From positions 4,464,001 through 4,528,000 of the forward strand of contig NZ_CP017181.1 of the NCBI RefSeq assembly GCF_001729765.1: 64,000 nucleotides of DNA. Direction: 5' to 3'. Below are positions 1-64,000 of the stretch, one piece after another. Position numbers and translations under genes: made by a program. Position 1 is the stretch's first letter. The number at the start of each line of letters is the position of its first letter. Origin of the DNA: Enterobacter kobei. GTDB taxonomy: Bacteria > Pseudomonadota > Gammaproteobacteria > Enterobacterales > Enterobacteriaceae. The notes beneath the pieces were generated by a model that saw nothing but the letters and a program-made list of their open reading frames with translations, was not told the origin of the DNA and made no database searches.

Positions 1-17
1 ATTGCGTTAGTCATCAT
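1..17 (-). CDS. mdcE: Malonate decarboxylase gamma subunit, first codons only
   Basis: Only the start of this gene is inside the window. Two adjacent ATG codons on the minus strand overlap the stop of the gene before it (ATGA overlap), then the frame runs open off the left edge. In the Klebsiella-type mdcABCDEFGH operon the gene after mdcD is mdcE, the gamma subunit that works with MdcD in decarboxylating malonyl-S-ACP. The identity rests on operon order; about five codons carry no homology signal. Confidence 0.45.
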
Positions 18-847
18 TTCACCTCCCGGGCAAAAAGCGCGTTAATTTGTTCGGCATCGGCCTGTTTGCGGGTGTCGAAATTCGTCAGACGGTTCAGGTA
101 ATCGTCGTAGTTATCGGTGCGGTGTTTCGCGGGTACGCCCCTGGCAATCGCGTCGTTCATCGCCGCTTTCACCGCGTTGATACCGTCACCGACCAGCGCG
201 TCAACCAGCCCGCTTTGGTAGCGCACTTCGCCACCGGTCATGCTCCAGATAAACGGACGGTCACGGGAGTCGTACTCTTCAATCCCCGCTTCCTGCTCGA
301 TGACCTGCGGACCGTTCAGTCCGAGACGCGCTTCGCGGGTCACAATCAGGTAGCTGCACAGCGCCGCCGCGATGGACATCCCACCGAAGCAGCCCACGGT
401 CCCTGCGACAATCCCGATAACGGGCGTGTAACGACGCAGGTCAACAATCGCCGCGTGGATATCGGCAATGGCGGCCAGACCCAGGTTCGCCTCCTGCAGA
501 CGAACGCCGCCGGTTTCGAGGCACAGCACAGCCTGAGTCGGAATGCCGTTGCGGTTATCTTCTGCCGCCAGCTCCAGCGCCGCCGCCATTTTGGCACCGG
601 ACACTTCACCCATGCTGCCGCCCTGGAACGCACCTTCAATGGCGACCACAACGGCTGGCTGACCGTTGATCGTGCCTTTCGCCACCACCATGCCGTCGTC
701 CGCCTGCGGAACAATGCCCTGTGGCCCAAGCCACGGAGAGATAATGCCTTCAAACGGATCCAGCAGTTCGCGATAGCTACCCTCATCGAGCAGGGCCTGC
801 GCACGCTGGCGTGCTTTCAATTCGATAAAGCTGCTGTCATCACGCAT
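14..847 (-). CDS. mdcD: Malonate decarboxylase beta subunit
   Basis: A 277-residue cytoplasmic protein of the biotin-independent malonate decarboxylase. MdcD with MdcE forms the carboxyl-transferase-like component that decarboxylates malonyl bound to the acyl carrier protein MdcC, regenerating acetyl-S-ACP. The sequence has the crotonase-like carboxyltransferase pattern, with glycine-rich oxyanion segments (GAFQGGSMGEVSGAK near residues 72-86 and GTVGCFGGMSIAAAL near 148-162). The ATG lies inside the end of mdcC (8-base overlap), implying translational coupling, and the stop overlaps the start of mdcE. Length and neighbours fit the family well. Confidence 0.93.
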   Translation of the reverse strand: MRDDSSFIELKARQRAQALLDEGSYRELLDPFEGIISPWLGPQGIVPQADDGMVVAKGTINGQPAVVVAIEGAFQGGSMGEVSGAKMAAALELAAEDNRNGIPTQAVLCLETGGVRLQEANLGLAAIADIHAAIVDLRRYTPVIGIVAGTVGCFGGMSIAAALCSYLIVTREARLGLNGPQVIEQEAGIEEYDSRDRPFIWSMTGGEVRYQSGLVDALVGDGINAVKAAMNDAIARGVPAKHRTDNYDDYLNRLTNFDTRKQADAEQINALFAREVK

Positions 848-1139
848 GGCTCACCCCCTCAAAAACCTGTTCGATACGAATGCGAGCCACGCCCGGCGTC
901 GCGCCGAAATCATGAATGGTCAGTTTTCCTGCTGGCAGGCTACTGACCGTTTGCAGGCGGTTGAACAGTGCCTCCCAGCGACCCCGGCTGTTGTCGACGG
1001 AGGTGGTGATATCAATGGTTAACGTCTGGCCCGGTTCGGCGGTGAAGAGCACCTCCATATCCCCGGAACCGACTACCCCTGCCAGGGCCCTGCCGCTTAA
1101 CGCGCGGCTGGCTGGCACGGTCAATGTGATTTTTTCCAT
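840..1139 (-). CDS. mdcC: Malonate decarboxylase acyl carrier protein (delta subunit)
   Basis: A 99-residue acyl carrier protein. It carries the 2'-(5''-phosphoribosyl)-3'-dephospho-CoA prosthetic arm on which acetyl and malonyl groups are exchanged during decarboxylation. The expected attachment residue is visible as Ser25 in the motif VVGSGD, the position known for Klebsiella MdcC. The gene starts 9 bases after mdcB and overlaps mdcD by 8 bases. MdcB, encoded just upstream, makes the precursor of the arm. The serine and the operon position together make the call firm. Confidence 0.93.
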   Translation of the reverse strand: MEKITLTVPASRALSGRALAGVVGSGDMEVLFTAEPGQTLTIDITTSVDNSRGRWEALFNRLQTVSSLPAGKLTIHDFGATPGVARIRIEQVFEGVSHA

Positions 1140-1148
1140 AACATCCTC

Positions 1149-2006
1149 TTAATGCTTTGAATAAGGCGTTTCGACGCGATCGAGAAACAGCGTGGCAGCA
1201 AGCAGGTCAGCAGCGCCGCCTGGGGAGGCGTTTAGCACCAGCATCTGACGGTCTAAGTTAGCCAGCGCCTGCTGGCCTGCAGCCGTTGCACAACCTCCGG
1301 CGTTCAGTACCGCACGGGCACCGTCCTGCATGGCGTCCAGCCCCTCCAGCCCGGCGCGCGACAGCACGCAGGTGTCGGTAAGCGACGTCATGATCGCCAT
1401 CAGCGCGTCAAGCCTGGCGTGCGTTTCACTGCTGCCGTTGAGACGGCTCAGGCGAAGCTGCGGCAACGCGCGCTGCATAATGTGCGGGAACGCCTGCTGA
1501 GCCTCTTCGCGTGCACCCGGTACGCGGTAGCGGTGCGTGGCGCGAAGGCCTTTGCTGAACACTTTCGGCGCCGCCTCGTCAGGGAGTTTCGCCAGCTGCG
1601 CGGCAGTGCGGGCGACGTCGTGCGCCCTGGCTTCCCCGCCCAGCATCGCCACCGCGCTGACCAGCAACCCCAGCGCCCAAATCGCGCCGCGATGGGTGTT
1701 TACGCCACACGTTGCAGCCATCATCTGCTGCTCGCCTTCGCGACCAAGACGGCCAACGGTTTGCCGAAGCGCAATATCTGCCGGACGCAGCCAGCTTTGC
1801 TGCGCCAGCGCCTGAAACGTCGGGGTCAGGCTGCGCGCGGAGCGCTCCATCAGCGCAAGGGATAAATCGTGGTGCGCACCGTTCCCCCGACTGTCCACCA
1901 GACCGGGTTTCGGGCTTAATCGTGCTTCGTCAATCAGACACTGCGTGGCGGTTCGCGCCAGCCATTCGGCACCGCCTTCAACCTGAATCTGGGGCAGAAG
2001 TTTCAT
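1149..2006 (-). CDS. mdcB: Triphosphoribosyl-dephospho-CoA synthase
   Basis: A 285-residue enzyme of the CitG/MdcB family. It joins dephospho-CoA to ATP-derived ribose to make the 2'-(5''-triphosphoribosyl)-3'-dephospho-CoA precursor of the MdcC prosthetic group. Family signatures are visible: an N-terminal ARLSPKPGLVDSRGNGAHHD segment (near residues 29-48) and a later GVNTHRGAIWALGL motif. An upstream in-frame start would lie inside mdcA. The chosen ATG overlaps the mdcA stop (TAATG), the usual coupled arrangement, and gives a protein beginning MKLLPQIQ. Confidence 0.92.
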   Translation of the reverse strand: MKLLPQIQVEGGAEWLARTATQCLIDEARLSPKPGLVDSRGNGAHHDLSLALMERSARSLTPTFQALAQQSWLRPADIALRQTVGRLGREGEQQMMAATCGVNTHRGAIWALGLLVSAVAMLGGEARAHDVARTAAQLAKLPDEAAPKVFSKGLRATHRYRVPGAREEAQQAFPHIMQRALPQLRLSRLNGSSETHARLDALMAIMTSLTDTCVLSRAGLEGLDAMQDGARAVLNAGGCATAAGQQALANLDRQMLVLNASPGGAADLLAATLFLDRVETPYSKH

Positions 2007-3661
2007 TACCAGCTCCGGAATTTCGCAGGTGGGTTGTACAGACCGCCGGACCATTCAACGAGGTCTGACACGCTGCCCGCCGCCAGCAGAGAGCGGGTGG
2101 CGTCGGTGCGGCGAATACCCATATCTTCCGGATAAACAACCTTGCCGCTCTGGCGCAGTTCCGCCACGCGTTTAGCATCCACGCCCAGGCCGATATCGGT
2201 AATCCCCGCCACAGCGGCGACCATGGCACGACGCTCCTCAAGATCTTTGGCGCGATAGAGGTAAGCAATCCCCTCTTCCGTCAGCACGTGCGTCACGTCG
2301 TCGCCGTATATCATGACCGGCGCCAGAGGCATCCCGGACGCTTTTGCCACGTCAACAGCATCAAGCTTTTCCACAAAGGTCGTCTTTACGCCCGCCTGGA
2401 AGGTTTCCACCATCTGCACGACCAGTTTTTTACCGCGCTGCATCGGGTCAGGTTCGGTGATCATGTTCAGCCAGGCCGGTGTAGCGTGGCGACGACCATG
2501 TGGGTCGTGCCCCATGTTTGGCGCACCGCCGAAGCCGGAAAGACGACCGCGTGTCACCGTTGAGGAGTTGGCGTAACCATCAACCTGCAGAGTTGAGCCG
2601 ATAAACATATCGACCGCATACTGACCGGCCAGCTGACAGAACGCACGGTTGGAACGCATGGAGCCGTCGGCACCGGTAAAGAAGATGTCCGGACGGGCGC
2701 GGATGTACTCTTCCATCCCCAGCTCGCCGCCGAAGCAGTGCACGCTTTCCACCCAGCCGCTTTCAATTGCCGGGATCAGCGTTGGGTGCGGGTTCAGGGT
2801 CCAGTGCTTACAGATTTTGCCCTTCAGGCCGAGCTGTTCGCCGTAGGTCGGCAGCAGCAGTTCAATCGCTGCGGTGTTAAAACCGATCCCGTGGTTGAGG
2901 GACTGCACCTGATGTTCCGCGTAGATGCCCTTAATCGCCATCATCGCCATCAGGATGTGTTCCTGTTTGATCAGTCGCGGATCACGGGTAAACAGCGGTT
3001 CGATAAAGAATGGCTTGTCGGCAACGACAACATAGTCAATCCAGGAGCCCGGAATATCGACGCGCGGCAGGTCGCATTCGTCGTCCACCAGTTCATTCAC
3101 CTGCGCAATCACAATCCCGTCGTGGAAGGCCGCGGCTTCCACCAGTGCCGGAGTATCTTCGGTGCTCGCCCCGGTGTAGAGGTTGCCTTTGCGGTCTGCT
3201 TTAAACCCCGCAATCAGCGCCACGTTGGGCGAGAGGTCGACGTAGAGGCGTGAATAGAGCTCGATATAGGTATGGATAGCGCCGATTTCGAGCTGACCAT
3301 CTTCCAGCAGCTGGGAGATTCGCAGGCTCTGCGTCCCGGAGAAGGAGAAGTCCAGCTTGCGGGCGATGCCTTTCTCAAAGATATCCAGATGCTCGCTACG
3401 GCCGACGCTCGGCATGATCATATGCAGATCGTGGACAATTTGCGGGTTCACTTCAGCCAGCGAGCGTGAAAGGAAATCGGCCTGCTTCTGGTTGTTACCT
3501 TCCAGAACGACCTTATCGCCAGGGGCGATCAGTTTTTCCAGCATGGCGACAAGATCGCCGGTTGGCAGTACCTTGCCCTGCACCGGTACGGACGCCAGAC
3601 GACGCGCTTTTTCGCTGCGTCGCGTGTTCCATTGCCGGGTGGGTGTTTGCCCAGATAACAT
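2006..3661 (-). CDS. mdcA: Malonate decarboxylase alpha subunit (acetyl-ACP:malonate ACP transferase)
   Basis: A 551-residue CoA-transferase-like protein, first gene of the malonate decarboxylase operon. It exchanges the acetyl group on the MdcC carrier for malonate, releasing acetate and forming malonyl-S-ACP for MdcD/MdcE. The sequence is full length, with family segments such as HDLHMIMPSVGRSEHLDIF in the N-terminal third and YANSSTVTRGRLSGFGGAPN in the middle. The ATG follows a strong AGGAGG ribosome binding site. This is accessory metabolism: E. coli K-12 lacks mdc, while malonate-positive Enterobacter and Klebsiella carry it. A candidate CRP site lies upstream. Confidence 0.95.
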   Translation of the reverse strand: MLSGQTPTRQWNTRRSEKARRLASVPVQGKVLPTGDLVAMLEKLIAPGDKVVLEGNNQKQADFLSRSLAEVNPQIVHDLHMIMPSVGRSEHLDIFEKGIARKLDFSFSGTQSLRISQLLEDGQLEIGAIHTYIELYSRLYVDLSPNVALIAGFKADRKGNLYTGASTEDTPALVEAAAFHDGIVIAQVNELVDDECDLPRVDIPGSWIDYVVVADKPFFIEPLFTRDPRLIKQEHILMAMMAIKGIYAEHQVQSLNHGIGFNTAAIELLLPTYGEQLGLKGKICKHWTLNPHPTLIPAIESGWVESVHCFGGELGMEEYIRARPDIFFTGADGSMRSNRAFCQLAGQYAVDMFIGSTLQVDGYANSSTVTRGRLSGFGGAPNMGHDPHGRRHATPAWLNMITEPDPMQRGKKLVVQMVETFQAGVKTTFVEKLDAVDVAKASGMPLAPVMIYGDDVTHVLTEEGIAYLYRAKDLEERRAMVAAVAGITDIGLGVDAKRVAELRQSGKVVYPEDMGIRRTDATRSLLAAGSVSDLVEWSGGLYNPPAKFRSW

Positions 3662-3793
3662 TATTAACCTCCTGATTCAGCTAATCATTTTGATTTGCTT
3701 AACGTTGAGTAAAGTGTGCGCTCTGGTGGGAAAGGCATCAATTAAGCGTAGAGCGGAATCATTAGCCTGAGAGTAATAATCACGGTAAAGATT

Positions 3794-3809
3794 TGTGATC
3801 GGGATCAGT
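3794..3809. promoter_or_regulatory. Candidate CRP site between mdcA and yheT
   Basis: TGTGA-TCGGGA-TCAGT matches the TGTGA-N6-TCACA consensus at 8 of 10 arm positions and sits in the 228-base divergent gap. cAMP-CRP control of malonate use would make physiological sense, but this is inference from one imperfect motif; it could equally act on yheT or be chance. Confidence 0.35.
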
Positions 3810-3889
3810 TCATGTTTCGGAAAACCAGGCTAAACGGGGTACAATTCGGAAAGTATCGTTAATTTCCGACAAGAATCAGCATCGCGCTT

Positions 3890-4912
3890 ATGACCCAAAT
3901 CATTCCAACAGACTTCGACATTGCAGCCGAAGACAGCACCGAGTTCGTGCCCATGCGCGGTGTGTCCAACTGCCATTTGCAGACCATGCTGCCACGGCTG
4001 ATCCGCCGTAAGGTTCAGTTCACGCCGCACTGGCAGCGGCTTGACCTGCCAGACGGTGATTTTCTGGATCTCGCCTGGAGCGAAGACCCCGAGCAGGCAC
4101 GTCATAAGCCGCGTCTGGTGGTTTTTCATGGTCTGGAAGGGAGTCTGCACAGCCCTTATGCGCATGGATTGATTGAGGCAGCAAAAGCGCGCGGCTGGCT
4201 CGGGGTGGTGATGCATTTTCGTGGCTGCAGCGGCGAGCCAAATCGACAGAAACGCATCTATCACTCGGGTGAAACCGAAGACGGAACCTGGTTTTTACAC
4301 TGGCTGCGGGAAAACTATGGCACCGTGCCAACGGCGGCCGTGGGGTATTCGCTGGGCGGAAATATGCTCGCCTGCCTGCTGGCCAAAGAGGGCGACAGCG
4401 TACCGCTCAATGCCGCAGTGATTGTCTCCGCGCCGTTTATGCTGGAGCAGTGCAGCTACCATATGGATAAAGGGTTTTCCCGCGTCTATCAGCGCTATCT
4501 GCTCAACCTGCTGAAAGCCAACGCCGCACGTAAGCTGAAGGCTTACCCGGATACCCTGCCGGTCAGCCTGCGCCAGTTGAAAAAGGTGCGCCGCATTCGT
4601 GAATTCGACGATCTGATCACCGCAAAAATTCACGGCTTCGCCGATGCGATCGACTATTACCGTCAGTGCAGCGCCATGCCGTTGCTCAGCAAAATCACCC
4701 AGCCGACGCTGATTATTCACGCCAAAGATGATCCGTTTATGGATCATCACTCTATTCCCGCGCAGGAATTCCTTCCCGACAATGTTCACTATCAGTTGAC
4801 TGAACATGGCGGCCACGTTGGGTTTATTGGCGGGACGCTGCACCGCCCGAAAATGTGGCTGGAGGCGCGTATTCCTGACTGGCTTACTCCTTATCTGGAC
4901 GGTGCAAAATGA
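3890..4912 (+). CDS. yheT: YheT, predicted alpha/beta-fold hydrolase
   Basis: A 340-residue cytoplasmic hydrolase of the YheT/ABHD1-3 family. An alpha/beta-hydrolase nucleophile elbow is visible as GYSLGG (Ser about 154). A C-terminal [14 protein letters not shown] segment supplies the likely acid and EHGGHVGF the likely catalytic histidine. The physiological substrate is not established. The gene starts a three-gene plus-strand cluster, overlapping yheU by four bases (ATGA), with prkB 30 bases further on. In E. coli the same three genes are adjacent, so this is conserved core sequence resuming after the mdc operon. Confidence 0.95.
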
Positions 4913-5127
4913 TCATCCCCTGGCAGGATCTGTCTCCCGAAACGCTCGATAATTTGATTGAAAGCTTTGTATTACGTGAAGGCACCGATTATGGTGAACA
5001 TGAACGCTCACTCGAGCAGAAGGTCAACGATGTAAAACGCCAGCTGAAAAGCGGCGACGTGGTGCTGGTGTGGTCAGAACTGCATGAGACGGTCAATATC
5101 ATGCCCCGCAACGCGTTTCACGGCTGA
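4909..5127 (+). CDS. yheU: YheU family protein (UPF0270)
   Basis: A 72-residue acidic protein of the UPF0270 family, function unknown. It begins [20 protein letters not shown], typical of the family, and has no signal peptide or membrane segment. The start codon overlaps the yheT stop (ATGA), so translation is probably coupled. Position between yheT and prkB is as in E. coli. Confidence 0.93.
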
Positions 5128-5157
5128 CCTTCCAACCTTTTCAGTCAGGGAGTTGCT

Positions 5158-6027
5158 ATGTCTGCCAGACATCCCATTATTGCCGTTACAGGGTCGAGTG
5201 GTGCGGGAACGACCACCACCAGCCTCGCGTTTCGTAAGATTTTCGCCCAACTGAATCTCCGGGCGGCGGAGGTCGAAGGCGACAGTTTTCACCGCTATAC
5301 GCGACCTGAAATGGACATGGCGATCCGTAAGGCGCGCGATCTGGGTAAACACATCAGCTATTTCGGTCCCGAAGCCAATGACTTTGGCCTTCTTGAGCAA
5401 ACCTTCCTGGAGTACGGTCAGAGCGGCAAAGGGCAATCGCGTAAGTATCTGCATACCTATGATGAAGCTGTGCCGTGGAATCAGGTGCCGGGCACCTTTA
5501 CCCCCTGGCAGCCGCTGCCGGAACCCACCGATGTGCTGTTTTATGAGGGATTACACGGCGGCGTAGTCACCCCACAGCATGACGTGGCGCGTCATGTGGA
5601 TCTGCTGGTTGGCGTGGTGCCTATCGTGAACCTGGAGTGGATCCAGAAGCTGACGCGCGACATGAGCGAGCGCGGCCATTCGCGCGAAGCGGTGATGGAT
5701 TCGGTGGTGCGCTCCATGGAAGACTACATCAACTACCTCACGCCACAGTTCTCCCGCACGCACATTAACTTCCAGCGCGTGCCGACGGTGGACACCTCTA
5801 ACCCGTTCGCGGCGAAAACCATCCCGTCGCTGGACGAGAGCTTTGTGGTGATCCACTTCCGCAATCTCGAAGGCATTGATTACCCCTGGCTGCTGGCGAT
5901 GCTGCAGGGCTCGTTTATTTCGCACATGAATACGTTAGTGGTACCAGGCGGAAAAATGGGGCTGGCGATGGAGCTCATCATGACGCCGCTGGTGGAGCGG
6001 TTGATGGAAGGGAAGCAGATTGCGTGA
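5158..6027 (+). CDS. prkB: Phosphoribulokinase-like kinase
   Basis: A 289-residue P-loop kinase of the phosphoribulokinase/uridine kinase family. A nucleotide-binding loop GSSGAGTT is visible at residues 12-19, followed by VEGDSFHRYTRPEMDMAI and LFYEGLHGG, family hallmarks. Enterobacteria have no Calvin cycle, so the real substrate is uncertain; the assignment is by family. The ATG follows an AGGGAGTT ribosome binding site and the length equals E. coli PrkB. A REP-type repeat follows, and yhfA converges from the other side. Confidence 0.93.
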   Translation: MSARHPIIAVTGSSGAGTTTTSLAFRKIFAQLNLRAAEVEGDSFHRYTRPEMDMAIRKARDLGKHISYFGPEANDFGLLEQTFLEYGQSGKGQSRKYLHTYDEAVPWNQVPGTFTPWQPLPEPTDVLFYEGLHGGVVTPQHDVARHVDLLVGVVPIVNLEWIQKLTRDMSERGHSREAVMDSVVRSMEDYINYLTPQFSRTHINFQRVPTVDTSNPFAAKTIPSLDESFVVIHFRNLEGIDYPWLLAMLQGSFISHMNTLVVPGGKMGLAMELIMTPLVERLMEGKQIA

Positions 6028-6035
6028 GTTGTTCT

Positions 6036-6107
6036 GCCCGGTGGCGCTGCGCTTACCGGGCCTACGTTCATGCTTTTGTAGGGCGGGTCAGCGAAGCGCC
6101 ACCCGCC
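6036..6107. repeat. REP/BIME-type palindromic repeat pair between prkB and yhfA
   Basis: Two GC-rich imperfect palindromes of the form GCCCGGTGGCGCTGCGCTTACCGGGC in opposite orientation, separated by TACGTTCATGCTTTTGTA. The same unit recurs in at least six other intergenic gaps of this window. It fills the gap between convergent genes, where it probably acts as a transcript-end stabiliser or terminator. Confidence 0.85.
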
Positions 6108-6113
6108 AAAAGA

Positions 6114-6518
6114 TTAAGCCTCGATCACTTCATACGAATGCGTGATTTTTACCGCTTTCTCCAGCATTAACGCCACAGAGCAGTATTTTTCCGCAGACAG
6201 ATCCACCGCACGCGAAACCGCCGCGTCTTTAAGCGCTTTACCGGTGACCACAAAGTGCAGATTAATGTGGGTGAACAGGCGTGGCGCCTCTTCGCGACGT
6301 TCTGAGGTGAGTTTAACCTCGCAATCCGTCACGTCATGACGACCTTTTTGCAGAATCGACACCACGTCAATCGCGCTGCATCCACCCGCCGCCATCAGCA
6401 CCATTTCCATTGGGCTGGGGGCTTTATCGCCGGAGTTACCGTCCATCAAAATCTGGTGCCCTGACGCGGATTCGCCCAGGAACGTTAAACCTTCAACCCA
6501 TTTCACGCGCGCTTGCAT
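6114..6518 (-). CDS. yhfA: OsmC-family protein YhfA
   Basis: A 134-residue OsmC/Ohr-like protein. The family's redox-active pair is partly visible: a cysteine in AAGGCSAIDVVS near residue 48 and a second in SAEKYCSVAL near residue 113. Function is unknown, with peroxide or thiol chemistry suggested by the family. I chose the inner ATG because GGAGTC sits 8-9 bases upstream, whereas the ATG five codons earlier would place that site inside the coding region. The product then matches the E. coli length. It is divergent from crp, as in E. coli. Confidence 0.93.
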   Translation of the reverse strand: MQARVKWVEGLTFLGESASGHQILMDGNSGDKAPSPMEMVLMAAGGCSAIDVVSILQKGRHDVTDCEVKLTSERREEAPRLFTHINLHFVVTGKALKDAAVSRAVDLSAEKYCSVALMLEKAVKITHSYEVIEA

Positions 6519-6829
6519 ATTCTTTGACTCCAACGTTGCATTTTCGGTGACAGATTACGCGTGCGTTACATTTCTCGCAACGGAAGGCGACCTGCATCAT
6601 GCTGAAGCGAGACACCAGGAGACACGCGGCGAAAGCTATGCTAAAACACTCAGGATGCTACAGTAATACATTGACGTTACACATGTATGCAGAGGACATC
6701 AAACTTTACTGGCTGCGAAACGTTACGACAGCCGACTTCCCAGGGTATGGGTAAGAATTCGATTGCAACCCCAGAGTCCGGATGCATCTGATGACTCTGG
6801 TGACAGCTTATAACAGAGGATAACAGCGC
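6519..6829. promoter_or_regulatory. yhfA-crp divergent intergenic region
   Basis: This 311-base gap carries the crp promoter and long leader. A block around 6631-6670 (GCTATGCTAAAACA followed by CAGGATGCTACAGTAAT) closely resembles the E. coli crp promoter region, whose transcript starts about 167 bases before the gene; that would put the start near 6663. I see no good CRP palindrome and no open reading frame worth calling. Confidence 0.6.
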
Positions 6830-7462
6830 ATGGTGCTTGGCAAACCGCAAACAGACCCGACTCTCGAATGGTTCTTGTCTCATTGCCACATTCATAAGTA
6901 CCCATCGAAGAGCACGCTGATTCACCAGGGTGAAAAAGCGGAAACGTTGTATTACATCGTCAAAGGCTCGGTGGCAGTGCTGATCAAAGATGAGGAAGGG
7001 AAAGAGATGATCCTTTCTTATCTGAACCAGGGCGATTTTATCGGTGAACTGGGCCTGTTTGAAGAAGGCCAGGAACGTAGCGCCTGGGTTCGTGCAAAGA
7101 CAGCATGTGAAGTGGCTGAAATTTCTTACAAGAAATTCCGTCAGTTGATTCAGGTAAACCCTGACATCCTGATGCGTCTTTCTTCCCAGATGGCGCGTCG
7201 TCTGCAGGTCACATCCGAGAAAGTGGGTAACCTCGCCTTCCTGGACGTCACCGGTCGTATCGCGCAGACCCTGCTGAACCTGGCGAAACAGCCAGACGCC
7301 ATGACCCACCCGGACGGCATGCAAATTAAAATTACCCGTCAGGAAATTGGTCAGATCGTCGGTTGCTCCCGCGAAACGGTGGGTCGTATCCTGAAAATGC
7401 TGGAAGATCAGAACCTGATCTCTGCCCACGGTAAAACCATCGTGGTCTACGGAACGCGTTAA
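6830..7462 (+). CDS. crp: cAMP receptor protein
   Basis: A 210-residue global transcription regulator. cAMP binding to the N-terminal beta-roll ([20 protein letters not shown], residues about 72-91) switches the dimer into a form that binds TGTGA-N6-TCACA. The C-terminal winged helix-turn-helix carries the recognition helix [11 protein letters not shown] near residues 180-190. The sequence is essentially the E. coli protein. It is monocistronic, with a long leader upstream and a perfect 10-bp terminator stem directly after the stop. Candidate targets in this window include ppiA/tsgA, pckA, malT and perhaps mdc. Confidence 0.99.
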
Positions 7463-7470
7463 TTCCGCTC

Positions 7471-7506
7471 AAACGGCGTGCCATCGCAAGGTGTCACGCC
7501 GTTTTT
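7471..7506 (+). terminator. Rho-independent terminator of crp
   Basis: A perfect 10-bp stem (AAACGGCGTG at 7471-7480 with CACGCCGTTT at 7495-7504) and a 14-base loop, ending in a short T run, 9 bases after the crp stop. It ends 14 bases before the yhfK start, so yhfK needs its own promoter or readthrough. Confidence 0.85.
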
Positions 7507-7519
7507 GTCTCTATTCCCC

Positions 7520-10845
<3,326 letters not shown>

Positions 10846-10855
10846 TCACATTGAT

Positions 10856-10894
10856 TGTGAAAATATAATCACAAAATATGCATAAAAAATCACA
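10856..10894. promoter_or_regulatory. Tandem ARG boxes (ArgR operator) of argD
   Basis: Two 18-bp boxes, TGTGAAAATATAATCACA (10856-10873) and TATGCATAAAAAATCACA (10877-10894), separated by exactly 3 bp, the spacing known for ArgR hexamer operators. Each differs from the WNTGAATWWWWATTCANW consensus at only two core positions. They lie between argD and pabA and would overlap the argD promoter. Confidence 0.8.
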
Positions 10895-10910
10895 GCAAGG
10901 CAACAGATAT

Positions 10911-11474
10911 TCAGCGATGGAAGAAATTAGCCAGCAGGTCATGCCCTTGCTCGCTAAGGATACTTTCCGGATGGAATTGCACGCCCTCAAGATCCCACTC
11001 GCGGTGGCGAATCCCCATGATCTCCTGCGTATCGCTCCAGGCGGTCACCTCAAAGCAGTCTGGCAGCGTCGGCGGGTCAATCACCAGCGAATGGTAGCGC
11101 GTCACGGTTAAGGGATTATTGAGCCCCGTGAATACCCCGATACTGGTATGCGTGACCGGCGACGTTTTTCCGTGCATCACTTTCGCGGCACGCACGATGG
11201 TGGCGCCGAATACCTGGGCAATGGCCTGATGGCCCAGGCAGACGCCCAGAATGGGCAGCTTGCCAGCATAGTGCCGGATAACATCCAGAGACACGCCCGA
11301 TTCCGACGGCGTGCAGGGGCCGGGTGAAATCACAATTTTCTGCGGAGCCAGCGTCGCAATATCGGCCAGAGTCACGTCATCGTTACGGCGGACAACCACC
11401 TCTGCTCCCAGCTCACAAAAATACTGGTAAAGGTTCCAGGTGAAGGAATCGTAGTTATCAATCAGCAGAATCAT
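10911..11474 (-). CDS. pabA: Aminodeoxychorismate synthase, glutaminase component
   Basis: A 187-residue class I glutamine amidotransferase. It releases ammonia from glutamine for PabB, which converts chorismate to 4-amino-4-deoxychorismate on the way to folate. The catalytic triad is visible: Cys79 in LGVCLGHQ and His168/Glu170 in VQFHPES. The N-terminal [10 protein letters not shown] is typical of PabA/TrpG proteins. The flanking order argD-pabA-fic is as in E. coli, and the gene starts 30 bases after the fic stop, so the two may be co-transcribed. TrpG is the alternative, excluded by context. Confidence 0.96.
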
Positions 11475-11504
11475 GGCGGCTCCCGAAAAAAATGCCGCCC
11501 TATT

Positions 11505-12089
11505 CTACTCAGATTCCCGCGCTTCGCTCACTACTTTGGCAAAGACAGCGTTCAGCGCAGTCAAATCGCCCGTCGCGCCGCTTCGGTTCGCCGCCACCCA
11601 CTGCTCGGGATCGATACCCCGCCAGTCCAGCATATACCCGGCATGAATGGCCAGCTGCTCAAAGAAGACCCGTTGTGCAATACCATTGCCGCTCATAAAA
11701 GGATGCAGCATATTGATTTCACAGTAGTAGTGACTAACTCTGTTCACAAAGGTTTCTTTCTGAAGACCCACCAGATACTTTTCGCTTTCCAGGTCCGCCA
11801 TCAATTCATTGCCCATCTTCTCGATGTACTCGAAGTGGCAGAAAGGAATGTCACCTTTAAAAATATCGTCGGTACGGTATTCGCCCGCCCGCTTCAGCTC
11901 TTTGCGATACAGATGGCGGTGAATAAGACAAAGATGGGGTAAACCGGGCGCGGAAGGCCCGAGCTCCAGCGTCTCAATATGGGGTTCTGAAGGACCATGA
12001 CCTTTTTCAAGGAGACAACTGGCCTGAAGATTGACGTTACGCTGCTGCTCCCAAATACGGGATTTTTGCTTGTCGGTGAGTTTTTTCAC
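11505..12089 (-). CDS. fic: YhfG-Fic fusion: antitoxin N-terminus joined to Fic domain
   Basis: A 194-residue protein in the place where E. coli has two genes, yhfG (55 codons, antitoxin) and fic (200 codons, toxin-like AMP-transferase domain). Residues 1-30, beginning MKKLTDKQKSRIWEQQRN, resemble the start of YhfG. From about residue 38 (IETLELG...GLPHL) the sequence is Fic to its normal C-terminus (KVVSEARESE). The first 40 or so residues of Fic and the second half of YhfG are missing, in frame. The Fic loop is HPFMSGNG (129-136): the usual acidic residue after HPFx is Ser133 and the following arginine is Ile137. An SxxxE element (Ser10-Glu14) is kept. GTG start after GGGAGGCG. No separate yhfG is found upstream. 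Confidence 0.85.
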   Translation of the reverse strand: MKKLTDKQKSRIWEQQRNVNLQASCLLEKGHGPSEPHIETLELGPSAPGLPHLCLIHRHLYRKELKRAGEYRTDDIFKGDIPFCHFEYIEKMGNELMADLESEKYLVGLQKETFVNRVSHYYCEINMLHPFMSGNGIAQRVFFEQLAIHAGYMLDWRGIDPEQWVAANRSGATGDLTALNAVFAKVVSEARESE

Positions 12090-12194
12090 TTAACGCCTCC
12101 CTGAATAGTCCGTTTGCCACAAGTATAAGCAGCAAAACGCGCTTTCGCAGGGAGGGGGCATTACACGGGCGAGCGCCGCCCGTGTCAAAGAGGG

Positions 12195-12776
<582 letters not shown>

Positions 12777-12909
12777 TTAACAAAGCGCAGTATAAAAAGC
12801 GAATGGCTTGATTCTAAAGAGCAGTATGAACGGAGACCAGCCTTTTACCTAATTTTACGAAATTGAAACAGTTGTAACCACGCAAACGATTGGTTACGGC
12901 GTCTTTTTA

Positions 12910-12925
12910 TGTGATATAGATCACA
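12910..12925. promoter_or_regulatory. Perfect CRP site between ppiA and tsgA
   Basis: TGTGA-TATAGA-TCACA matches all ten consensus arm positions and is flanked by symmetrical T and A tracts. Its centre is about 41.5 bp before a likely tsgA transcript start near 12959, given the TTTAAAT -10-like element at 12944-12950. That is a class II activator position for tsgA, and it also lies upstream of ppiA. Confidence 0.8.
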
Positions 12926-13004
12926 TAAAAAACTGCAATGAAGTTTAAATTTCTTTGAAAAGGTATGAATGGATCACTTTAATGTCTAAAATCTGCCCGC
13001 TCTC

Positions 13005-13031
13005 AGCGCCCTCCGGGCGCTTTTCTTTTTT
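13005..13031 (+). terminator. Terminator-like hairpin in the tsgA leader
   Basis: A 7-bp GC-rich perfect stem (AGCGCCC, loop TCC, GGGCGCT) followed by TTTCTTTTTT, ending 14 bases before the tsgA ATG. It lies inside a short reading frame starting at 12982 that runs in frame into tsgA. As a leader structure it could act as an attenuator, or end a short RNA of roughly 70 nt made from the CRP-associated promoter. Confidence 0.65.
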
Positions 13032-13044
13032 GAACAGGCCAGAC

Positions 13045-14226
13045 ATGACTAACAGCAATCGCATCAAGCTCACATGGATCAGCTTCTTCTCCTACGCCCT
13101 GACCGGCGCGTTGGTGATCGTCACCGGGATGGTGATGGGGAATATCGCAGACTACTTCCAGCTGCCCGTCTCCAGTATGAGTAACACCTTTACCTTCCTC
13201 AACGCCGGTATCCTCATCTCTATCTTCCTGAATGCCTGGCTGATGGAAATCGTGCCGCTGAAGACGCAGTTGCGTTTTGGCTTTGTGCTGATGGTCGCCG
13301 CCGTGGCGGGTCTGATGCTGAGTCACAGCATCGCGTTGTTCTCCGCCGCCATGTTCGTGCTCGGCCTGGTCAGCGGGATCACCATGTCGATCGGTACGTT
13401 CCTGATTACCCATATGTATGAAGGCCGTCAGCGCGGCGCGCGCCTGCTGTTCACCGACTCCTTCTTCAGCATGGCCGGGATGATTTTCCCGATGGTGGCC
13501 GCCGTTCTGCTGGCACGCAGCATTGAGTGGTACTGGGTCTATGCCTGTATCGGTCTGGTTTACGTAGCAATCTTTATTCTGACCTTCGGCTGTGAATTCC
13601 CGGTTCTGGGCAAAAAAGCGCAAACCAGCGCAGAACCCGTCGCGAAAGAGAAATGGGGCATCGGCGTACTGTTCCTCTCCATCGCCGCCCTGTGCTATAT
13701 CCTGGGCCAGCTGGGCTTTATCTCCTGGGTACCGGAATACGCGAAAGGCCTGGGCATGAGCCTGAACGACGCGGGTAAACTGGTAAGCGATTTCTGGATG
13801 TCTTACATGTTCGGCATGTGGGCGTTTAGCTTCATCCTGCGCTTCTTCGATCTGCAGCGCATCCTGACGGTGCTGGCGGGCCTGGCAACCGTGCTGATGT
13901 ATCTGTTCATCAACGGTTCCCCGGACAATATGCCGTGGTTCATTATGACCCTGGGCTTTTTCTCCAGCGCGATTTACACCTCGATCATCACGCTGGGCTC
14001 CCTGCAGACCAAAGTAGCTTCGCCGAAGCTGGTTAACTTCGTGCTGACCTGCGGTACCATCGGCACCATGCTCACCTTTGTGGTGACGGGGCCGATCGTT
14101 GCCCACAGCGGCCCGCTGGCGGCGCTGCACACCGCTAACGGTCTGTATGCCGTGGTGTTCATCATGTGCTTCGTGCTGGGCTTCGTGACTCGCCACCGCC
14201 AGCACAACGCGGTAGCGTCTCACTAA
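13045..14226 (+). CDS. tsgA: MFS transporter TsgA
   Basis: A 393-residue inner membrane protein of the major facilitator superfamily, with about 12 hydrophobic segments spread over the whole length and no signal peptide. The substrate is unknown; in E. coli the gene was linked to tellurite and selenite resistance. I chose the ATG giving [10 protein letters not shown], the E. coli start and length. An in-frame ATG 21 codons earlier (12982) would add residues encoded by the leader hairpin. The gene is flanked by codA on the opposite strand, where E. coli has nirB directly. Confidence 0.93.
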
Positions 14227-14233
14227 CCTTCAC

Positions 14234-14264
14234 GCCCCTTTGCGCTACGCAGAGGGGCTGTTTC
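14234..14264 (+). terminator. Terminator between tsgA and codA
   Basis: An 11-bp stem (GCCCCTTTGCG / CGCAGAGGGGC, one G-T pair, loop CTA) starts 7 bases after the tsgA stop and is followed by TGTTTCT. It covers the codA stop region on the other strand, so the two convergent genes share it. Confidence 0.7.
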
Positions 14265-15546
14265 TGGCAAAGCTGACCTCTTCACCCCCGATATCCATCT
14301 GAATCCACGTCTGCGCCAGCTGCGTCGTGGCAATCACCCGCCCCTGACGAATCGACCAGCGCACCGGCACCTGACAGCGCACCGCTTCAAACCCGCTTTC
14401 CGCAGGCAAAATCACCAGATTCGCCGGATTGCCCGTGGCAATACCGTAATCGCTCAGGCCAAAGGTACGGGCGCTGTTATGGGTGATCAGATCCAGGCCT
14501 CTGTCGATTTGCGGATAGCCCATCATCTGGCAGACGTGTAACCCCATGTGCAGCACCTGGAGCATATTGCCGGTTCCCAGCGGGTACCAGGGGTCAAAAA
14601 CATCGTCATGACCAAAGCAGACGTTAATGCCTGCTTCCTGGAGTTCCTTCACGCGCGTGATGCCGCGGCGCTTAGGATAGTCGTCAAAACGCCCCTGCAG
14701 GTGGATATTGACCAGCGGGTTAGCGACGAAGTTAATCCCCGACATCTTCAACAGGCGGAACAGGCGCGAGGTGTACGCACCGTTGTAGGAGTGCATGGCG
14801 GTAGTATGGCTGGCGGTCACGCGCGGACCGATGCCGGCCTCGTAGGCCAGGGTAGCCACCGTTTCGACAAACCGCGACTGTTCGTCGTCAATTTCATCGC
14901 AATGGATATCCAGCGGACGGTCATATTTCTTCGCCAGTGTAAAAGCAATATGCAGCGACTGGACGCCATACTCGCGGGTGAATTCGAAGTGCGGGATCGC
15001 CCCCACCACGTCGGCACCCAGTTTTAACGCCTCTTCCAGCAGCGCCGCGCCGTTCGGGTAAGAGAGAATACCCTCCTGGGGGAACGCGACGATTTGCAGC
15101 GTCACCCATGGGGCCACCTCCTGCTTCACCTCCAGCATGGCCTTCAGGGCGGTGAGCGTCGGGTCGGAGACATCCACATGGGTACGGACAAACTGAATGC
15201 CGTTGGCGATTTGCCACTTCAGCGTTTTCCAGGCGCGCGCTTTGACGTCGTCATGGCTGAGTAACGCTTTGCGCTCCGCCCAGCGTTCAATGCCCTCAAA
15301 GAGCGTGCCCGACTGGTTCCAGTTCGGCTCGCCTGCCGTCTGGGTGGTATCAAGATGGATATGCGGCTCGATAAACGGTGGGATCGCCAGCCCGCCGCGC
15401 GCGTTCAACACTTCATAACTTTCAGCGCGGGTGTCGTCCATTGGGGTGATGTCACCAAATCGCCCGTTCTCAATGGCGAGTTGCCATAGTCCTTCCCGGC
15501 CCGGTAAGCGAACATTCTGAACAAGCCAAAGCGGTGTTGTAGACAT
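14245..15546 (-). CDS. codA: Cytosine deaminase
   Basis: A 433-residue amidohydrolase that deaminates cytosine to uracil and ammonia in pyrimidine salvage. Metal-binding His62 and His64 are seen in EPHIHLDT, with [20 protein letters not shown] and the conserved aspartate in [10 protein letters not shown] further on. Similarity to E. coli CodA is high throughout. The ATG follows AGGGGATAAGA. The gene stands alone here: the permease gene codB, which precedes codA in the E. coli codBA operon, is absent nearby. Its insertion between tsgA and nirB is not the E. coli arrangement. Confidence 0.95.
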
Positions 15547-15684
15547 TTCTTATCCCCTGATCAACGCAACGTTGTTTAAGCATATTTTTGTTCAAAAATA
15601 CGCCATTGCTTTGTACACAAAATCGACGCCCCCGAAAAGCCTGCGATTTCCATAACTTATAAAAATCCTGACAAATCAGCCGCA

Positions 15685-15700
15685 TACCACCTAAGGAGTA
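15685..15700. promoter_or_regulatory. NarL/NarP 7-2-7 site of nirB
   Basis: TACCACC-TA-AGGAGTA is an inverted heptamer pair near the TACYYMT consensus. Its centre is 28 bp upstream of the FNR site centre, exactly the offset between the NarL/NarP (-69.5) and FNR (-41.5) sites of E. coli nirB. Confidence 0.8.
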
Positions 15701-15713
15701 GGCGAAGACGTAT

Positions 15714-15727
15714 TTGATTTACATCAA
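15714..15727. promoter_or_regulatory. FNR site of the nirB promoter
   Basis: TTGAT-TTAC-ATCAA is a perfect FNR palindrome. By analogy with E. coli (site at -41.5) transcription would start near 15762, in TAATAGAAAAG, 24 bases before the nirB ATG. It predicts anaerobic activation. Confidence 0.92.
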
Positions 15728-15785
15728 TAAGCGCCCCTGCTGAATCGTTAAGGTAGGCAGTAATAGAAAAGAAATCGAGGCAAAA

Positions 15786-18329
15786 ATGAGCAAAGTCAGA
15801 CTCGCTATCATCGGTAACGGCATGGTCGGCCATCGCTTTATTGAGGATCTTCTCGATAAAGCCGGTGCCGACCAGTTCGATATTACCGTGTTCTGTGAAG
15901 AACCCCGCAAGGCGTACGACCGTGTGCACTTGTCTTCCTACTTCTCCCATCATACCGCCGAAGAGCTCTCTTTAGTGCGTGAAGGTTTCTATGAGAAGCA
16001 TGGCGTAAAAGTGCTGGTGGGCGAACGCGCCATCACCATCAACCGTCAGGAAAAAGTGATCCACTCCAGCGCCGGGCGTACGGTTTTTTACGACAAGCTG
16101 ATCATGGCGACAGGCTCGTATCCGTGGATCCCGCCTATTAAAGGTTCTGAAACTCAGGATTGCTTCGTTTACCGTACGATTGAAGACCTCAACGCCATTG
16201 AATCCTGCGCACGCCGCAGCAAGCGCGGCGCCGTTGTCGGCGGCGGTCTGCTGGGCTTAGAAGCCGCGGGCGCGCTGAAAAACCTCGGCGTAGAAACCCA
16301 CGTCATCGAATTTGCCCCGATGCTGATGGCCGAACAGCTCGACCACATGGGTGGCGACCAGCTTCGCCGTAAAATCGAAAGCATGGGCGTGAAAGTTCAC
16401 ACCAGCAAGAACACCAAAGAGATCGTGCAGGAAGGCACCGAAGCACGTAAAACCATGCGCTTTGCTGACGGCAGCGAGCTGGAAGTAGACTTTATCGTCT
16501 TCTCCACCGGTATTCGTCCACGCGACAAGCTGGCAACCCAGTGCGGTCTGGCCGTCGCGCAGCGCGGCGGGATCATGATTAACGATACCTGCCAGACCTC
16601 CGACCCGGATATCTACGCGATTGGCGAATGCGCCAGCTGGAATAACCGCGTATACGGTCTCGTGGCGCCAGGCTACAAAATGGCGCAGGTCGCCGTGGAC
16701 CATATTCTCGGCAGCAAAAACGCCTTCACCGGCGCGGATATGAGCGCCAAGCTGAAGCTGCTGGGCGTGGACGTGGGCGGTATCGGCGATGCGCACGGTC
16801 GCACGCCTGGCGCTCGCAGCTACGTCTATCTCGACGAAAGCAAAGAAGTCTACAAACGTCTTATCGTCAGTAAGGACAATAAAACCCTGCTCGGCGCAGT
16901 ACTGGTAGGCGATACCAGCGACTTCGGTAACCTGCTCCAGCTGGTGCTCAACGCCATCGAGCTGCCGGAAAACCCGGACGCGCTGATCCTCCCGGCGCAC
17001 GCCTCCAGCGGTAAACCGTCCATCGGCGTGGATAAACTGCCGGACAGCGCGCAGATTTGCTCCTGCTTCGACGTCACCAAAGGTATGCTGATCTCTGCCA
17101 TCAACAAGGGCTGCCATACCGTTGCCGCGCTGAAAGCCGAAACCAAAGCCGGTACCGGCTGTGGCGGATGTATTCCACTGGTGACTCAGGTGCTGAACGC
17201 CGAGCTGGCGAAACAGGGCATCGAAGTGAACAACAACCTGTGCGAGCATTTTGCTTACTCTCGCCAGGAGCTGTATCACCTGATCCGTGTGGAAGGCATT
17301 AAGTCCTTCGACGAACTGCTGGCGAAACACGGCCAGGGTTACGGCTGTGAAGTGTGTAAACCGACCGTCGGCTCCCTGCTGGCCTCCTGCTGGAATGAAT
17401 ACGTGCTCAAACCCGAGCACACGCCGCTGCAGGATACCAATGACAACTTCCTGGCGAACATTCAGAAAGACGGCACCTACTCCGTCATTCCACGTTCCGC
17501 CGGTGGCGAAATCACGCCGGAAGGGCTGGTCGCGGTGGGCCGGATCGCCCGCGAATTTAACCTGTACACCAAAATTACCGGTTCACAACGTATCGGGCTG
17601 TTTGGGGCGCAGAAAGACGACCTGCCAGAAATCTGGCGCCAGCTGATTGAAGCAGGCTTCGAAACCGGCCACGCGTATGCCAAAGCGCTGCGTATGGCAA
17701 AAACCTGCGTGGGCAGCACCTGGTGCCGCTACGGCGTGGGCGACAGCGTCGGCTTCGGCGTGGAGCTGGAAAACCGCTACAAAGGCATCCGTACCCCGCA
17801 TAAAATGAAGTTCGGCGTCTCCGGCTGTACCCGTGAATGTGCCGAAGCGCAGGGTAAAGACGTGGGTATTATTGCCACCGAAAAAGGCTGGAACCTGTAC
17901 GTCTGCGGTAACGGCGGGATGAAACCACGCCATGCAGACCTGCTGGCAGCGGATCTTGACCACGACACGCTGATTAAGTACCTCGACCGCTTCATGATGT
18001 TCTACATCCGTACCGCCGATAAGCTGACCCGTACAGCGTCCTGGCTGGATAACCTGGAAGGCGGCATTGATTATCTGAAAGCGGTGATCATCGACGACAA
18101 GCTGGGCCTGAACGAGCATCTGGAAGCAGAGATGGCTCGCCTGCGCGAGGCAGTGATCTGCGAGTGGACCGAAACCGTGAATACCCCTGCGGCGCAGACA
18201 CGCTTCAAACACTTTATCAACAGCACCCAGCGCGACCCGAACGTGCAGGTGGTGCCAGAGCGCGAGCAGCATCGCCCGGCAACACCGTATGAACGCATTC
18301 CAGTCACGCTGGTGGAGGAAAACGCATGA
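15786..18329 (+). CDS. nirB: NADH-dependent nitrite reductase, large subunit
   Basis: An 847-residue cytoplasmic flavo-siroheme enzyme that reduces nitrite to ammonium with NADH. Domains in order: an FAD/NAD oxidoreductase (IIGNGMVGHRF at the N-terminus, GAVVGGGLLGLEAAG near residue 150); a BFD-like [2Fe-2S] region with CSC and GTGCGGC; then the nitrite/sulfite reductase part. The siroheme/[4Fe-4S] cysteines lie in SGCTRECAEAQGKD and NLYVCGNGG. Length equals E. coli NirB. nirD overlaps it by four bases. Upstream FNR and NarL/NarP sites predict induction by anaerobiosis and nitrite or nitrate. Confidence 0.98.
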   Translation: MSKVRLAIIGNGMVGHRFIEDLLDKAGADQFDITVFCEEPRKAYDRVHLSSYFSHHTAEELSLVREGFYEKHGVKVLVGERAITINRQEKVIHSSAGRTVFYDKLIMATGSYPWIPPIKGSETQDCFVYRTIEDLNAIESCARRSKRGAVVGGGLLGLEAAGALKNLGVETHVIEFAPMLMAEQLDHMGGDQLRRKIESMGVKVHTSKNTKEIVQEGTEARKTMRFADGSELEVDFIVFSTGIRPRDKLATQCGLAVAQRGGIMINDTCQTSDPDIYAIGECASWNNRVYGLVAPGYKMAQVAVDHILGSKNAFTGADMSAKLKLLGVDVGGIGDAHGRTPGARSYVYLDESKEVYKRLIVSKDNKTLLGAVLVGDTSDFGNLLQLVLNAIELPENPDALILPAHASSGKPSIGVDKLPDSAQICSCFDVTKGMLISAINKGCHTVAALKAETKAGTGCGGCIPLVTQVLNAELAKQGIEVNNNLCEHFAYSRQELYHLIRVEGIKSFDELLAKHGQGYGCEVCKPTVGSLLASCWNEYVLKPEHTPLQDTNDNFLANIQKDGTYSVIPRSAGGEITPEGLVAVGRIAREFNLYTKITGSQRIGLFGAQKDDLPEIWRQLIEAGFETGHAYAKALRMAKTCVGSTWCRYGVGDSVGFGVELENRYKGIRTPHKMKFGVSGCTRECAEAQGKDVGIIATEKGWNLYVCGNGGMKPRHADLLAADLDHDTLIKYLDRFMMFYIRTADKLTRTASWLDNLEGGIDYLKAVIIDDKLGLNEHLEAEMARLREAVICEWTETVNTPAAQTRFKHFINSTQRDPNVQVVPEREQHRPATPYERIPVTLVEENA

Positions 18330-18652
18330 GCCAGTGGGTAAACATTTGCGAGATTAACGACATTCTGCCCGCCACCGGCGTGTGTGCGCTGCTGGGTAAC
18401 GAGCAGGTCGCGATTTTCCGTCCCCGTCACGATGAACAGGTTTTTGCCATCAGCAATATCGACCCGTTCTTCGAGGCCAGCGTGCTCTCCCGTGGCCTGA
18501 TTGCCGAGCACCAGGGTGAACTGTGGGTCGCCAGCCCGCTGAAAAAGCAGCGTTTCCGTTTAACCGACGGACGCTGCATGGAAGATGAAAGCGTCTCCGT
18601 GAAGCACTATGACGTCCGCGTGAAGGACGGCAAGGTGCAGCTCAAAGCGTAA
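18326..18652 (+). CDS. nirD: Nitrite reductase small subunit
   Basis: A 108-residue Rieske-fold subunit of NADH-nitrite reductase, needed with NirB for activity. Like other enterobacterial NirD it has the fold but no CxH...CxxH cluster ligands; the only cysteines visible are scattered ones (INDI-region Cys9, VCALL, GRCME). Its start overlaps the nirB stop (ATGA). In E. coli nirC follows nirD; here a 135-base gap without a gene leads straight to cysG. Confidence 0.95.
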   Translation: MSQWVNICEINDILPATGVCALLGNEQVAIFRPRHDEQVFAISNIDPFFEASVLSRGLIAEHQGELWVASPLKKQRFRLTDGRCMEDESVSVKHYDVRVKDGKVQLKA

Positions 18653-18700
18653 CCCCCCGCCTTTTCAATAGGAAAGGCTTATGACCCCTTATGGGTAACG

Positions 18701-18734
18701 GCAGGAAAAACCGTATATTTTCGGCGATTCCTGC
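18701..18734. promoter_or_regulatory. Inverted repeat between nirD and cysG
   Basis: GCAGGAA (18701-18707) pairs with TTCCTGC (18728-18734), and inside them CCG (18711-18713) pairs with CGG (18722-18724). It occupies the gap where nirC would be expected. It could be a weak processing or termination hairpin within a nirBD-cysG transcript, or a scar of the missing gene. Confidence 0.4.
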
Positions 18735-18787
18735 TGTTATCCTGACGTCAATGCTTACCCCCTCCTTGAATGCTGTGAGGTATCGTC

Positions 18788-20161
18788 GTGGACCACCTGC
18801 CGATTTTTTGTCAATTACGCCATCGCGACTGCCTGCTTGTAGGCGGCGGCGATGTGGCTGAGCGCAAGGCGCGCCTGCTGCTGGAAGCGGGGGCCCGACT
18901 GACCGTGAATGCTCTCACCTTCACCCCGCAGTTTGACGTCTGGGCCCAGGAAGGGATGCTCACGCGGGTACAAGGAGAGTTTGATGAATCCCTGCTGGAT
19001 ACCTGCTGGCTGACCATTGCCGCAACGGATGACGATGCCGTGAATCAGCGCGTCAGCGATGCCTGCGAAGCGCGGCGTATCTTCTGCAACGTGGTAGATG
19101 CGCCGAAAGAAGCCAGCTTTATCATGCCGTCGATTATCGACCGCTCACCGCTGATGATTGCGGTGTCATCCGGTGGACGCTCACCTGTTCTCGCCCGCCT
19201 GCTGCGGGAAAAACTGGAAGCCGTGCTGCCGCAGCATCTTGGTCAGATTGCCCACTATGCCGGACAACTTCGTTCCCGCGTGAAGCAAACCTTCGCGACC
19301 GTAGGGGAGCGTCGTCGCTTCTGGGAAAAGTTCTTTGTGAACGACAGGCTGGCGCAGTCGCTGGCGAACCAGGACACAAAAGCGGTGGAAGAGACGACCG
19401 AACAGTTACTGAACGAACCGCTGGATCACCGTGGTGAAGTGGTGCTGGTCGGCGCGGGTCCTGGCGATGCAGGCTTACTGACGCTGAAAGGCCTGCAACA
19501 GATCCAGCAGGCGGATATCGTGGTCTACGACCGCCTGGTCTCCGATGACATCATGAACCTGGTGCGTCGCGACGCCGATCGCGTCTTCGTCGGCAAGCGC
19601 GCGGGCTACCACTGCGTACCGCAGGAAGAGATTAACCAGATCCTGCTGCGTGAGGCGCAGAAAGGTAAGCGCGTGGTGCGTCTGAAAGGCGGCGATCCGT
19701 TTATCTTTGGTCGCGGCGGCGAAGAGCTGGAAACCCTGTGCAACGCAGGTATTCCGTTCTCCGTGGTGCCAGGGATTACGGCGGCGTCCGGCTGCTCAGC
19801 CTACTCCGGCATCCCGCTGACCCACCGCGATTACGCGCAGAGCGTGCGTCTGGTGACGGGCCACCTCAAAACCGGCAGCGAACTGGACTGGCATAACCTG
19901 GCCGCTGAAAAGCAGACGCTGGTCTTCTACATGGGGCTGAATCAGGCCGCCACCATTCAGGCGAAACTGCTGGAGCACGGCATGGAGGCAGATATGCCCG
20001 TTGCGCTGGTTGAAAACGGTACCGCCATTACGCAGCGTGTTGTCGATGGTGTGCTGACTCAACTCGGCGAGCTGGCGCAGCAGGTTGAAAGTCCGGCGTT
20101 GATTGTGGTGGGTCGCGTGGTTGAATTACGCGATAAGCTGAACTGGTTCTCGAATCACTGA
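18788..20161 (+). CDS. cysG: Siroheme synthase
   Basis: A 457-residue trifunctional enzyme making siroheme from uroporphyrinogen III. The N-terminal half is the NAD-dependent precorrin-2 dehydrogenase/ferrochelatase ([16 protein letters not shown] near residue 17, [12 protein letters not shown] near 127). The C-terminal half is the SAM-dependent uroporphyrinogen methyltransferase ([15 protein letters not shown] near 218, [16 protein letters not shown] near 300). It begins with GTG, as in E. coli. Siroheme is the NirB cofactor, which explains its place after nirBD. A 9-bp hairpin follows the stop. Confidence 0.98.
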
Positions 20162-20180
20162 CACATATTTTTCCTTCTTC

Positions 20181-20204
20181 GAGTAGTCCTTAAGCGGACT
20201 ACTC
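20181..20204 (+). terminator. Hairpin after cysG
   Basis: A perfect 9-bp stem (GAGTAGTCC, loop TTAAGC, GGACTACTC) 20 bases after the cysG stop. No T run follows, so it may stabilise the message end rather than terminate by itself. Confidence 0.5.
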
Positions 20205-20299
20205 CCCTCTAACGGCTACCGCTAACATACCGCCCGCATAGTGGAACTTTTCCATTTATTCCCTCGTATTACATCCAATTTTTTAGACAAGGAATGCGT

Positions 20300-20470
20300 A
20301 TGTTCAAGCTGGCAAAAGCCGCCGTTCTGGTTGGCCTGTTATCGACCCTGACGGCCTGTACCGGTCACGTTCAAAACACCAAAAATAACTGCAGCTACGA
20401 TTATCTGCTGCACCCGGCGATCTCAATTTCGAAGATCATCGGTGGTTGCGGACAGGCGGCACAGCAGTAA
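20300..20470 (+). CDS. yhfL: Small lipoprotein YhfL
   Basis: A 56-residue predicted lipoprotein. The signal peptide is followed by the lipobox LTAC, so Cys20 would be lipidated. The mature part has three more cysteines (31, 50 and the lipid one excluded) and the run CSYDYLLHPAISISKIIGGC, as in E. coli YhfL. No function is known. A GGAATGCGT stretch lies upstream of the ATG, and a clear terminator follows 20 bases after the stop. The lysine at position 22 region is absent; an Asp+2 retention signal is not present (residue after Cys is Thr), suggesting outer membrane sorting. Confidence 0.88.
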   Translation: MFKLAKAAVLVGLLSTLTACTGHVQNTKNNCSYDYLLHPAISISKIIGGCGQAAQQ

Positions 20471-20488
20471 GCCGTTTTCAGGCGTAAA

Positions 20489-20513
20489 AAAACCGGGATT
20501 TCCCGGTTTTTTA
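20489..20513 (+). terminator. Terminator of yhfL
   Basis: AACCGGG, a four-base loop ATTT, CCCGGTT, followed by TTTTTA and preceded by an A run, so it could work in both directions. It lies 20 bases after the yhfL stop. Confidence 0.85.
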
Positions 20514-20531
20514 GTTTTGGGAAGTGCGGCC

Positions 20532-20578
20532 TGATGCCCTCACGCTGACCCTCTCCCACAGGGAGAGGGAACAAACCC
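20532..20578. repeat. Dispersed CCCTCTCCC palindromic repeat, copy 1
   Basis: CCCTCTCCC (20549-20557), loop ACA, GGGAGAGGG (20561-20569), with a GCCCTCACGCTGA flank. Two other copies occur in this window (38428-38460 and 40390-40421), all intergenic, sharing the palindrome and the AGGGTGAGGGC-like flank on one side. Confidence 0.75.
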
Positions 20579-20580
20579 TA

Positions 20581-20605
20581 AAAACGGTAACGTGGTTACC
20601 GTTTT
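20581..20605 (-). terminator. Terminator of the dam-rpe-gph-trpS transcript
   Basis: A perfect 11-bp stem (AAAACGGTAAC, loop GTG, GTTACCGTTTT), 9 bases beyond the trpS stop on the minus strand. Read in that direction it is followed by a T-rich stretch (TTTTTAGGG). Confidence 0.85.
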
Positions 20606-20613
20606 GCTTTTAC

Positions 20614-21618
20614 CTATGGTTTACCCACAAACCCAATCGCTTCATACACCGCTTTGAGGGTTTCTGACGCGCGCGCGCTGGCTTTTTCCGCGCCGTCTTT
20701 CATCACCTTCTGCAGGAAAGCTTCGTCGTTACGGTAGCGGTGATAACGCTCCTGCAACTCGGTCAGCATGCCGGAAACGGCGTCTGCCACTTCACCTTTC
20801 AGGTGACCATACATCTTGCCTTCGAAGTGCTGTTCCAGCTCTGGAATGCTCTGGCCGGTCACACCGGAGAGAATATCCAGCAGGTTGGAAACGCCCGCTT
20901 TATTCTGCACGTCGTAGCGCACCACTGGCGGCTCGTCGGAGTCGGTCACCGCACGCTTAAGCTTTTTAACCACGGATTTCGGATCTTCCAGCAGGCCGAT
21001 AACGTTGTTGCGGTTATCGTCTGACTTGGACATCTTCTTGGTCGGTTCCAGCAGCGACATGACGCGTGCGCCCGATTTCGGAATAAACGGCTCTGGTACT
21101 TTAAACACCTCGCCATAAAGCGCGTTGAAGCGCTGGGCGATATCGCGGCTCAGCTCCAGGTGCTGTTTCTGGTCTTCACCGACAGGAACCTGGTTGGTCT
21201 GGTACAGCAGAATGTCAGCCGCCATCAGCACCGGATAGTCAAACAGACCGGCGTTGATGTTTTCAGAATAGCGTGCGGATTTATCCTTGAACTGGGTCAT
21301 GCGGCTCAGTTCACCGAAGTAGGTGTAGCAGTTCAGCGCCCAGCCCAGCTGTGCGTGCTCTGGTACATGTGACTGAACGAAAATGGTGCTCTTCTCAGGA
21401 TCAATGCCGCAGGCCAGATAGAGGGCCAGGGTGTCCAGGGTGGCTTTGCGCAGCTTCTCAGGATCCTGACGCGCAGTGATAGCATGAAGATCCACGATGC
21501 AGTAAATGCAATGGTAGTCATCCTGCATGCTGACCCACTGACGCAACGCACCCATGTAGTTACCAATGGTCAATTCACCTGACGGCTGTGCGCCACTAAA
21601 TACGATGGGCTTAGTCAT
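20614..21618 (-). CDS. trpS: Tryptophanyl-tRNA synthetase
   Basis: A 334-residue class I aminoacyl-tRNA synthetase that charges tRNA-Trp. Class I signatures are visible: the HIGH variant TIGNYMG near residue 17 after AQPSGEL, and KMSKS in [13 protein letters not shown] near residue 195. It ends the minus-strand series aroK-aroB-damX-dam-rpe-gph-trpS and overlaps gph by 8 bases, indicating coupled translation. Length equals E. coli TrpS. A strong terminator follows. Confidence 0.98.
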
Positions 21619-22372
21619 TATTCAATTCCTGATGTTCACTGTGCGAAAGCCCGAGTGCGGGCAACAAATCTTTGAAGTGGTCGAACACAACATCCGGCTC
21701 ACTCAGCGTTATGGCCTCACCGTAGTTGTAGCCATAGGTCAATCCGACGGAAGGACATCCTGCCGCGCGGGCAGCCAGAATATCATTGCGGGAATCCCCG
21801 ACAAAGAGCAGCTCCGCAGGTGTTAAGGATAATTTTCCTGCCACCAGCAACAGCGGTTCCGGATGCGGCTTTTTGTTTTGCACATCATCGCCGCCCACAA
21901 TCACGGAGAAATATTTCGCGATATCCAGCGCGTCGAGAAGAGGGGCAACAAACGGCGTGGGTTTATTGGTCACTAGCCCAAGCGGGATGCCTTGGGCATG
22001 CAGCACGCTCAGGGTTTCCTGGACGTCCGGGAAGAGAAAACTCCCCTCTTCAACGGTCTCTTCATAGAAACGATTGAACAGTTTGCGCAGGATACGCAGC
22101 TGCTCATCCTGAGGGATATCTGCGTGATCGACGCTCGGTTTGCCCTGCGCGGAACGCTGCGACGCGCGCTCCTGACGAGCCCACGTTAACGCGCGCTCCA
22201 TCAGCACATCGGCACCGTTGCCAATCCACGTCACAACACGTTCTTCGCCCGCAACGGGCAGTTCAAGGGCATACAGCGCCTGATCCACGGCGCTCGTTAA
22301 GCCCGGCGCGCTGTCAACCAGCGTGCCGTCGAGGTCGAACGCTACACCCCGAATTGCCTGCAATTTATCCAT
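21611..22372 (-). CDS. gph: Phosphoglycolate phosphatase
   Basis: A 253-residue HAD-superfamily hydrolase that removes 2-phosphoglycolate produced during repair of DNA 3'-phosphoglycolate ends. The nucleophile motif is [13 protein letters not shown] (Asp13, Asp15), with the T/S motif in LGLVTNKP and a C-terminal [16 protein letters not shown] metal-binding motif. It overlaps rpe upstream and trpS downstream by 8 bases each. The same order is found in E. coli. Confidence 0.97.
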
Positions 22373-23042
22373 GACTTACCTTCGCCAGCTCGCGGCGCAT
22401 TTCATCAATGACTTTTTTGTAATCCGGTTGGTCGAAAATGGCCGACCCGGCAACGAACATATCCGCGCCCGCTGCCGCAATTTCACCAATGTTATTCACT
22501 TTCACACCGCCGTCCACTTCCAGGCGAATATCGTATCCTGACTCATCAATACGACGGCGCACTTCGCGCAGCTTGTCCAGCGTATGAGGGATGAACGACT
22601 GACCGCCAAAGCCCGGGTTAACAGACATCAGCAAAATGACGTCCAGTTTATCCATGACATGATCGAGATAGCTCAACGGCGTGGCCGGGTTAAACACCAG
22701 ACCCGCCTTACAGCCATTCTCTTTGATCAGCTGCAGGGTGCGGTCCACATGTTCTGAGGCTTCCGGATGGAAAGTGATGATGCTGGCCCCCGCCGCGGCG
22801 AAGTCTGGCACGATTCGGTCGACCGGCTTGACCATCAGGTGAACGTCGATCGGCGCGGTGATGCCGTAGTTACGCAGCGCCTTGAGCACCATTGGGCCAA
22901 TCGTCAGGTTGGGGACATAGTGGTTATCCATAACGTCGAAATGGACGACATCTGCGCCAGCCGCGAGAGCTTTAGCCGTGTCTTCACCCAGGCGGGCAAA
23001 ATCGGCCGACAGAATTGAGGGAGCAATCAAAAACTGTTTCAT
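22365..23042 (-). CDS. rpe: Ribulose-phosphate 3-epimerase
   Basis: A 225-residue TIM-barrel enzyme interconverting ribulose 5-phosphate and xylulose 5-phosphate in the pentose phosphate pathway. Family motifs are visible: [12 protein letters not shown] near residue 34, HLMV near 68, [12 protein letters not shown] near 137 and LEVDGGV near 174, holding the metal and catalytic aspartates. I chose the second ATG (MKQFLIAPS): AAGGAG lies 6 bases before it, whereas it abuts the ATG two codons earlier. It overlaps gph by 8 bases. Confidence 0.97.
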
Positions 23043-23083
23043 CCGCATCTCCTTGAAATGTGTTTACCGGCGGGCAAAACGGC

Positions 23084-23896
23084 TCAGGGGCGATAAAGAG
23101 CCAGGAGTTCGTCCACCTTTTTACGTGTGCCGCCGTTGCTGCTAATGCTACGCCGCACTTTAACCTGAAAATGCTTCGCGGCTTTATACCATTCGCGCGT
23201 ATCAGGCGTATCGTGATTCGAAATTAACACCGGAATTCTTTTGCTGACCAGCTTTTCCGCCATCTCCGCCAGACGCGCCTGTTCGGCCGGGCTGAAGCTG
23301 TTGGTATGGTAGGCGGTGAAATTCGCCGTCGCCGACAGCGGGGCGTACGGAGGGTCACAGTAAACCACCGAATTTACGCCCGCCAGTTCCATACACTCCT
23401 CATAGGAGAGACAGTGGAACTCTGCATTCTGCGCTTTTGCAGCAAAGTGATATAACTCGTCCTGCGGGAAGTACGGGCGCTTATAACGACCAAACGGCAC
23501 GTTGAATTCACCACGCAGATTATACCGGCACAGGCCGTTGTAACCATGACGGTTGAGATAGAGGAACAACAGAGCGCGGCGGAACGGATCCTGGCTCTGA
23601 TTAAACTCCGTGCGGAACCGATAGTAGACGTCAGGGTTGTTGTTCTCAGGCGTAAACAGCTTACGCGCCTCTTCCACATACTCATCGGTACGCAGTTTGA
23701 CGATGTTATAGAGGCTGATAAGGTCGCTGTTGATATCCGCGAGGATATAACGAGAAAAATCGGTGTTCAGGAACACCGATCCTGCACCCACGAAGGGCTC
23801 GATAAGACACTCGCCTTTTGGCAGGTGCTTTTTAATATCATCGAGCAGGGGGTATTTCCCCCCTGCCCATTTCAGAAAAGCGCGATTTTTTTTCAT
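23084..23896 (-). CDS. dam: DNA adenine methylase (GATC)
   Basis: A 270-residue N6-adenine methyltransferase acting on GATC, used in mismatch repair, replication timing and gene regulation. The AdoMet-binding FVGAGSVF lies near residue 35 and the catalytic DPPY at 181-184, in the alpha-class order. The C-terminus (ELLALYRP) is about eight residues shorter than in E. coli K-12 Dam, with no effect on the motifs. It lies between damX and rpe in the conserved aroK superoperon. Confidence 0.97.
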   Translation of the reverse strand: MKKNRAFLKWAGGKYPLLDDIKKHLPKGECLIEPFVGAGSVFLNTDFSRYILADINSDLISLYNIVKLRTDEYVEEARKLFTPENNNPDVYYRFRTEFNQSQDPFRRALLFLYLNRHGYNGLCRYNLRGEFNVPFGRYKRPYFPQDELYHFAAKAQNAEFHCLSYEECMELAGVNSVVYCDPPYAPLSATANFTAYHTNSFSPAEQARLAEMAEKLVSKRIPVLISNHDTPDTREWYKAAKHFQVKVRRSISSNGGTRKKVDELLALYRP

Positions 23897-23963
23897 GCTG
23901 ACTAACTGATTACACCTTCTCCGGCTGTGGAGAAAGCTCCGACAGCATCCTGCGCTTTAAACA

Positions 23964-25259
23964 TTACTTCAGATCGGCCTGAACCTGATGAATCGGCTTC
24001 GCCCATGGGTTTTTAGCCTGAACATCTGCAGGCAGCGACGCCACGGCACGTTTCGCTTCATCTTTGGATGCATAAACCCCGCTAACCAACACATACCACG
24101 GTTGACCGTTTCGGGTCGTCTGATAAACCACGTAGTTTTTCAGATTTGATTTCTTCGCCCAACCGTTGAGGTTGTCATAGTTAGACGAACTGCTCAACTG
24201 CAGCGTGTAGTTGCTGGATGGCGCAGATTTCAGCGAGCTGACGTTGCCTGCGGTTTTGCCTGCTGTCGTGCTGGAAGCCGTCGCGGCAGGCGCAGTGGTG
24301 GCCGCCGGTGCCGTTGTGGTCGCCGTCGCTTTCGGTGCAGTCTGCGTGACTGGCGCTTTGGCCGGCTCGTTCACGGCAGCTGTAGCCGTGTGTTTCGGCT
24401 GTGTCGGTGCGGCTTTCACTTCAGGCGCTTTGACTACGGCCTGAGGTTTGGTTTCACGCTTAGGCTCAATCACCGCCTGCTTACGTTCAGGACGTGTCGC
24501 CGTTTGCGTCTGACGCGGCTTGGTTTCCGTCGCCGCAGTTTGCGGCTGAGCGTTACCACCGCGAATCGGCGCAACGGTTGCAGGTTCAGTTGGCAGCGTA
24601 GAGTTCACCACAACGTTATCAACCTGCTGCTGGTTCTGTGGCTGCGTCAGTGCATTGTTCAGGTCTCCCTGAACTTCTACACGCTGCTGGCCTTCAGGCG
24701 TAACGGGAGCCTGGCCCTGAGCTGGGGTTGATGACACAGGCGGCAGGGAAACATCCTGCGGCGTCGTGGTGTTGCTGGCAGTCTGCTCAGCGGAAGTGGT
24801 GCCCGGCGCTGGCTGCGCACCGTTCGCCTGATCCGTCGCATCGTTACCGGAAAGATTAATGCTCTTCTCAGTAGAAGCCGTCTGCTCGGTTGAGTTCGTT
24901 GACGGTGCTTTCAGCGCGGAGCCAATGCCAACAATCAGCAGCACAAGCACCAAAACGCCAAGGCCCATCATAATATACTGGCGGGAAGCCGGTTTCTGCG
25001 CAGCGGCTTTTTTACGTTTACGCGGGCGACGCTCTACAGGCTGTTCGTCCATTGAATCTTCTTCGGACTCATAATCCTCTTCTTCTCGCTCATCACGCGC
25101 GTTGCGGCTACGCGAAGGGCGACGATCGTCTGCATCCAGTTCAACATCGTCAAAGTTGATCTGCGGCTCGTTATCACGTTCTGAAGATTGACGAGAACGA
25201 CCAGTACGACGATCGCTGGGATCGGGTTTCAGCTCGTCTTCTGGTTTGAATTCATCCAT
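23964..25259 (-). CDS. damX: Cell division protein DamX
   Basis: A 431-residue bitopic inner membrane protein recruited to the division septum. A charged cytoplasmic N-terminus (residues 1-93, rich in Asp, Glu and Arg) is followed by one membrane segment (about 95-116). Then comes a long low-complexity Pro/Thr/Ala/Gln periplasmic linker (117-345) and a C-terminal SPOR domain (about 348-425: [19 protein letters not shown]... [16 protein letters not shown]), which binds denuded septal peptidoglycan. The linker accounts for long open frames on the other strand, which are artefacts. Confidence 0.95.
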
Positions 25260-25351
25260 TTAACACCCCACTCAAAGGCTTATGCCTACGTCTTTGCATT
25301 TCGCCTGAAGCTAAACGACCACCGGTAAAAGTGGCCTGACCTTTCTAGTTG

Positions 25352-26440
25352 TTACGCCTGCTGACAATCAGCGATAGCGCCAAGAACGACATCGTGCGAC
25401 ACTCCGCCGCGCACTTCACTCTTCCCTATTGCAAGCGGGAGTACAAGACGCATCTCACCTGCCAATACTTTTTTATCGCGCATCATGTGGGGTAAATACG
25501 CTTGCGCCGACATCTCCTGCGGCCCGGTTACCGGCAAACCTGCACGTTCAAGCAGCGCAATGATACGTGCCGTCTCTTCCGGTTTAAACTGACCCAGACG
25601 TTCAGAGGTGCGGGCTGCCATGACCATTCCGGCTGCGACGGCTTCACCGTGCAACCAGTTGCCGTAACCCATTTCGGCTTCAATGGCGTGACCAAACGTA
25701 TGCCCAAGATTCAGTAAAGCACGTAAGCCGGTTTCACGCTCGTCTGCGGCGACAACTTCTGCTTTCAGTTCACAACAACGACGAATGCAGTATGCCAGTT
25801 TTGCTTCATCCAGGCGCAACAACGCATCCATATTCTCTTCCAGCCAGTTAAAGAACTCGCCATCCAGAATAATGCCGTATTTGATCACTTCAGCCAGACC
25901 CGAAGCCAGCTCGCGCGTCGGCAGGGTTTTCAGACAGTCGAGATCCACTACGACCGATGCGGGTTGGTAGAACGCGCCAATCATGTTTTTGCCGAGCGGA
26001 TGGTTGACTGCGGTTTTGCCGCCGACAGAGGAGTCGACCTGTGACAGCAACGTGGTCGGGATTTGAATAAAACGAACGCCACGTTGATAACTTGCGGCCG
26101 CAAAGCCGGTCAGATCGCCCACAACACCGCCGCCCAGGGCAAGCAGTGTTGTATCGCGACCATGCGGTTTTTGCAGCAATGCGGTAAAGACGGTATCCAG
26201 TACCGTCAGGCTTTTATACTGCTCGCCATCGGGCAGAATCACACTGTCGACTTTAACGCCTGCCCGCTCAAGCAGGTGGCGTACGCGGTCGAGATAAAGC
26301 GGAGCCAGCGTCTCATTGGTGACCAGCATCGCCTGATCACCCGCTTTTAGTGGTAAAAAGGAAGCTGGGTCGTTAAACAAACCAGCCGCGATGGTGATAG
26401 GGTAACTACGTTCCCCGAGAGTAACTGTAATCCTCTCCAT
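25352..26440 (-). CDS. aroB: 3-dehydroquinate synthase
   Basis: A 362-residue NAD- and Zn-dependent enzyme for the second step of the shikimate pathway, converting DAHP to 3-dehydroquinate. The NAD-binding [19 protein letters not shown] lies near residue 104 and the metal ligands in [14 protein letters not shown] and [11 protein letters not shown] (around 247-265). Its product feeds further steps toward AroK, encoded just upstream (56-base gap). Length equals E. coli AroB. Confidence 0.98.
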
Positions 26441-26496
26441 GACGCGACATCCACCTTTAATGCTTTACCCGCAAGCGAGTGTATATAAAGCCAGAA

Positions 26497-27018
26497 TCAG
26501 TTGCTTTCCAGCATATGAATAATCTGGTTTGCAACCACTTTAGCGCTCTGATCGTCAGTGCGAATGGTCACATCGGCAATCTCTTCGTACAGCGGATTGC
26601 GTTCATCGGCCAACGCTTCCAGAACTTCGCGAGGTGGCGTTTCAACCTGCAGCAACGGGCGCTTTTTATCGCGCTGCGTACGTGCCAGCTGTTTCTCAAT
26701 GGTCGTCTCAAGATAGACCACTACGCCACGGGCGGAGAGACGGTTGCGGGTTTCGCGAGATTTCACAGAGCCGCCGCCTGTTGCCAGTACGATGCCCTGT
26801 TTTTCCGTGAGTTCGTTGATCACTTTTTCTTCTCGGTCACGGAAACCTTCTTCGCCTTCTACATCGAAAACCCAGCCCACATCAGCTCCGGTTCGTTTCT
26901 CAATCTCTTGATCAGAATCGTAAAATTCCATATTGAGTTGTTGAGCTAACTGACGCCCAATAGTGCTTTTGCCGGCACCCATAGGCCCAACCAGAAAGAT
27001 ATTGCGTTTCTCTGCCAT
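26497..27018 (-). CDS. aroK: Shikimate kinase I
   Basis: A 173-residue kinase that phosphorylates shikimate. The Walker A loop is GPMGAGKST (residues 11-19), shikimate-binding residues lie in DSDQEIEKR and ATGGGSV, and the lid is near [11 protein letters not shown] chose the ATG giving MAEKRNIF, the E. coli start and length; an in-frame codon 18 residues earlier has no support. It heads the aroKB-damX-dam-rpe-gph-trpS superoperon, and the 286-base gap upstream probably holds its promoter and long leader. Confidence 0.97.
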
Positions 27019-27304
27019 TTTATCGGTACTACTAAGACTATTCGTTAATGGTAATCCCCGCTTCGCAGACACCCGGCGTAGCAGGACATGAACTGAAACC
27101 TCATATGCAATAGAGCGAGAGTCAGACTAAAAATTATCTCAATACTCCGGCTTGTTTGGCAACTGATTAAATCACCACGCCGGTCGCATAAGGTAATAAG
27201 ACGTAAGTCCAACTCAAATCGGTACTCCTTGTATGCTAATTCATGCCCCACGTCAAACATCTGCAACAAACTGAATGCAAAATCATTGCGGGGATCGTTA
27301 CCCG

Positions 27305-28543
27305 TCAGTGAATAGCCACCAGACGTGGTGTAATAAACACCACTAACTCACGCCGTTCATTGTCTTTTCCATCATGGCGAAAAAGTTGTCCCAGCCAGGG
27401 GATACGGCTAAGCCCGGGTACGCCGTCACTGCCGGTTTTATTCTTTTGCGAGAAAATCCCGCCCAGCGCCAGCGTTTCTCCACTTTTGACCTCCACCTGG
27501 GTTTCTATCTCCTGCTTGTCGATGGCCAGCGTTTCACCGTCAGCCTGCTGCAACACCTGTCCCGGCATGTTTTCACTGATGTGTAATTTCAGTCGCACGC
27601 GTCCACCGGGCAATACCACCGGCGTGACCTCCATTCCGAGTACTGCCTCTTTAAACTCCACCGAGGTCGCGCCGCTTTCGCCGCTTGAGACCTGATACGG
27701 GATCTCACTGCCCTGCTTGATGCTTGCCGGTTGCATATGCGAGGCCAGCAGCCGGGGGCTGGCGATGATATCGACCTGCTGTTTTTGTTCCAGCGCAGAT
27801 AACTCCAGATCCAGCAGCCTGCCGTTAATCCGCCCGATGTTAAACCCCACATGGCTGGTTGCGCTGGCCACGGACAGATCGCTGCCAAGGGTCGTAATCT
27901 GTCCAACCCTGCCCGCCTCGGTAGCGTCAGCGAGATTCCATTTCACGCCCAGCTCACGGAGGCTTTTTTCATTAATGGTGACAATGTGCGCCGCCAGCTC
28001 AACCTGCTCGACGGGAATATCCATCTGCAACGCCCACTGTTGCAGCGCTTCCAGCGCGGCCGCGTTATCTCTGACCAGCAGGCGGTTGGTACGTTTGTCG
28101 ACCGATACACTCCCCTTTGGACTCAGAAGCTTTTCCGCGGCTTTTTGCAGTTCCCCGGCATCCGCATATGAAAAAGGGAGGCTTTGCGAGACCAGCGGTG
28201 CATCAAGCTGTCGACGCGCCCGCTCCTGCTCTAAACGTTCCCGCCGATCGCGCAGCCATGCCGGGGTATGAACATAAAAAATGCTGCGCTCCTCGTGCAA
28301 AACGAGCCCGGCGCTGGCAACGACCGTCTGCAATGCTTGCCACCAGGGGACGCCCGTCAGATTAAGCGAGAGCGTGCCGCTGACATCGGGCGATATCACC
28401 AGATTACGGTTCTCCTGCGTAACCAGTGCCTGGAGCACCTGGGCCACAGGAACATCATCCACCACCAGCGTGACCGGCTTTGGCGCGGCGGCCCACAGCG
28501 GGTGGCTGAACGCCAGCAGCAACAGCACTATCCTTAACGTCAT
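27305..28543 (-). CDS. hofQ: Secretin HofQ, DNA utilisation
   Basis: A 412-residue outer membrane secretin of the PilQ type, required in E. coli for use of external DNA as nutrient. A signal peptide is visible (MTLRIVLLLLAFSHPLWAAA), then a short N0/N1 region (VDDVPVAQVLQAL...), and a C-terminal secretin domain (QKQQVDIIASPRLLA, ETQVEVKSGETLALGG, RRELVVFITPRLV). The ATG at 28543 is supported by AAGGA upstream and gives the E. coli length; it lies well inside hofP. It is the last gene of hofMNOPQ. Confidence 0.95.
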   Translation of the reverse strand: MTLRIVLLLLAFSHPLWAAAPKPVTLVVDDVPVAQVLQALVTQENRNLVISPDVSGTLSLNLTGVPWWQALQTVVASAGLVLHEERSIFYVHTPAWLRDRRERLEQERARRQLDAPLVSQSLPFSYADAGELQKAAEKLLSPKGSVSVDKRTNRLLVRDNAAALEALQQWALQMDIPVEQVELAAHIVTINEKSLRELGVKWNLADATEAGRVGQITTLGSDLSVASATSHVGFNIGRINGRLLDLELSALEQKQQVDIIASPRLLASHMQPASIKQGSEIPYQVSSGESGATSVEFKEAVLGMEVTPVVLPGGRVRLKLHISENMPGQVLQQADGETLAIDKQEIETQVEVKSGETLALGGIFSQKNKTGSDGVPGLSRIPWLGQLFRHDGKDNERRELVVFITPRLVAIH

Positions 28544-28859
28544 TTGTATCCTTTCCTTCTCGTTGCCACGTCCATTGCCCGGGTTCACATGTCTCCCCCA
28601 CGGCAATGACCAGTTCCGTTTCATTGATGGCGGTTATCTGCCAGCCCGCCGGAAAACGATCGTGCATTTTCATACGATGCCAGCGCTGTTGCCCGTCCTG
28701 TAAAATAGCCAGTCGCTGCTGTCCTGCTACCATTCCGCGGTAGTGCCACTGCGCCAGCTCGCCCGTAGCGCAAGGGTCATCCGGCGGACGAAACGGATCG
28801 CGGATGCCGGTCAATAACAGCACGGAACAAACCAGCAGGCACTTCGCGCTATTTCGCAT
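28455..28859 (-). CDS. hofP: DNA utilisation protein HofP
   Basis: A 134-residue protein resembling E. coli HofP (also 134 residues), a PilP-like partner of the HofQ secretin. A hydrophobic N-terminal signal or anchor (CLLVCSVLLLTG) is followed by RDPFRPP, a PilP-type segment, and WHYRGMVAGQQRLAIL. Its C-terminal 29 codons overlap the first codons of hofQ in another frame, an 89-base overlap. It overlaps the end of hofO by 11 bases. Function is inferred from the gene cluster. Confidence 0.88.
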   Translation of the reverse strand: MRNSAKCLLVCSVLLLTGIRDPFRPPDDPCATGELAQWHYRGMVAGQQRLAILQDGQQRWHRMKMHDRFPAGWQITAINETELVIAVGETCEPGQWTWQREGKDTNDVKDSAVAAGVQPPAVGRRAKAGHAGGG

Positions 28860-29304
28860 GTTCCAGCTCCAGCCGCAGGCGTAACACCGTACTTTGGGGC
28901 GAAATCGTAAAAGCAGCGACCTGCACATCCCGCTGTGCCAGCCGGGAAAAGAGTGCGGGGATCGCCTGCCACGCCGATTCCAGCGCCAGTTCGCCGCCGT
29001 TCTGCAACGGCTTCCAGTGCAGGAGCGTTGTTCCTTCACCCTGAAAATCGAGCGGCGAAAATGGCATCATCTCCCGTGCCGTCTGGGTTTCTGGACGAAG
29101 CGCTGTCTTACTGGCGGAAGGCCACAGCGACGCGTTAGTCCGCACCTCCTGGACCAGCTGCTGCTGTCGCTCTGTACACTCCCTCTCAACTGGCCGAAGC
29201 ACCGTGCTCCATGCTGCCAGTCCCACAAGGAAAATCCCCAGACACATGCAGATCAGCCGACACCAGGGGCGGCTATCACACCAGCGTTCTAACAGAGTCT
29301 CCAC
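28849..29304 (-). CDS. hofO: DNA utilisation protein HofO
   Basis: A 151-residue PilO-like protein with one N-terminal membrane segment (about residues 17-37, ICMCLGIFLVGLAAWSTVL) followed by a periplasmic coiled-coil region (ERECTERQQQLVQEV) and a small alpha/beta domain. In type IV pilus systems PilN and PilO form the inner membrane alignment complex. It starts with GTG three bases after hofN and overlaps hofP. Sequence similarity within this family is low; cluster order supports the call. Confidence 0.85.
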   Translation of the reverse strand: METLLERWCDSRPWCRLICMCLGIFLVGLAAWSTVLRPVERECTERQQQLVQEVRTNASLWPSASKTALRPETQTAREMMPFSPLDFQGEGTTLLHWKPLQNGGELALESAWQAIPALFSRLAQRDVQVAAFTISPQSTVLRLRLELEHAK

Positions 29305-29307
29305 GCG

Positions 29308-29802
29308 CTACCCCTCGCTTTTCAGGTGCAGAGTGAACATCCAGCGCCCCTGGCTATCCTGCCGAAGCTCCCCTTCAGGCCCGGGCGTAAAGCCGGCGAG
29401 TTGTCTCACCCCGTTGCGCAGCGCAGAGAGAGCCGGAAGGGTGGAGGCATACCCGATCATCATCAGCGCGGGAGGCTGATAACGCAGCTCTGTCAGCCAG
29501 ACCTGTGGGGGCATGGCGCGGGAAAGTGATTCCAGCACCGGTTGCCATGCGTGTCGTTGCAGCGTGCCCGCAGGCTTCTGCGTCACGGTGGTCAGTTTCT
29601 GGCGAGACATAAGGCCACGCTGCACGGACTGGGTTCCCACAAGCTGACTTTGCAGCGCGCGCAGCGTTACCTGATGGTTCATTCGCAGACTGAAAACGAT
29701 CATGAGGATCAGCAGCGACGTGCTGATAAACATGCCGCCCCAGAAACGCAGGCATCGCGCGCGACGCTGCTGACGCCAGGGCAGGAAATTGGTGACGTTC
29801 AT
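29308..29802 (-). CDS. hofN: DNA utilisation protein HofN
   Basis: A 164-residue PilN-like protein. A short cytoplasmic N-terminus NFLPWRQQRRARCLRFW carries the PilN motif that contacts PilM; then a membrane segment (about residues 22-40) and a periplasmic domain follow. It is somewhat shorter than the E. coli product (179). Its start overlaps the hofM stop by four bases (ATGA), and hofM encodes the PilM-like partner. Confidence 0.88.
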   Translation of the reverse strand: MNVTNFLPWRQQRRARCLRFWGGMFISTSLLILMIVFSLRMNHQVTLRALQSQLVGTQSVQRGLMSRQKLTTVTQKPAGTLQRHAWQPVLESLSRAMPPQVWLTELRYQPPALMMIGYASTLPALSALRNGVRQLAGFTPGPEGELRQDSQGRWMFTLHLKSEG

Positions 29803-30575
29803 TCAGGCTCCTCACTCATAGCCAGTGCCAGCGCGACGGTAAAGTCAGCTCCGCATTCGGGGAGAGGAGCATGGCAGCGTTGCAGGGTTTCCCATGGCGT
29901 CCGTTGGGTATCAAACAGCGCGATGTCGTTCGGGTTGAGGGCCAGCAGCGCCGCCAGCTCAGTGACGTTTTCTGCTTCCGTGGTGTATCGACGTCCCCAC
30001 TGGTGGCGCATGGCCCACAGCCATTGATGCTGATCCCGCCAGGCGACGCACGGCGTCGGTGCTACCGCAGGGAGCAGGTTCCCCAGCGCGCTGGCATCCG
30101 GGGTGATGGTCGCCAGCCGCAAATGCAGTGTTTTCGCCAGCGCCAGCAGCGTTTCAACCTCCTTGTTTTGTGCGGCAGTGACGTGATACGTATTGCTGAA
30201 CGTATCCTGGGTGTAATCGAAACAGAGGGTATCTGCGGACATCTCCAGTTCGCGCGAGAGCGACGCGCCCAGCCATGAGAGCTGTTCGCTGTCGCGCAGC
30301 GCAACCGCCGGGCGGGGAAGCGACCTTTGCAGAGTGCGCGCGGCTGGGAATGAGAGATAGACCCGGTGATAATGCGGCAGCGTCTTTCGCCAGTCGCGCA
30401 ACGCATCAACCAGCTGTTCCGGCTGGCAAATTTTGCCGTCACGAATCGTGCCTTCAGCAAGAGTGAATGCCCACCAGCGGCGTAAACACCAGCCGCCTCT
30501 CTCCCGGGCCAGCGCCGCAATCAGCACCCTATCCTGTTGAATATGAACGCCCGTTTGCCATGTTTTGAAAGCCAT
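29799..30575 (-). CDS. hofM: DNA utilisation protein HofM
   Basis: A 258-residue PilM-like cytoplasmic protein, first gene of the hofMNOPQ set. PilM proteins have an actin-like ATPase fold and recruit PilN; here the classic nucleotide-binding motifs are not obvious, as is usual for HofM. In E. coli the cluster is needed to grow on DNA and belongs to the Sxy/CRP competence regulon. It is divergent from mrcA with a 120-base gap. Confidence 0.9.
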   Translation of the reverse strand: MAFKTWQTGVHIQQDRVLIAALARERGGWCLRRWWAFTLAEGTIRDGKICQPEQLVDALRDWRKTLPHYHRVYLSFPAARTLQRSLPRPAVALRDSEQLSWLGASLSRELEMSADTLCFDYTQDTFSNTYHVTAAQNKEVETLLALAKTLHLRLATITPDASALGNLLPAVAPTPCVAWRDQHQWLWAMRHQWGRRYTTEAENVTELAALLALNPNDIALFDTQRTPWETLQRCHAPLPECGADFTVALALAMSEEPE

Positions 30576-30695
30576 ACTTCACGATCTCCTTATCGCCCGT
30601 CGCCGTGACGGCTATATCAATGAATCAGGCTTGCCTTTATACTACCGCGCGATTGTTTAGAAACTGCCCAAGTGAAACCAAATGGGAAATCTCCG

Positions 30696-33248
30696 GTGAA
30701 GTTCGTAAAGTATTTATTCATCCTTGCAGTCTGTTGCATTCTGCTGGGAGCAGGCTCGATTTACGGTTTGTACAAATATATTGAGCCACAGCTACCTGAT
30801 GTCGCCACGCTTCGCGATGTGCGGCTCCAGATCCCGATGCAAGTCTATAGCGCCGATGGCGAATTGATGGCGCAGTATGGCGAGAAGCGTCGTATCCCGC
30901 TGACCTTAAACCAAATTCCGCCCGTGATGGTGAAAGCCTTTATCGCCACCGAGGACAGCCGTTTTTACGAGCACCACGGTGTCGATCCGGTGGGGATTTT
31001 CCGCGCCGCGAGCATTGCGTTGTTCTCTGGTCATGCCTCCCAGGGGGCAAGTACCATTACGCAGCAGCTGGCGCGTAACTTCTTCCTCAGCCCTGAAAAA
31101 ACGCTGATACGTAAGATCAAAGAGGTGTTCCTGGCGATCCGTATTGAGCAGTTGCTGAGCAAGGACGAAATCCTTGAGCTGTACCTCAATAAAATCTACC
31201 TGGGCTACCGTGCTTATGGCGTGGGGGCTGCGGCACAGGTGTATTTCGGTAAACCGGTGGATCAACTCACCTTAAGCGAAATGGCCACCATCGCCGGTCT
31301 GCCTAAAGCGCCTTCTACGTTTAACCCGCTCTATTCGCTCGATCGCGCCACCTCGCGTCGTAACGTCGTCCTGTCACGTATGCTGAGCGAAGGCTATATC
31401 AGCCAGAGCGAGTACGACCAGGCGCGCAACGATGTCATTGACGCCAACTACCACGCCCCTGAGATCGCCTTCTCTGCGCCTTACCTGACCGAAATGGTGC
31501 GCCAGGAGATGGTGAGCCGTTATGGCGACAAGGCCTATGAAGATGGCTATCGCGTGTACACCACCGTCACTCGCAAAGTGCAGCAGGCGGCTCAGGAGGC
31601 GGTGCGCAACAACGTGATGGACTACGACATGCGTCACGGCTATCGCGGCCCGTCAAACGTGCTCTGGAAAGTGGGTGAAAGCGCGTGGGACAGCAAAAAA
31701 ATCACCAGCACGCTGAGGGCGCTGCCAACCTATGGCCCGCTCCTCCCTGCTGTCGTGACGCAGGCCAATCCTCAGGAAGCCGTTGCGACCCTGGCGGATG
31801 GCACTTCCGTCTCCCTGCGTATGGACGGGATGCGTTGGGCACGACCTTACCGTTCGGACACTCTGCAAGGGCCAACCCCGCGTAAAGTCACCGATGTGGT
31901 ACAGACCGGACAGCAAATCTGGGTGCGTAAGGTGGGCGATGCCTGGTGGCTGGCGCAGGTCCCTGACGTCAACTCGGCCCTGGTCTCGATCAACCCACAG
32001 AATGGTGCGGTCATGGCGCTGGTTGGCGGGTTCGATTTCAACCAGAGCAAGTTCAACCGCGCGACTCAGGCACTGCGTCAGGTTGGCTCCAACATCAAGC
32101 CGTTCCTCTACACCGCGGCGATGGATAAGGGCTTAACCCTTGCCAGCATCCTTAACGACGTGCCTATCTCCCGCTGGGACGCTGGTGCCGGTTCCGACTG
32201 GCAGCCGAAAAACTCGCCTGCGGAATATGCCGGCCCTATTCGTCTTCGTCAGGGTCTGGGACAGTCGAAAAACGTGGTGATGGTACGTGCCATGCGCGCA
32301 ATGGGCGTTGACTATGCGGCAGAGTATCTGCAGCGTTTCGGCTTCCCGGCGCAGAACATCGTTCGCACCGAGTCGCTGGCGTTAGGCTCCGCTTCCTTTA
32401 CGCCGCTTCAGGTCGCACGTGGATACTCGGTGATGGCCAACGGTGGCTTCCTGGTTGACCCGTTCTTCATCAGTAAAATCGAGAACGATCAGGGCGGCGT
32501 GCTGTTTGAGGCAAAACCGAAAATTGCCTGCCCTGAGTGTGATATCCCGGTCATTTACGGCAATACACCGAAATCCGAGGTGCTTGAAAACAAGGACATG
32601 GAAGACCCTGCCGTGTCTCAGGAGCAGCCGAATATCGTTGTACCGCAGCCACAGCTGGAGCAGGCTAACCAGTCGCTGGTTGCACAGACCGGCGCGCAGG
32701 AGTATGCCCCGCATGTGATCAACACGCCTCTGTCATTCCTGATCAAGAGCGCGCTGAACACCAACATCTTCGGTGAACCAGGCTGGCAGGGTACCGGCTG
32801 GCGTGCGGGACGCGATTTACAGCGCCATGATATCGGCGGTAAAACGGGTACCACTAACAGCTCGAAAGATGCATGGTTCTCCGGCTACGGTCCGGGCGTA
32901 GTGACCTCGGTGTGGATCGGTTTCGACGATCATCGCCGTGACTTAGGTCGTACCACGGCATCCGGCGCGATTAAAGATCAGATTTCCGGCTACGAAGGCG
33001 GCGCGAAAAGCGCACAACCGGCGTGGGATGCGTACATGAAATCCGTTCTTGAAGGCGTACCAGAGCAGCCATTAACGCCACCGCCGGGTGTGGTCACGGT
33101 CAATATCGACCGTAGCACCGGACAGCTCGCTAATGGCGGTAATAGCCGCGCCGAGTATTTCATCGAAGGCACGCAGCCAACCACGCAGGCGGTGCATGAG
33201 GTGGGTACAGAGATTATTGATAACGGCGAAACGCACGAGCTGTTCTAA
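30696..33248 (+). CDS. mrcA: Penicillin-binding protein 1A
   Basis: An 850-residue bifunctional peptidoglycan synthase. A single N-terminal membrane anchor (residues about 5-25) is followed by the GT51 glycosyltransferase domain (FIATEDSRFYEHHGVDP near 83-99, GASTITQQLARNFFL near 122) and an OB/ODD insertion. The transpeptidase domain follows, with the catalytic serine in GSNIKPF and the KTG box in GGKTGTTNSS. I chose the inner GTG (KFVKY...), giving the E. coli length; GGGAAA lies about 10 bases upstream, while a GTG eight codons earlier lacks a binding site. Two hairpins follow the stop. Confidence 0.97.
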   Translation: MKFVKYLFILAVCCILLGAGSIYGLYKYIEPQLPDVATLRDVRLQIPMQVYSADGELMAQYGEKRRIPLTLNQIPPVMVKAFIATEDSRFYEHHGVDPVGIFRAASIALFSGHASQGASTITQQLARNFFLSPEKTLIRKIKEVFLAIRIEQLLSKDEILELYLNKIYLGYRAYGVGAAAQVYFGKPVDQLTLSEMATIAGLPKAPSTFNPLYSLDRATSRRNVVLSRMLSEGYISQSEYDQARNDVIDANYHAPEIAFSAPYLTEMVRQEMVSRYGDKAYEDGYRVYTTVTRKVQQAAQEAVRNNVMDYDMRHGYRGPSNVLWKVGESAWDSKKITSTLRALPTYGPLLPAVVTQANPQEAVATLADGTSVSLRMDGMRWARPYRSDTLQGPTPRKVTDVVQTGQQIWVRKVGDAWWLAQVPDVNSALVSINPQNGAVMALVGGFDFNQSKFNRATQALRQVGSNIKPFLYTAAMDKGLTLASILNDVPISRWDAGAGSDWQPKNSPAEYAGPIRLRQGLGQSKNVVMVRAMRAMGVDYAAEYLQRFGFPAQNIVRTESLALGSASFTPLQVARGYSVMANGGFLVDPFFISKIENDQGGVLFEAKPKIACPECDIPVIYGNTPKSEVLENKDMEDPAVSQEQPNIVVPQPQLEQANQSLVAQTGAQEYAPHVINTPLSFLIKSALNTNIFGEPGWQGTGWRAGRDLQRHDIGGKTGTTNSSKDAWFSGYGPGVVTSVWIGFDDHRRDLGRTTASGAIKDQISGYEGGAKSAQPAWDAYMKSVLEGVPEQPLTPPPGVVTVNIDRSTGQLANGGNSRAEYFIEGTQPTTQAVHEVGTEIIDNGETHELF

Positions 33249-33257
33249 GCATAAAAA

Positions 33258-33323
33258 TGCCCGGTAAAAACCGGGCAAAGAATCCCAGGCCGGGTAAGGC
33301 GAAGCCGCCACCCGGCTTTTTTT
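33258..33323 (+). terminator. Double hairpin terminator/REP after mrcA
   Basis: First hairpin TGCCCGG-TAAAAA-CCGGGCA (33258-33277). The second is a REP-like stem GCCGGGT (33289-33295) with ACCCGGC (33310-33316) followed by seven T. It lies between convergent mrcA and nudE. Confidence 0.8.
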
Positions 33324-33328
33324 ATGAC

Positions 33329-33889
33329 CTACAACCGCCCCTGCCCCTTCAACCATTCCCGAACCAGGAACAACGCGCTCACGTTGCGGGCCTCGTTAAA
33401 GTCTGGGTCTTCCAGCAGATCCATCAGATGCGCCAGCGGCCAGCGCACCTGCGGCAGCGGTTCCGGCTCATCTCCCTCCAGCGATTCAGGGTAGAGATCT
33501 TCAGCCACCACAATATTCATTTTGCTGGAAAAATAGGACGGCGCCATGCTCAGTTTTTTCAGGAACGACAGCTCATTCGCACCAAAACCCACCTCTTCTT
33601 TCAGCTCACGGTTTGCCGCTTCAAAGACCGTTTCGCCCGGGTCGATCAGTCCTTTGGAGAACCCAAGTTCGTAAGATTCTGTTCCCACGGCGTATTCGCG
33701 GATCAAAATCAGATGATCGTCGACGATAGGGACAATCATCACCGCTTCGCGCGAAGAGGGGCGCATACGTTCATAAACACGACGCACACCGTTGCTGAAC
33801 TCCAGGTCCACACTTTCAACATTAAACAGGCGCGATTTGGCGACAGTTTCAACATTCAGAATGGTGGGTTTTTGTAGTGGTTTGCTCAT
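33329..33889 (-). CDS. nudE: ADP-compounds hydrolase NudE
   Basis: A 186-residue Nudix hydrolase acting on ADP-ribose, NADH and diadenosine polyphosphates. The Nudix box is visible as GLIDPGETVFEAANRELKEE followed by VGFG, matching Gx5Ex7REUxEExGU. It converges with mrcA and diverges from igaA, as in E. coli. The full length fits. Confidence 0.96.
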   Translation of the reverse strand: MSKPLQKPTILNVETVAKSRLFNVESVDLEFSNGVRRVYERMRPSSREAVMIVPIVDDHLILIREYAVGTESYELGFSKGLIDPGETVFEAANRELKEEVGFGANELSFLKKLSMAPSYFSSKMNIVVAEDLYPESLEGDEPEPLPQVRWPLAHLMDLLEDPDFNEARNVSALFLVREWLKGQGRL

Positions 33890-34214
33890 CTTGATGGGGT
33901 CTTAACAGTGTGAACTGGCTTTATTGTGCGATATGCCGCACGGTTTCGGCAATGTCAATCGCTCTTTATTTACATTTATGCAACGTAGCTGGGATCAATC
34001 CTCAATTCAAAACAAATGTCAAGAGGTTGAAATGTTTCCAGGAATTTGCTGATATCGCGCCATAAGAGGCTTTGCTATCATCACCGGTCACTGGGATGCG
34101 CTTCAGAATGCTCAAGTTCGACTCCATACTTGCCGATAGCCAGCCACAGACTCTCATTCAATGTAAAGGTGCTACTGATTACACCTGTAAGAAGATTAGT
34201 AAGATGGGGAAAGC
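33890..34214. other. nudE-igaA divergent intergenic region
   Basis: A 325-base gap between divergent genes that must hold both promoters. A short open frame starting at 34046 runs into igaA in another frame but has no binding site or recognisable similarity. I see no operator palindrome, repeat or RNA structure that I can support. Confidence 0.5.
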
Positions 34215-36350
34215 ATGAGCACCATTTTGATTGTTCTCGCTGCTATGCTGGCCAGCGCATTGATTGCAGGGTGGCTGTACTGGCGACGCGCACAGCGCCG
34301 TTACCGGCTGCCTTTTTTAAATGCCTTCGCGGGTGCGACCACCCGTAAACTCGCGCAAGATGAGCGCGATGCAGTTGAAAACTATCTCGAAACGCTGAAC
34401 CGTACCCAGTTATCGCCTGGGCCGACGGGAGCTACAGCTGCGCCTGTCGCACTGAAACTTAACGCGCAGAGCGACACCGTGCTCTGCGTGACGCGTTCCA
34501 TTACTCGCTACGGTATCACAACGGACGACCCCAACAAGTGGCGCTACTATCTTGATTCCGTCGAGGTACATCTGCCCCCCTCCTGGGAACAGTACATTAA
34601 CGACGAAAACAGCGTTGAGCTGATTCATACCGATTCGCTGCCGCTGGTTATCTCGCTTAACGGTCATACCCTGAGTGAATATCTTCACGAAGCTCCGCGT
34701 TTTGCGCTGGAACGCGCGAGTTCAACACAGGCCTCCATTCGTGGCGAAGAGACCGAGCAGATCGAACTGCTGAACATTCGTCAGGAAACGCATGAAGAAT
34801 ACGCCCTGAGCCGTCCGGACGGCATCCGTGAAGCCATTCTGATCGTTGCCGCTTTCCTGCTCTTTTTTGTCTGCCTGCTGACGCCGGACGTCTTTGTTCC
34901 GTGGCTGGCAGGGGGCGCTGTGCTGCTTCTGGCTGCCGGACTGTGGGGGCTTTTTGCACCGCCGGCCAAAACCTCGTTGCGGGAGATCCACTGCCTGCGC
35001 GGCACACCAAAGCGCTGGGGTCTGTTCGGTGAAAACGATCAGGAGCATCTCAACAATATTTCGCTCGGTATTATCGACCTTATCTATCCGCGCCACTGGC
35101 AACCGTGGATCGCGCAGGATTTAGGGCAGAAAACCGATATTGATATCTACCTTGACCGCCACGTTGTGCGTCAGGGACGCTTCCTGTCTCTGCATGATGA
35201 AGTAAAAAATTTCCCGCTTCAGCACTGGCTCCGTAGCACGGTCATTGCTGGCGGCGCCGCGCTGGTGTTTATCATGCTGCTGCTTTTCGTACCGCTGGAT
35301 ATGCCCATCAAATTCACCCTGTCGTGGATTAAAGGCGCGCAGACCATCGAAGCGACCAGCGTCAACCAGCTGGATGAAGCAGGGGTGCGGGTGGGCGATA
35401 CGCTGCGCCTGAAGGGAACCGGGATGTGTAATATCCACAGCCCGGGCGGATGGAACACGCGGCAGAGCTCGCCTTTCATGCCGTTCGACTGCTCGCAAAT
35501 TATCTGGAACGACGCGCCGCCGCTGCCATTACCGGAATCCGAAGTGGTGAATAAAGCCACGGCGCTGACCCAGACGGTTAACCGCCAGCTGCACCCGAAA
35601 GCGGATGACGATTCACGCGTCAGCCCTGCGCTCCGTTCTGCCATCCAGAAGTCAGGCATGGTTCTCCTGGATGACTTTGGCGATATCGTTCTCAAAACCC
35701 AGGATTTATGTTCCTCGCAGGATGAGTGCATACGCCTCAAAAACGCGCTGGTTAACCTGGGGAACAGCAAAGACTGGGACTCACTGGTCAAACGCGCCGA
35801 AGCGGGACGACTGGACGGTGTCAACGTCCTGCTGCGCCCGGTAAGCGCCGAATCGCTGGATAACCTGGTCGCCACGTCGACATCGCCGTTTATGATGCGC
35901 GAAACCACCCGTGCGGCGCAGGCGCTCAACAGCCCGGCACCGGGCGGCTTTGTGATTGTCAGCGATGAGGGCAGCGACCTGGTCGATCAGCCTTACCCGC
36001 AGGTGGCGCTTTATGACTATCCGGCACAGGAGCAGTGGGGTCAGTTCCAGCGTCTGGCGCAGATGCTGATGCAAACCCCCTTCAGCGCCGAAGGGATTGT
36101 CACCAGTATTTATACCGATGCCAACGGCACCCGTCATATCGGCCTGCACAGGATGCCGGATAGCGCAGGATTGTGGCGATACATTGGCACCTCTCTGCTG
36201 ATGATCGCCATGCTTATCGCCATTGTCTGGAACGGTATTATGGCGCTGCGCCGCTATCAACGCTCGCGCACCCGTCTTGCTGAGATCCAGCAATATTATG
36301 AAAATTGCCTTAATCCCAAGCTGATCCCCTCCTCCGAGAGCCTGATCTGA
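34215..36350 (+). CDS. igaA: IgaA, negative regulator of the Rcs phosphorelay
   Basis: A 711-residue inner membrane protein (YrfF/UmoB family) that restrains Rcs envelope-stress signalling, through RcsD, and is essential in wild-type enterobacteria. Membrane segments are visible at the extreme N-terminus (about residues 2-20), as a pair near 208-245, one near 340-360, and one near the C-terminus (about 655-675). A periplasmic domain lies between the last two and contains the cysteines expected for disulfides (GMCNIHS, FDCSQ, DLCSSQDECIR). Its start ATG follows GGGGAAAGC. Confidence 0.95.
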   Translation: MSTILIVLAAMLASALIAGWLYWRRAQRRYRLPFLNAFAGATTRKLAQDERDAVENYLETLNRTQLSPGPTGATAAPVALKLNAQSDTVLCVTRSITRYGITTDDPNKWRYYLDSVEVHLPPSWEQYINDENSVELIHTDSLPLVISLNGHTLSEYLHEAPRFALERASSTQASIRGEETEQIELLNIRQETHEEYALSRPDGIREAILIVAAFLLFFVCLLTPDVFVPWLAGGAVLLLAAGLWGLFAPPAKTSLREIHCLRGTPKRWGLFGENDQEHLNNISLGIIDLIYPRHWQPWIAQDLGQKTDIDIYLDRHVVRQGRFLSLHDEVKNFPLQHWLRSTVIAGGAALVFIMLLLFVPLDMPIKFTLSWIKGAQTIEATSVNQLDEAGVRVGDTLRLKGTGMCNIHSPGGWNTRQSSPFMPFDCSQIIWNDAPPLPLPESEVVNKATALTQTVNRQLHPKADDDSRVSPALRSAIQKSGMVLLDDFGDIVLKTQDLCSSQDECIRLKNALVNLGNSKDWDSLVKRAEAGRLDGVNVLLRPVSAESLDNLVATSTSPFMMRETTRAAQALNSPAPGGFVIVSDEGSDLVDQPYPQVALYDYPAQEQWGQFQRLAQMLMQTPFSAEGIVTSIYTDANGTRHIGLHRMPDSAGLWRYIGTSLLMIAMLIAIVWNGIMALRRYQRSRTRLAEIQQYYENCLNPKLIPSSESLI

Positions 36351-36417
36351 TAACCTCGTTGCGCGACAAGATGTGCTACCCTGTCGCGCACGTTTCTTCT
36401 GGCTGGAGTTCCCCCTT

Positions 36418-37101
36418 ATGCATCTTGATATCGACTGGCAGCAGGTCGACACCGTTCTGCTGGATATGGACGGCACGCTGCTCGATCTCGCCTTTGATAA
36501 CTATTTCTGGCAAAAGCTGGTACCGGAAACCTACGGCGAACAGCAGGGTATCTCCCCGGCAGAAGCACAGGCATTCATTCGTTCGCAATATAGCGCGGCG
36601 CAACATACGCTAAACTGGTACTGTCTTGACTACTGGAGCGAGCGCCTCGGTTTGGATATTTGTGCCATGACCACCGCCCAGGGCCCGCGCGCGGTACTGC
36701 GCGAAGATACGGTTCCGTTCCTGGACGCGCTGAAAGCCAGCGGCAAGCGCCGTATTTTGCTGACCAACGCGCATCCACATAATCTGGCCGTGAAGCTGGA
36801 GCACACGGGGCTGGCATCGCACCTTGATTTATTGCTTTCTACCCACACATTTGGTTATCCGAAAGAGGATCAGCGGTTGTGGCATGCGGTGAAGGAAGAG
36901 ACCGGCTTGCAGCCGGAACGCACGCTGTTCATTGACGACAGCGAGCCCATTCTGGATTCCGCGGCAACGTTTGGCATTCGCTATTGTCTGGGCGTCACCA
37001 ATCCTGACTCTGGCCTGGCTGAAAAACGCTATCTGCGACATCCTGGACTGAACGACTACCGCCAGATGATCCCCTCACTGACCGTGAAGGAGACGCCATG
37101 A
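36418..37101 (+). CDS. yrfG: GMP/IMP nucleotidase YrfG
   Basis: A 227-residue HAD-superfamily phosphatase; the E. coli homologue dephosphorylates purine nucleoside monophosphates. Motif I is LLDMDGTLLDLAFD (near residue 14), motif II RILLTNAHPHN, and the C-terminal LFIDDSEPILDSA supplies metal ligands. I chose the ATG giving MHLDIDWQ, preceded by GGAG; the frame is open upstream but without a plausible start. It overlaps hslR by four bases (ATGA). Confidence 0.95.
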   Translation: MHLDIDWQQVDTVLLDMDGTLLDLAFDNYFWQKLVPETYGEQQGISPAEAQAFIRSQYSAAQHTLNWYCLDYWSERLGLDICAMTTAQGPRAVLREDTVPFLDALKASGKRRILLTNAHPHNLAVKLEHTGLASHLDLLLSTHTFGYPKEDQRLWHAVKEETGLQPERTLFIDDSEPILDSAATFGIRYCLGVTNPDSGLAEKRYLRHPGLNDYRQMIPSLTVKETP

Positions 37102-37499
37102 AAGAAAAACCCTCTGACGGGGTAAGACTGGATAAATGGCTGTGGGCGGCCCGTTTTTATAAAACGCGCGCCCTTGCCCGCGAGATGGTTGACGGCGGTA
37201 AAGTGCATTACAACGGCCAGCGCAGCAAGCCGAGCAAGCTGGTTGAGCTGAACGCCACCTTAACGCTACGCCAGGGCAACGATGAAAAAACGGTGGTGAT
37301 TAAAGCCATTACCGAACAACGTCGGCCCGCATCGGAAGCCGCACTGCTTTATGAAGAGACGGCGGAAAGCGTTGAGAAACGCGAGAAGACCGCGCTGGCG
37401 CGCAAAATGAATGCGCTAACCATGCCCCACCCGGACCGGCGGCCGGATAAAAAAGAGCGCCGCGATCTGATGAAATTTAAACACGGTGAGACAGAGTAA
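37098..37499 (+). CDS. hslR: Heat shock protein 15 (ribosome-associated)
   Basis: A 133-residue basic protein with an N-terminal S4 RNA-binding domain (VRLDKWLWAARFYKTRALAREMV, residues about 9-32, then VHYNGQRSKPSK). It binds 50S subunits carrying nascent chains released by dissociation and helps recycle them. The C-terminal tail is rich in Lys and Arg (DRRPDKKERRDLMKFK). It overlaps yrfG and lies 24 bases before hslO, an arrangement shared with E. coli. Confidence 0.96.
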   Translation: MKEKPSDGVRLDKWLWAARFYKTRALAREMVDGGKVHYNGQRSKPSKLVELNATLTLRQGNDEKTVVIKAITEQRRPASEAALLYEETAESVEKREKTALARKMNALTMPHPDRRPDKKERRDLMKFKHGETE

Positions 37500-37523
37500 C
37501 CCTCACCCGCACGAGAGATGAAA

Positions 37524-38402
37524 ATGGCCCAACACGACCAATTACACCGCTATCTGTTTGAACAATTCGCCGTGCGCGGCGAACTGGTCACCGTATCCGA
37601 AACCTGGAAACAGATTCTGGAAAACCACAATTACCCGCTGCCGGTGAAGACCCTGTTGGGCGAACTGCTGGTTGCCACCAGCCTGCTGACCGCGACGCTG
37701 AAATTTGCCGGTGATATTACCGTGCAGTTGCAGGGTGACGGCCCAATGACGCTGGCAGTGATCAACGGCAATAACCAGCAGCAGATGCGCGGCGTCGCAC
37801 GCGTTCAGGGCGATGTGCCAGAAAATGCAGACCTCAAAACGCTGGTGGGGAATGGCTACCTGGTGATCACCATCTCCCCTGAGGAAGGTGAACGCTATCA
37901 GGGCGTGGTCGGCCTCGAAGGGGATACCCTGGCAGCCTGCCTGGAAGATTACTTCATGCGTTCTGAACAGCTGCCGACGCGTCTGTTCATCCGCACCGGT
38001 GAAGTGGATGGTCAGCCTGCTGCGGGCGGTATGCTGCTGCAAGTTCTGCCAGCCCAGGACGCACAGACCAATGACTTCGAGCACCTGGCGACGCTGACCG
38101 AAACCGTCAAAGCAGAAGAGCTGTTTAACCTGTCGGCGACTGACGTGCTGTGGCGTCTGTACCACGAAGAAGAAGTGACCGTTTACGACCCGCAGGCGGT
38201 GGAGTTCAAATGCACCTGTTCTCGCGAACGCTGCGCGGGTGCGCTGAAAACCCTGCCAGATGAAGAGATCGACAGCATCATGGCGGAAGACGGCGAAATT
38301 GATATGCACTGTGACTACTGCGGTACGCACTATGTGTTCAATTCAATGGATATCGCTGAGATCCGCAACAACGCCTCCCCGGCGGATCCGCAGGTTCACT
38401 AA
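37524..38402 (+). CDS. hslO: Redox-regulated chaperone Hsp33
   Basis: A 292-residue cytoplasmic holdase activated by oxidation. The C-terminal redox switch is visible: Cys230 and Cys232 (FKCTCS) and Cys263 and Cys266 (HCDYCG), which bind zinc when reduced and form disulfides when oxidised. I chose the second ATG ([10 protein letters not shown]): GAGAG lies about 8 bases upstream and the length equals E. coli. It follows hslR in the same transcript. Confidence 0.97.
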
Positions 38403-38427
38403 TACCCTTCCCTCTCCCCATCCAGTT

Positions 38428-38460
38428 CCCTCTCCCAGTGGGAGAGGGTTAGGGTGAGGG
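38428..38460. repeat. Dispersed CCCTCTCCC palindromic repeat, copy 2
   Basis: CCCTCTCCCA / TGGGAGAGGG around a single central base, followed by TTAGGGTGAGGG. It is the most symmetrical of the three copies and starts 26 bases after the hslO stop. Confidence 0.75.
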
Positions 38461-38477
38461 CAAAAAACCTCGCTTAA

Positions 38478-38490
38478 GCTGAATCGTTTT
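38478..38490 (+). promoter_or_regulatory. Candidate Cra (FruR) site upstream of pckA
   Basis: GCTGAATCGTTTT fits the asymmetric Cra consensus (TGAAWCSNT core). Cra activates pckA in E. coli, so the location is sensible, but the motif is short. Confidence 0.45.
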
Positions 38491-38525
38491 CCGTATGTAA
38501 CTCTTACGTAATTTTCTTACGTGTA

Positions 38526-38541
38526 TGCGATTACATTCACA
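38526..38541. promoter_or_regulatory. CRP site upstream of pckA
   Basis: TGCGA-TTACAT-TCACA matches 9 of 10 consensus arm positions, 222 bases before the pckA start. pckA is known to be cAMP-dependent in E. coli. Confidence 0.7.
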
Positions 38542-38762
38542 TTCTCTCCGATAAAATCACCAGCCTTTAACCTTTTCGGAACATTTTCCCCAACCAAAAA
38601 GCGATTCCTGCGATAATCCGCCTGCACTGTGACTGGAGTCGCAGCGTTTTCCGTTAGTAAGGGTTTTGTCCAGATGCGTAAATCTATGAGCCCCGTCGCG
38701 GTTAACAACCCCAGAAAAACCCTACAATTTCAGGCAGTACATATTGGCTAAGGAGCAGTGAT

Positions 38763-40382
38763 ATGCGTGTTACTGGTTTAACCCCGCAAGATCTCAAGGC
38801 TTATGGTATTCACGACGTCCAGGAAGTCGTCTACAACCCCGACTACGATACGCTGTATCAGGAAGAGCTCAATCCAGCACTGGAAGGATACGAGCGCGGT
38901 GTGTTGACGAATCTTGGTGCTATCGCCGTCGATACCGGTATTTTTACCGGTCGTTCGCCGAAAGATAAGTATATCGTCCGAGACGAAACCACCCGCGATA
39001 CGCTGTGGTGGGCTGACAAAGGCAAAGGGAAGAACGACAACAAACCGCTCTCCCCGGAAACCTGGCAGCATCTGAAAGGGCTCGTCACCCATCAACTTTC
39101 TGGCAAGCGTCTGTTTATCGTAGACGCTTTCTGCGGCGCTAACGCCGACACCCGTCTCTCCGTACGTTTCATTACCGAAGTAGCCTGGCAGGCGCATTTC
39201 GTGAAGAACATGTTTATTCGTCCAACCGACGAAGAGCTGCAGGACTTCACGCCTGACTTCATCGTAATGAACGGTGCGAAATGCACTAACCCGCAGTGGA
39301 AAGAGCAGGGCCTGAACTCCGAAAACTTTGTCGCCTTCAACCTGACCGAGCGTATCCAGCTGATCGGCGGTACCTGGTACGGCGGCGAGATGAAGAAAGG
39401 GATGTTCTCGGTCATGAACTACCTGCTGCCACTGCGCGGCATCGCGTCCATGCACTGCTCGGCGAACGTCGGCGAGAAAGGCGATGTGGCGGTGTTCTTC
39501 GGCCTGTCCGGCACAGGGAAAACCACCCTCTCCACCGACCCGAAACGTCGTCTGATTGGCGATGACGAACACGGCTGGGACGATGACGGCGTGTTTAACT
39601 TTGAAGGCGGCTGCTACGCGAAGACCATTCGCCTGTCAGAAGAGGCTGAGCCGGATATCTTCCACGCAATCCGTCGCGATGCGCTGCTGGAAAACGTCAC
39701 CGTACGTGCCGACGGCTCTATCGACTTTGACGACGCCTCGAAAACCGAAAACACGCGCGTGTCATACCCGATCTACCACATCGACAACATCGTGAAGCCG
39801 GTGTCAAAAGCGGGTCATGCTACGAAGGTGATTTTCCTGACGGCGGATGCCTTTGGCGTGCTGCCTCCGGTATCTCGCCTGACCGCCAGCCAAACGCAGT
39901 ACCACTTCCTTTCTGGCTTTACGGCCAAACTGGCGGGTACCGAGCGCGGCGTGACGGAGCCAACCCCAACCTTCTCCGCCTGCTTCGGCGCAGCATTCCT
40001 GTCGCTGCACCCGACGCAGTACGCTGAAGTGCTGGTGAAACGCATGCAGGCGTCTGGCGCGCAGGCCTACCTGGTGAACACCGGCTGGAACGGGACTGGC
40101 AAACGTATCTCTATCAAGGATACTCGCGCTATTATCGACGCCATTCTGGATGGTTCTCTCGATAACGCCGAAACCTTCACGCTGCCGATGTTTGACCTGG
40201 CCATTCCAACGTCGCTGCCGGGTGTGGATACGCATATCCTCGACCCGCGCAATACGTACGGATCGCCGGAACAGTGGCGCGAGAAGGCAGAATCGCTGGC
40301 GAAGCTGTTTATTGAGAACTTTGAGAAATATACCGATACACCAGCGGGCGAAGCGCTGGTGAGTGCGGGACCGAAGCTGTAG
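38763..40382 (+). CDS. pckA: Phosphoenolpyruvate carboxykinase (ATP)
   Basis: A 539-residue gluconeogenic enzyme converting oxaloacetate and ATP to PEP, CO2 and ADP. The P-loop (kinase-1a) is [11 protein letters not shown] near residue 248. Oxaloacetate- and metal-binding segments include [10 protein letters not shown] near 61 and [18 protein letters not shown] near 267. The start follows AGGAGCAG. Upstream CRP and Cra-like sites predict expression during growth on gluconeogenic carbon. Full length, no anomalies. Confidence 0.98.
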
Positions 40383-40389
40383 CCCTTCT

Positions 40390-40421
40390 CCCTCTCCCTG
40401 TGGGAGAGGGCCAGGGTGGGG
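40390..40421. repeat. Dispersed CCCTCTCCC palindromic repeat, copy 3
   Basis: CCCTCTCCC (40390-40398), loop TGT, GGGAGAGGG (40402-40410), then CCAGGGTGGGG, eight bases after the pckA stop. Confidence 0.75.
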
Positions 40422-40438
40422 GCATCAGGTCGCATGTT

Positions 40439-40470
40439 GTCGGGTGGCGGCTTCGCCTTACCCGACCTAC
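40439..40470. repeat. REP-type palindrome between pckA and envZ
   Basis: GTCGGGT-GGCGGCTTCGCC-TTACCCGAC, the same unit as at 53064-53093 after gntT. It stands between the dispersed palindrome and the pckA/envZ terminator. Confidence 0.8.
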
Positions 40471-40497
40471 AAAAAAGGTGGCTTTTGCCACCTTTTT

Positions 40498-40498
<1 letters not shown>
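40471..40498. terminator. Bidirectional terminator of pckA and ompR-envZ
   Basis: A perfect 12-bp stem AAAAAAGGTGGC, loop TTTT, GCCACCTTTTTT. T runs are present in both directions. Its right edge shares a base with the envZ stop codon (TAA on the minus strand, 40500-40498). Confidence 0.92.
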
Positions 40499-42560
<2,062 letters not shown>

Positions 42561-42788
42561 TGTGTGTACTCCCAAAGGTTCGGATAGTCTTTGTGACAGC
42601 GTATTCTAAAAAAGTGCACGTATTCGACCAGCGAAATCTGGTATAAATTCTAGTCGAAATTGTTACAAAGCATATTTAACAGCAGCTTATCTGCTCATTT
42701 CATCACATAAATCATTATTAATCCTGTCTGTTACACTGTGTGGTACGTATTGTGCGCCAGACAGAAAACAGGCAGCAAAGGCTTTACC

Positions 42789-43262
42789 ATGAAAACGCCC
42801 CTGATCACCCGCGAAGGGTACGAAAAACTCAAAAAAGAGATGGATTACCTGTGGCGAGAAGAGCGCCCTGAAGTAACCAAAAAGGTGACCTGGGCGGCAA
42901 GCCTGGGCGATCGCAGCGAAAATGCTGACTACCAGTACAACAAAAAGCGACTGCGTGAGATTGACCGTCGGGTACGCTACCTGACCAAGTGCCTTGAGAA
43001 CCTGAAAATTGTCGATTACTCCCCGCAGCAGGAGGGCAAAGTGTTCTTCGGCGCGTGGGTGGAGATTGAAAACGACGACGGTGACACCCTGCGTTTTCGC
43101 ATTGTCGGCTACGATGAAATTTTTGGTCGTAAGGATTACATCTCCATCGACTCCCCGATGGCCCGCGCGCTGCTGAAAAAGGAAGTGGGTGATTTGGCCG
43201 TCGTTCAGACTCCCGCCGGTGAAGCCAGCTGGTACGTCAATGAGATCGTCTACGTAAAATAG
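42789..43262 (+). CDS. greB: Transcript cleavage factor GreB
   Basis: A 157-residue RNA polymerase secondary-channel factor that stimulates cleavage of backtracked RNA. The N-terminal coiled coil has the acidic tip in WAASLGDRSENADY (Asp41 and Glu44 positions), and the C-terminal FKBP-like domain has SIDSPMARALL. I chose the ATG giving MKTPLITREG; upstream in-frame codons are not supported. The protein ends one residue before the E. coli terminus. Divergent from ompR, as in E. coli. Confidence 0.96.
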   Translation: MKTPLITREGYEKLKKEMDYLWREERPEVTKKVTWAASLGDRSENADYQYNKKRLREIDRRVRYLTKCLENLKIVDYSPQQEGKVFFGAWVEIENDDGDTLRFRIVGYDEIFGRKDYISIDSPMARALLKKEVGDLAVVQTPAGEASWYVNEIVYVK

Positions 43263-43349
43263 TCCGAGAGCGCCCTCCCCGGCTGGCATTTTGCCGTGTC
43301 AGCCCGTATAACTATCCCCTGATTTTTCGACTCAACAGATGATAAAGCC

Positions 43350-45680
43350 ATGATGAAAGATTCGCTCTGCCGCATTATTGCGGGTGAACTTCAGGCCAGA
43401 GCCGAACAGGTAGAAGCTGCCGTTCGCCTGCTTGATGAAGGGAACACCGTGCCGTTTATTGCACGTTATCGTAAGGAAGTCACCGGCGGTCTGGATGACA
43501 CGCAGCTGCGTAACCTGGAAACCCGTCTGGGATACCTGCGTGAACTGGAAGACCGTCGTCAGGCGATCCTCAAATCCATTGGCGAACAGGGCAAGCTGAC
43601 CAGCGAACTGGAAAGCGCCATTAACGGCACCCTGAGCAAAACCGAACTCGAAGATCTCTATCTGCCTTACAAACCGAAGCGCCGCACGCGCGGGCAGATC
43701 GCGATTGAAGCAGGCCTTGAGCCGCTGGCCGACCTGCTGTGGAATGAGCCGTCCCACCATCCGGAAACTGAGGCGGCGAAATTCATCGATGCCGACAAAG
43801 GCGTCGCGGACACCAAGGCCGCCCTCGACGGTGCGCGTTACATTCTGATGGAACGCTTTGCCGAAGACGCCGCCCTGCTGGCTAAAGTGCGTGATTACCT
43901 GTGGAAGAATGCGCACATCGTCTCTACCGTCGTGGCGGGGAAAGAGGACGAAGGCGCGAAATTCCGCGACTACTTCGATCACCACGAACCGATATCTACC
44001 ACCCCATCACACCGTGCGCTGGCAATGTTCCGCGGCCGCAACGAAGGTGTGCTGCAGCTCTCTCTGAACGCTGATCCGCAGTTTGACGAGCCGCCGAAAG
44101 AGAGCCACTGCGAGCAGATCATCATTGACCATCTCGGCCTGCACCTTAACAACGCTCCGGCAGACAGCTGGCGCAAAGGCGTGGTGAGCTGGACCTGGCG
44201 CATCAAGGTGCTGATGCACCTCGAAACCGAGCTGATGGGCACCGTGCGCGAGCGCGCCGAAGATGAAGCGATCAACGTTTTCGCCCGTAACCTGCATGAC
44301 CTGCTGATGGCGGCGCCTGCTGGCCTGCGCGCGACCATGGGTCTCGATCCGGGCCTGCGTACCGGCGTGAAAGTGGCGGTGGTTGACGGCACCGGCAAGC
44401 TGGTCGCCACTGACACCATCTATCCGCACACCGGACAGGCAGCGAAAGCGGCTGTCGTGGTTGCCGCTCTGTGTGAAAAATACAACGTCGAGCTGGTCGC
44501 CATCGGTAACGGTACGGCGTCCCGCGAGACTGAACGTTTCTTCCTCGACGTGCAGAAGCAGTTCCCGAAAGTCACGGCGCAGAAGGTGATCGTCAGCGAA
44601 GCGGGCGCATCAGTCTATTCCGCCTCCGAGCTGGCGGCGCAGGAATTCCCGGACCTGGACGTTTCATTGCGCGGCGCGGTCTCTATCGCCCGTCGTTTGC
44701 AGGATCCGCTGGCGGAGCTGGTGAAAATTGATCCGAAATCCATCGGCGTGGGCCAGTACCAGCACGATGTGAGCCAGACTCAGCTGGCACGCAAGCTGGA
44801 TGCGGTCGTAGAAGACTGCGTAAACGCCGTCGGTGTTGACCTGAATACCGCCTCCGTGCCGCTGCTGACCCGCGTGGCGGGCTTAACCCGCATGATGGCG
44901 CAGAACATCGTCGCCTGGCGTGATGAGAACGGCCAGTTCCAGAACCGTCAGCAGCTGCTGAAGGTGAGCCGTCTGGGGCCGAAAGCGTTTGAGCAATGCG
45001 CGGGCTTCCTGCGCATCAACCACGGCGATAACCCGCTGGATGCCTCCACCGTTCACCCGGAAGCCTACCCGGTGGTGGAACGTATTCTGGCCGCCACCCA
45101 GCAGGCGCTAAAGGACCTGATGGGCGATAGCAGTGCCCTGCGCAACCTCAAAGCGGTGGATTTCACCGACGATAAATTTGGTGTGCCAACCGTCACCGAT
45201 ATCATCAAAGAGCTGGAAAAACCGGGCCGCGATCCGCGTCCTGAGTTCAAAACGGCGACCTTTGCTGACGGCATCGAGACCATGAACGATCTGCTGCCCG
45301 GCATGGTGCTGGAAGGTGCGGTAACTAACGTCACCAACTTCGGCGCGTTTGTGGATATCGGCGTGCATCAGGATGGCCTGGTTCACATCTCTTCTCTCGC
45401 CGACAAGTTCGTTGAAGACCCGCACACCGTGGTCAAAGCGGGCGACATCGTGAAGGTGAAAGTGCTGGAAGTGGACCTGCAGCGCAAACGTATCGCCCTG
45501 ACCATGCGTCTGGACGAGCAGCCAGGCGACACCAACGCGCGTCGTGGCGGAAACGGCGGCGCTCGTGACTCTCAGCGCCCGGCCGCGAAAGCGGCAAAAC
45601 CGCGCGGGCGTGATGCTCAGCCAGCGGGCAATAGTGCGATGATGGATGCGCTGGCGGCCGCGATGGGCAAGAAGCGCTAA
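43350..45680 (+). CDS. yhgF: Tex-family RNA-binding protein YhgF
   Basis: A 776-residue Tex protein. Order of domains: an N-terminal helical Tex region ([24 protein letters not shown] near residues 28-51), a YqgF/RuvX-like nuclease fold ([16 protein letters not shown] near 330), helix-hairpin-helix motifs ([15 protein letters not shown] near 495) and an S1 RNA-binding domain ([21 protein letters not shown] near 655-675). A low-complexity Arg/Gly/Ala tail follows. The role in E. coli is not well defined; family members affect transcription and translation quality. Only the tail differs noticeably from E. coli. Confidence 0.95.
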
Positions 45681-45689
45681 GTGATAAAC

Positions 45690-45755
45690 GCCCGGTGGCG
45701 CTACGCTTACCGGGCCTACGGTTTTGTAGGCCGGGCAAACGCAGTGCCGCCCGGC
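45690..45755. repeat. REP/BIME-type repeat pair after yhgF
   Basis: GCCCGGTGGCGCTACGCTTACCGGGC followed in inverted orientation by GTAGGCCGGGCAAACGCAGTGCCGCCCGG. It is the same family as the copies after prkB, nfuA and malT. Confidence 0.8.
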
Positions 45756-45866
45756 AAGCAGGCCGCAAAGAATGAAAACAAATAGAGTGCATCCATATTT
45801 AAACCACTAATTATCACTTCATTAACAAATAACCCTCTTCTCTTTATCTCCGCATTTCAGCAAATA

Positions 45867-45880
45867 TTGAGCAAGGTCAA
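45867..45880. promoter_or_regulatory. FNR site of the feo promoter
   Basis: TTGAG-CAAG-GTCAA, a symmetrical match to TTGAT-N4-ATCAA at 8 of 10 positions. FNR activation of feo under anaerobiosis is established in E. coli. Confidence 0.65.
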
Positions 45881-45937
45881 ACAGGCCGTAAATTAATACA
45901 CCAAACAACATTCCGTCACAGTTTTATTATTGCTGAT

Positions 45938-45956
45938 AAAAACTATTCTCATTATC
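45938..45956. promoter_or_regulatory. Fur box of the feo promoter
   Basis: This 19-base window ends in CTCATTATC and matches the GATAATGATAATCATTATC consensus at 13 of 19 positions, between the FNR site and feoA. It predicts repression when iron is plentiful. Confidence 0.65.
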
Positions 45957-45998
45957 ATCCCATAGTTGATAATTTAACCTTTCGTGGAAGCAGGCGTT

Positions 45999-46226
45999 AT
46001 GCAATTCACTCCAGACAGTGCGTGGAAGATTACCGGTTTTACCCGCGAAATTAGCCCGGCCTATCGGCAAAAGCTGCTCTCGCTGGGCATGCTGCCCGGC
46101 TCGTCATTCCAGGTGGTGCGCGTGGCGCCGTTAGGCGATCCGGTTCACATTGAAACCCGACGCGTGAATCTGGTCCTGCGTAAAAAAGACCTCGCATTAA
46201 TAGAAGTCGAAGCCTTATCCCGATAA
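45999..46226 (+). CDS. feoA: Ferrous iron transport protein FeoA
   Basis: A 75-residue cytoplasmic SH3-like protein that supports FeoB. Similarity to E. coli FeoA runs the full length ([39 protein letters not shown]). I chose the ATG giving MQFTPDSAW; an in-frame GTG five codons earlier is less likely. feoB starts 31 bases after the stop. Confidence 0.95.
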
Positions 46227-46256
46227 CGAGCCAGCGGTTTCAGTGAGTCTAAAAAA

Positions 46257-48575
46257 ATGAAAAAATTAACTATTGGCTTAATTGGCAATCCTAATTCCGG
46301 CAAGACCACGCTATTTAACCAGCTCACGGGCGCGCGCCAGCGCGTCGGTAACTGGGCAGGCGTAACCGTTGAACGTAAAGAAGGCCAGTTCACGACAACG
46401 GATCATCAGGTCACTCTGGTTGACCTTCCCGGCACCTATTCCTTGACCACCATTTCGTCGCAGACCTCGCTCGATGAGCAAATTGCCTGCCACTACATTC
46501 TGAGCGGCGACGCGGATCTGCTGATCAACGTGGTCGACGCCTCCAACCTCGAGCGCAACCTCTACCTGACGCTGCAACTGCTGGAGCTGGGTATTCCCTG
46601 CATCGTGGCGCTCAACATGCTCGACATTGCAGAGAAACAAAAGCTGCGCATCGACGTCGATGCCCTCTCCGCGCGCCTGGGTTGCCCGGTAGTGCCGCTG
46701 GTCTCAACGCGCGCTCGCGGGATTGATGCCCTGAAGCTGGCGATTGACCGTCACACGGGAAATCACGACGTTGAGCTGGTGCATTACGCCCGCCCGCTGC
46801 TGCGCGAAGCCGATCTGCTGGCGCAGGAGATGGACAAAAGCATGCCTGCAAAACAGCGCCAGTGGCTCGGCCTGCAGATGCTGGAAGGCGATATCTATAG
46901 CCGCGCCTATGCCGGACATGCGGCAGATAAACTGGACGCGACGGTGGCCCGTCTCAGCGACGAGCTGGACGACCCGGCGCTGCACATCGCTGATGCACGA
47001 TACCAGGCCATCGCCTCGATTTGCGACGTGGTCAGTAATGCCCTGACGGCGGAACCCAGCCGCTTTACGGCGGCGGTGGATAAGATTGTACTCAACCGCT
47101 TCCTCGGTTTGCCGATCTTCCTGCTGGTGATGTACGTGATGTTCCTGCTCGCCATCAACATCGGCGGCGCACTCCAGCCGATTTTTGACGCCGGTTCCGT
47201 CGCGATCTTTGTACACGGGATTCAGTGGGTGGGTTACACCCTGCACTTCCCGGAGTGGCTGACCATTTTCCTCGCTCAGGGGCTCGGCGGGGGCATTAAC
47301 ACCGTTCTGCCGCTGGTACCGCAGATCGGCATGATGTATCTGTTCCTCTCGTTCCTGGAAGATTCAGGTTATATGGCGCGCGCCGCGTTCGTCATGGACC
47401 GCCTGATGCAGGCCCTGGGTTTGCCCGGCAAATCCTTCGTACCGCTGATTGTCGGCTTCGGCTGTAACGTGCCGTCGGTCATGGGTGCCCGTACCCTGGA
47501 TGCTCCGCGTGAACGCCTGATGACCATTATGATGGCGCCGTTTATGTCCTGCGGTGCGCGTCTGGCCATCTTCGCCGTCTTTGCGGCCGCCTTCTTTGGT
47601 CAGCAGGGCGCGCTGGCAGTCTTCTCGCTGTATGTTCTGGGCATCGTGATGGCGATCCTGACCGGTTTAATGCTCAAGCACACGATTATGCGCGGTGAAG
47701 CCTCACCGTTTGTCATGGAGCTGCCGGTCTATCACGTTCCACACCTGAAAAGCCTGGTGATCCAGACCTGGCAACGCCTGAAAGGGTTTGTGCTGCGCGC
47801 CGGTAAGGTGATTGTCATCGTCAGCATTTTCCTGAGCGCGCTGAACAGCTTCACCCTCAGCGGTCAGGCAGCAGATAACATCAACGATTCTGCCCTCGCC
47901 TCCGTCAGCCGCATCATCACGCCGGTCTTCAAACCGATTGGCGTGCATGAGGATAACTGGCAGGCGACCGTGGGCCTGTTCACCGGTGCGATGGCGAAAG
48001 AGGTGGTTGTCGGCACCCTGAACACGCTCTACACCGCGGAGAACATCCAGGAACAGGAATTTAATCCGGCAGCGTTTCACCTCGGTGATGAACTGCTGGG
48101 TGCCGTCGAGGAGACCTGGCAGAGCCTGAAAGATACCTTCAGCCTCAGCGTGCTGGCGAACCCGATTGAGGCCAGCAAAGGCGACGGTGAAATGGCGACG
48201 GGTGCCATGGGCGTGATGGGCGAGAAATTTGGTAGCGCATCTGCGGCCTACAGCTATCTCATCTTTGTTCTGCTCTATATTCCGTGCATCTCCGTCATGG
48301 GAGCGATTGCGCGTGAATCCAGTCGCGGCTGGATGGGCTTCTCCATTCTGTGGGGGCTGAATATCGCTTACTCGCTGGCGACGCTGTTTTATCAGACCGT
48401 TAATTTCAGTCAGCACCCACGCTACAGCCTGGTTTGTATCCTCGCGGTTGTCCTGTTTAACGTGATTGTTCTTGGCCTGCTGCGCCGGGCACGCAGCCGC
48501 GTCGATATCGACCTGCTGGCAAATCGTAAAACCGCCGCGACCTGCTGCAACAGCCCGGCGGGCGACTGTCACTAA
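46257..48575 (+). CDS. feoB: Ferrous iron transporter FeoB
   Basis: A 772-residue inner membrane Fe(II) transporter. The N-terminal G domain shows G1 GNPNSGKT (residues 10-17), G2 near T37, G3 DLPGTYS and G4 NMLD, followed by a helical GDI region. The C-terminal membrane domain holds two Gate motifs ([20 protein letters not shown] and the later region with [13 protein letters not shown]) and the conserved [11 protein letters not shown]. It ends with a Cys-rich tail ([10 protein letters not shown]). Full length; feoC follows after 10 bases. Confidence 0.98.
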
Positions 48576-48585
48576 GGAGCACACC

Positions 48586-48822
48586 ATGGCGTCATTGATT
48601 CATGTGCGTGACATGCTGGCTCTGCAGGGCCGGATGGAGGCGAAACAGCTGAGCCTCAGCCTGCATACGCCCCAGCCGATGATCGATGCCATGCTGGAAC
48701 GCCTTGAAGCCATGGGTAAAGCCGTGCGGATCCAGGAGGAGGCAGAGGGTTGCCTCTCTGGCAGTTGTAAAAGTTGTCCGGAAGGAAAGGCTTGCCTGCG
48801 GGAGTGGTGGGCACTGCGCTAA
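48586..48822 (+). CDS. feoC: Iron transport regulator FeoC
   Basis: A 78-residue winged-helix protein with an [Fe-S]-type cysteine motif. Cys56, Cys61, Cys64 and Cys70 ([16 protein letters not shown]) match the enterobacterial FeoC pattern. It is thought to protect FeoB from proteolysis or regulate it. The ATG after AAGGAGCACACC is the clear start; the frame is open further upstream inside feoB. A strong bidirectional terminator follows. Confidence 0.93.
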
Positions 48823-48832
48823 TATTGCACTC

Positions 48833-48862
48833 ATAAAGCCGGGCATCGCTGCCCGGCTTTAT
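48833..48862. terminator. Bidirectional terminator after feoC
   Basis: A perfect 13-bp stem ATAAAGCCGGGCA, loop TCGC, TGCCCGGCTTTAT. It lies between feoC and the convergent DUF1471 gene, 4 bases from the latter's stop codon. Confidence 0.88.
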
Positions 48863-48866
48863 CATA

Positions 48867-49136
48867 TTACTTATAGACGTCCGCGGTGGCGCGTACGTTT
48901 TTGGTCTGTTTTTCTGCACTGGTGACGACGTAGTACGTCCCGCCCATTTCATCCGCTTTCTTCGACAGCTCTTTTCTCGCATCCATCGGCGCGGTGGTGT
49001 CAGACGTAGAAATCTCACCGATTTTCGTCAGATTCATGCCGGCAACTTTATCTTTTTCCAGCTCTTTTGCCGCAAAGACGCCAAATGACAGTGACCCAAT
49101 AACCAGAGAAGTGACAATACCTGTAACAAGTTTCAT
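48867..49136 (-). CDS. DUF1471 (YhcN/BhsA-McbA family) small periplasmic protein
   Basis: An 89-residue exported protein. A signal peptide (MKLVTGIVTSLVIGSLSFGVFA) precedes a mature part of the BhsA/McbA/YdgH domain family: a conserved start (KVAGMNLTKIGEISTSD) and end (GTYYVVTSAEKQTKNVRATADVYK). E. coli relatives are stress-induced and affect biofilm and surface properties; the role of this paralogue is unknown. I chose the inner ATG because GGAGAG lies 8 bases upstream. In E. coli this position between feoC and bioH is taken by the transposase-like rpnA (yhgA), so the locus differs. Confidence 0.85.
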   Translation of the reverse strand: MKLVTGIVTSLVIGSLSFGVFAAKELEKDKVAGMNLTKIGEISTSDTTAPMDARKELSKKADEMGGTYYVVTSAEKQTKNVRATADVYK

Positions 49137-49247
49137 AGCCTGACTCTCCATAGGATTGTTGTTTTGATCATCGTAGGCATAACAACCGCAACGACATCTG
49201 GAGTATGGTTGCGGTGTGTAACTTTTTCCAGGCTGGATAGAAAATAA

Positions 49248-50021
49248 TCAGTCTAAACGTTGACTTAACGCAATGAGCGCTGAACAAAATTCCGTCGGAT
49301 GAGAGATAAACGGGGCATGCGCGGCTTTGGCAATGACCTGCGATTCGCTGTCCGGCCAGAGGGAGTCCAGCAAAGGCACCACTTTGCGCGGCACCAGCCC
49401 GTCAAGATAACCATAGATACGCAGATGCGGCATCGTCAGCGCGGCCAGCGGCTCACGCAGATCGACCGTTTTCAGAATTTCAAGGCCGCCGTTGAGCACC
49501 TCAACGTCCGGCATCGGCAAAGAGAGCACCACCTGCTTCAGCGCTCTGGCATCCTGTCGCGCGGTTTCGGTGCCCATCGTCTGTAGCGCGAGGAACCGCT
49601 CTACGGTCCGCTGGAAATCGTCACTCAGCTGCTGCTGGAAACCCGCCAGCACGTCAGGCTTTATGCCGGGCCACGTCTCCTGCGCGCTAAAGCAGGGCGA
49701 TGAGGCCACCGTCACCAGCGCGTTTACGCGCTCGGGCCAGGAAAGCGCAATCTGGCTTGCCACCAGCCCACCCAGGCTCCAGCCCAGCCAGATGGCATGT
49801 TGTGGCGCCGCGTTCAGCACCTCCTGCGCCATCTCTTCGAGCGTCATCGCACCATAACCGTGGCTACGGCCATACCCCGGTAGATCAACCAGATGTAACG
49901 TAAATTGCGAGGCTAGTTCCTCGTTTATGCAATGCCATACTTCTGCATTCAGGCCCCATCCGTGCAGCAGCACAAGATGGCAATTTCCTGTCCCAACGGT
50001 CTGCCACCACAGCGTCTTCAT
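49248..50021 (-). CDS. bioH: Pimeloyl-[acyl-carrier protein] methyl ester esterase
   Basis: A 257-residue alpha/beta hydrolase that removes the methyl group from pimeloyl-ACP methyl ester, gating entry to biotin synthesis. The triad is visible: Ser82 (GWSLGG), Asp207 (YGYLDGL) and His235 (KAAHAPF), identical in position to E. coli BioH. It is divergent from gntX with a 36-base gap. It is not linked to bioABFCD, as usual in enterobacteria. Confidence 0.97.
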
Positions 50022-50057
50022 CAGTTACTGTTCTCTTTTTTCACATGGAGGTTGAAC

Positions 50058-50741
50058 ATGCTAACAGTGCCCGGCTTGTGCTGGCTATGCAAAATGCCGC
50101 TTGCCCTTAGCGCCTGGGGCGTCTGTTCCGTCTGCACGCGTTCGCTGGAAAGGCGTATCACCACCTGCCCACAATGTGGTTTACCCGCCGCGAACCGCTA
50201 TTTACCCTGTGGCCGCTGCCTGAAAAAACCCCCGCCGTGGAGCGCGCTGGTGGCGGTGGATGATTACGTTCGACCGCTGAGCAGGTTGATTCACGCCCTG
50301 AAGTTTTCCGGCCAGAGCTCGCTGGCACCGCCCCTTGCCCGCCTGTTATTGCTGGCGGTTTTACAGGCACGGCGAACCCGCGCCCTGCCGAAAATTGATA
50401 TGGTGGTCAATGTTCCCCTGTATCGCCATCGCCACTGGCGGCGTGGTTACAATCAGAGCGACCTGCTCTGCCGTCCGCTCGCCCGCTGGCTCGGCTGTCG
50501 ATACACTGCCAGCGCACTCACCCGCGTACATGCCACCGCCGTTCAGCATCAGCTCAACGCCCGGCTGCGCAAAAGAAACCTCAAAAATGCCTTTCGCCTT
50601 GAATTGGCGGTTAACGGCCTCCATATCGCGATTGTGGATGATGTCGTCACCACAGGCAGTACCGTTGCTGAACTTTCCCGACTGCTTTTGCGAAGCGGCG
50701 CCGCGTCGGTTCAGGTATGGTGTCTGTGCCGTACCTTGTAG
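50058..50741 (+). CDS. gntX: ComF-family phosphoribosyltransferase-like protein GntX
   Basis: A 227-residue ComFC-type protein. An N-terminal zinc-binding region (CWLCKMP, CSVCTRSL, CPQCGLPA, CGRC) precedes a type I phosphoribosyltransferase fold with the PRPP motif IVDDVVTTGST near residue 190. In E. coli it was tied to gluconate use and to growth on DNA; the exact reaction is unknown. I chose the ATG after GGAGGTTGAAC, giving MLTVPGLCW and the E. coli length. nfuA follows. Confidence 0.93.
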   Translation: MLTVPGLCWLCKMPLALSAWGVCSVCTRSLERRITTCPQCGLPAANRYLPCGRCLKKPPPWSALVAVDDYVRPLSRLIHALKFSGQSSLAPPLARLLLLAVLQARRTRALPKIDMVVNVPLYRHRHWRRGYNQSDLLCRPLARWLGCRYTASALTRVHATAVQHQLNARLRKRNLKNAFRLELAVNGLHIAIVDDVVTTGSTVAELSRLLLRSGAASVQVWCLCRTL

Positions 50742-50802
50742 CCCTTCTTCAATGGGCGTATGATTATACCCAGGTAATTTAGTCAACTATTAGGCCAAAG
50801 CT

Positions 50803-51378
50803 ATGATCCGTATTTCCGATTCTGCACAAGCGCACTTTGCCAAACTGCTGGCAAATCAGGAAGAAGGGACGCAGATCCGCGTGTTTGTGATTAACCCGGG
50901 CACGCCGAATGCAGAATGCGGTGTCTCTTATTGTCCGCCAGACGCTGTGGAAGCAACTGACACTGCCCTTAAGTTTGAACAGCTCACCGCTTATGTTGAT
51001 GAGCTGAGCGCGCCGTATCTTGAAGATGCGGAGATCGACTTCGTCACCGACCAGCTGGGCTCTCAGCTGACCCTGAAAGCGCCGAACGCCAAAATGCGTA
51101 AAGTCTCCGACGATGCCCCGCTGATGGAGCGCGTTGAATATCTGCTGCAATCCCAGATCAACCCCCAGCTGGCGGGTCATGGTGGTCGCGTTTCCCTGAT
51201 GGAAATCACGGAAGACGGCCTGGCGATCCTGCAGTTTGGCGGCGGCTGTAACGGTTGCTCTATGGTCGATGTGACGCTGAAAGAAGGGATCGAGAAGCAG
51301 CTGCTGAACGAGTTCCCGGAACTGAAAGGCGTACGTGACCTGACCGAGCACCAGCGCGGCGAGCATTCTTACTACTAA
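50803..51378 (+). CDS. nfuA: Fe-S biogenesis protein NfuA
   Basis: A 191-residue Fe-S carrier. An N-terminal degenerate A-type domain (residues 1-100) is joined to a C-terminal Nfu domain with the cluster-binding pair Cys149 and Cys152 (GGGCNGCSM). It delivers [4Fe-4S] clusters to targets under stress. Length and motif equal the E. coli protein. A REP pair lies between it and gntT. Confidence 0.98.
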
Positions 51379-51390
51379 GCCGTCTGCCTT

Positions 51391-51484
51391 TGCCCGGTGG
51401 CGCTGCGCTTACCGGGCCTACAAAACTGTTACTGTATCCCAATCGCAGGCCGGGTAAGGCTAAGCCGCCACCCGGCTTTTGTTT
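51391..51484. repeat. REP/BIME-type repeat pair after nfuA
   Basis: TGCCCGGTGGCGCTGCGCTTACCGGGC, a spacer, then the inverted unit GCCGGGTAAGGCTAAGCCGCCACCCGGC followed by TTTTG. The second unit may act as the nfuA terminator. Confidence 0.8.
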
Positions 51485-51563
51485 TCCCGCCGCGCCTCCT
51501 CTATATGTTGACCTGCGTCTCATAATTCACATTTTGCCTGCCTGGGTGATTCTCAACCACGCC

Positions 51564-51579
51564 ATGTTACCCGTATCAT
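51564..51579. promoter_or_regulatory. GntR operator 1 of gntT
   Basis: ATGTTA-CCCG-TATCAT fits the ATGTTA-N4-TAACAT gluconate repressor operator with one mismatch. Confidence 0.75.
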
Positions 51580-51703
51580 TCTCGTGGGCACTAAGCACAC
51601 TCATAACAGCCGACTAAACTTAATGGTTTGCAAGGCATCAGTATTAGTGCCGTTACTTCTCTGTTCCCAGTTGGGACAATCGGAATGTGTCGTTGAAACA
51701 ATG

Positions 51704-51719
51704 ACGTTACCCATAACAA
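51704..51719. promoter_or_regulatory. GntR operator 2 of gntT
   Basis: ACGTTA-CCCA-TAACAA, two mismatches from the operator consensus, 19 bases before the gntT ATG. Its centre is 140 bp from operator 1, a spacing that could allow looping. Confidence 0.7.
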
Positions 51720-51738
51720 TTCAAAGGCCAGGTAAATC

Positions 51739-53055
51739 ATGCCATTAGTCATCGTTGCTATCGGTGTTGTGTTATTACTGCTCTTGATGATCCGTTTCAA
51801 AATGAATGGATTTATCGCTCTGGTTCTGGTGGCACTTGCAGTCGGTCTGATGCAGGGTATGCCGCTGGTTAAAGTTATCAGCTCCATTAAAGCCGGTGTC
51901 GGCGGCACGCTCGGCAGCCTGGCGCTGATCATGGGCTTCGGTGCCATGCTCGGCAAAATGCTGGCAGACTGTGGCGGCGCGCAGCGTATTGCCACCACGC
52001 TTATCGACAAATTTGGTAAGAAGAACATTCAGTGGGCGGTGGTGTTGACCGGTTTTACCGTCGGTTTCGCGCTGTTCTATGAAGTGGGCTTCGTGCTGAT
52101 GCTGCCACTGGTGTTCACCATCGCAGCGGCGGCTAACATTCCGCTGCTGTTTGTGGGTGTGCCAATGGCTGCGGCGCTGTCCGTGACCCACGGCTTCCTG
52201 CCACCTCACCCGGGCCCAACGGCAATCGCCACCATCTTCCACGCCGATATGGGTAAAACCCTGCTGTTCGGTACGATTCTGGCAATCCCGACCGTGATTC
52301 TGGCAGGCCCGGTATATGCCCGCTTCCTGAAAGGTATCGATAAGCCAATTCCGGAAGGTCTGTACAGCGCGAAAACCTTCACCGAAGAAGAGATGCCAGG
52401 CTTTGGCGTCAGCGTCTGGACCTCACTGGTACCGGTGATCCTGATGGCGATGCGCGCCGTGGCAGAGATGATCCTGCCGAAAGGTCATGCGTTCCTGGGC
52501 GTGGCAGAGTTCCTGGGCGATCCGGTCATGGCTACGCTGATTGCCGTCCTGATCGCGATGTTCACCTTCGGTCTGAACCGGGGTCGTTCAATGGATCAGA
52601 TCAACGACACATTGACCTCTTCCATCAAAATTATTGCCATGATGCTCCTGATCATCGGCGGTGGCGGTGCGTTCAAGCAGGTGCTGGTTGACAGCGGCGT
52701 GGACAAATACATCGCTGCGATGATGCACGAAACCAACGTGTCGCCGCTCCTGATGGCCTGGTCTATTGCCGCGGTTCTGCGTATTGCGCTGGGTTCTGCA
52801 ACCGTTGCTGCGATTACTGCAGGCGGTATCGTTGCGCCGCTGATTGCCACCACGGGCGTCAGTCCTGAGCTGATGGTTATCGCGGTCGGTTCCGGTAGCG
52901 TGATTTTCTCTCACGTGAACGACCCGGGCTTCTGGCTGTTTAAGGAGTACTTCAACCTGACCATCGGTGAAACCATCAAGTCCTGGTCCGCGCTGGAAAC
53001 CATTATTTCGGTGTGTGGCCTGGTTGGGGTGCTGCTGTTGAATATGGTGGTTTGA
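51739..53055 (+). CDS. gntT: High-affinity gluconate transporter
   Basis: A 438-residue inner membrane permease of the gluconate:proton symporter (GntP) family, with 12-14 hydrophobic segments. Family motifs include ALIMGFGAMLGKMLADCGGA near residue 62, HGFLPPHPGPTAIA near 154 and FSHVNDPGFWLFKEYF near 395. It is nearly the E. coli protein throughout. Two GntR operators flank the promoter region, predicting induction by gluconate. It converges with malQ across a REP and a terminator. Confidence 0.97.
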   Translation: MPLVIVAIGVVLLLLLMIRFKMNGFIALVLVALAVGLMQGMPLVKVISSIKAGVGGTLGSLALIMGFGAMLGKMLADCGGAQRIATTLIDKFGKKNIQWAVVLTGFTVGFALFYEVGFVLMLPLVFTIAAAANIPLLFVGVPMAAALSVTHGFLPPHPGPTAIATIFHADMGKTLLFGTILAIPTVILAGPVYARFLKGIDKPIPEGLYSAKTFTEEEMPGFGVSVWTSLVPVILMAMRAVAEMILPKGHAFLGVAEFLGDPVMATLIAVLIAMFTFGLNRGRSMDQINDTLTSSIKIIAMMLLIIGGGGAFKQVLVDSGVDKYIAAMMHETNVSPLLMAWSIAAVLRIALGSATVAAITAGGIVAPLIATTGVSPELMVIAVGSGSVIFSHVNDPGFWLFKEYFNLTIGETIKSWSALETIISVCGLVGVLLLNMVV

Positions 53056-53063
53056 TGTCATAA

Positions 53064-53136
53064 GTCGGGTGGCGGCTTCGCCTTACCCGACCTACTGGCT
53101 CCATGTAGGCCCGGTAAGCGTAGCGCCACCGGGCAA
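53064..53136. repeat. REP/BIME-type repeat pair between gntT and malQ
   Basis: GTCGGGTGGCGGCTTCGCCTTACCCGAC, a spacer, then GCCCGGTAAGCGTAGCGCCACCGGGC in inverted orientation. It combines the two REP variants seen elsewhere in the window. Confidence 0.82.
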
Positions 53137-53141
53137 TAAAA

Positions 53142-53164
53142 AACCCGCCACTGGCGGGTTTTTT
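53142..53164. terminator. Bidirectional terminator of gntT and malPQ
   Basis: AACCCGCC, loop ACT, GGCGGGTT followed by TTTT on the plus strand and an A run before it. It ends one base before the malQ stop codon. Confidence 0.85.
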
Positions 53165-53165
53165 A

Positions 53166-55244
53166 TCACTTCTTAGCAGCCGCTTTTCGCCGCTTATCCA
53201 AATCCTTAATCAGCCTGTTCACCCCGTCATCGGCAAACATCTTCTCAAGCGTTGTGGACAATTTGCGACGCCAGTTCTTGTACTGATAGCTGGTGCCCGG
53301 GATGTTCACCGGCTCCGCCATATCAATCCAGTCTTCCGGCTGAAGGCCAAGCAGAGCGCTGTTGCTGTCGGCAATATAGCGCTGCAAACCGCGGTTGAGC
53401 GTTGGCGTCATCGCCATCAGCGACGCCTTGTGACCGGCGCGCTTCGGCAGACAGCCATGCTTATGCAGCGCATCCAGCAGCCCCTGCTTCGCCAGCTCGC
53501 GATCCTGATACAGCCCGCGCAGAACCTCTTCATCAGGATAGAGACCCAGCGTTTTCCCGAGCGTCAGATCGCCACTTTCCCAGTAGCCTCTGAGCGTAGG
53601 AAGATCATGCGTCGTCGCGACTGCCATTGACTGTTCTGGATACGCTTTCGGCGCGCGGAAGGTTTTCTCATGGTCGTTTTCAAAATAGAGCACTTTATAG
53701 GAGTACACGCCGCTGTCGCGGAGCTTGCTGACAATTTCCACCGGCACGGTACCGAGATCTTCCCCGATCACCATACACTGGTGACGCTTACTCTCCAGGG
53801 CCAGGATCGACAGCAGATCGTCTACCGGATACTGGACGTACGCGCCGTGATCGGCCGTTTCGCCGTAAGGGATCCACCACAGGCGCAGTACGGACATGAC
53901 GTGGTCAATACGCAGCGCGCCACAGTTTTGCATGTTCGCACGCAGCAGGTCGATAAACGGCTCGTACGCGCGCGCCGCCATCACGTGCGGATCCATCGGC
54001 GGCAAGCCCCAGTTCTGACCGAGCGGCCCAAGGATATCCGGCGGCGCACCGACGGACGCTTTCAGGCAGTAAAGCTCACGGTCACACCAGGTTTCCGCGC
54101 CCCCTTCTGCCACGCCGACGGCCAGATCGCGATACAGGCCGATCGGCATGTTGTAGCCCTGGCTTACCTGCCAGCAGGCGGCAAACTGGCTGTAGGCCAG
54201 CCACTGCAGCCACAGATAGAAATCCACCTCGTCGGCATGCGTTTTACAAAAGGCTTTGACTTCCGGGGTGTCCACGGACTGGTACGCTTCCGGCCAGACC
54301 GGCCAGCCCCAGCGCATTTCGTCCTCTTTCACCTGTTGCGCGTGCAGCGCATCGAATGCCGCTTGCCAGTAGAGGCTTTCGCCTTCCTGCGCCACAAACT
54401 GGCGGAAGGCCGCCATCTGATCGTCATTGCGCTTAGCAAAGCCTTTCCAGGCCAGACGTAGCGCCGCCATTTTTAGCGCGGTCACAGTAGCGTAATCGAC
54501 CCAGTCCGCTTCGCGGGCCTGTTTCAGCATCTGCTTCGTGGTCTCAAGCTTCCACCACGCCTGCGCGTCTTTACTGTTTTTAAAATCATCCAACGCGTTA
54601 ACGTCGATATAAATGACGTTCAGCCAGCGACGGGAGGACGGGCTGTACGGGCTGGCGCTTTCCGGGTTCGCCGGATAGAGCGCGTGGATCGGGTTGAGGC
54701 CGATGAACGCGCCGCCGCGCTCACCCACGGAGGCCAGCATATTCTTCAGATCGCCAAAATCGCCGATGCCCCAGTTGCTGTCGGAACGCAGCGTGTAGAG
54801 CTGCACGCAGGCGCCCCACAGCTTTTTGCCTTCGAGCAGCGCCTGCGGCTCATAGCAGCGTTTTGGCGCGACGATCACCCGGCAGTGAAAACGCTGCTCG
54901 TCCTGGGTGAGCGTCAGGCTGTGATAGCCCTCCGGCAGTTTCGCCGGAAGGTTAAACGCTTTGCCGCCGGTGGCGTGGCCTTTATGCTGATGCCCCTCTT
55001 CGGTGGTGAGCAGCCAGCTAAACTCGCCGCACCCCTCCACCGTCAGCGACATTTTTTTGCCCGCAGTAAAGACCTTTACGTTTGGCACCGGTAGTGCCGA
55101 CGCTTTCGCGTCGGCTTTGTGCATGGCATTCAGCAAACGTCTTTTGGTGTCCGCACCAATAGACTGCGGTTTGCCGTGCGCATTGATGTAACTGAGGCTA
55201 ATTCCCGCCGCCTGCGCGGCGCTGTCCAGACGTTTACTCTCCAT
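53166..55244 (-). CDS. malQ: 4-alpha-glucanotransferase (amylomaltase)
   Basis: A 692-residue GH77 enzyme that disproportionates maltodextrins, releasing glucose and longer chains that MalP degrades. Motifs include NWGIGDFGDLKNML near residue 158, LRIDHVMSVLRLWWIPYG in the catalytic core (nucleophile Asp in RIDH) and the acid/base in IGEDLGTVP. The gene starts 9 bases after malP in the malPQ operon, under MalT control. Two residues shorter than in E. coli. Confidence 0.97.
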   Translation of the reverse strand: MESKRLDSAAQAAGISLSYINAHGKPQSIGADTKRRLLNAMHKADAKASALPVPNVKVFTAGKKMSLTVEGCGEFSWLLTTEEGHQHKGHATGGKAFNLPAKLPEGYHSLTLTQDEQRFHCRVIVAPKRCYEPQALLEGKKLWGACVQLYTLRSDSNWGIGDFGDLKNMLASVGERGGAFIGLNPIHALYPANPESASPYSPSSRRWLNVIYIDVNALDDFKNSKDAQAWWKLETTKQMLKQAREADWVDYATVTALKMAALRLAWKGFAKRNDDQMAAFRQFVAQEGESLYWQAAFDALHAQQVKEDEMRWGWPVWPEAYQSVDTPEVKAFCKTHADEVDFYLWLQWLAYSQFAACWQVSQGYNMPIGLYRDLAVGVAEGGAETWCDRELYCLKASVGAPPDILGPLGQNWGLPPMDPHVMAARAYEPFIDLLRANMQNCGALRIDHVMSVLRLWWIPYGETADHGAYVQYPVDDLLSILALESKRHQCMVIGEDLGTVPVEIVSKLRDSGVYSYKVLYFENDHEKTFRAPKAYPEQSMAVATTHDLPTLRGYWESGDLTLGKTLGLYPDEEVLRGLYQDRELAKQGLLDALHKHGCLPKRAGHKASLMAMTPTLNRGLQRYIADSNSALLGLQPEDWIDMAEPVNIPGTSYQYKNWRRKLSTTLEKMFADDGVNRLIKDLDKRRKAAAKK

Positions 55245-55253
55245 CGCGCTTCC

Positions 55254-57647
55254 TTAGCGTTTTGCCTGCCAGATACGAGCCTGATAATCACGGATTGAGC
55301 GGTCAGAGCTGAACATACCGCAGCGCGCCGTGTTCAGAATGCATGCCCGGGTCCACGCGTCCTGGTCGCGATACAGCACGTCGACCTGCTTTTGCGCGTC
55401 CACATAGGCGGTGAAATCGGCCATCACCAGATACGGGTCACCGCCATGTTTGTCCATGCTGTGCAGCATCTGGTCAAACGCGTGCTTGTCACCGTCGCTG
55501 TATTTACCGCTCTCCAGCTCTTTCAGCACCGCATCCAGCACTTTGTCTTTCTTACGCCATTTCACCGGGTCGTAGCCTTTGGCCTTGATGGCTTTCACCT
55601 CTTCCACGGTATGACCGAAGATGAAGATATTCTCTTCACCGACCTGCTCAGCGATTTCGACGTTCGCACCGTCCAGCGTGCCAACGGTCAGCGCACCGTT
55701 CAGCGCCAGCTTCATGTTACCGGTGCCGGAGGCCTCTTTCCCTGCGGTCGAGATCTGCTCGGAAATATCCGCCGCCGGGATCAGCATTTCAGCCGCCGAG
55801 ACGCAGTAATCCGGCAGGAACACCACCTTCAGCTTGTCGCCCACCTTCGGATCGTTGTTGATCGCCGCCGCCACTTTATTAATGCCGAGGATGATATTTT
55901 TCGCCAGGTAGTAGCCCGGTGCCGCTTTCGCACCGAACAGGAACACGCGCGGCACGCGGTCGGCCTGCGGGTTCTCGCGGATCTCTTTATACAGCGCCAG
56001 GATGTGCAGCAGGTTAAGGTGCTGACGTTTGTACTCATGCAGGCGCTTGATCTGGATATCGAAAATGGCATTCGGGTTGATCTCAATCCCGGTGCGCGCT
56101 TTCACAAACGCCGCCAGACGAACTTTGTTCTCCAGCTTGATGGCACGGTACTGCTCGCGGAACTTCGCGTCATCCGCGTATTTTTCCAGGTTGATGAGCT
56201 GGTCCAGATCGTTGGCCCACTCTTTCTTCAAGGTCTTATCCAGCAGATCGGCCAGCAGCGGGTTGCACTGCTTGATCCAGCGACGCGGCGTGATGCCGTT
56301 GGTCACGTTGTGGAATTTGGTCGGCCACAGCTGGTGATATTCCGGGAACAGATCTTTGACGACCAGATCCGAGTGAAGGGCCGCTACGCCGTTCACCGCA
56401 AAGCCGCTCACCACGCACATGTTCGCCATGCGAACCTGCTTATCGTGGACCACTGCCAGCTTCGCCCAGACCGCTTTATTGCCTGGCCAGGTTTTATCCA
56501 CCAGGGTTTTAAACCGATCGTTAATCTTGTTGATGATCTGCATATGGCGCGGCAGCAGCGCTTTCACCAGCTTCTCATCCCAGCACTCCAGCGCTTCCGG
56601 CATCAGGGTGTGGTTGGTGTAGGCGAAGGTGCGGCTGGTAATCGCCCAGGCGTCATCCCAGCTCAGCTGATGCTCGTCGATCAGCACGCGCAGCAGTTCA
56701 GGAATGGCGATGGTCGGGTGCGTGTCGTTGAGCTGAATCACTTCGAAGTCCGGCAGCTGTGCCAGCTTGCGGCCCGCCAGGTGATGACGGCGCAGAATGT
56801 CCGCCACGGAGCAGGCGCACTGGAAATACTGCTGCATCAGACGCAGTTTTTTACCCGCCAGATGGTTGTCGTTCGGGTAGAGGACTTTGGTCAGCTTCTC
56901 GGCGTCGATACCCTGCTGCTCGGCACGCAGGAAATCGCCGTCGTTGAATTTGGTCAGGTTGAACGGATGAGCGTGCTTCGCCTGCCACAGGCGCAGCGGC
57001 TGCGCCACGCCGTTACGGTAGCCAAGCACCGGCAGATCCCAGGCTTCACCGGTGATGGTGAAAGCCGGTTCCCAGAGGCCTTGCTTTGTGACTTTCCCAC
57101 CGATGCCGACCTGCACGTCCAGCTGCGCATTGTGGCGGAACCACGGGTAGGTATTGCGGTGCCAGTCATCTGGCGCTTCCATCTGGTGACCATCAGCGAA
57201 CGACTGACGGAACAGGCCATACTGATAGTTCAGGCCATAGCCAATGGCGGACTGGCCAACCGTTGCCATGGAGTCAAGGAAGCAGGCCGCCAGGCGCCCC
57301 AGACCACCGTTACCGAGAGCCGGGTCAATCTCTTCTTCCAGCAGGTCAGTCAGGTTGATGTCGTGCGCTTTCAGCACATCACCCACCTCCTGATACCACC
57401 CAAGGTTCAGCAGATTGTTGCCCGTCAGGCGGCCAATCAGGAATTCCATCGAGATATAGTTGACGTGACGCTGGCCTTTGACGGGCTTCGCCACGGGCTG
57501 AGCATCCAGCTGCTCTGCGAGCGCCCCGCTCACCGCCTGCCACCACTGGTGAGGCGTCATCTCGTTTGCAGCATGAAGGCCAAAACGCTGCCACTGACGC
57601 GTCAGGGCAGCCTGGAATTGAGCTTTGTTGAAGGTAGGCTGTGACAT
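55254..57647 (-). CDS. malP: Maltodextrin phosphorylase
   Basis: A 797-residue GT35 phosphorylase that splits maltodextrins with phosphate to glucose 1-phosphate. The PLP site region is [17 protein letters not shown] near the C-terminal third, and [16 protein letters not shown] near residue 104 is a family signature. I chose the ATG giving [10 protein letters not shown]; an in-frame upstream start is not supported. The region upstream carries several MalT box cores. malQ follows after 9 bases. Confidence 0.97.
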
Positions 57648-57714
57648 AGGGGATCGGCATCCTTTAGAAAGAAAACACAAGTTGGCGCTAGTGTGCCTGG
57701 CTCATTTCACCTCT

Positions 57715-57759
57715 TCCTCCTCCTGTGGGGGATTAGACAGGGAGGAGTAGCGGGGATGA
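57715..57759. promoter_or_regulatory. MalT box cluster of the malPQ promoter
   Basis: GGA(T/G)GA-type cores are clustered: GGAGGAGG on the minus strand (57715-57724), and on the plus strand GGATTA (57730-57735, imperfect), GGAGGA (57741-57746) and GGATGA (57754-57759). MalT activates malPQ from such repeated hexamers. Confidence 0.65.
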
Positions 57760-58095
57760 GCATAAAAGTGTGATCGAGGCCACTCTCAGAGCATAGCCTG
57801 AGTGTGCCCGGAAGAGGAAAACGTCACCGGGAAGAATGTCAAAGAAATGAAATGCAGTTTCGGATGAAATTAATCCGCGCTGAAATGATTACTTACGTAG
57901 AATAATATTTCTGCAATTGGGTCATATCTAAGGAGATTATTAAGCTCACTGAACTTTACCCGGACTTTATTAAATTTGGCGTCACTATCCCTTTCTGAAA
58001 CCAGTTTCAGCATAACCGCAAGAGAACCATACAAGCCAGCACTGGCGCGGCGTCACAGCCCTTTCAGGAAAGTTCCATCATCTGCCTGAATGTTT

Positions 58096-58111
58096 TGTGA
58101 CAGAGTGCAAA
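58096..58111. promoter_or_regulatory. CRP site of the malT promoter
   Basis: TGTGA-CAGAGT-GCAAA: one perfect half site and a degenerate second half, strongly resembling the E. coli malT CRP site in which the same TGTGACA...GTGCAAATTCAGA text occurs. It lies 120 bases before the malT ATG. Confidence 0.7.
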
Positions 58112-58171
58112 TTCAGAGCCACCAAATCCAGACATAACTTGCAATAGTTCTCTATCTGTCCGACCTTATAG

Positions 58172-60937
<2,766 letters not shown>

Positions 60938-60941
60938 TTCC

Positions 60942-61012
60942 TTGCCCGGCGGCGCTACGCTTGCGCGGGCCTACGGGGTTTTGTAGGTCGGGTAAGCGCA
61001 GCGCCACCCGAC
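60942..61012. repeat. REP/BIME-type repeat pair between malT and glpR
   Basis: TGCCCGGCGGCGCTACGCTTGCGCGGGC, a GGGGTTTTGTAG spacer, then GTCGGGTAAGCGCAGCGCCACCCGAC inverted. It fills almost the whole gap between the two convergent genes. Confidence 0.82.
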
Positions 61013-61019
61013 ACAATTC

Positions 61020-61778
61020 CTAGCACAATTCTAACTGCAAATTATTATCTTTAATCACCTGCATCACGCCCGCTGGCGGCATCGCGTCGGTGTAGACCGC
61101 ATCCACAATGCTGATGCTGCCCATGTTCACCATCGCGTTACGGCCAAACTTCGAATGGTCCACCACCAGCATCACGTGGCGTGAATTTTCAATAATCGCG
61201 CGCTTGGTGCGCACCTCGTGGTAATCAAACTCCAGCAGCGAGCCGTCGCTGTCGATACCGCTGATCCCCAGAATGCCGAAGTCGAGGCGGAATTGAGAGA
61301 TAAAGTCGAGCGTCGCTTCACCGATAATGCCCCCGTCGCGGCTGCGCAGTTCACCACCGGCGAGGATGATCCGGAAATCGTCTTTCTGCATCAGAGTGTT
61401 GGCGACGTTCAGGTTGTTAGTGACCACGCGCAGGTTCTCGTGATCCAGCAGCGCGTGAGCAACCGCTTCCGGCGTGGTGCCGATGTCAATAAACAGCGTC
61501 GCCCCGTTTGGGATTTGGCTCGCCACTTTACGGGCTATGCGTTCTTTTTCCGCCGTCTGCGTGGCTTTACGGTCATGCCAGGAGGTGTTGACCGAGCTGG
61601 ACGGCAGCGCCGCCCCGCCGTGGTGGCGCAAAATACGGTTCTGATCGGCCAGATCGTTCAGGTCACGACGGATCGTTTGCGGGCTGACGGCAAACTGCTC
61701 GACGAGCTCTTCGGTGCTGACGTATCCCTGTTTTTTGACCAGTTCGATAATGGCGTCATGACGTTGTGTTTGTTTCAT
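61020..61778 (-). CDS. glpR: Glycerol-3-phosphate regulon repressor
   Basis: A 252-residue DeoR-family repressor of glp genes, induced by glycerol 3-phosphate. The N-terminal helix-turn-helix is visible (YVSTEELVEQFAVSPQTIRRDLNDL split around residues 19-43). The C-terminal effector domain has the DeoR signature DIGTTPEAVAHAL and GGELRSRDGGIIG. The ATG giving MKQTQRHD is preceded by AGGGATAATTG. The reading frame is intact. E. coli has rtcR and rtcBA beside glpR; here malT is the direct neighbour. Confidence 0.97.
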   Translation of the reverse strand: MKQTQRHDAIIELVKKQGYVSTEELVEQFAVSPQTIRRDLNDLADQNRILRHHGGAALPSSSVNTSWHDRKATQTAEKERIARKVASQIPNGATLFIDIGTTPEAVAHALLDHENLRVVTNNLNVANTLMQKDDFRIILAGGELRSRDGGIIGEATLDFISQFRLDFGILGISGIDSDGSLLEFDYHEVRTKRAIIENSRHVMLVVDHSKFGRNAMVNMGSISIVDAVYTDAMPPAGVMQVIKDNNLQLELC

Positions 61779-61794
61779 CAATTATCCCTGAGAA

Positions 61795-62625
61795 TTATGT
61801 TCGTTTTCGCGCATGGAGCGTGTCGGCAAGCGCCATTGCCAGCCCGACCGCCAGGCCGGTGACGTGCGCACCATTGGCGATAGACATACCAAACAGATCA
61901 AACCATCCGGCAATTAGCCATATTAACGCAAAGGCTATTAATCCGCGTTGTAAATAGATGCCGCTTTCCGGGTCGCGCTCTCCGCGAAGCCAGACATAGC
62001 CCATCAGGGCGTAGACGACGCCCGACAGCCCACCGAACCACGGGCCGCTGAATTTATGCTGCACGTAGCCGCTCAACAGGGCGCTAATCACGGTGATCAC
62101 GATCAGCTTACCGCTGCCGAGTCGCTTCTCGACAATCCCGCCGAGATACCACCACCACAGCAGGTTGAAGAGAATATGCATCACTGAGAAGTGCATCAGC
62201 GCATGGGTGAAGTAGCGCCAGACGTCAAACTCCAGAGAGGGGTCGTACGGCCACGCCAGGGCGATCATCACGCTCTGGTCGCCCACCACGTTCATGATAA
62301 TGAAGACGATAATACAGGCGGCCATCAGCAGCAGCGTAAACGGCCCTGCGCGCTCGCGAATAGTGGCAAGAAAAGGGAAACGACTGTAATGCAATCCGCT
62401 GCCCGTCTGGCCGGATTGCCAGCTTGCCGCCAGATAGCGCGGGTCGCCAGGATTCTCAAGAAAACGCGCCAACTGCTCGTTTACCCGCCCGGCCTGGCTC
62501 TCATCGGCCAGCCAGACATCGGTCTGCGTATGTTGCTGAATGGTCAGAATAACGCCCTGCGTTGCCATATAGTCGACAAACGCCTGGGCGACGCGCGGAT
62601 TGGTAAAAGAGGTGATCATCAACAT
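61795..62625 (-). CDS. glpG: Rhomboid protease GlpG
   Basis: A 276-residue intramembrane serine protease with an N-terminal cytoplasmic domain (residues 1-90) and six membrane segments. The catalytic dyad is visible as Ser201 ([11 protein letters not shown]) and His254 ([10 protein letters not shown]), with [14 protein letters not shown] near residue 141 supplying the oxyanion residues. I chose the ATG giving MLMITSFTN, the E. coli start and length. It lies between glpE and glpR, 16 bases from the latter. Confidence 0.97.
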
Positions 62626-62672
62626 GGGCAGCGGTCGCTTATTTCCACACAAAAGGGAACAGTATAGCGGGA

Positions 62673-63005
62673 TTAGCGCTCAAAGGCGTATTCCACTTCT
62701 GCCGGGAAATGACGATGCCAGGCATCGAAGCCGCCGTCGACGCTGTACACAGCGTCGTAGCCCTGCTGAAGCAGATACTGCGCCGCGCCTTTGCTGCTGT
62801 TGCCGTGGTAACACATCACCATCACCGGCGTATCGAAGTCGTTATCGCGCATAAACGCGCCCAGCGTGTCGTTGGTGAGATGGAACGCGCCCGGCGTATG
62901 GCCCATCGCAAAACTCTGCGGATCGCGGATATCCACCAGCACCGCCGTTCCCTGGTGCATCTTCTGATGGGCTTCTTCTACGTTAATACATTCAAACTGA
63001 TCCAT
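62673..63005 (-). CDS. glpE: Thiosulfate sulfurtransferase GlpE
   Basis: A 110-residue single-domain rhodanese. The active-site loop has Cys65 in [13 protein letters not shown], and [14 protein letters not shown] is the family's N-terminal signature. It transfers sulfane sulfur from thiosulfate to cyanide or thioredoxin in vitro; the in vivo role is unclear. First gene of the glpEGR set, divergent from glpD. Two residues longer than in E. coli. Confidence 0.96.
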
Positions 63006-63141
63006 GGTGTTCTCTTTACAGGGGTCAACGACACAATTTTACCCCGTAGTGTACGTCCTGGCGGCGGGTAAACGCCATTATGTTATCCATATCACTCTAA
63101 ATTGTTTTTTTGATGTTACCAAAAGCGCGTTCCTTTGCTAT

Positions 63142-63181
63142 TATGAGCGATATCGAACATTTTTGAGCTTTAACGAAAGTG
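63142..63181. promoter_or_regulatory. Tandem GlpR operators upstream of glpD
   Basis: TATGAGCGATATCGAACATT (63142-63161) is a near-palindromic match to the GlpR operator ATGTTCG-N4-CGAACAT. A weaker second unit, TTTGAGCTTTAACGAAAGT, follows directly, giving a 20-bp repeat period. The same arrangement precedes E. coli glpD. It ends 13 bases before the glpD ATG. Confidence 0.78.
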
Positions 63182-63193
63182 CATGAGGGTGTT

Positions 63194-64000
63194 ATGGAAA
63201 CCAAAGATCTGATTGTGATAGGCGGTGGCATCAACGGTGCCGGTATTGCGGTCGATGCCGCAGGACGCGGTTTATCCGTGCTGATGCTGGAAGCTAACGA
63301 TCTCGCCTGCGCGACGTCGTCCGCCAGCTCCAAGCTGATCCACGGTGGCCTGCGCTACCTGGAACACTACGAATTCCGCCTGGTCAGTGAAGCGCTGGCC
63401 GAACGTGAAGTGCTGCTAAAAATGGCGCCGCATCTGGCGATCCCGATGCGTTTCCGTCTGCCCCATCGCCCGCACCTGCGTCCGGCGTGGATGATCCGAA
63501 TTGGTCTGTTTATGTACGATCATCTGGGTAAACGCACCAGCCTGCCGGGTTCGAACGGTTTGCGTTTTGGCTCAGAATCGGTCCTGAAGCCTGAAATCGT
63601 GCGCGGTTTCGAATATTCCGACTGCTGGGTGGACGATGCACGCCTGGTGCTGGCGAATGCGCAGATGGTGGAGAAGAAAGGTGGAGAGGTGAAAACCCGT
63701 ACCCGCGCTACCGCCGCGCGTCGTGAAAACGGCCTGTGGATCGTCGAAGCAGAAGACATTGATACCGGCGAGAAATTCAGCTGGAAAGCGCGCGGTCTGG
63801 TGAACGCCACCGGTCCGTGGGTGAAGCAGTTCTTCGACGACGGCATGCATCTGCCTTCGCCGTACGGCATCCGCCTGATCAAGGGCAGCCATATTGTGGT
63901 GCCGCGCGTACACACGCAAAAACAAGCGTACATTCTGCAGAACGAAGATAAGCGCATCGTGTTTGTGATCCCGTGGATGGACGAATTCTCGATCATCGGC
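63194..64000 (+). CDS. glpD: Aerobic glycerol-3-phosphate dehydrogenase, 5' part
   Basis: The first 269 codons of a membrane-associated flavoprotein that oxidises glycerol 3-phosphate to dihydroxyacetone phosphate and feeds electrons to ubiquinone. The frame is open to the right edge, so the gene is cut by the window (E. coli GlpD has about 501 residues). The FAD-binding Rossmann motif is DLIVIGGGINGAGIAVDAAG near residue 5, followed by SSASSKLIHGGLRYLEHYEF, a family signature. GlpR operators lie immediately upstream. Confidence 0.97.
   Translation, partial: METKDLIVIGGGINGAGIAVDAAGRGLSVLMLEANDLACATSSASSKLIHGGLRYLEHYEFRLVSEALAEREVLLKMAPHLAIPMRFRLPHRPHLRPAWMIRIGLFMYDHLGKRTSLPGSNGLRFGSESVLKPEIVRGFEYSDCWVDDARLVLANAQMVEKKGGEVKTRTRATAARRENGLWIVEAEDIDTGEKFSWKARGLVNATGPWVKQFFDDGMHLPSPYGIRLIKGSHIVVPRVHTQKQAYILQNEDKRIVFVIPWMDEFSIIG

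What the first reader, a model, noticed from the sequence alone, without database searches (positions are those of the whole stretch)
11505..12089. Antitoxin-toxin gene fusion: YhfG N-terminus joined in frame to a shortened Fic protein
Seen: one 194-codon frame begins with the YhfG-like MKKLTDKQKSRIWEQQRN and continues into Fic (IETLELG...GLPHL to the C-terminus). The Fic N-terminus and the YhfG C-terminal half are missing, and no separate yhfG precedes it. Known: in E. coli Fic is a class I Fic protein held by the separate antitoxin YhfG, whose helix carries the inhibitory motif; class II Fic proteins carry that helix in their own N-terminus. Inference: a deletion of roughly 200 bp may have turned a class I pair into a class II-like self-inhibited enzyme. 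The retained SxxxE (Ser10-Glu14) is the part expected to inhibit.
Basis: partly seen in the sequence, partly recalled or inferred. Interest (0 to 1): 0.72.

Follow-up and report, generated by a model that had tools for sequence, protein, structure and literature searches.

The report
Fic enzyme fused to trimmed antitoxin
In many Enterobacter species the gene for a small inhibitor (antitoxin) and the gene for the Fic enzyme that it holds have merged into one that keeps little of the inhibitor but its blocking helix, and similar mergers appear to have arisen several times in related bacteria, which offers a natural series for studying how a two-protein pair becomes one self-contained enzyme.

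Summary
The fusion is real and conserved. One 194-codon frame (11505-12089, minus) joins YhfG/FicA residues 1-28 to Fic from about residue 46. It is not an assembly error: of 61 genomes of the genus 32 carry it, 28 have separate genes, 1 gave no match. Pairwise dN/dS is about 0.1, purifying, though weaker than in split relatives.

The inhibitory pair is Ser24/Glu28, not Ser10/Glu14 (PMC5033356). It lies just before the junction and is kept in 33 of 33 fusions of this type.

The same locus also fused in other Enterobacteriaceae with different linkers; well-supported branches of the Fic-core tree force five changes. Five of six kinds keep an acid at position 28; the sixth lost it together with the catalytic His.

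The Enterobacter "subgroup 2" Fic proteins of Stanger et al., described with a five-residue N-terminal deletion, are very probably these fusions (inference).

Most likely it works like a class II Fic protein, its brake held in cis. AMP transfer is unlikely here (R1 and the metal-binding D/E are absent); the substrate is unknown. Antitoxin-Fic fusions are mentioned for Bartonella effectors, so: new variant of a known kind.

The parts
11505..12089 (-). fused yhfG-fic gene, 194 codons plus stop, GTG start at 12087-12089
12006..12089 (-). YhfG/FicA part, codons 1-28 (inhibitory helix)
   Evidence: Pfam PF10832 residues 2-28; EcFicA match 1-30
12006..12020 (-). inhibitory motif Ser24-x-x-x-Glu28
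   Evidence: equivalent of S24/E28 of EcFicA (PMC5033356); S24 and E28 in 33 of 33 type A loci
11973..12005 (-). linker, codons 29-39
   Evidence: no clear match to YhfG or Fic; linker window 29-45 has median dN/dS 0.19
11508..11972 (-). Fic part, codons 40-194 (E. coli Fic residues 46-200)
11670..11705 (-). Fic signature HPFMSGNGIAQR (His129, R2 = Arg140)
12096..12101 (-). GGGAGG ribosome-binding-like site
12195..12767 (-). ppiA-like neighbour, upstream
   Evidence: same order in E. coli
10911..11474 (-). pabA-like neighbour, downstream
   Evidence: same order in E. coli

Best explanation
A class I FicT/FicA pair was reduced by a deletion to one self-regulated chain. Shown: the frame keeps the antitoxin's inhibitory helix with Ser24/Glu28 and the Fic core, drops the rest of both proteins, is conserved under purifying selection, has no other YhfG in its genome, and comparable reductions occur in other Enterobacteriaceae lineages. 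Inferred: the helix sits in cis in the groove where separate FicA sits in E. coli, Glu28 pairs with R2 (Arg140), and the enzyme is thereby held by a fixed 1:1 brake that antitoxin breakdown cannot release, as in class II Fic proteins. Its reaction is probably not AMP transfer; the substrate is unknown.
For: YhfG and Fic matches in one frame. 32 of 61 genus genomes, all 194 aa, no internal stop. dN/dS medians 0.10 / 0.19 / 0.09 for codons 2-28 / 29-45 / 46-194. S24 and E28 in 33 of 33 type A loci; R2 kept. Matching losses: FicA R25 contacts FicT T40 in E. coli; T40 is deleted and R25 is Cys in 30 of 32; the DPY segment is deleted and its partner R0, Arg in 106 of 106 split loci, is Arg in 0 of 33. 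Other fusion kinds B-F with YhfG over the Pfam cut-off; five changes forced by starred branches. Type B model: class I Fic chains align from residue 31-32, C. difficile Fic and FICD from residue 1-4.
Confidence: 0.7

Rival explanations
1. Single-chain holoenzyme: the helix is not mainly a brake but part of the working enzyme, as the antitoxin's Glu28 is in the Fic-1-AntF deAMPylase; fusion fixes the active complex.
For: Fic-1-AntF complex acts as deAMPylase and needs AntF E28 (PMC13327609, abstract and discussion). An acid at 28 is kept in five of six fusion kinds, lost only in type E with the catalytic His.
Against: The metal-binding D/E of the Fic motif is S, R or N in type A, so a metal-dependent deAMPylase of the known kind is unlikely; no substrate known.
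Confidence: 0.2
2. Structural replacement: the YhfG helix now takes the place of the deleted Fic helix 1 in the bundle, and no inhibition remains.
For: A global aligner lays the YhfG helix on the Fic N-terminus; type A keeps no recognisable piece of Fic helix 1; weaker constraint than in split YhfG.
Against: Residues specific to inhibition, S24 and E28, are invariant; the type B model aligns with class I Fic chains only from residue 31-32 although those chains have a helix before it.
Confidence: 0.07
3. Decay product or assembly artefact: a deletion scar on its way out.
For: Degenerate Fic motif; some database members are cut short or altered at the C-terminus (P0028, P0032, P0033); one type B locus has an internal stop (L171).
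Against: 32 of 61 genus genomes, one length, no internal stops; dN/dS about 0.1; database clusters of 2108, 277 and 224 members.
Confidence: 0.03

Closest known systems
E. coli EcFicT/EcFicA (fic/yhfG), class I Fic pair (PMC5033356; PDB 5JFF, 5JFZ)
   Same: Orthologous locus between ppiA and pabA; same helix with S24/E28; same Fic core with R1 replaced by a hydrophobic residue
   Different: Two proteins there, one here; YhfG residues 29-55 and Fic residues 1 to about 45 are missing here; R0 and R25 changed
Enterobacter 'subgroup 2' FicT of Stanger et al. 2016 (PMC5033356, parts 1-4 of 7 and passages)
   Same: Enterobacter, distinctive N-terminus, no DPY, R0 not Arg, slightly shorter
   Different: Described there as a five-residue deletion; not called a fusion in the text that I saw, and figure S3 could not be seen, so identity is inferred
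Class II Fic proteins (FICD, C. difficile Fic)
   Same: Inhibitory helix N-terminal to Fic in the same chain; type B model aligns with them from residue 1-4
   Different: Canonical enzymes keep the full catalytic motif; here the helix comes from a separate antitoxin gene
Bartonella Bep3/1, Bep3/2, Bep4 (passage in PMC8401265)
   Same: Antitoxin sequence fused N-terminally to a Fic domain
   Different: Secreted effectors of another order; [quoted passage not shown]
Fused toxin-antitoxins such as CapRel (PMC9712102) and the covalently linked type II system of PMC4826407 (both: search listing)
   Same: Toxin and antitoxin in one chain
   Different: Not Fic proteins (recalled); CapRel senses phage proteins, and nothing here points to that

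Membership tests
Class II Fic protein | Inhibitory helix N-terminal to the Fic domain in the same polypeptide | tested here: met
   YhfG helix residues 1-28 before Fic in one frame; by sequence
Class II Fic protein | [S/T]xxxE[G/N] motif in that helix | tested here: inconclusive
   S24xxxE28 met in 33 of 33, but position 29 is Lys in 32 and Glu in 1
Class II Fic protein | Helix packs into the active site, Glu to R2 salt bridge | tested here: inconclusive
   Type B model consistent; the window's own model too poor
AMP-transferring Fic enzyme | HxFx[D/E]GNGRxxR | tested here: not met
   HPFMSGNGIAQR: D/E is Ser, R1 is Ile
Class I Fic protein (FicTA pair) | Antitoxin encoded as a separate small protein | tested here: not met
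   Only YhfG match in the genome is in this frame
EcFicT-like family (NCBIfam PRK10347) | Sequence match over the curated cut-off | tested here: met
   253.8 bits, cut-off 181, residues 38-194
Type II toxin-antitoxin system | Two separate proteins | tested here: not met
   One chain
Type II toxin-antitoxin system | Toxin inhibits growth when free | not testable with these tools

The most novel reading that the evidence does not exclude
Enterobacteriaceae turned the FicTA pair into a single-chain enzyme at least five times because the complex, not free FicT, is the working enzyme; the 'inhibitory' acid is part of catalysis on a substrate still unknown, and fusion ends the toxin-antitoxin way of life.
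Probability: 0.2. Interest if true: 0.82.

Novelty: new variant of a known kind. Interest (0 to 1): 0.62.

Why it matters
[quoted passage not shown] Here the opposite step, from pair to single chain, can be seen repeatedly at one syntenic locus with split relatives as controls. It points to the smallest part of an antitoxin that selection keeps (a helix with Ser24 and an acid at 28), to the Fic parts that become dispensable (DPY lock, helix 1), and gives a new handle on the founding Fic protein, whose activity is still unknown.

Tried and rejected
Rejected: assembly error, decay, Ser10/Glu14 as inhibitory pair (PMC5033356). BLAST aligned E. coli YhfG 1-55 over fusion residues 1-62; beyond residue 28 this runs into Fic sequence and was taken as chance, since Pfam stops at 28.

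Results against my reading: on protein alone, types A and B as one clade was not rejected (p-AU 0.375); on DNA of 64 loci that I chose it was (p-AU 0.00011). All fused as one clade: p-AU 0.0167. These groups were named after trees or linkers had been seen. Type A with the genus's split loci as one clade is not the best tree but is not rejected (p-AU 0.477). Types C, D and E are single long-branched rows and F one metagenomic protein on an 1822-base contig; B, C, D and F share Gln-Arg just before the core, so some shared history by recombination is not excluded. Type A is not one clade on ppiA+pabA (70 rows, p-AU 0.00039), read as allele exchange. Records named Enterobacter soli occur on both sides (P0040 fused; ATCC BAA-2102 split). 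Constraint is weaker in fused than in split loci.

The order scan (394 genomes, 84 with a match) listed no hit outside the family that begins before residue 19, but one query reaches near relatives only.

Rows dropped: L070, L071 (duplicates of L053, L055) and L098 (filler); L155, L156 (cut short) and L102, L117, L124, L146 (anchor pattern missed) before the 148-row tree; L028, L077. The script's 'DPY' flag for L092 comes from upstream sequence and is wrong; its DPY pattern also accepts DPG and DPD. In one search my pattern mislabelled L233 (fused), L232 (split; same contig as L117) and L171 (fused with an internal stop); the other labels were not checked one by one.

Papers: PMC5033356 parts 1-4 of 7 and passages; PMC13327609 outline, abstract, discussion; PMC8401265, PMC5651007, PMC5675462, PMC6920972 passages; all others search listing only.

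Full report
WHAT IS THERE. The minus-strand frame 11505-12089 codes for 194 residues from a GTG start behind a GGGAGG site. Pfam finds YhfG at 2-28 and Fic at 52-146, both over cut-off; the NCBIfam Fic equivalog covers 38-194 against positions 44-200 of 200; EcFicT aligns to 31-194 and EcFicA to 1-30. In E. coli the two are separate, overlapping genes of 55 and 200 codons between ppiA and pabA, and the window keeps that order. Against five split relatives of the genus, 175 bp net are missing between codon 28 and a shared LG anchor (217 against 42 nt), a length that brings the two frames into register.

NOT AN ERROR. Of 61 genomes of the genus (the window's included), 32 hold the fusion over the full length, 28 have fic plus a separate yhfG, and 1 gave no match. 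All 32 are exactly 194 aa with GTG starts. Median pairwise Nei-Gojobori dN/dS is 0.10 (codons 2-28), 0.19 (29-45) and 0.09 (46-194); in the 28 split loci it is 0.036 for yhfG 2-28 and 0.063 for fic 52-200. So the fusion is under purifying selection, but a weaker one. The only YhfG match in the window's genome is this frame. Database clusters of the fused kind hold up to 2108 members.

THE RIGHT MOTIF. In the EcFicT/EcFicA crystal structures the inhibitory segment is S24-R-R-L-E28-G, with S24 and E28 bonded to R146 (R2) (PMC5033356). In the window this is S24-C-L-L-E28-K, the last residues before the linker. S24 and E28 are kept in 33 of 33 type A loci. Partner residues changed together. FicA R25 touches FicT T40 in E. 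coli; T40 is deleted here and R25 is Cys in 30 of 32 genus loci. The FicT DPY segment, deleted here, bonds to R0 in E. coli; R0 is Arg in 106 of 106 split loci and in 0 of 33 type A loci.

AN OVERLOOKED GROUP. Stanger et al. noted a 'subgroup 2' of Enterobacter FicT with a distinctive N-terminus, a five-residue deletion, no DPY and a non-Arg R0; the text that I saw does not call it a fusion, and a legend says that a FicA homologue lies upstream of all FicT shown save one E. albertii. When I aligned fused and split proteins globally, the aligner laid the YhfG helix on the Fic N-terminus with an internal gap of five columns. I infer that subgroup 2 is this fusion; figure S3 was not seen.

RECURRENCE. 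A scan of 392 family genomes (179 with a match) and classification of 154 fetched loci (45 fused by rule plus L093 by eye, 107 split, L153 fic only) showed fusions with other linkers: type B (10 loci; Buttiauxella and Cedecea by name), C (L091), D (L092), E (L093), and a metagenomic F (P0057). For B, D and E the loci checked (L063, L073, L092, L093) lie between ppiA and pabA; for C only ppiA was found in the stretch. All kinds have YhfG over the Pfam cut-off, type E only just (23.8 against 22.6 bits). In the 77-row Fic-core tree with A, B, C, D and F, fused and split need five changes, all forced by starred branches; in the 148-row tree with A-E, five changes, at least four forced. B lies with two split loci of genus g66 at 100/100, and A+B as one origin is rejected on DNA (p 0.00011) but not on protein (p 0.375). 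Of 80 loci from named genomes, 23 are fused and open, 1 is fused with an internal stop and 56 are split (labels corrected as told under Tried and rejected).

WHAT THE FUSIONS KEEP. The residue at 28 is Glu in A and D, Asp in B, C and F, and Thr in E, the one kind that also lost the catalytic His. In 105 split loci it is Glu in 91, Asp in 12 and Gln in 2, so Asp is not peculiar to fusions. R0 is lost in A, B and C and kept in D, E and F. L062 is a mosaic: codons 1-28 (89-90% against 71-82%), codons 151-194 (76-77% against 61-67%) and the upstream 80 bases resemble split loci of its own genus, while codons 43-125 resemble Enterobacter type A (69-86% against 56-60%). The fusion can thus move by recombination. 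On ppiA+pabA, type A is not one clade, which fits.

MECHANISM. Shown: architecture, conservation, recurrence. Inferred: the helix inhibits in cis through Glu28 and Arg140, and no antitoxin turnover can free the enzyme. AMP transfer is unlikely in type A, since R1 and D/E are missing; EcFicT showed no such activity (PMC5033356). Type B keeps R1 (10 of 10). The main rival is that the helix belongs to the active enzyme, as AntF does in the Fic-1-AntF deAMPylase (PMC13327609).

KNOWN OR NEW. An N-terminally fused antitoxin sequence is mentioned for Bartonella Bep3/1, Bep3/2 and Bep4 (PMC8401265 passage). Six searches (YhfG with Fic; Fic with antitoxin, fusion, class II; Fic with toxin-antitoxin fusion; FicTA/FicA fused; Fic with gene fusion and Enterobacter; EcFicT with Enterobacter) listed no paper whose title or abstract describes this fusion; only open-licence papers are held, lists were capped, and most were not opened. 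I file it as a new variant of a known kind.

Noticed in passing
P0048, P0049: Two database proteins with E. coli-like sequence join most of YhfG to a longer Fic in one frame (P0049 has 15 members); real recent fusions or sequence errors.
   Followed up: partly
L062 (genus g42): Type A fusion as a mosaic: both ends like split loci of its own genus, middle like Enterobacter.
   Followed up: yes
window 12006-12089 and equivalents in 32 loci: Synonymous diversity of the helix-coding segment is about half that of the Fic part in fused loci (pS 0.24 vs 0.51) but not in split loci (0.54 vs 0.59); cause unknown.
   Followed up: no
L093 (G230): Shortest fusion (182 aa), Thr at 28 and Ser in place of the catalytic His: possibly a Fic-fold protein without catalysis.
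   Followed up: partly
L170, L171: Records titled Chryseobacterium sp. 18061 and Citrobacter sp. 18056 carry near-identical type B loci, so at least one title looks wrong; L171 has an internal stop.
   Followed up: partly
P0028, P0032, P0033: Cut-short or C-terminally altered type A proteins in databases.
   Followed up: no
G051 (same genus): The one genome of 61 with no match (93% complete): loss or a contig gap.
   Followed up: no
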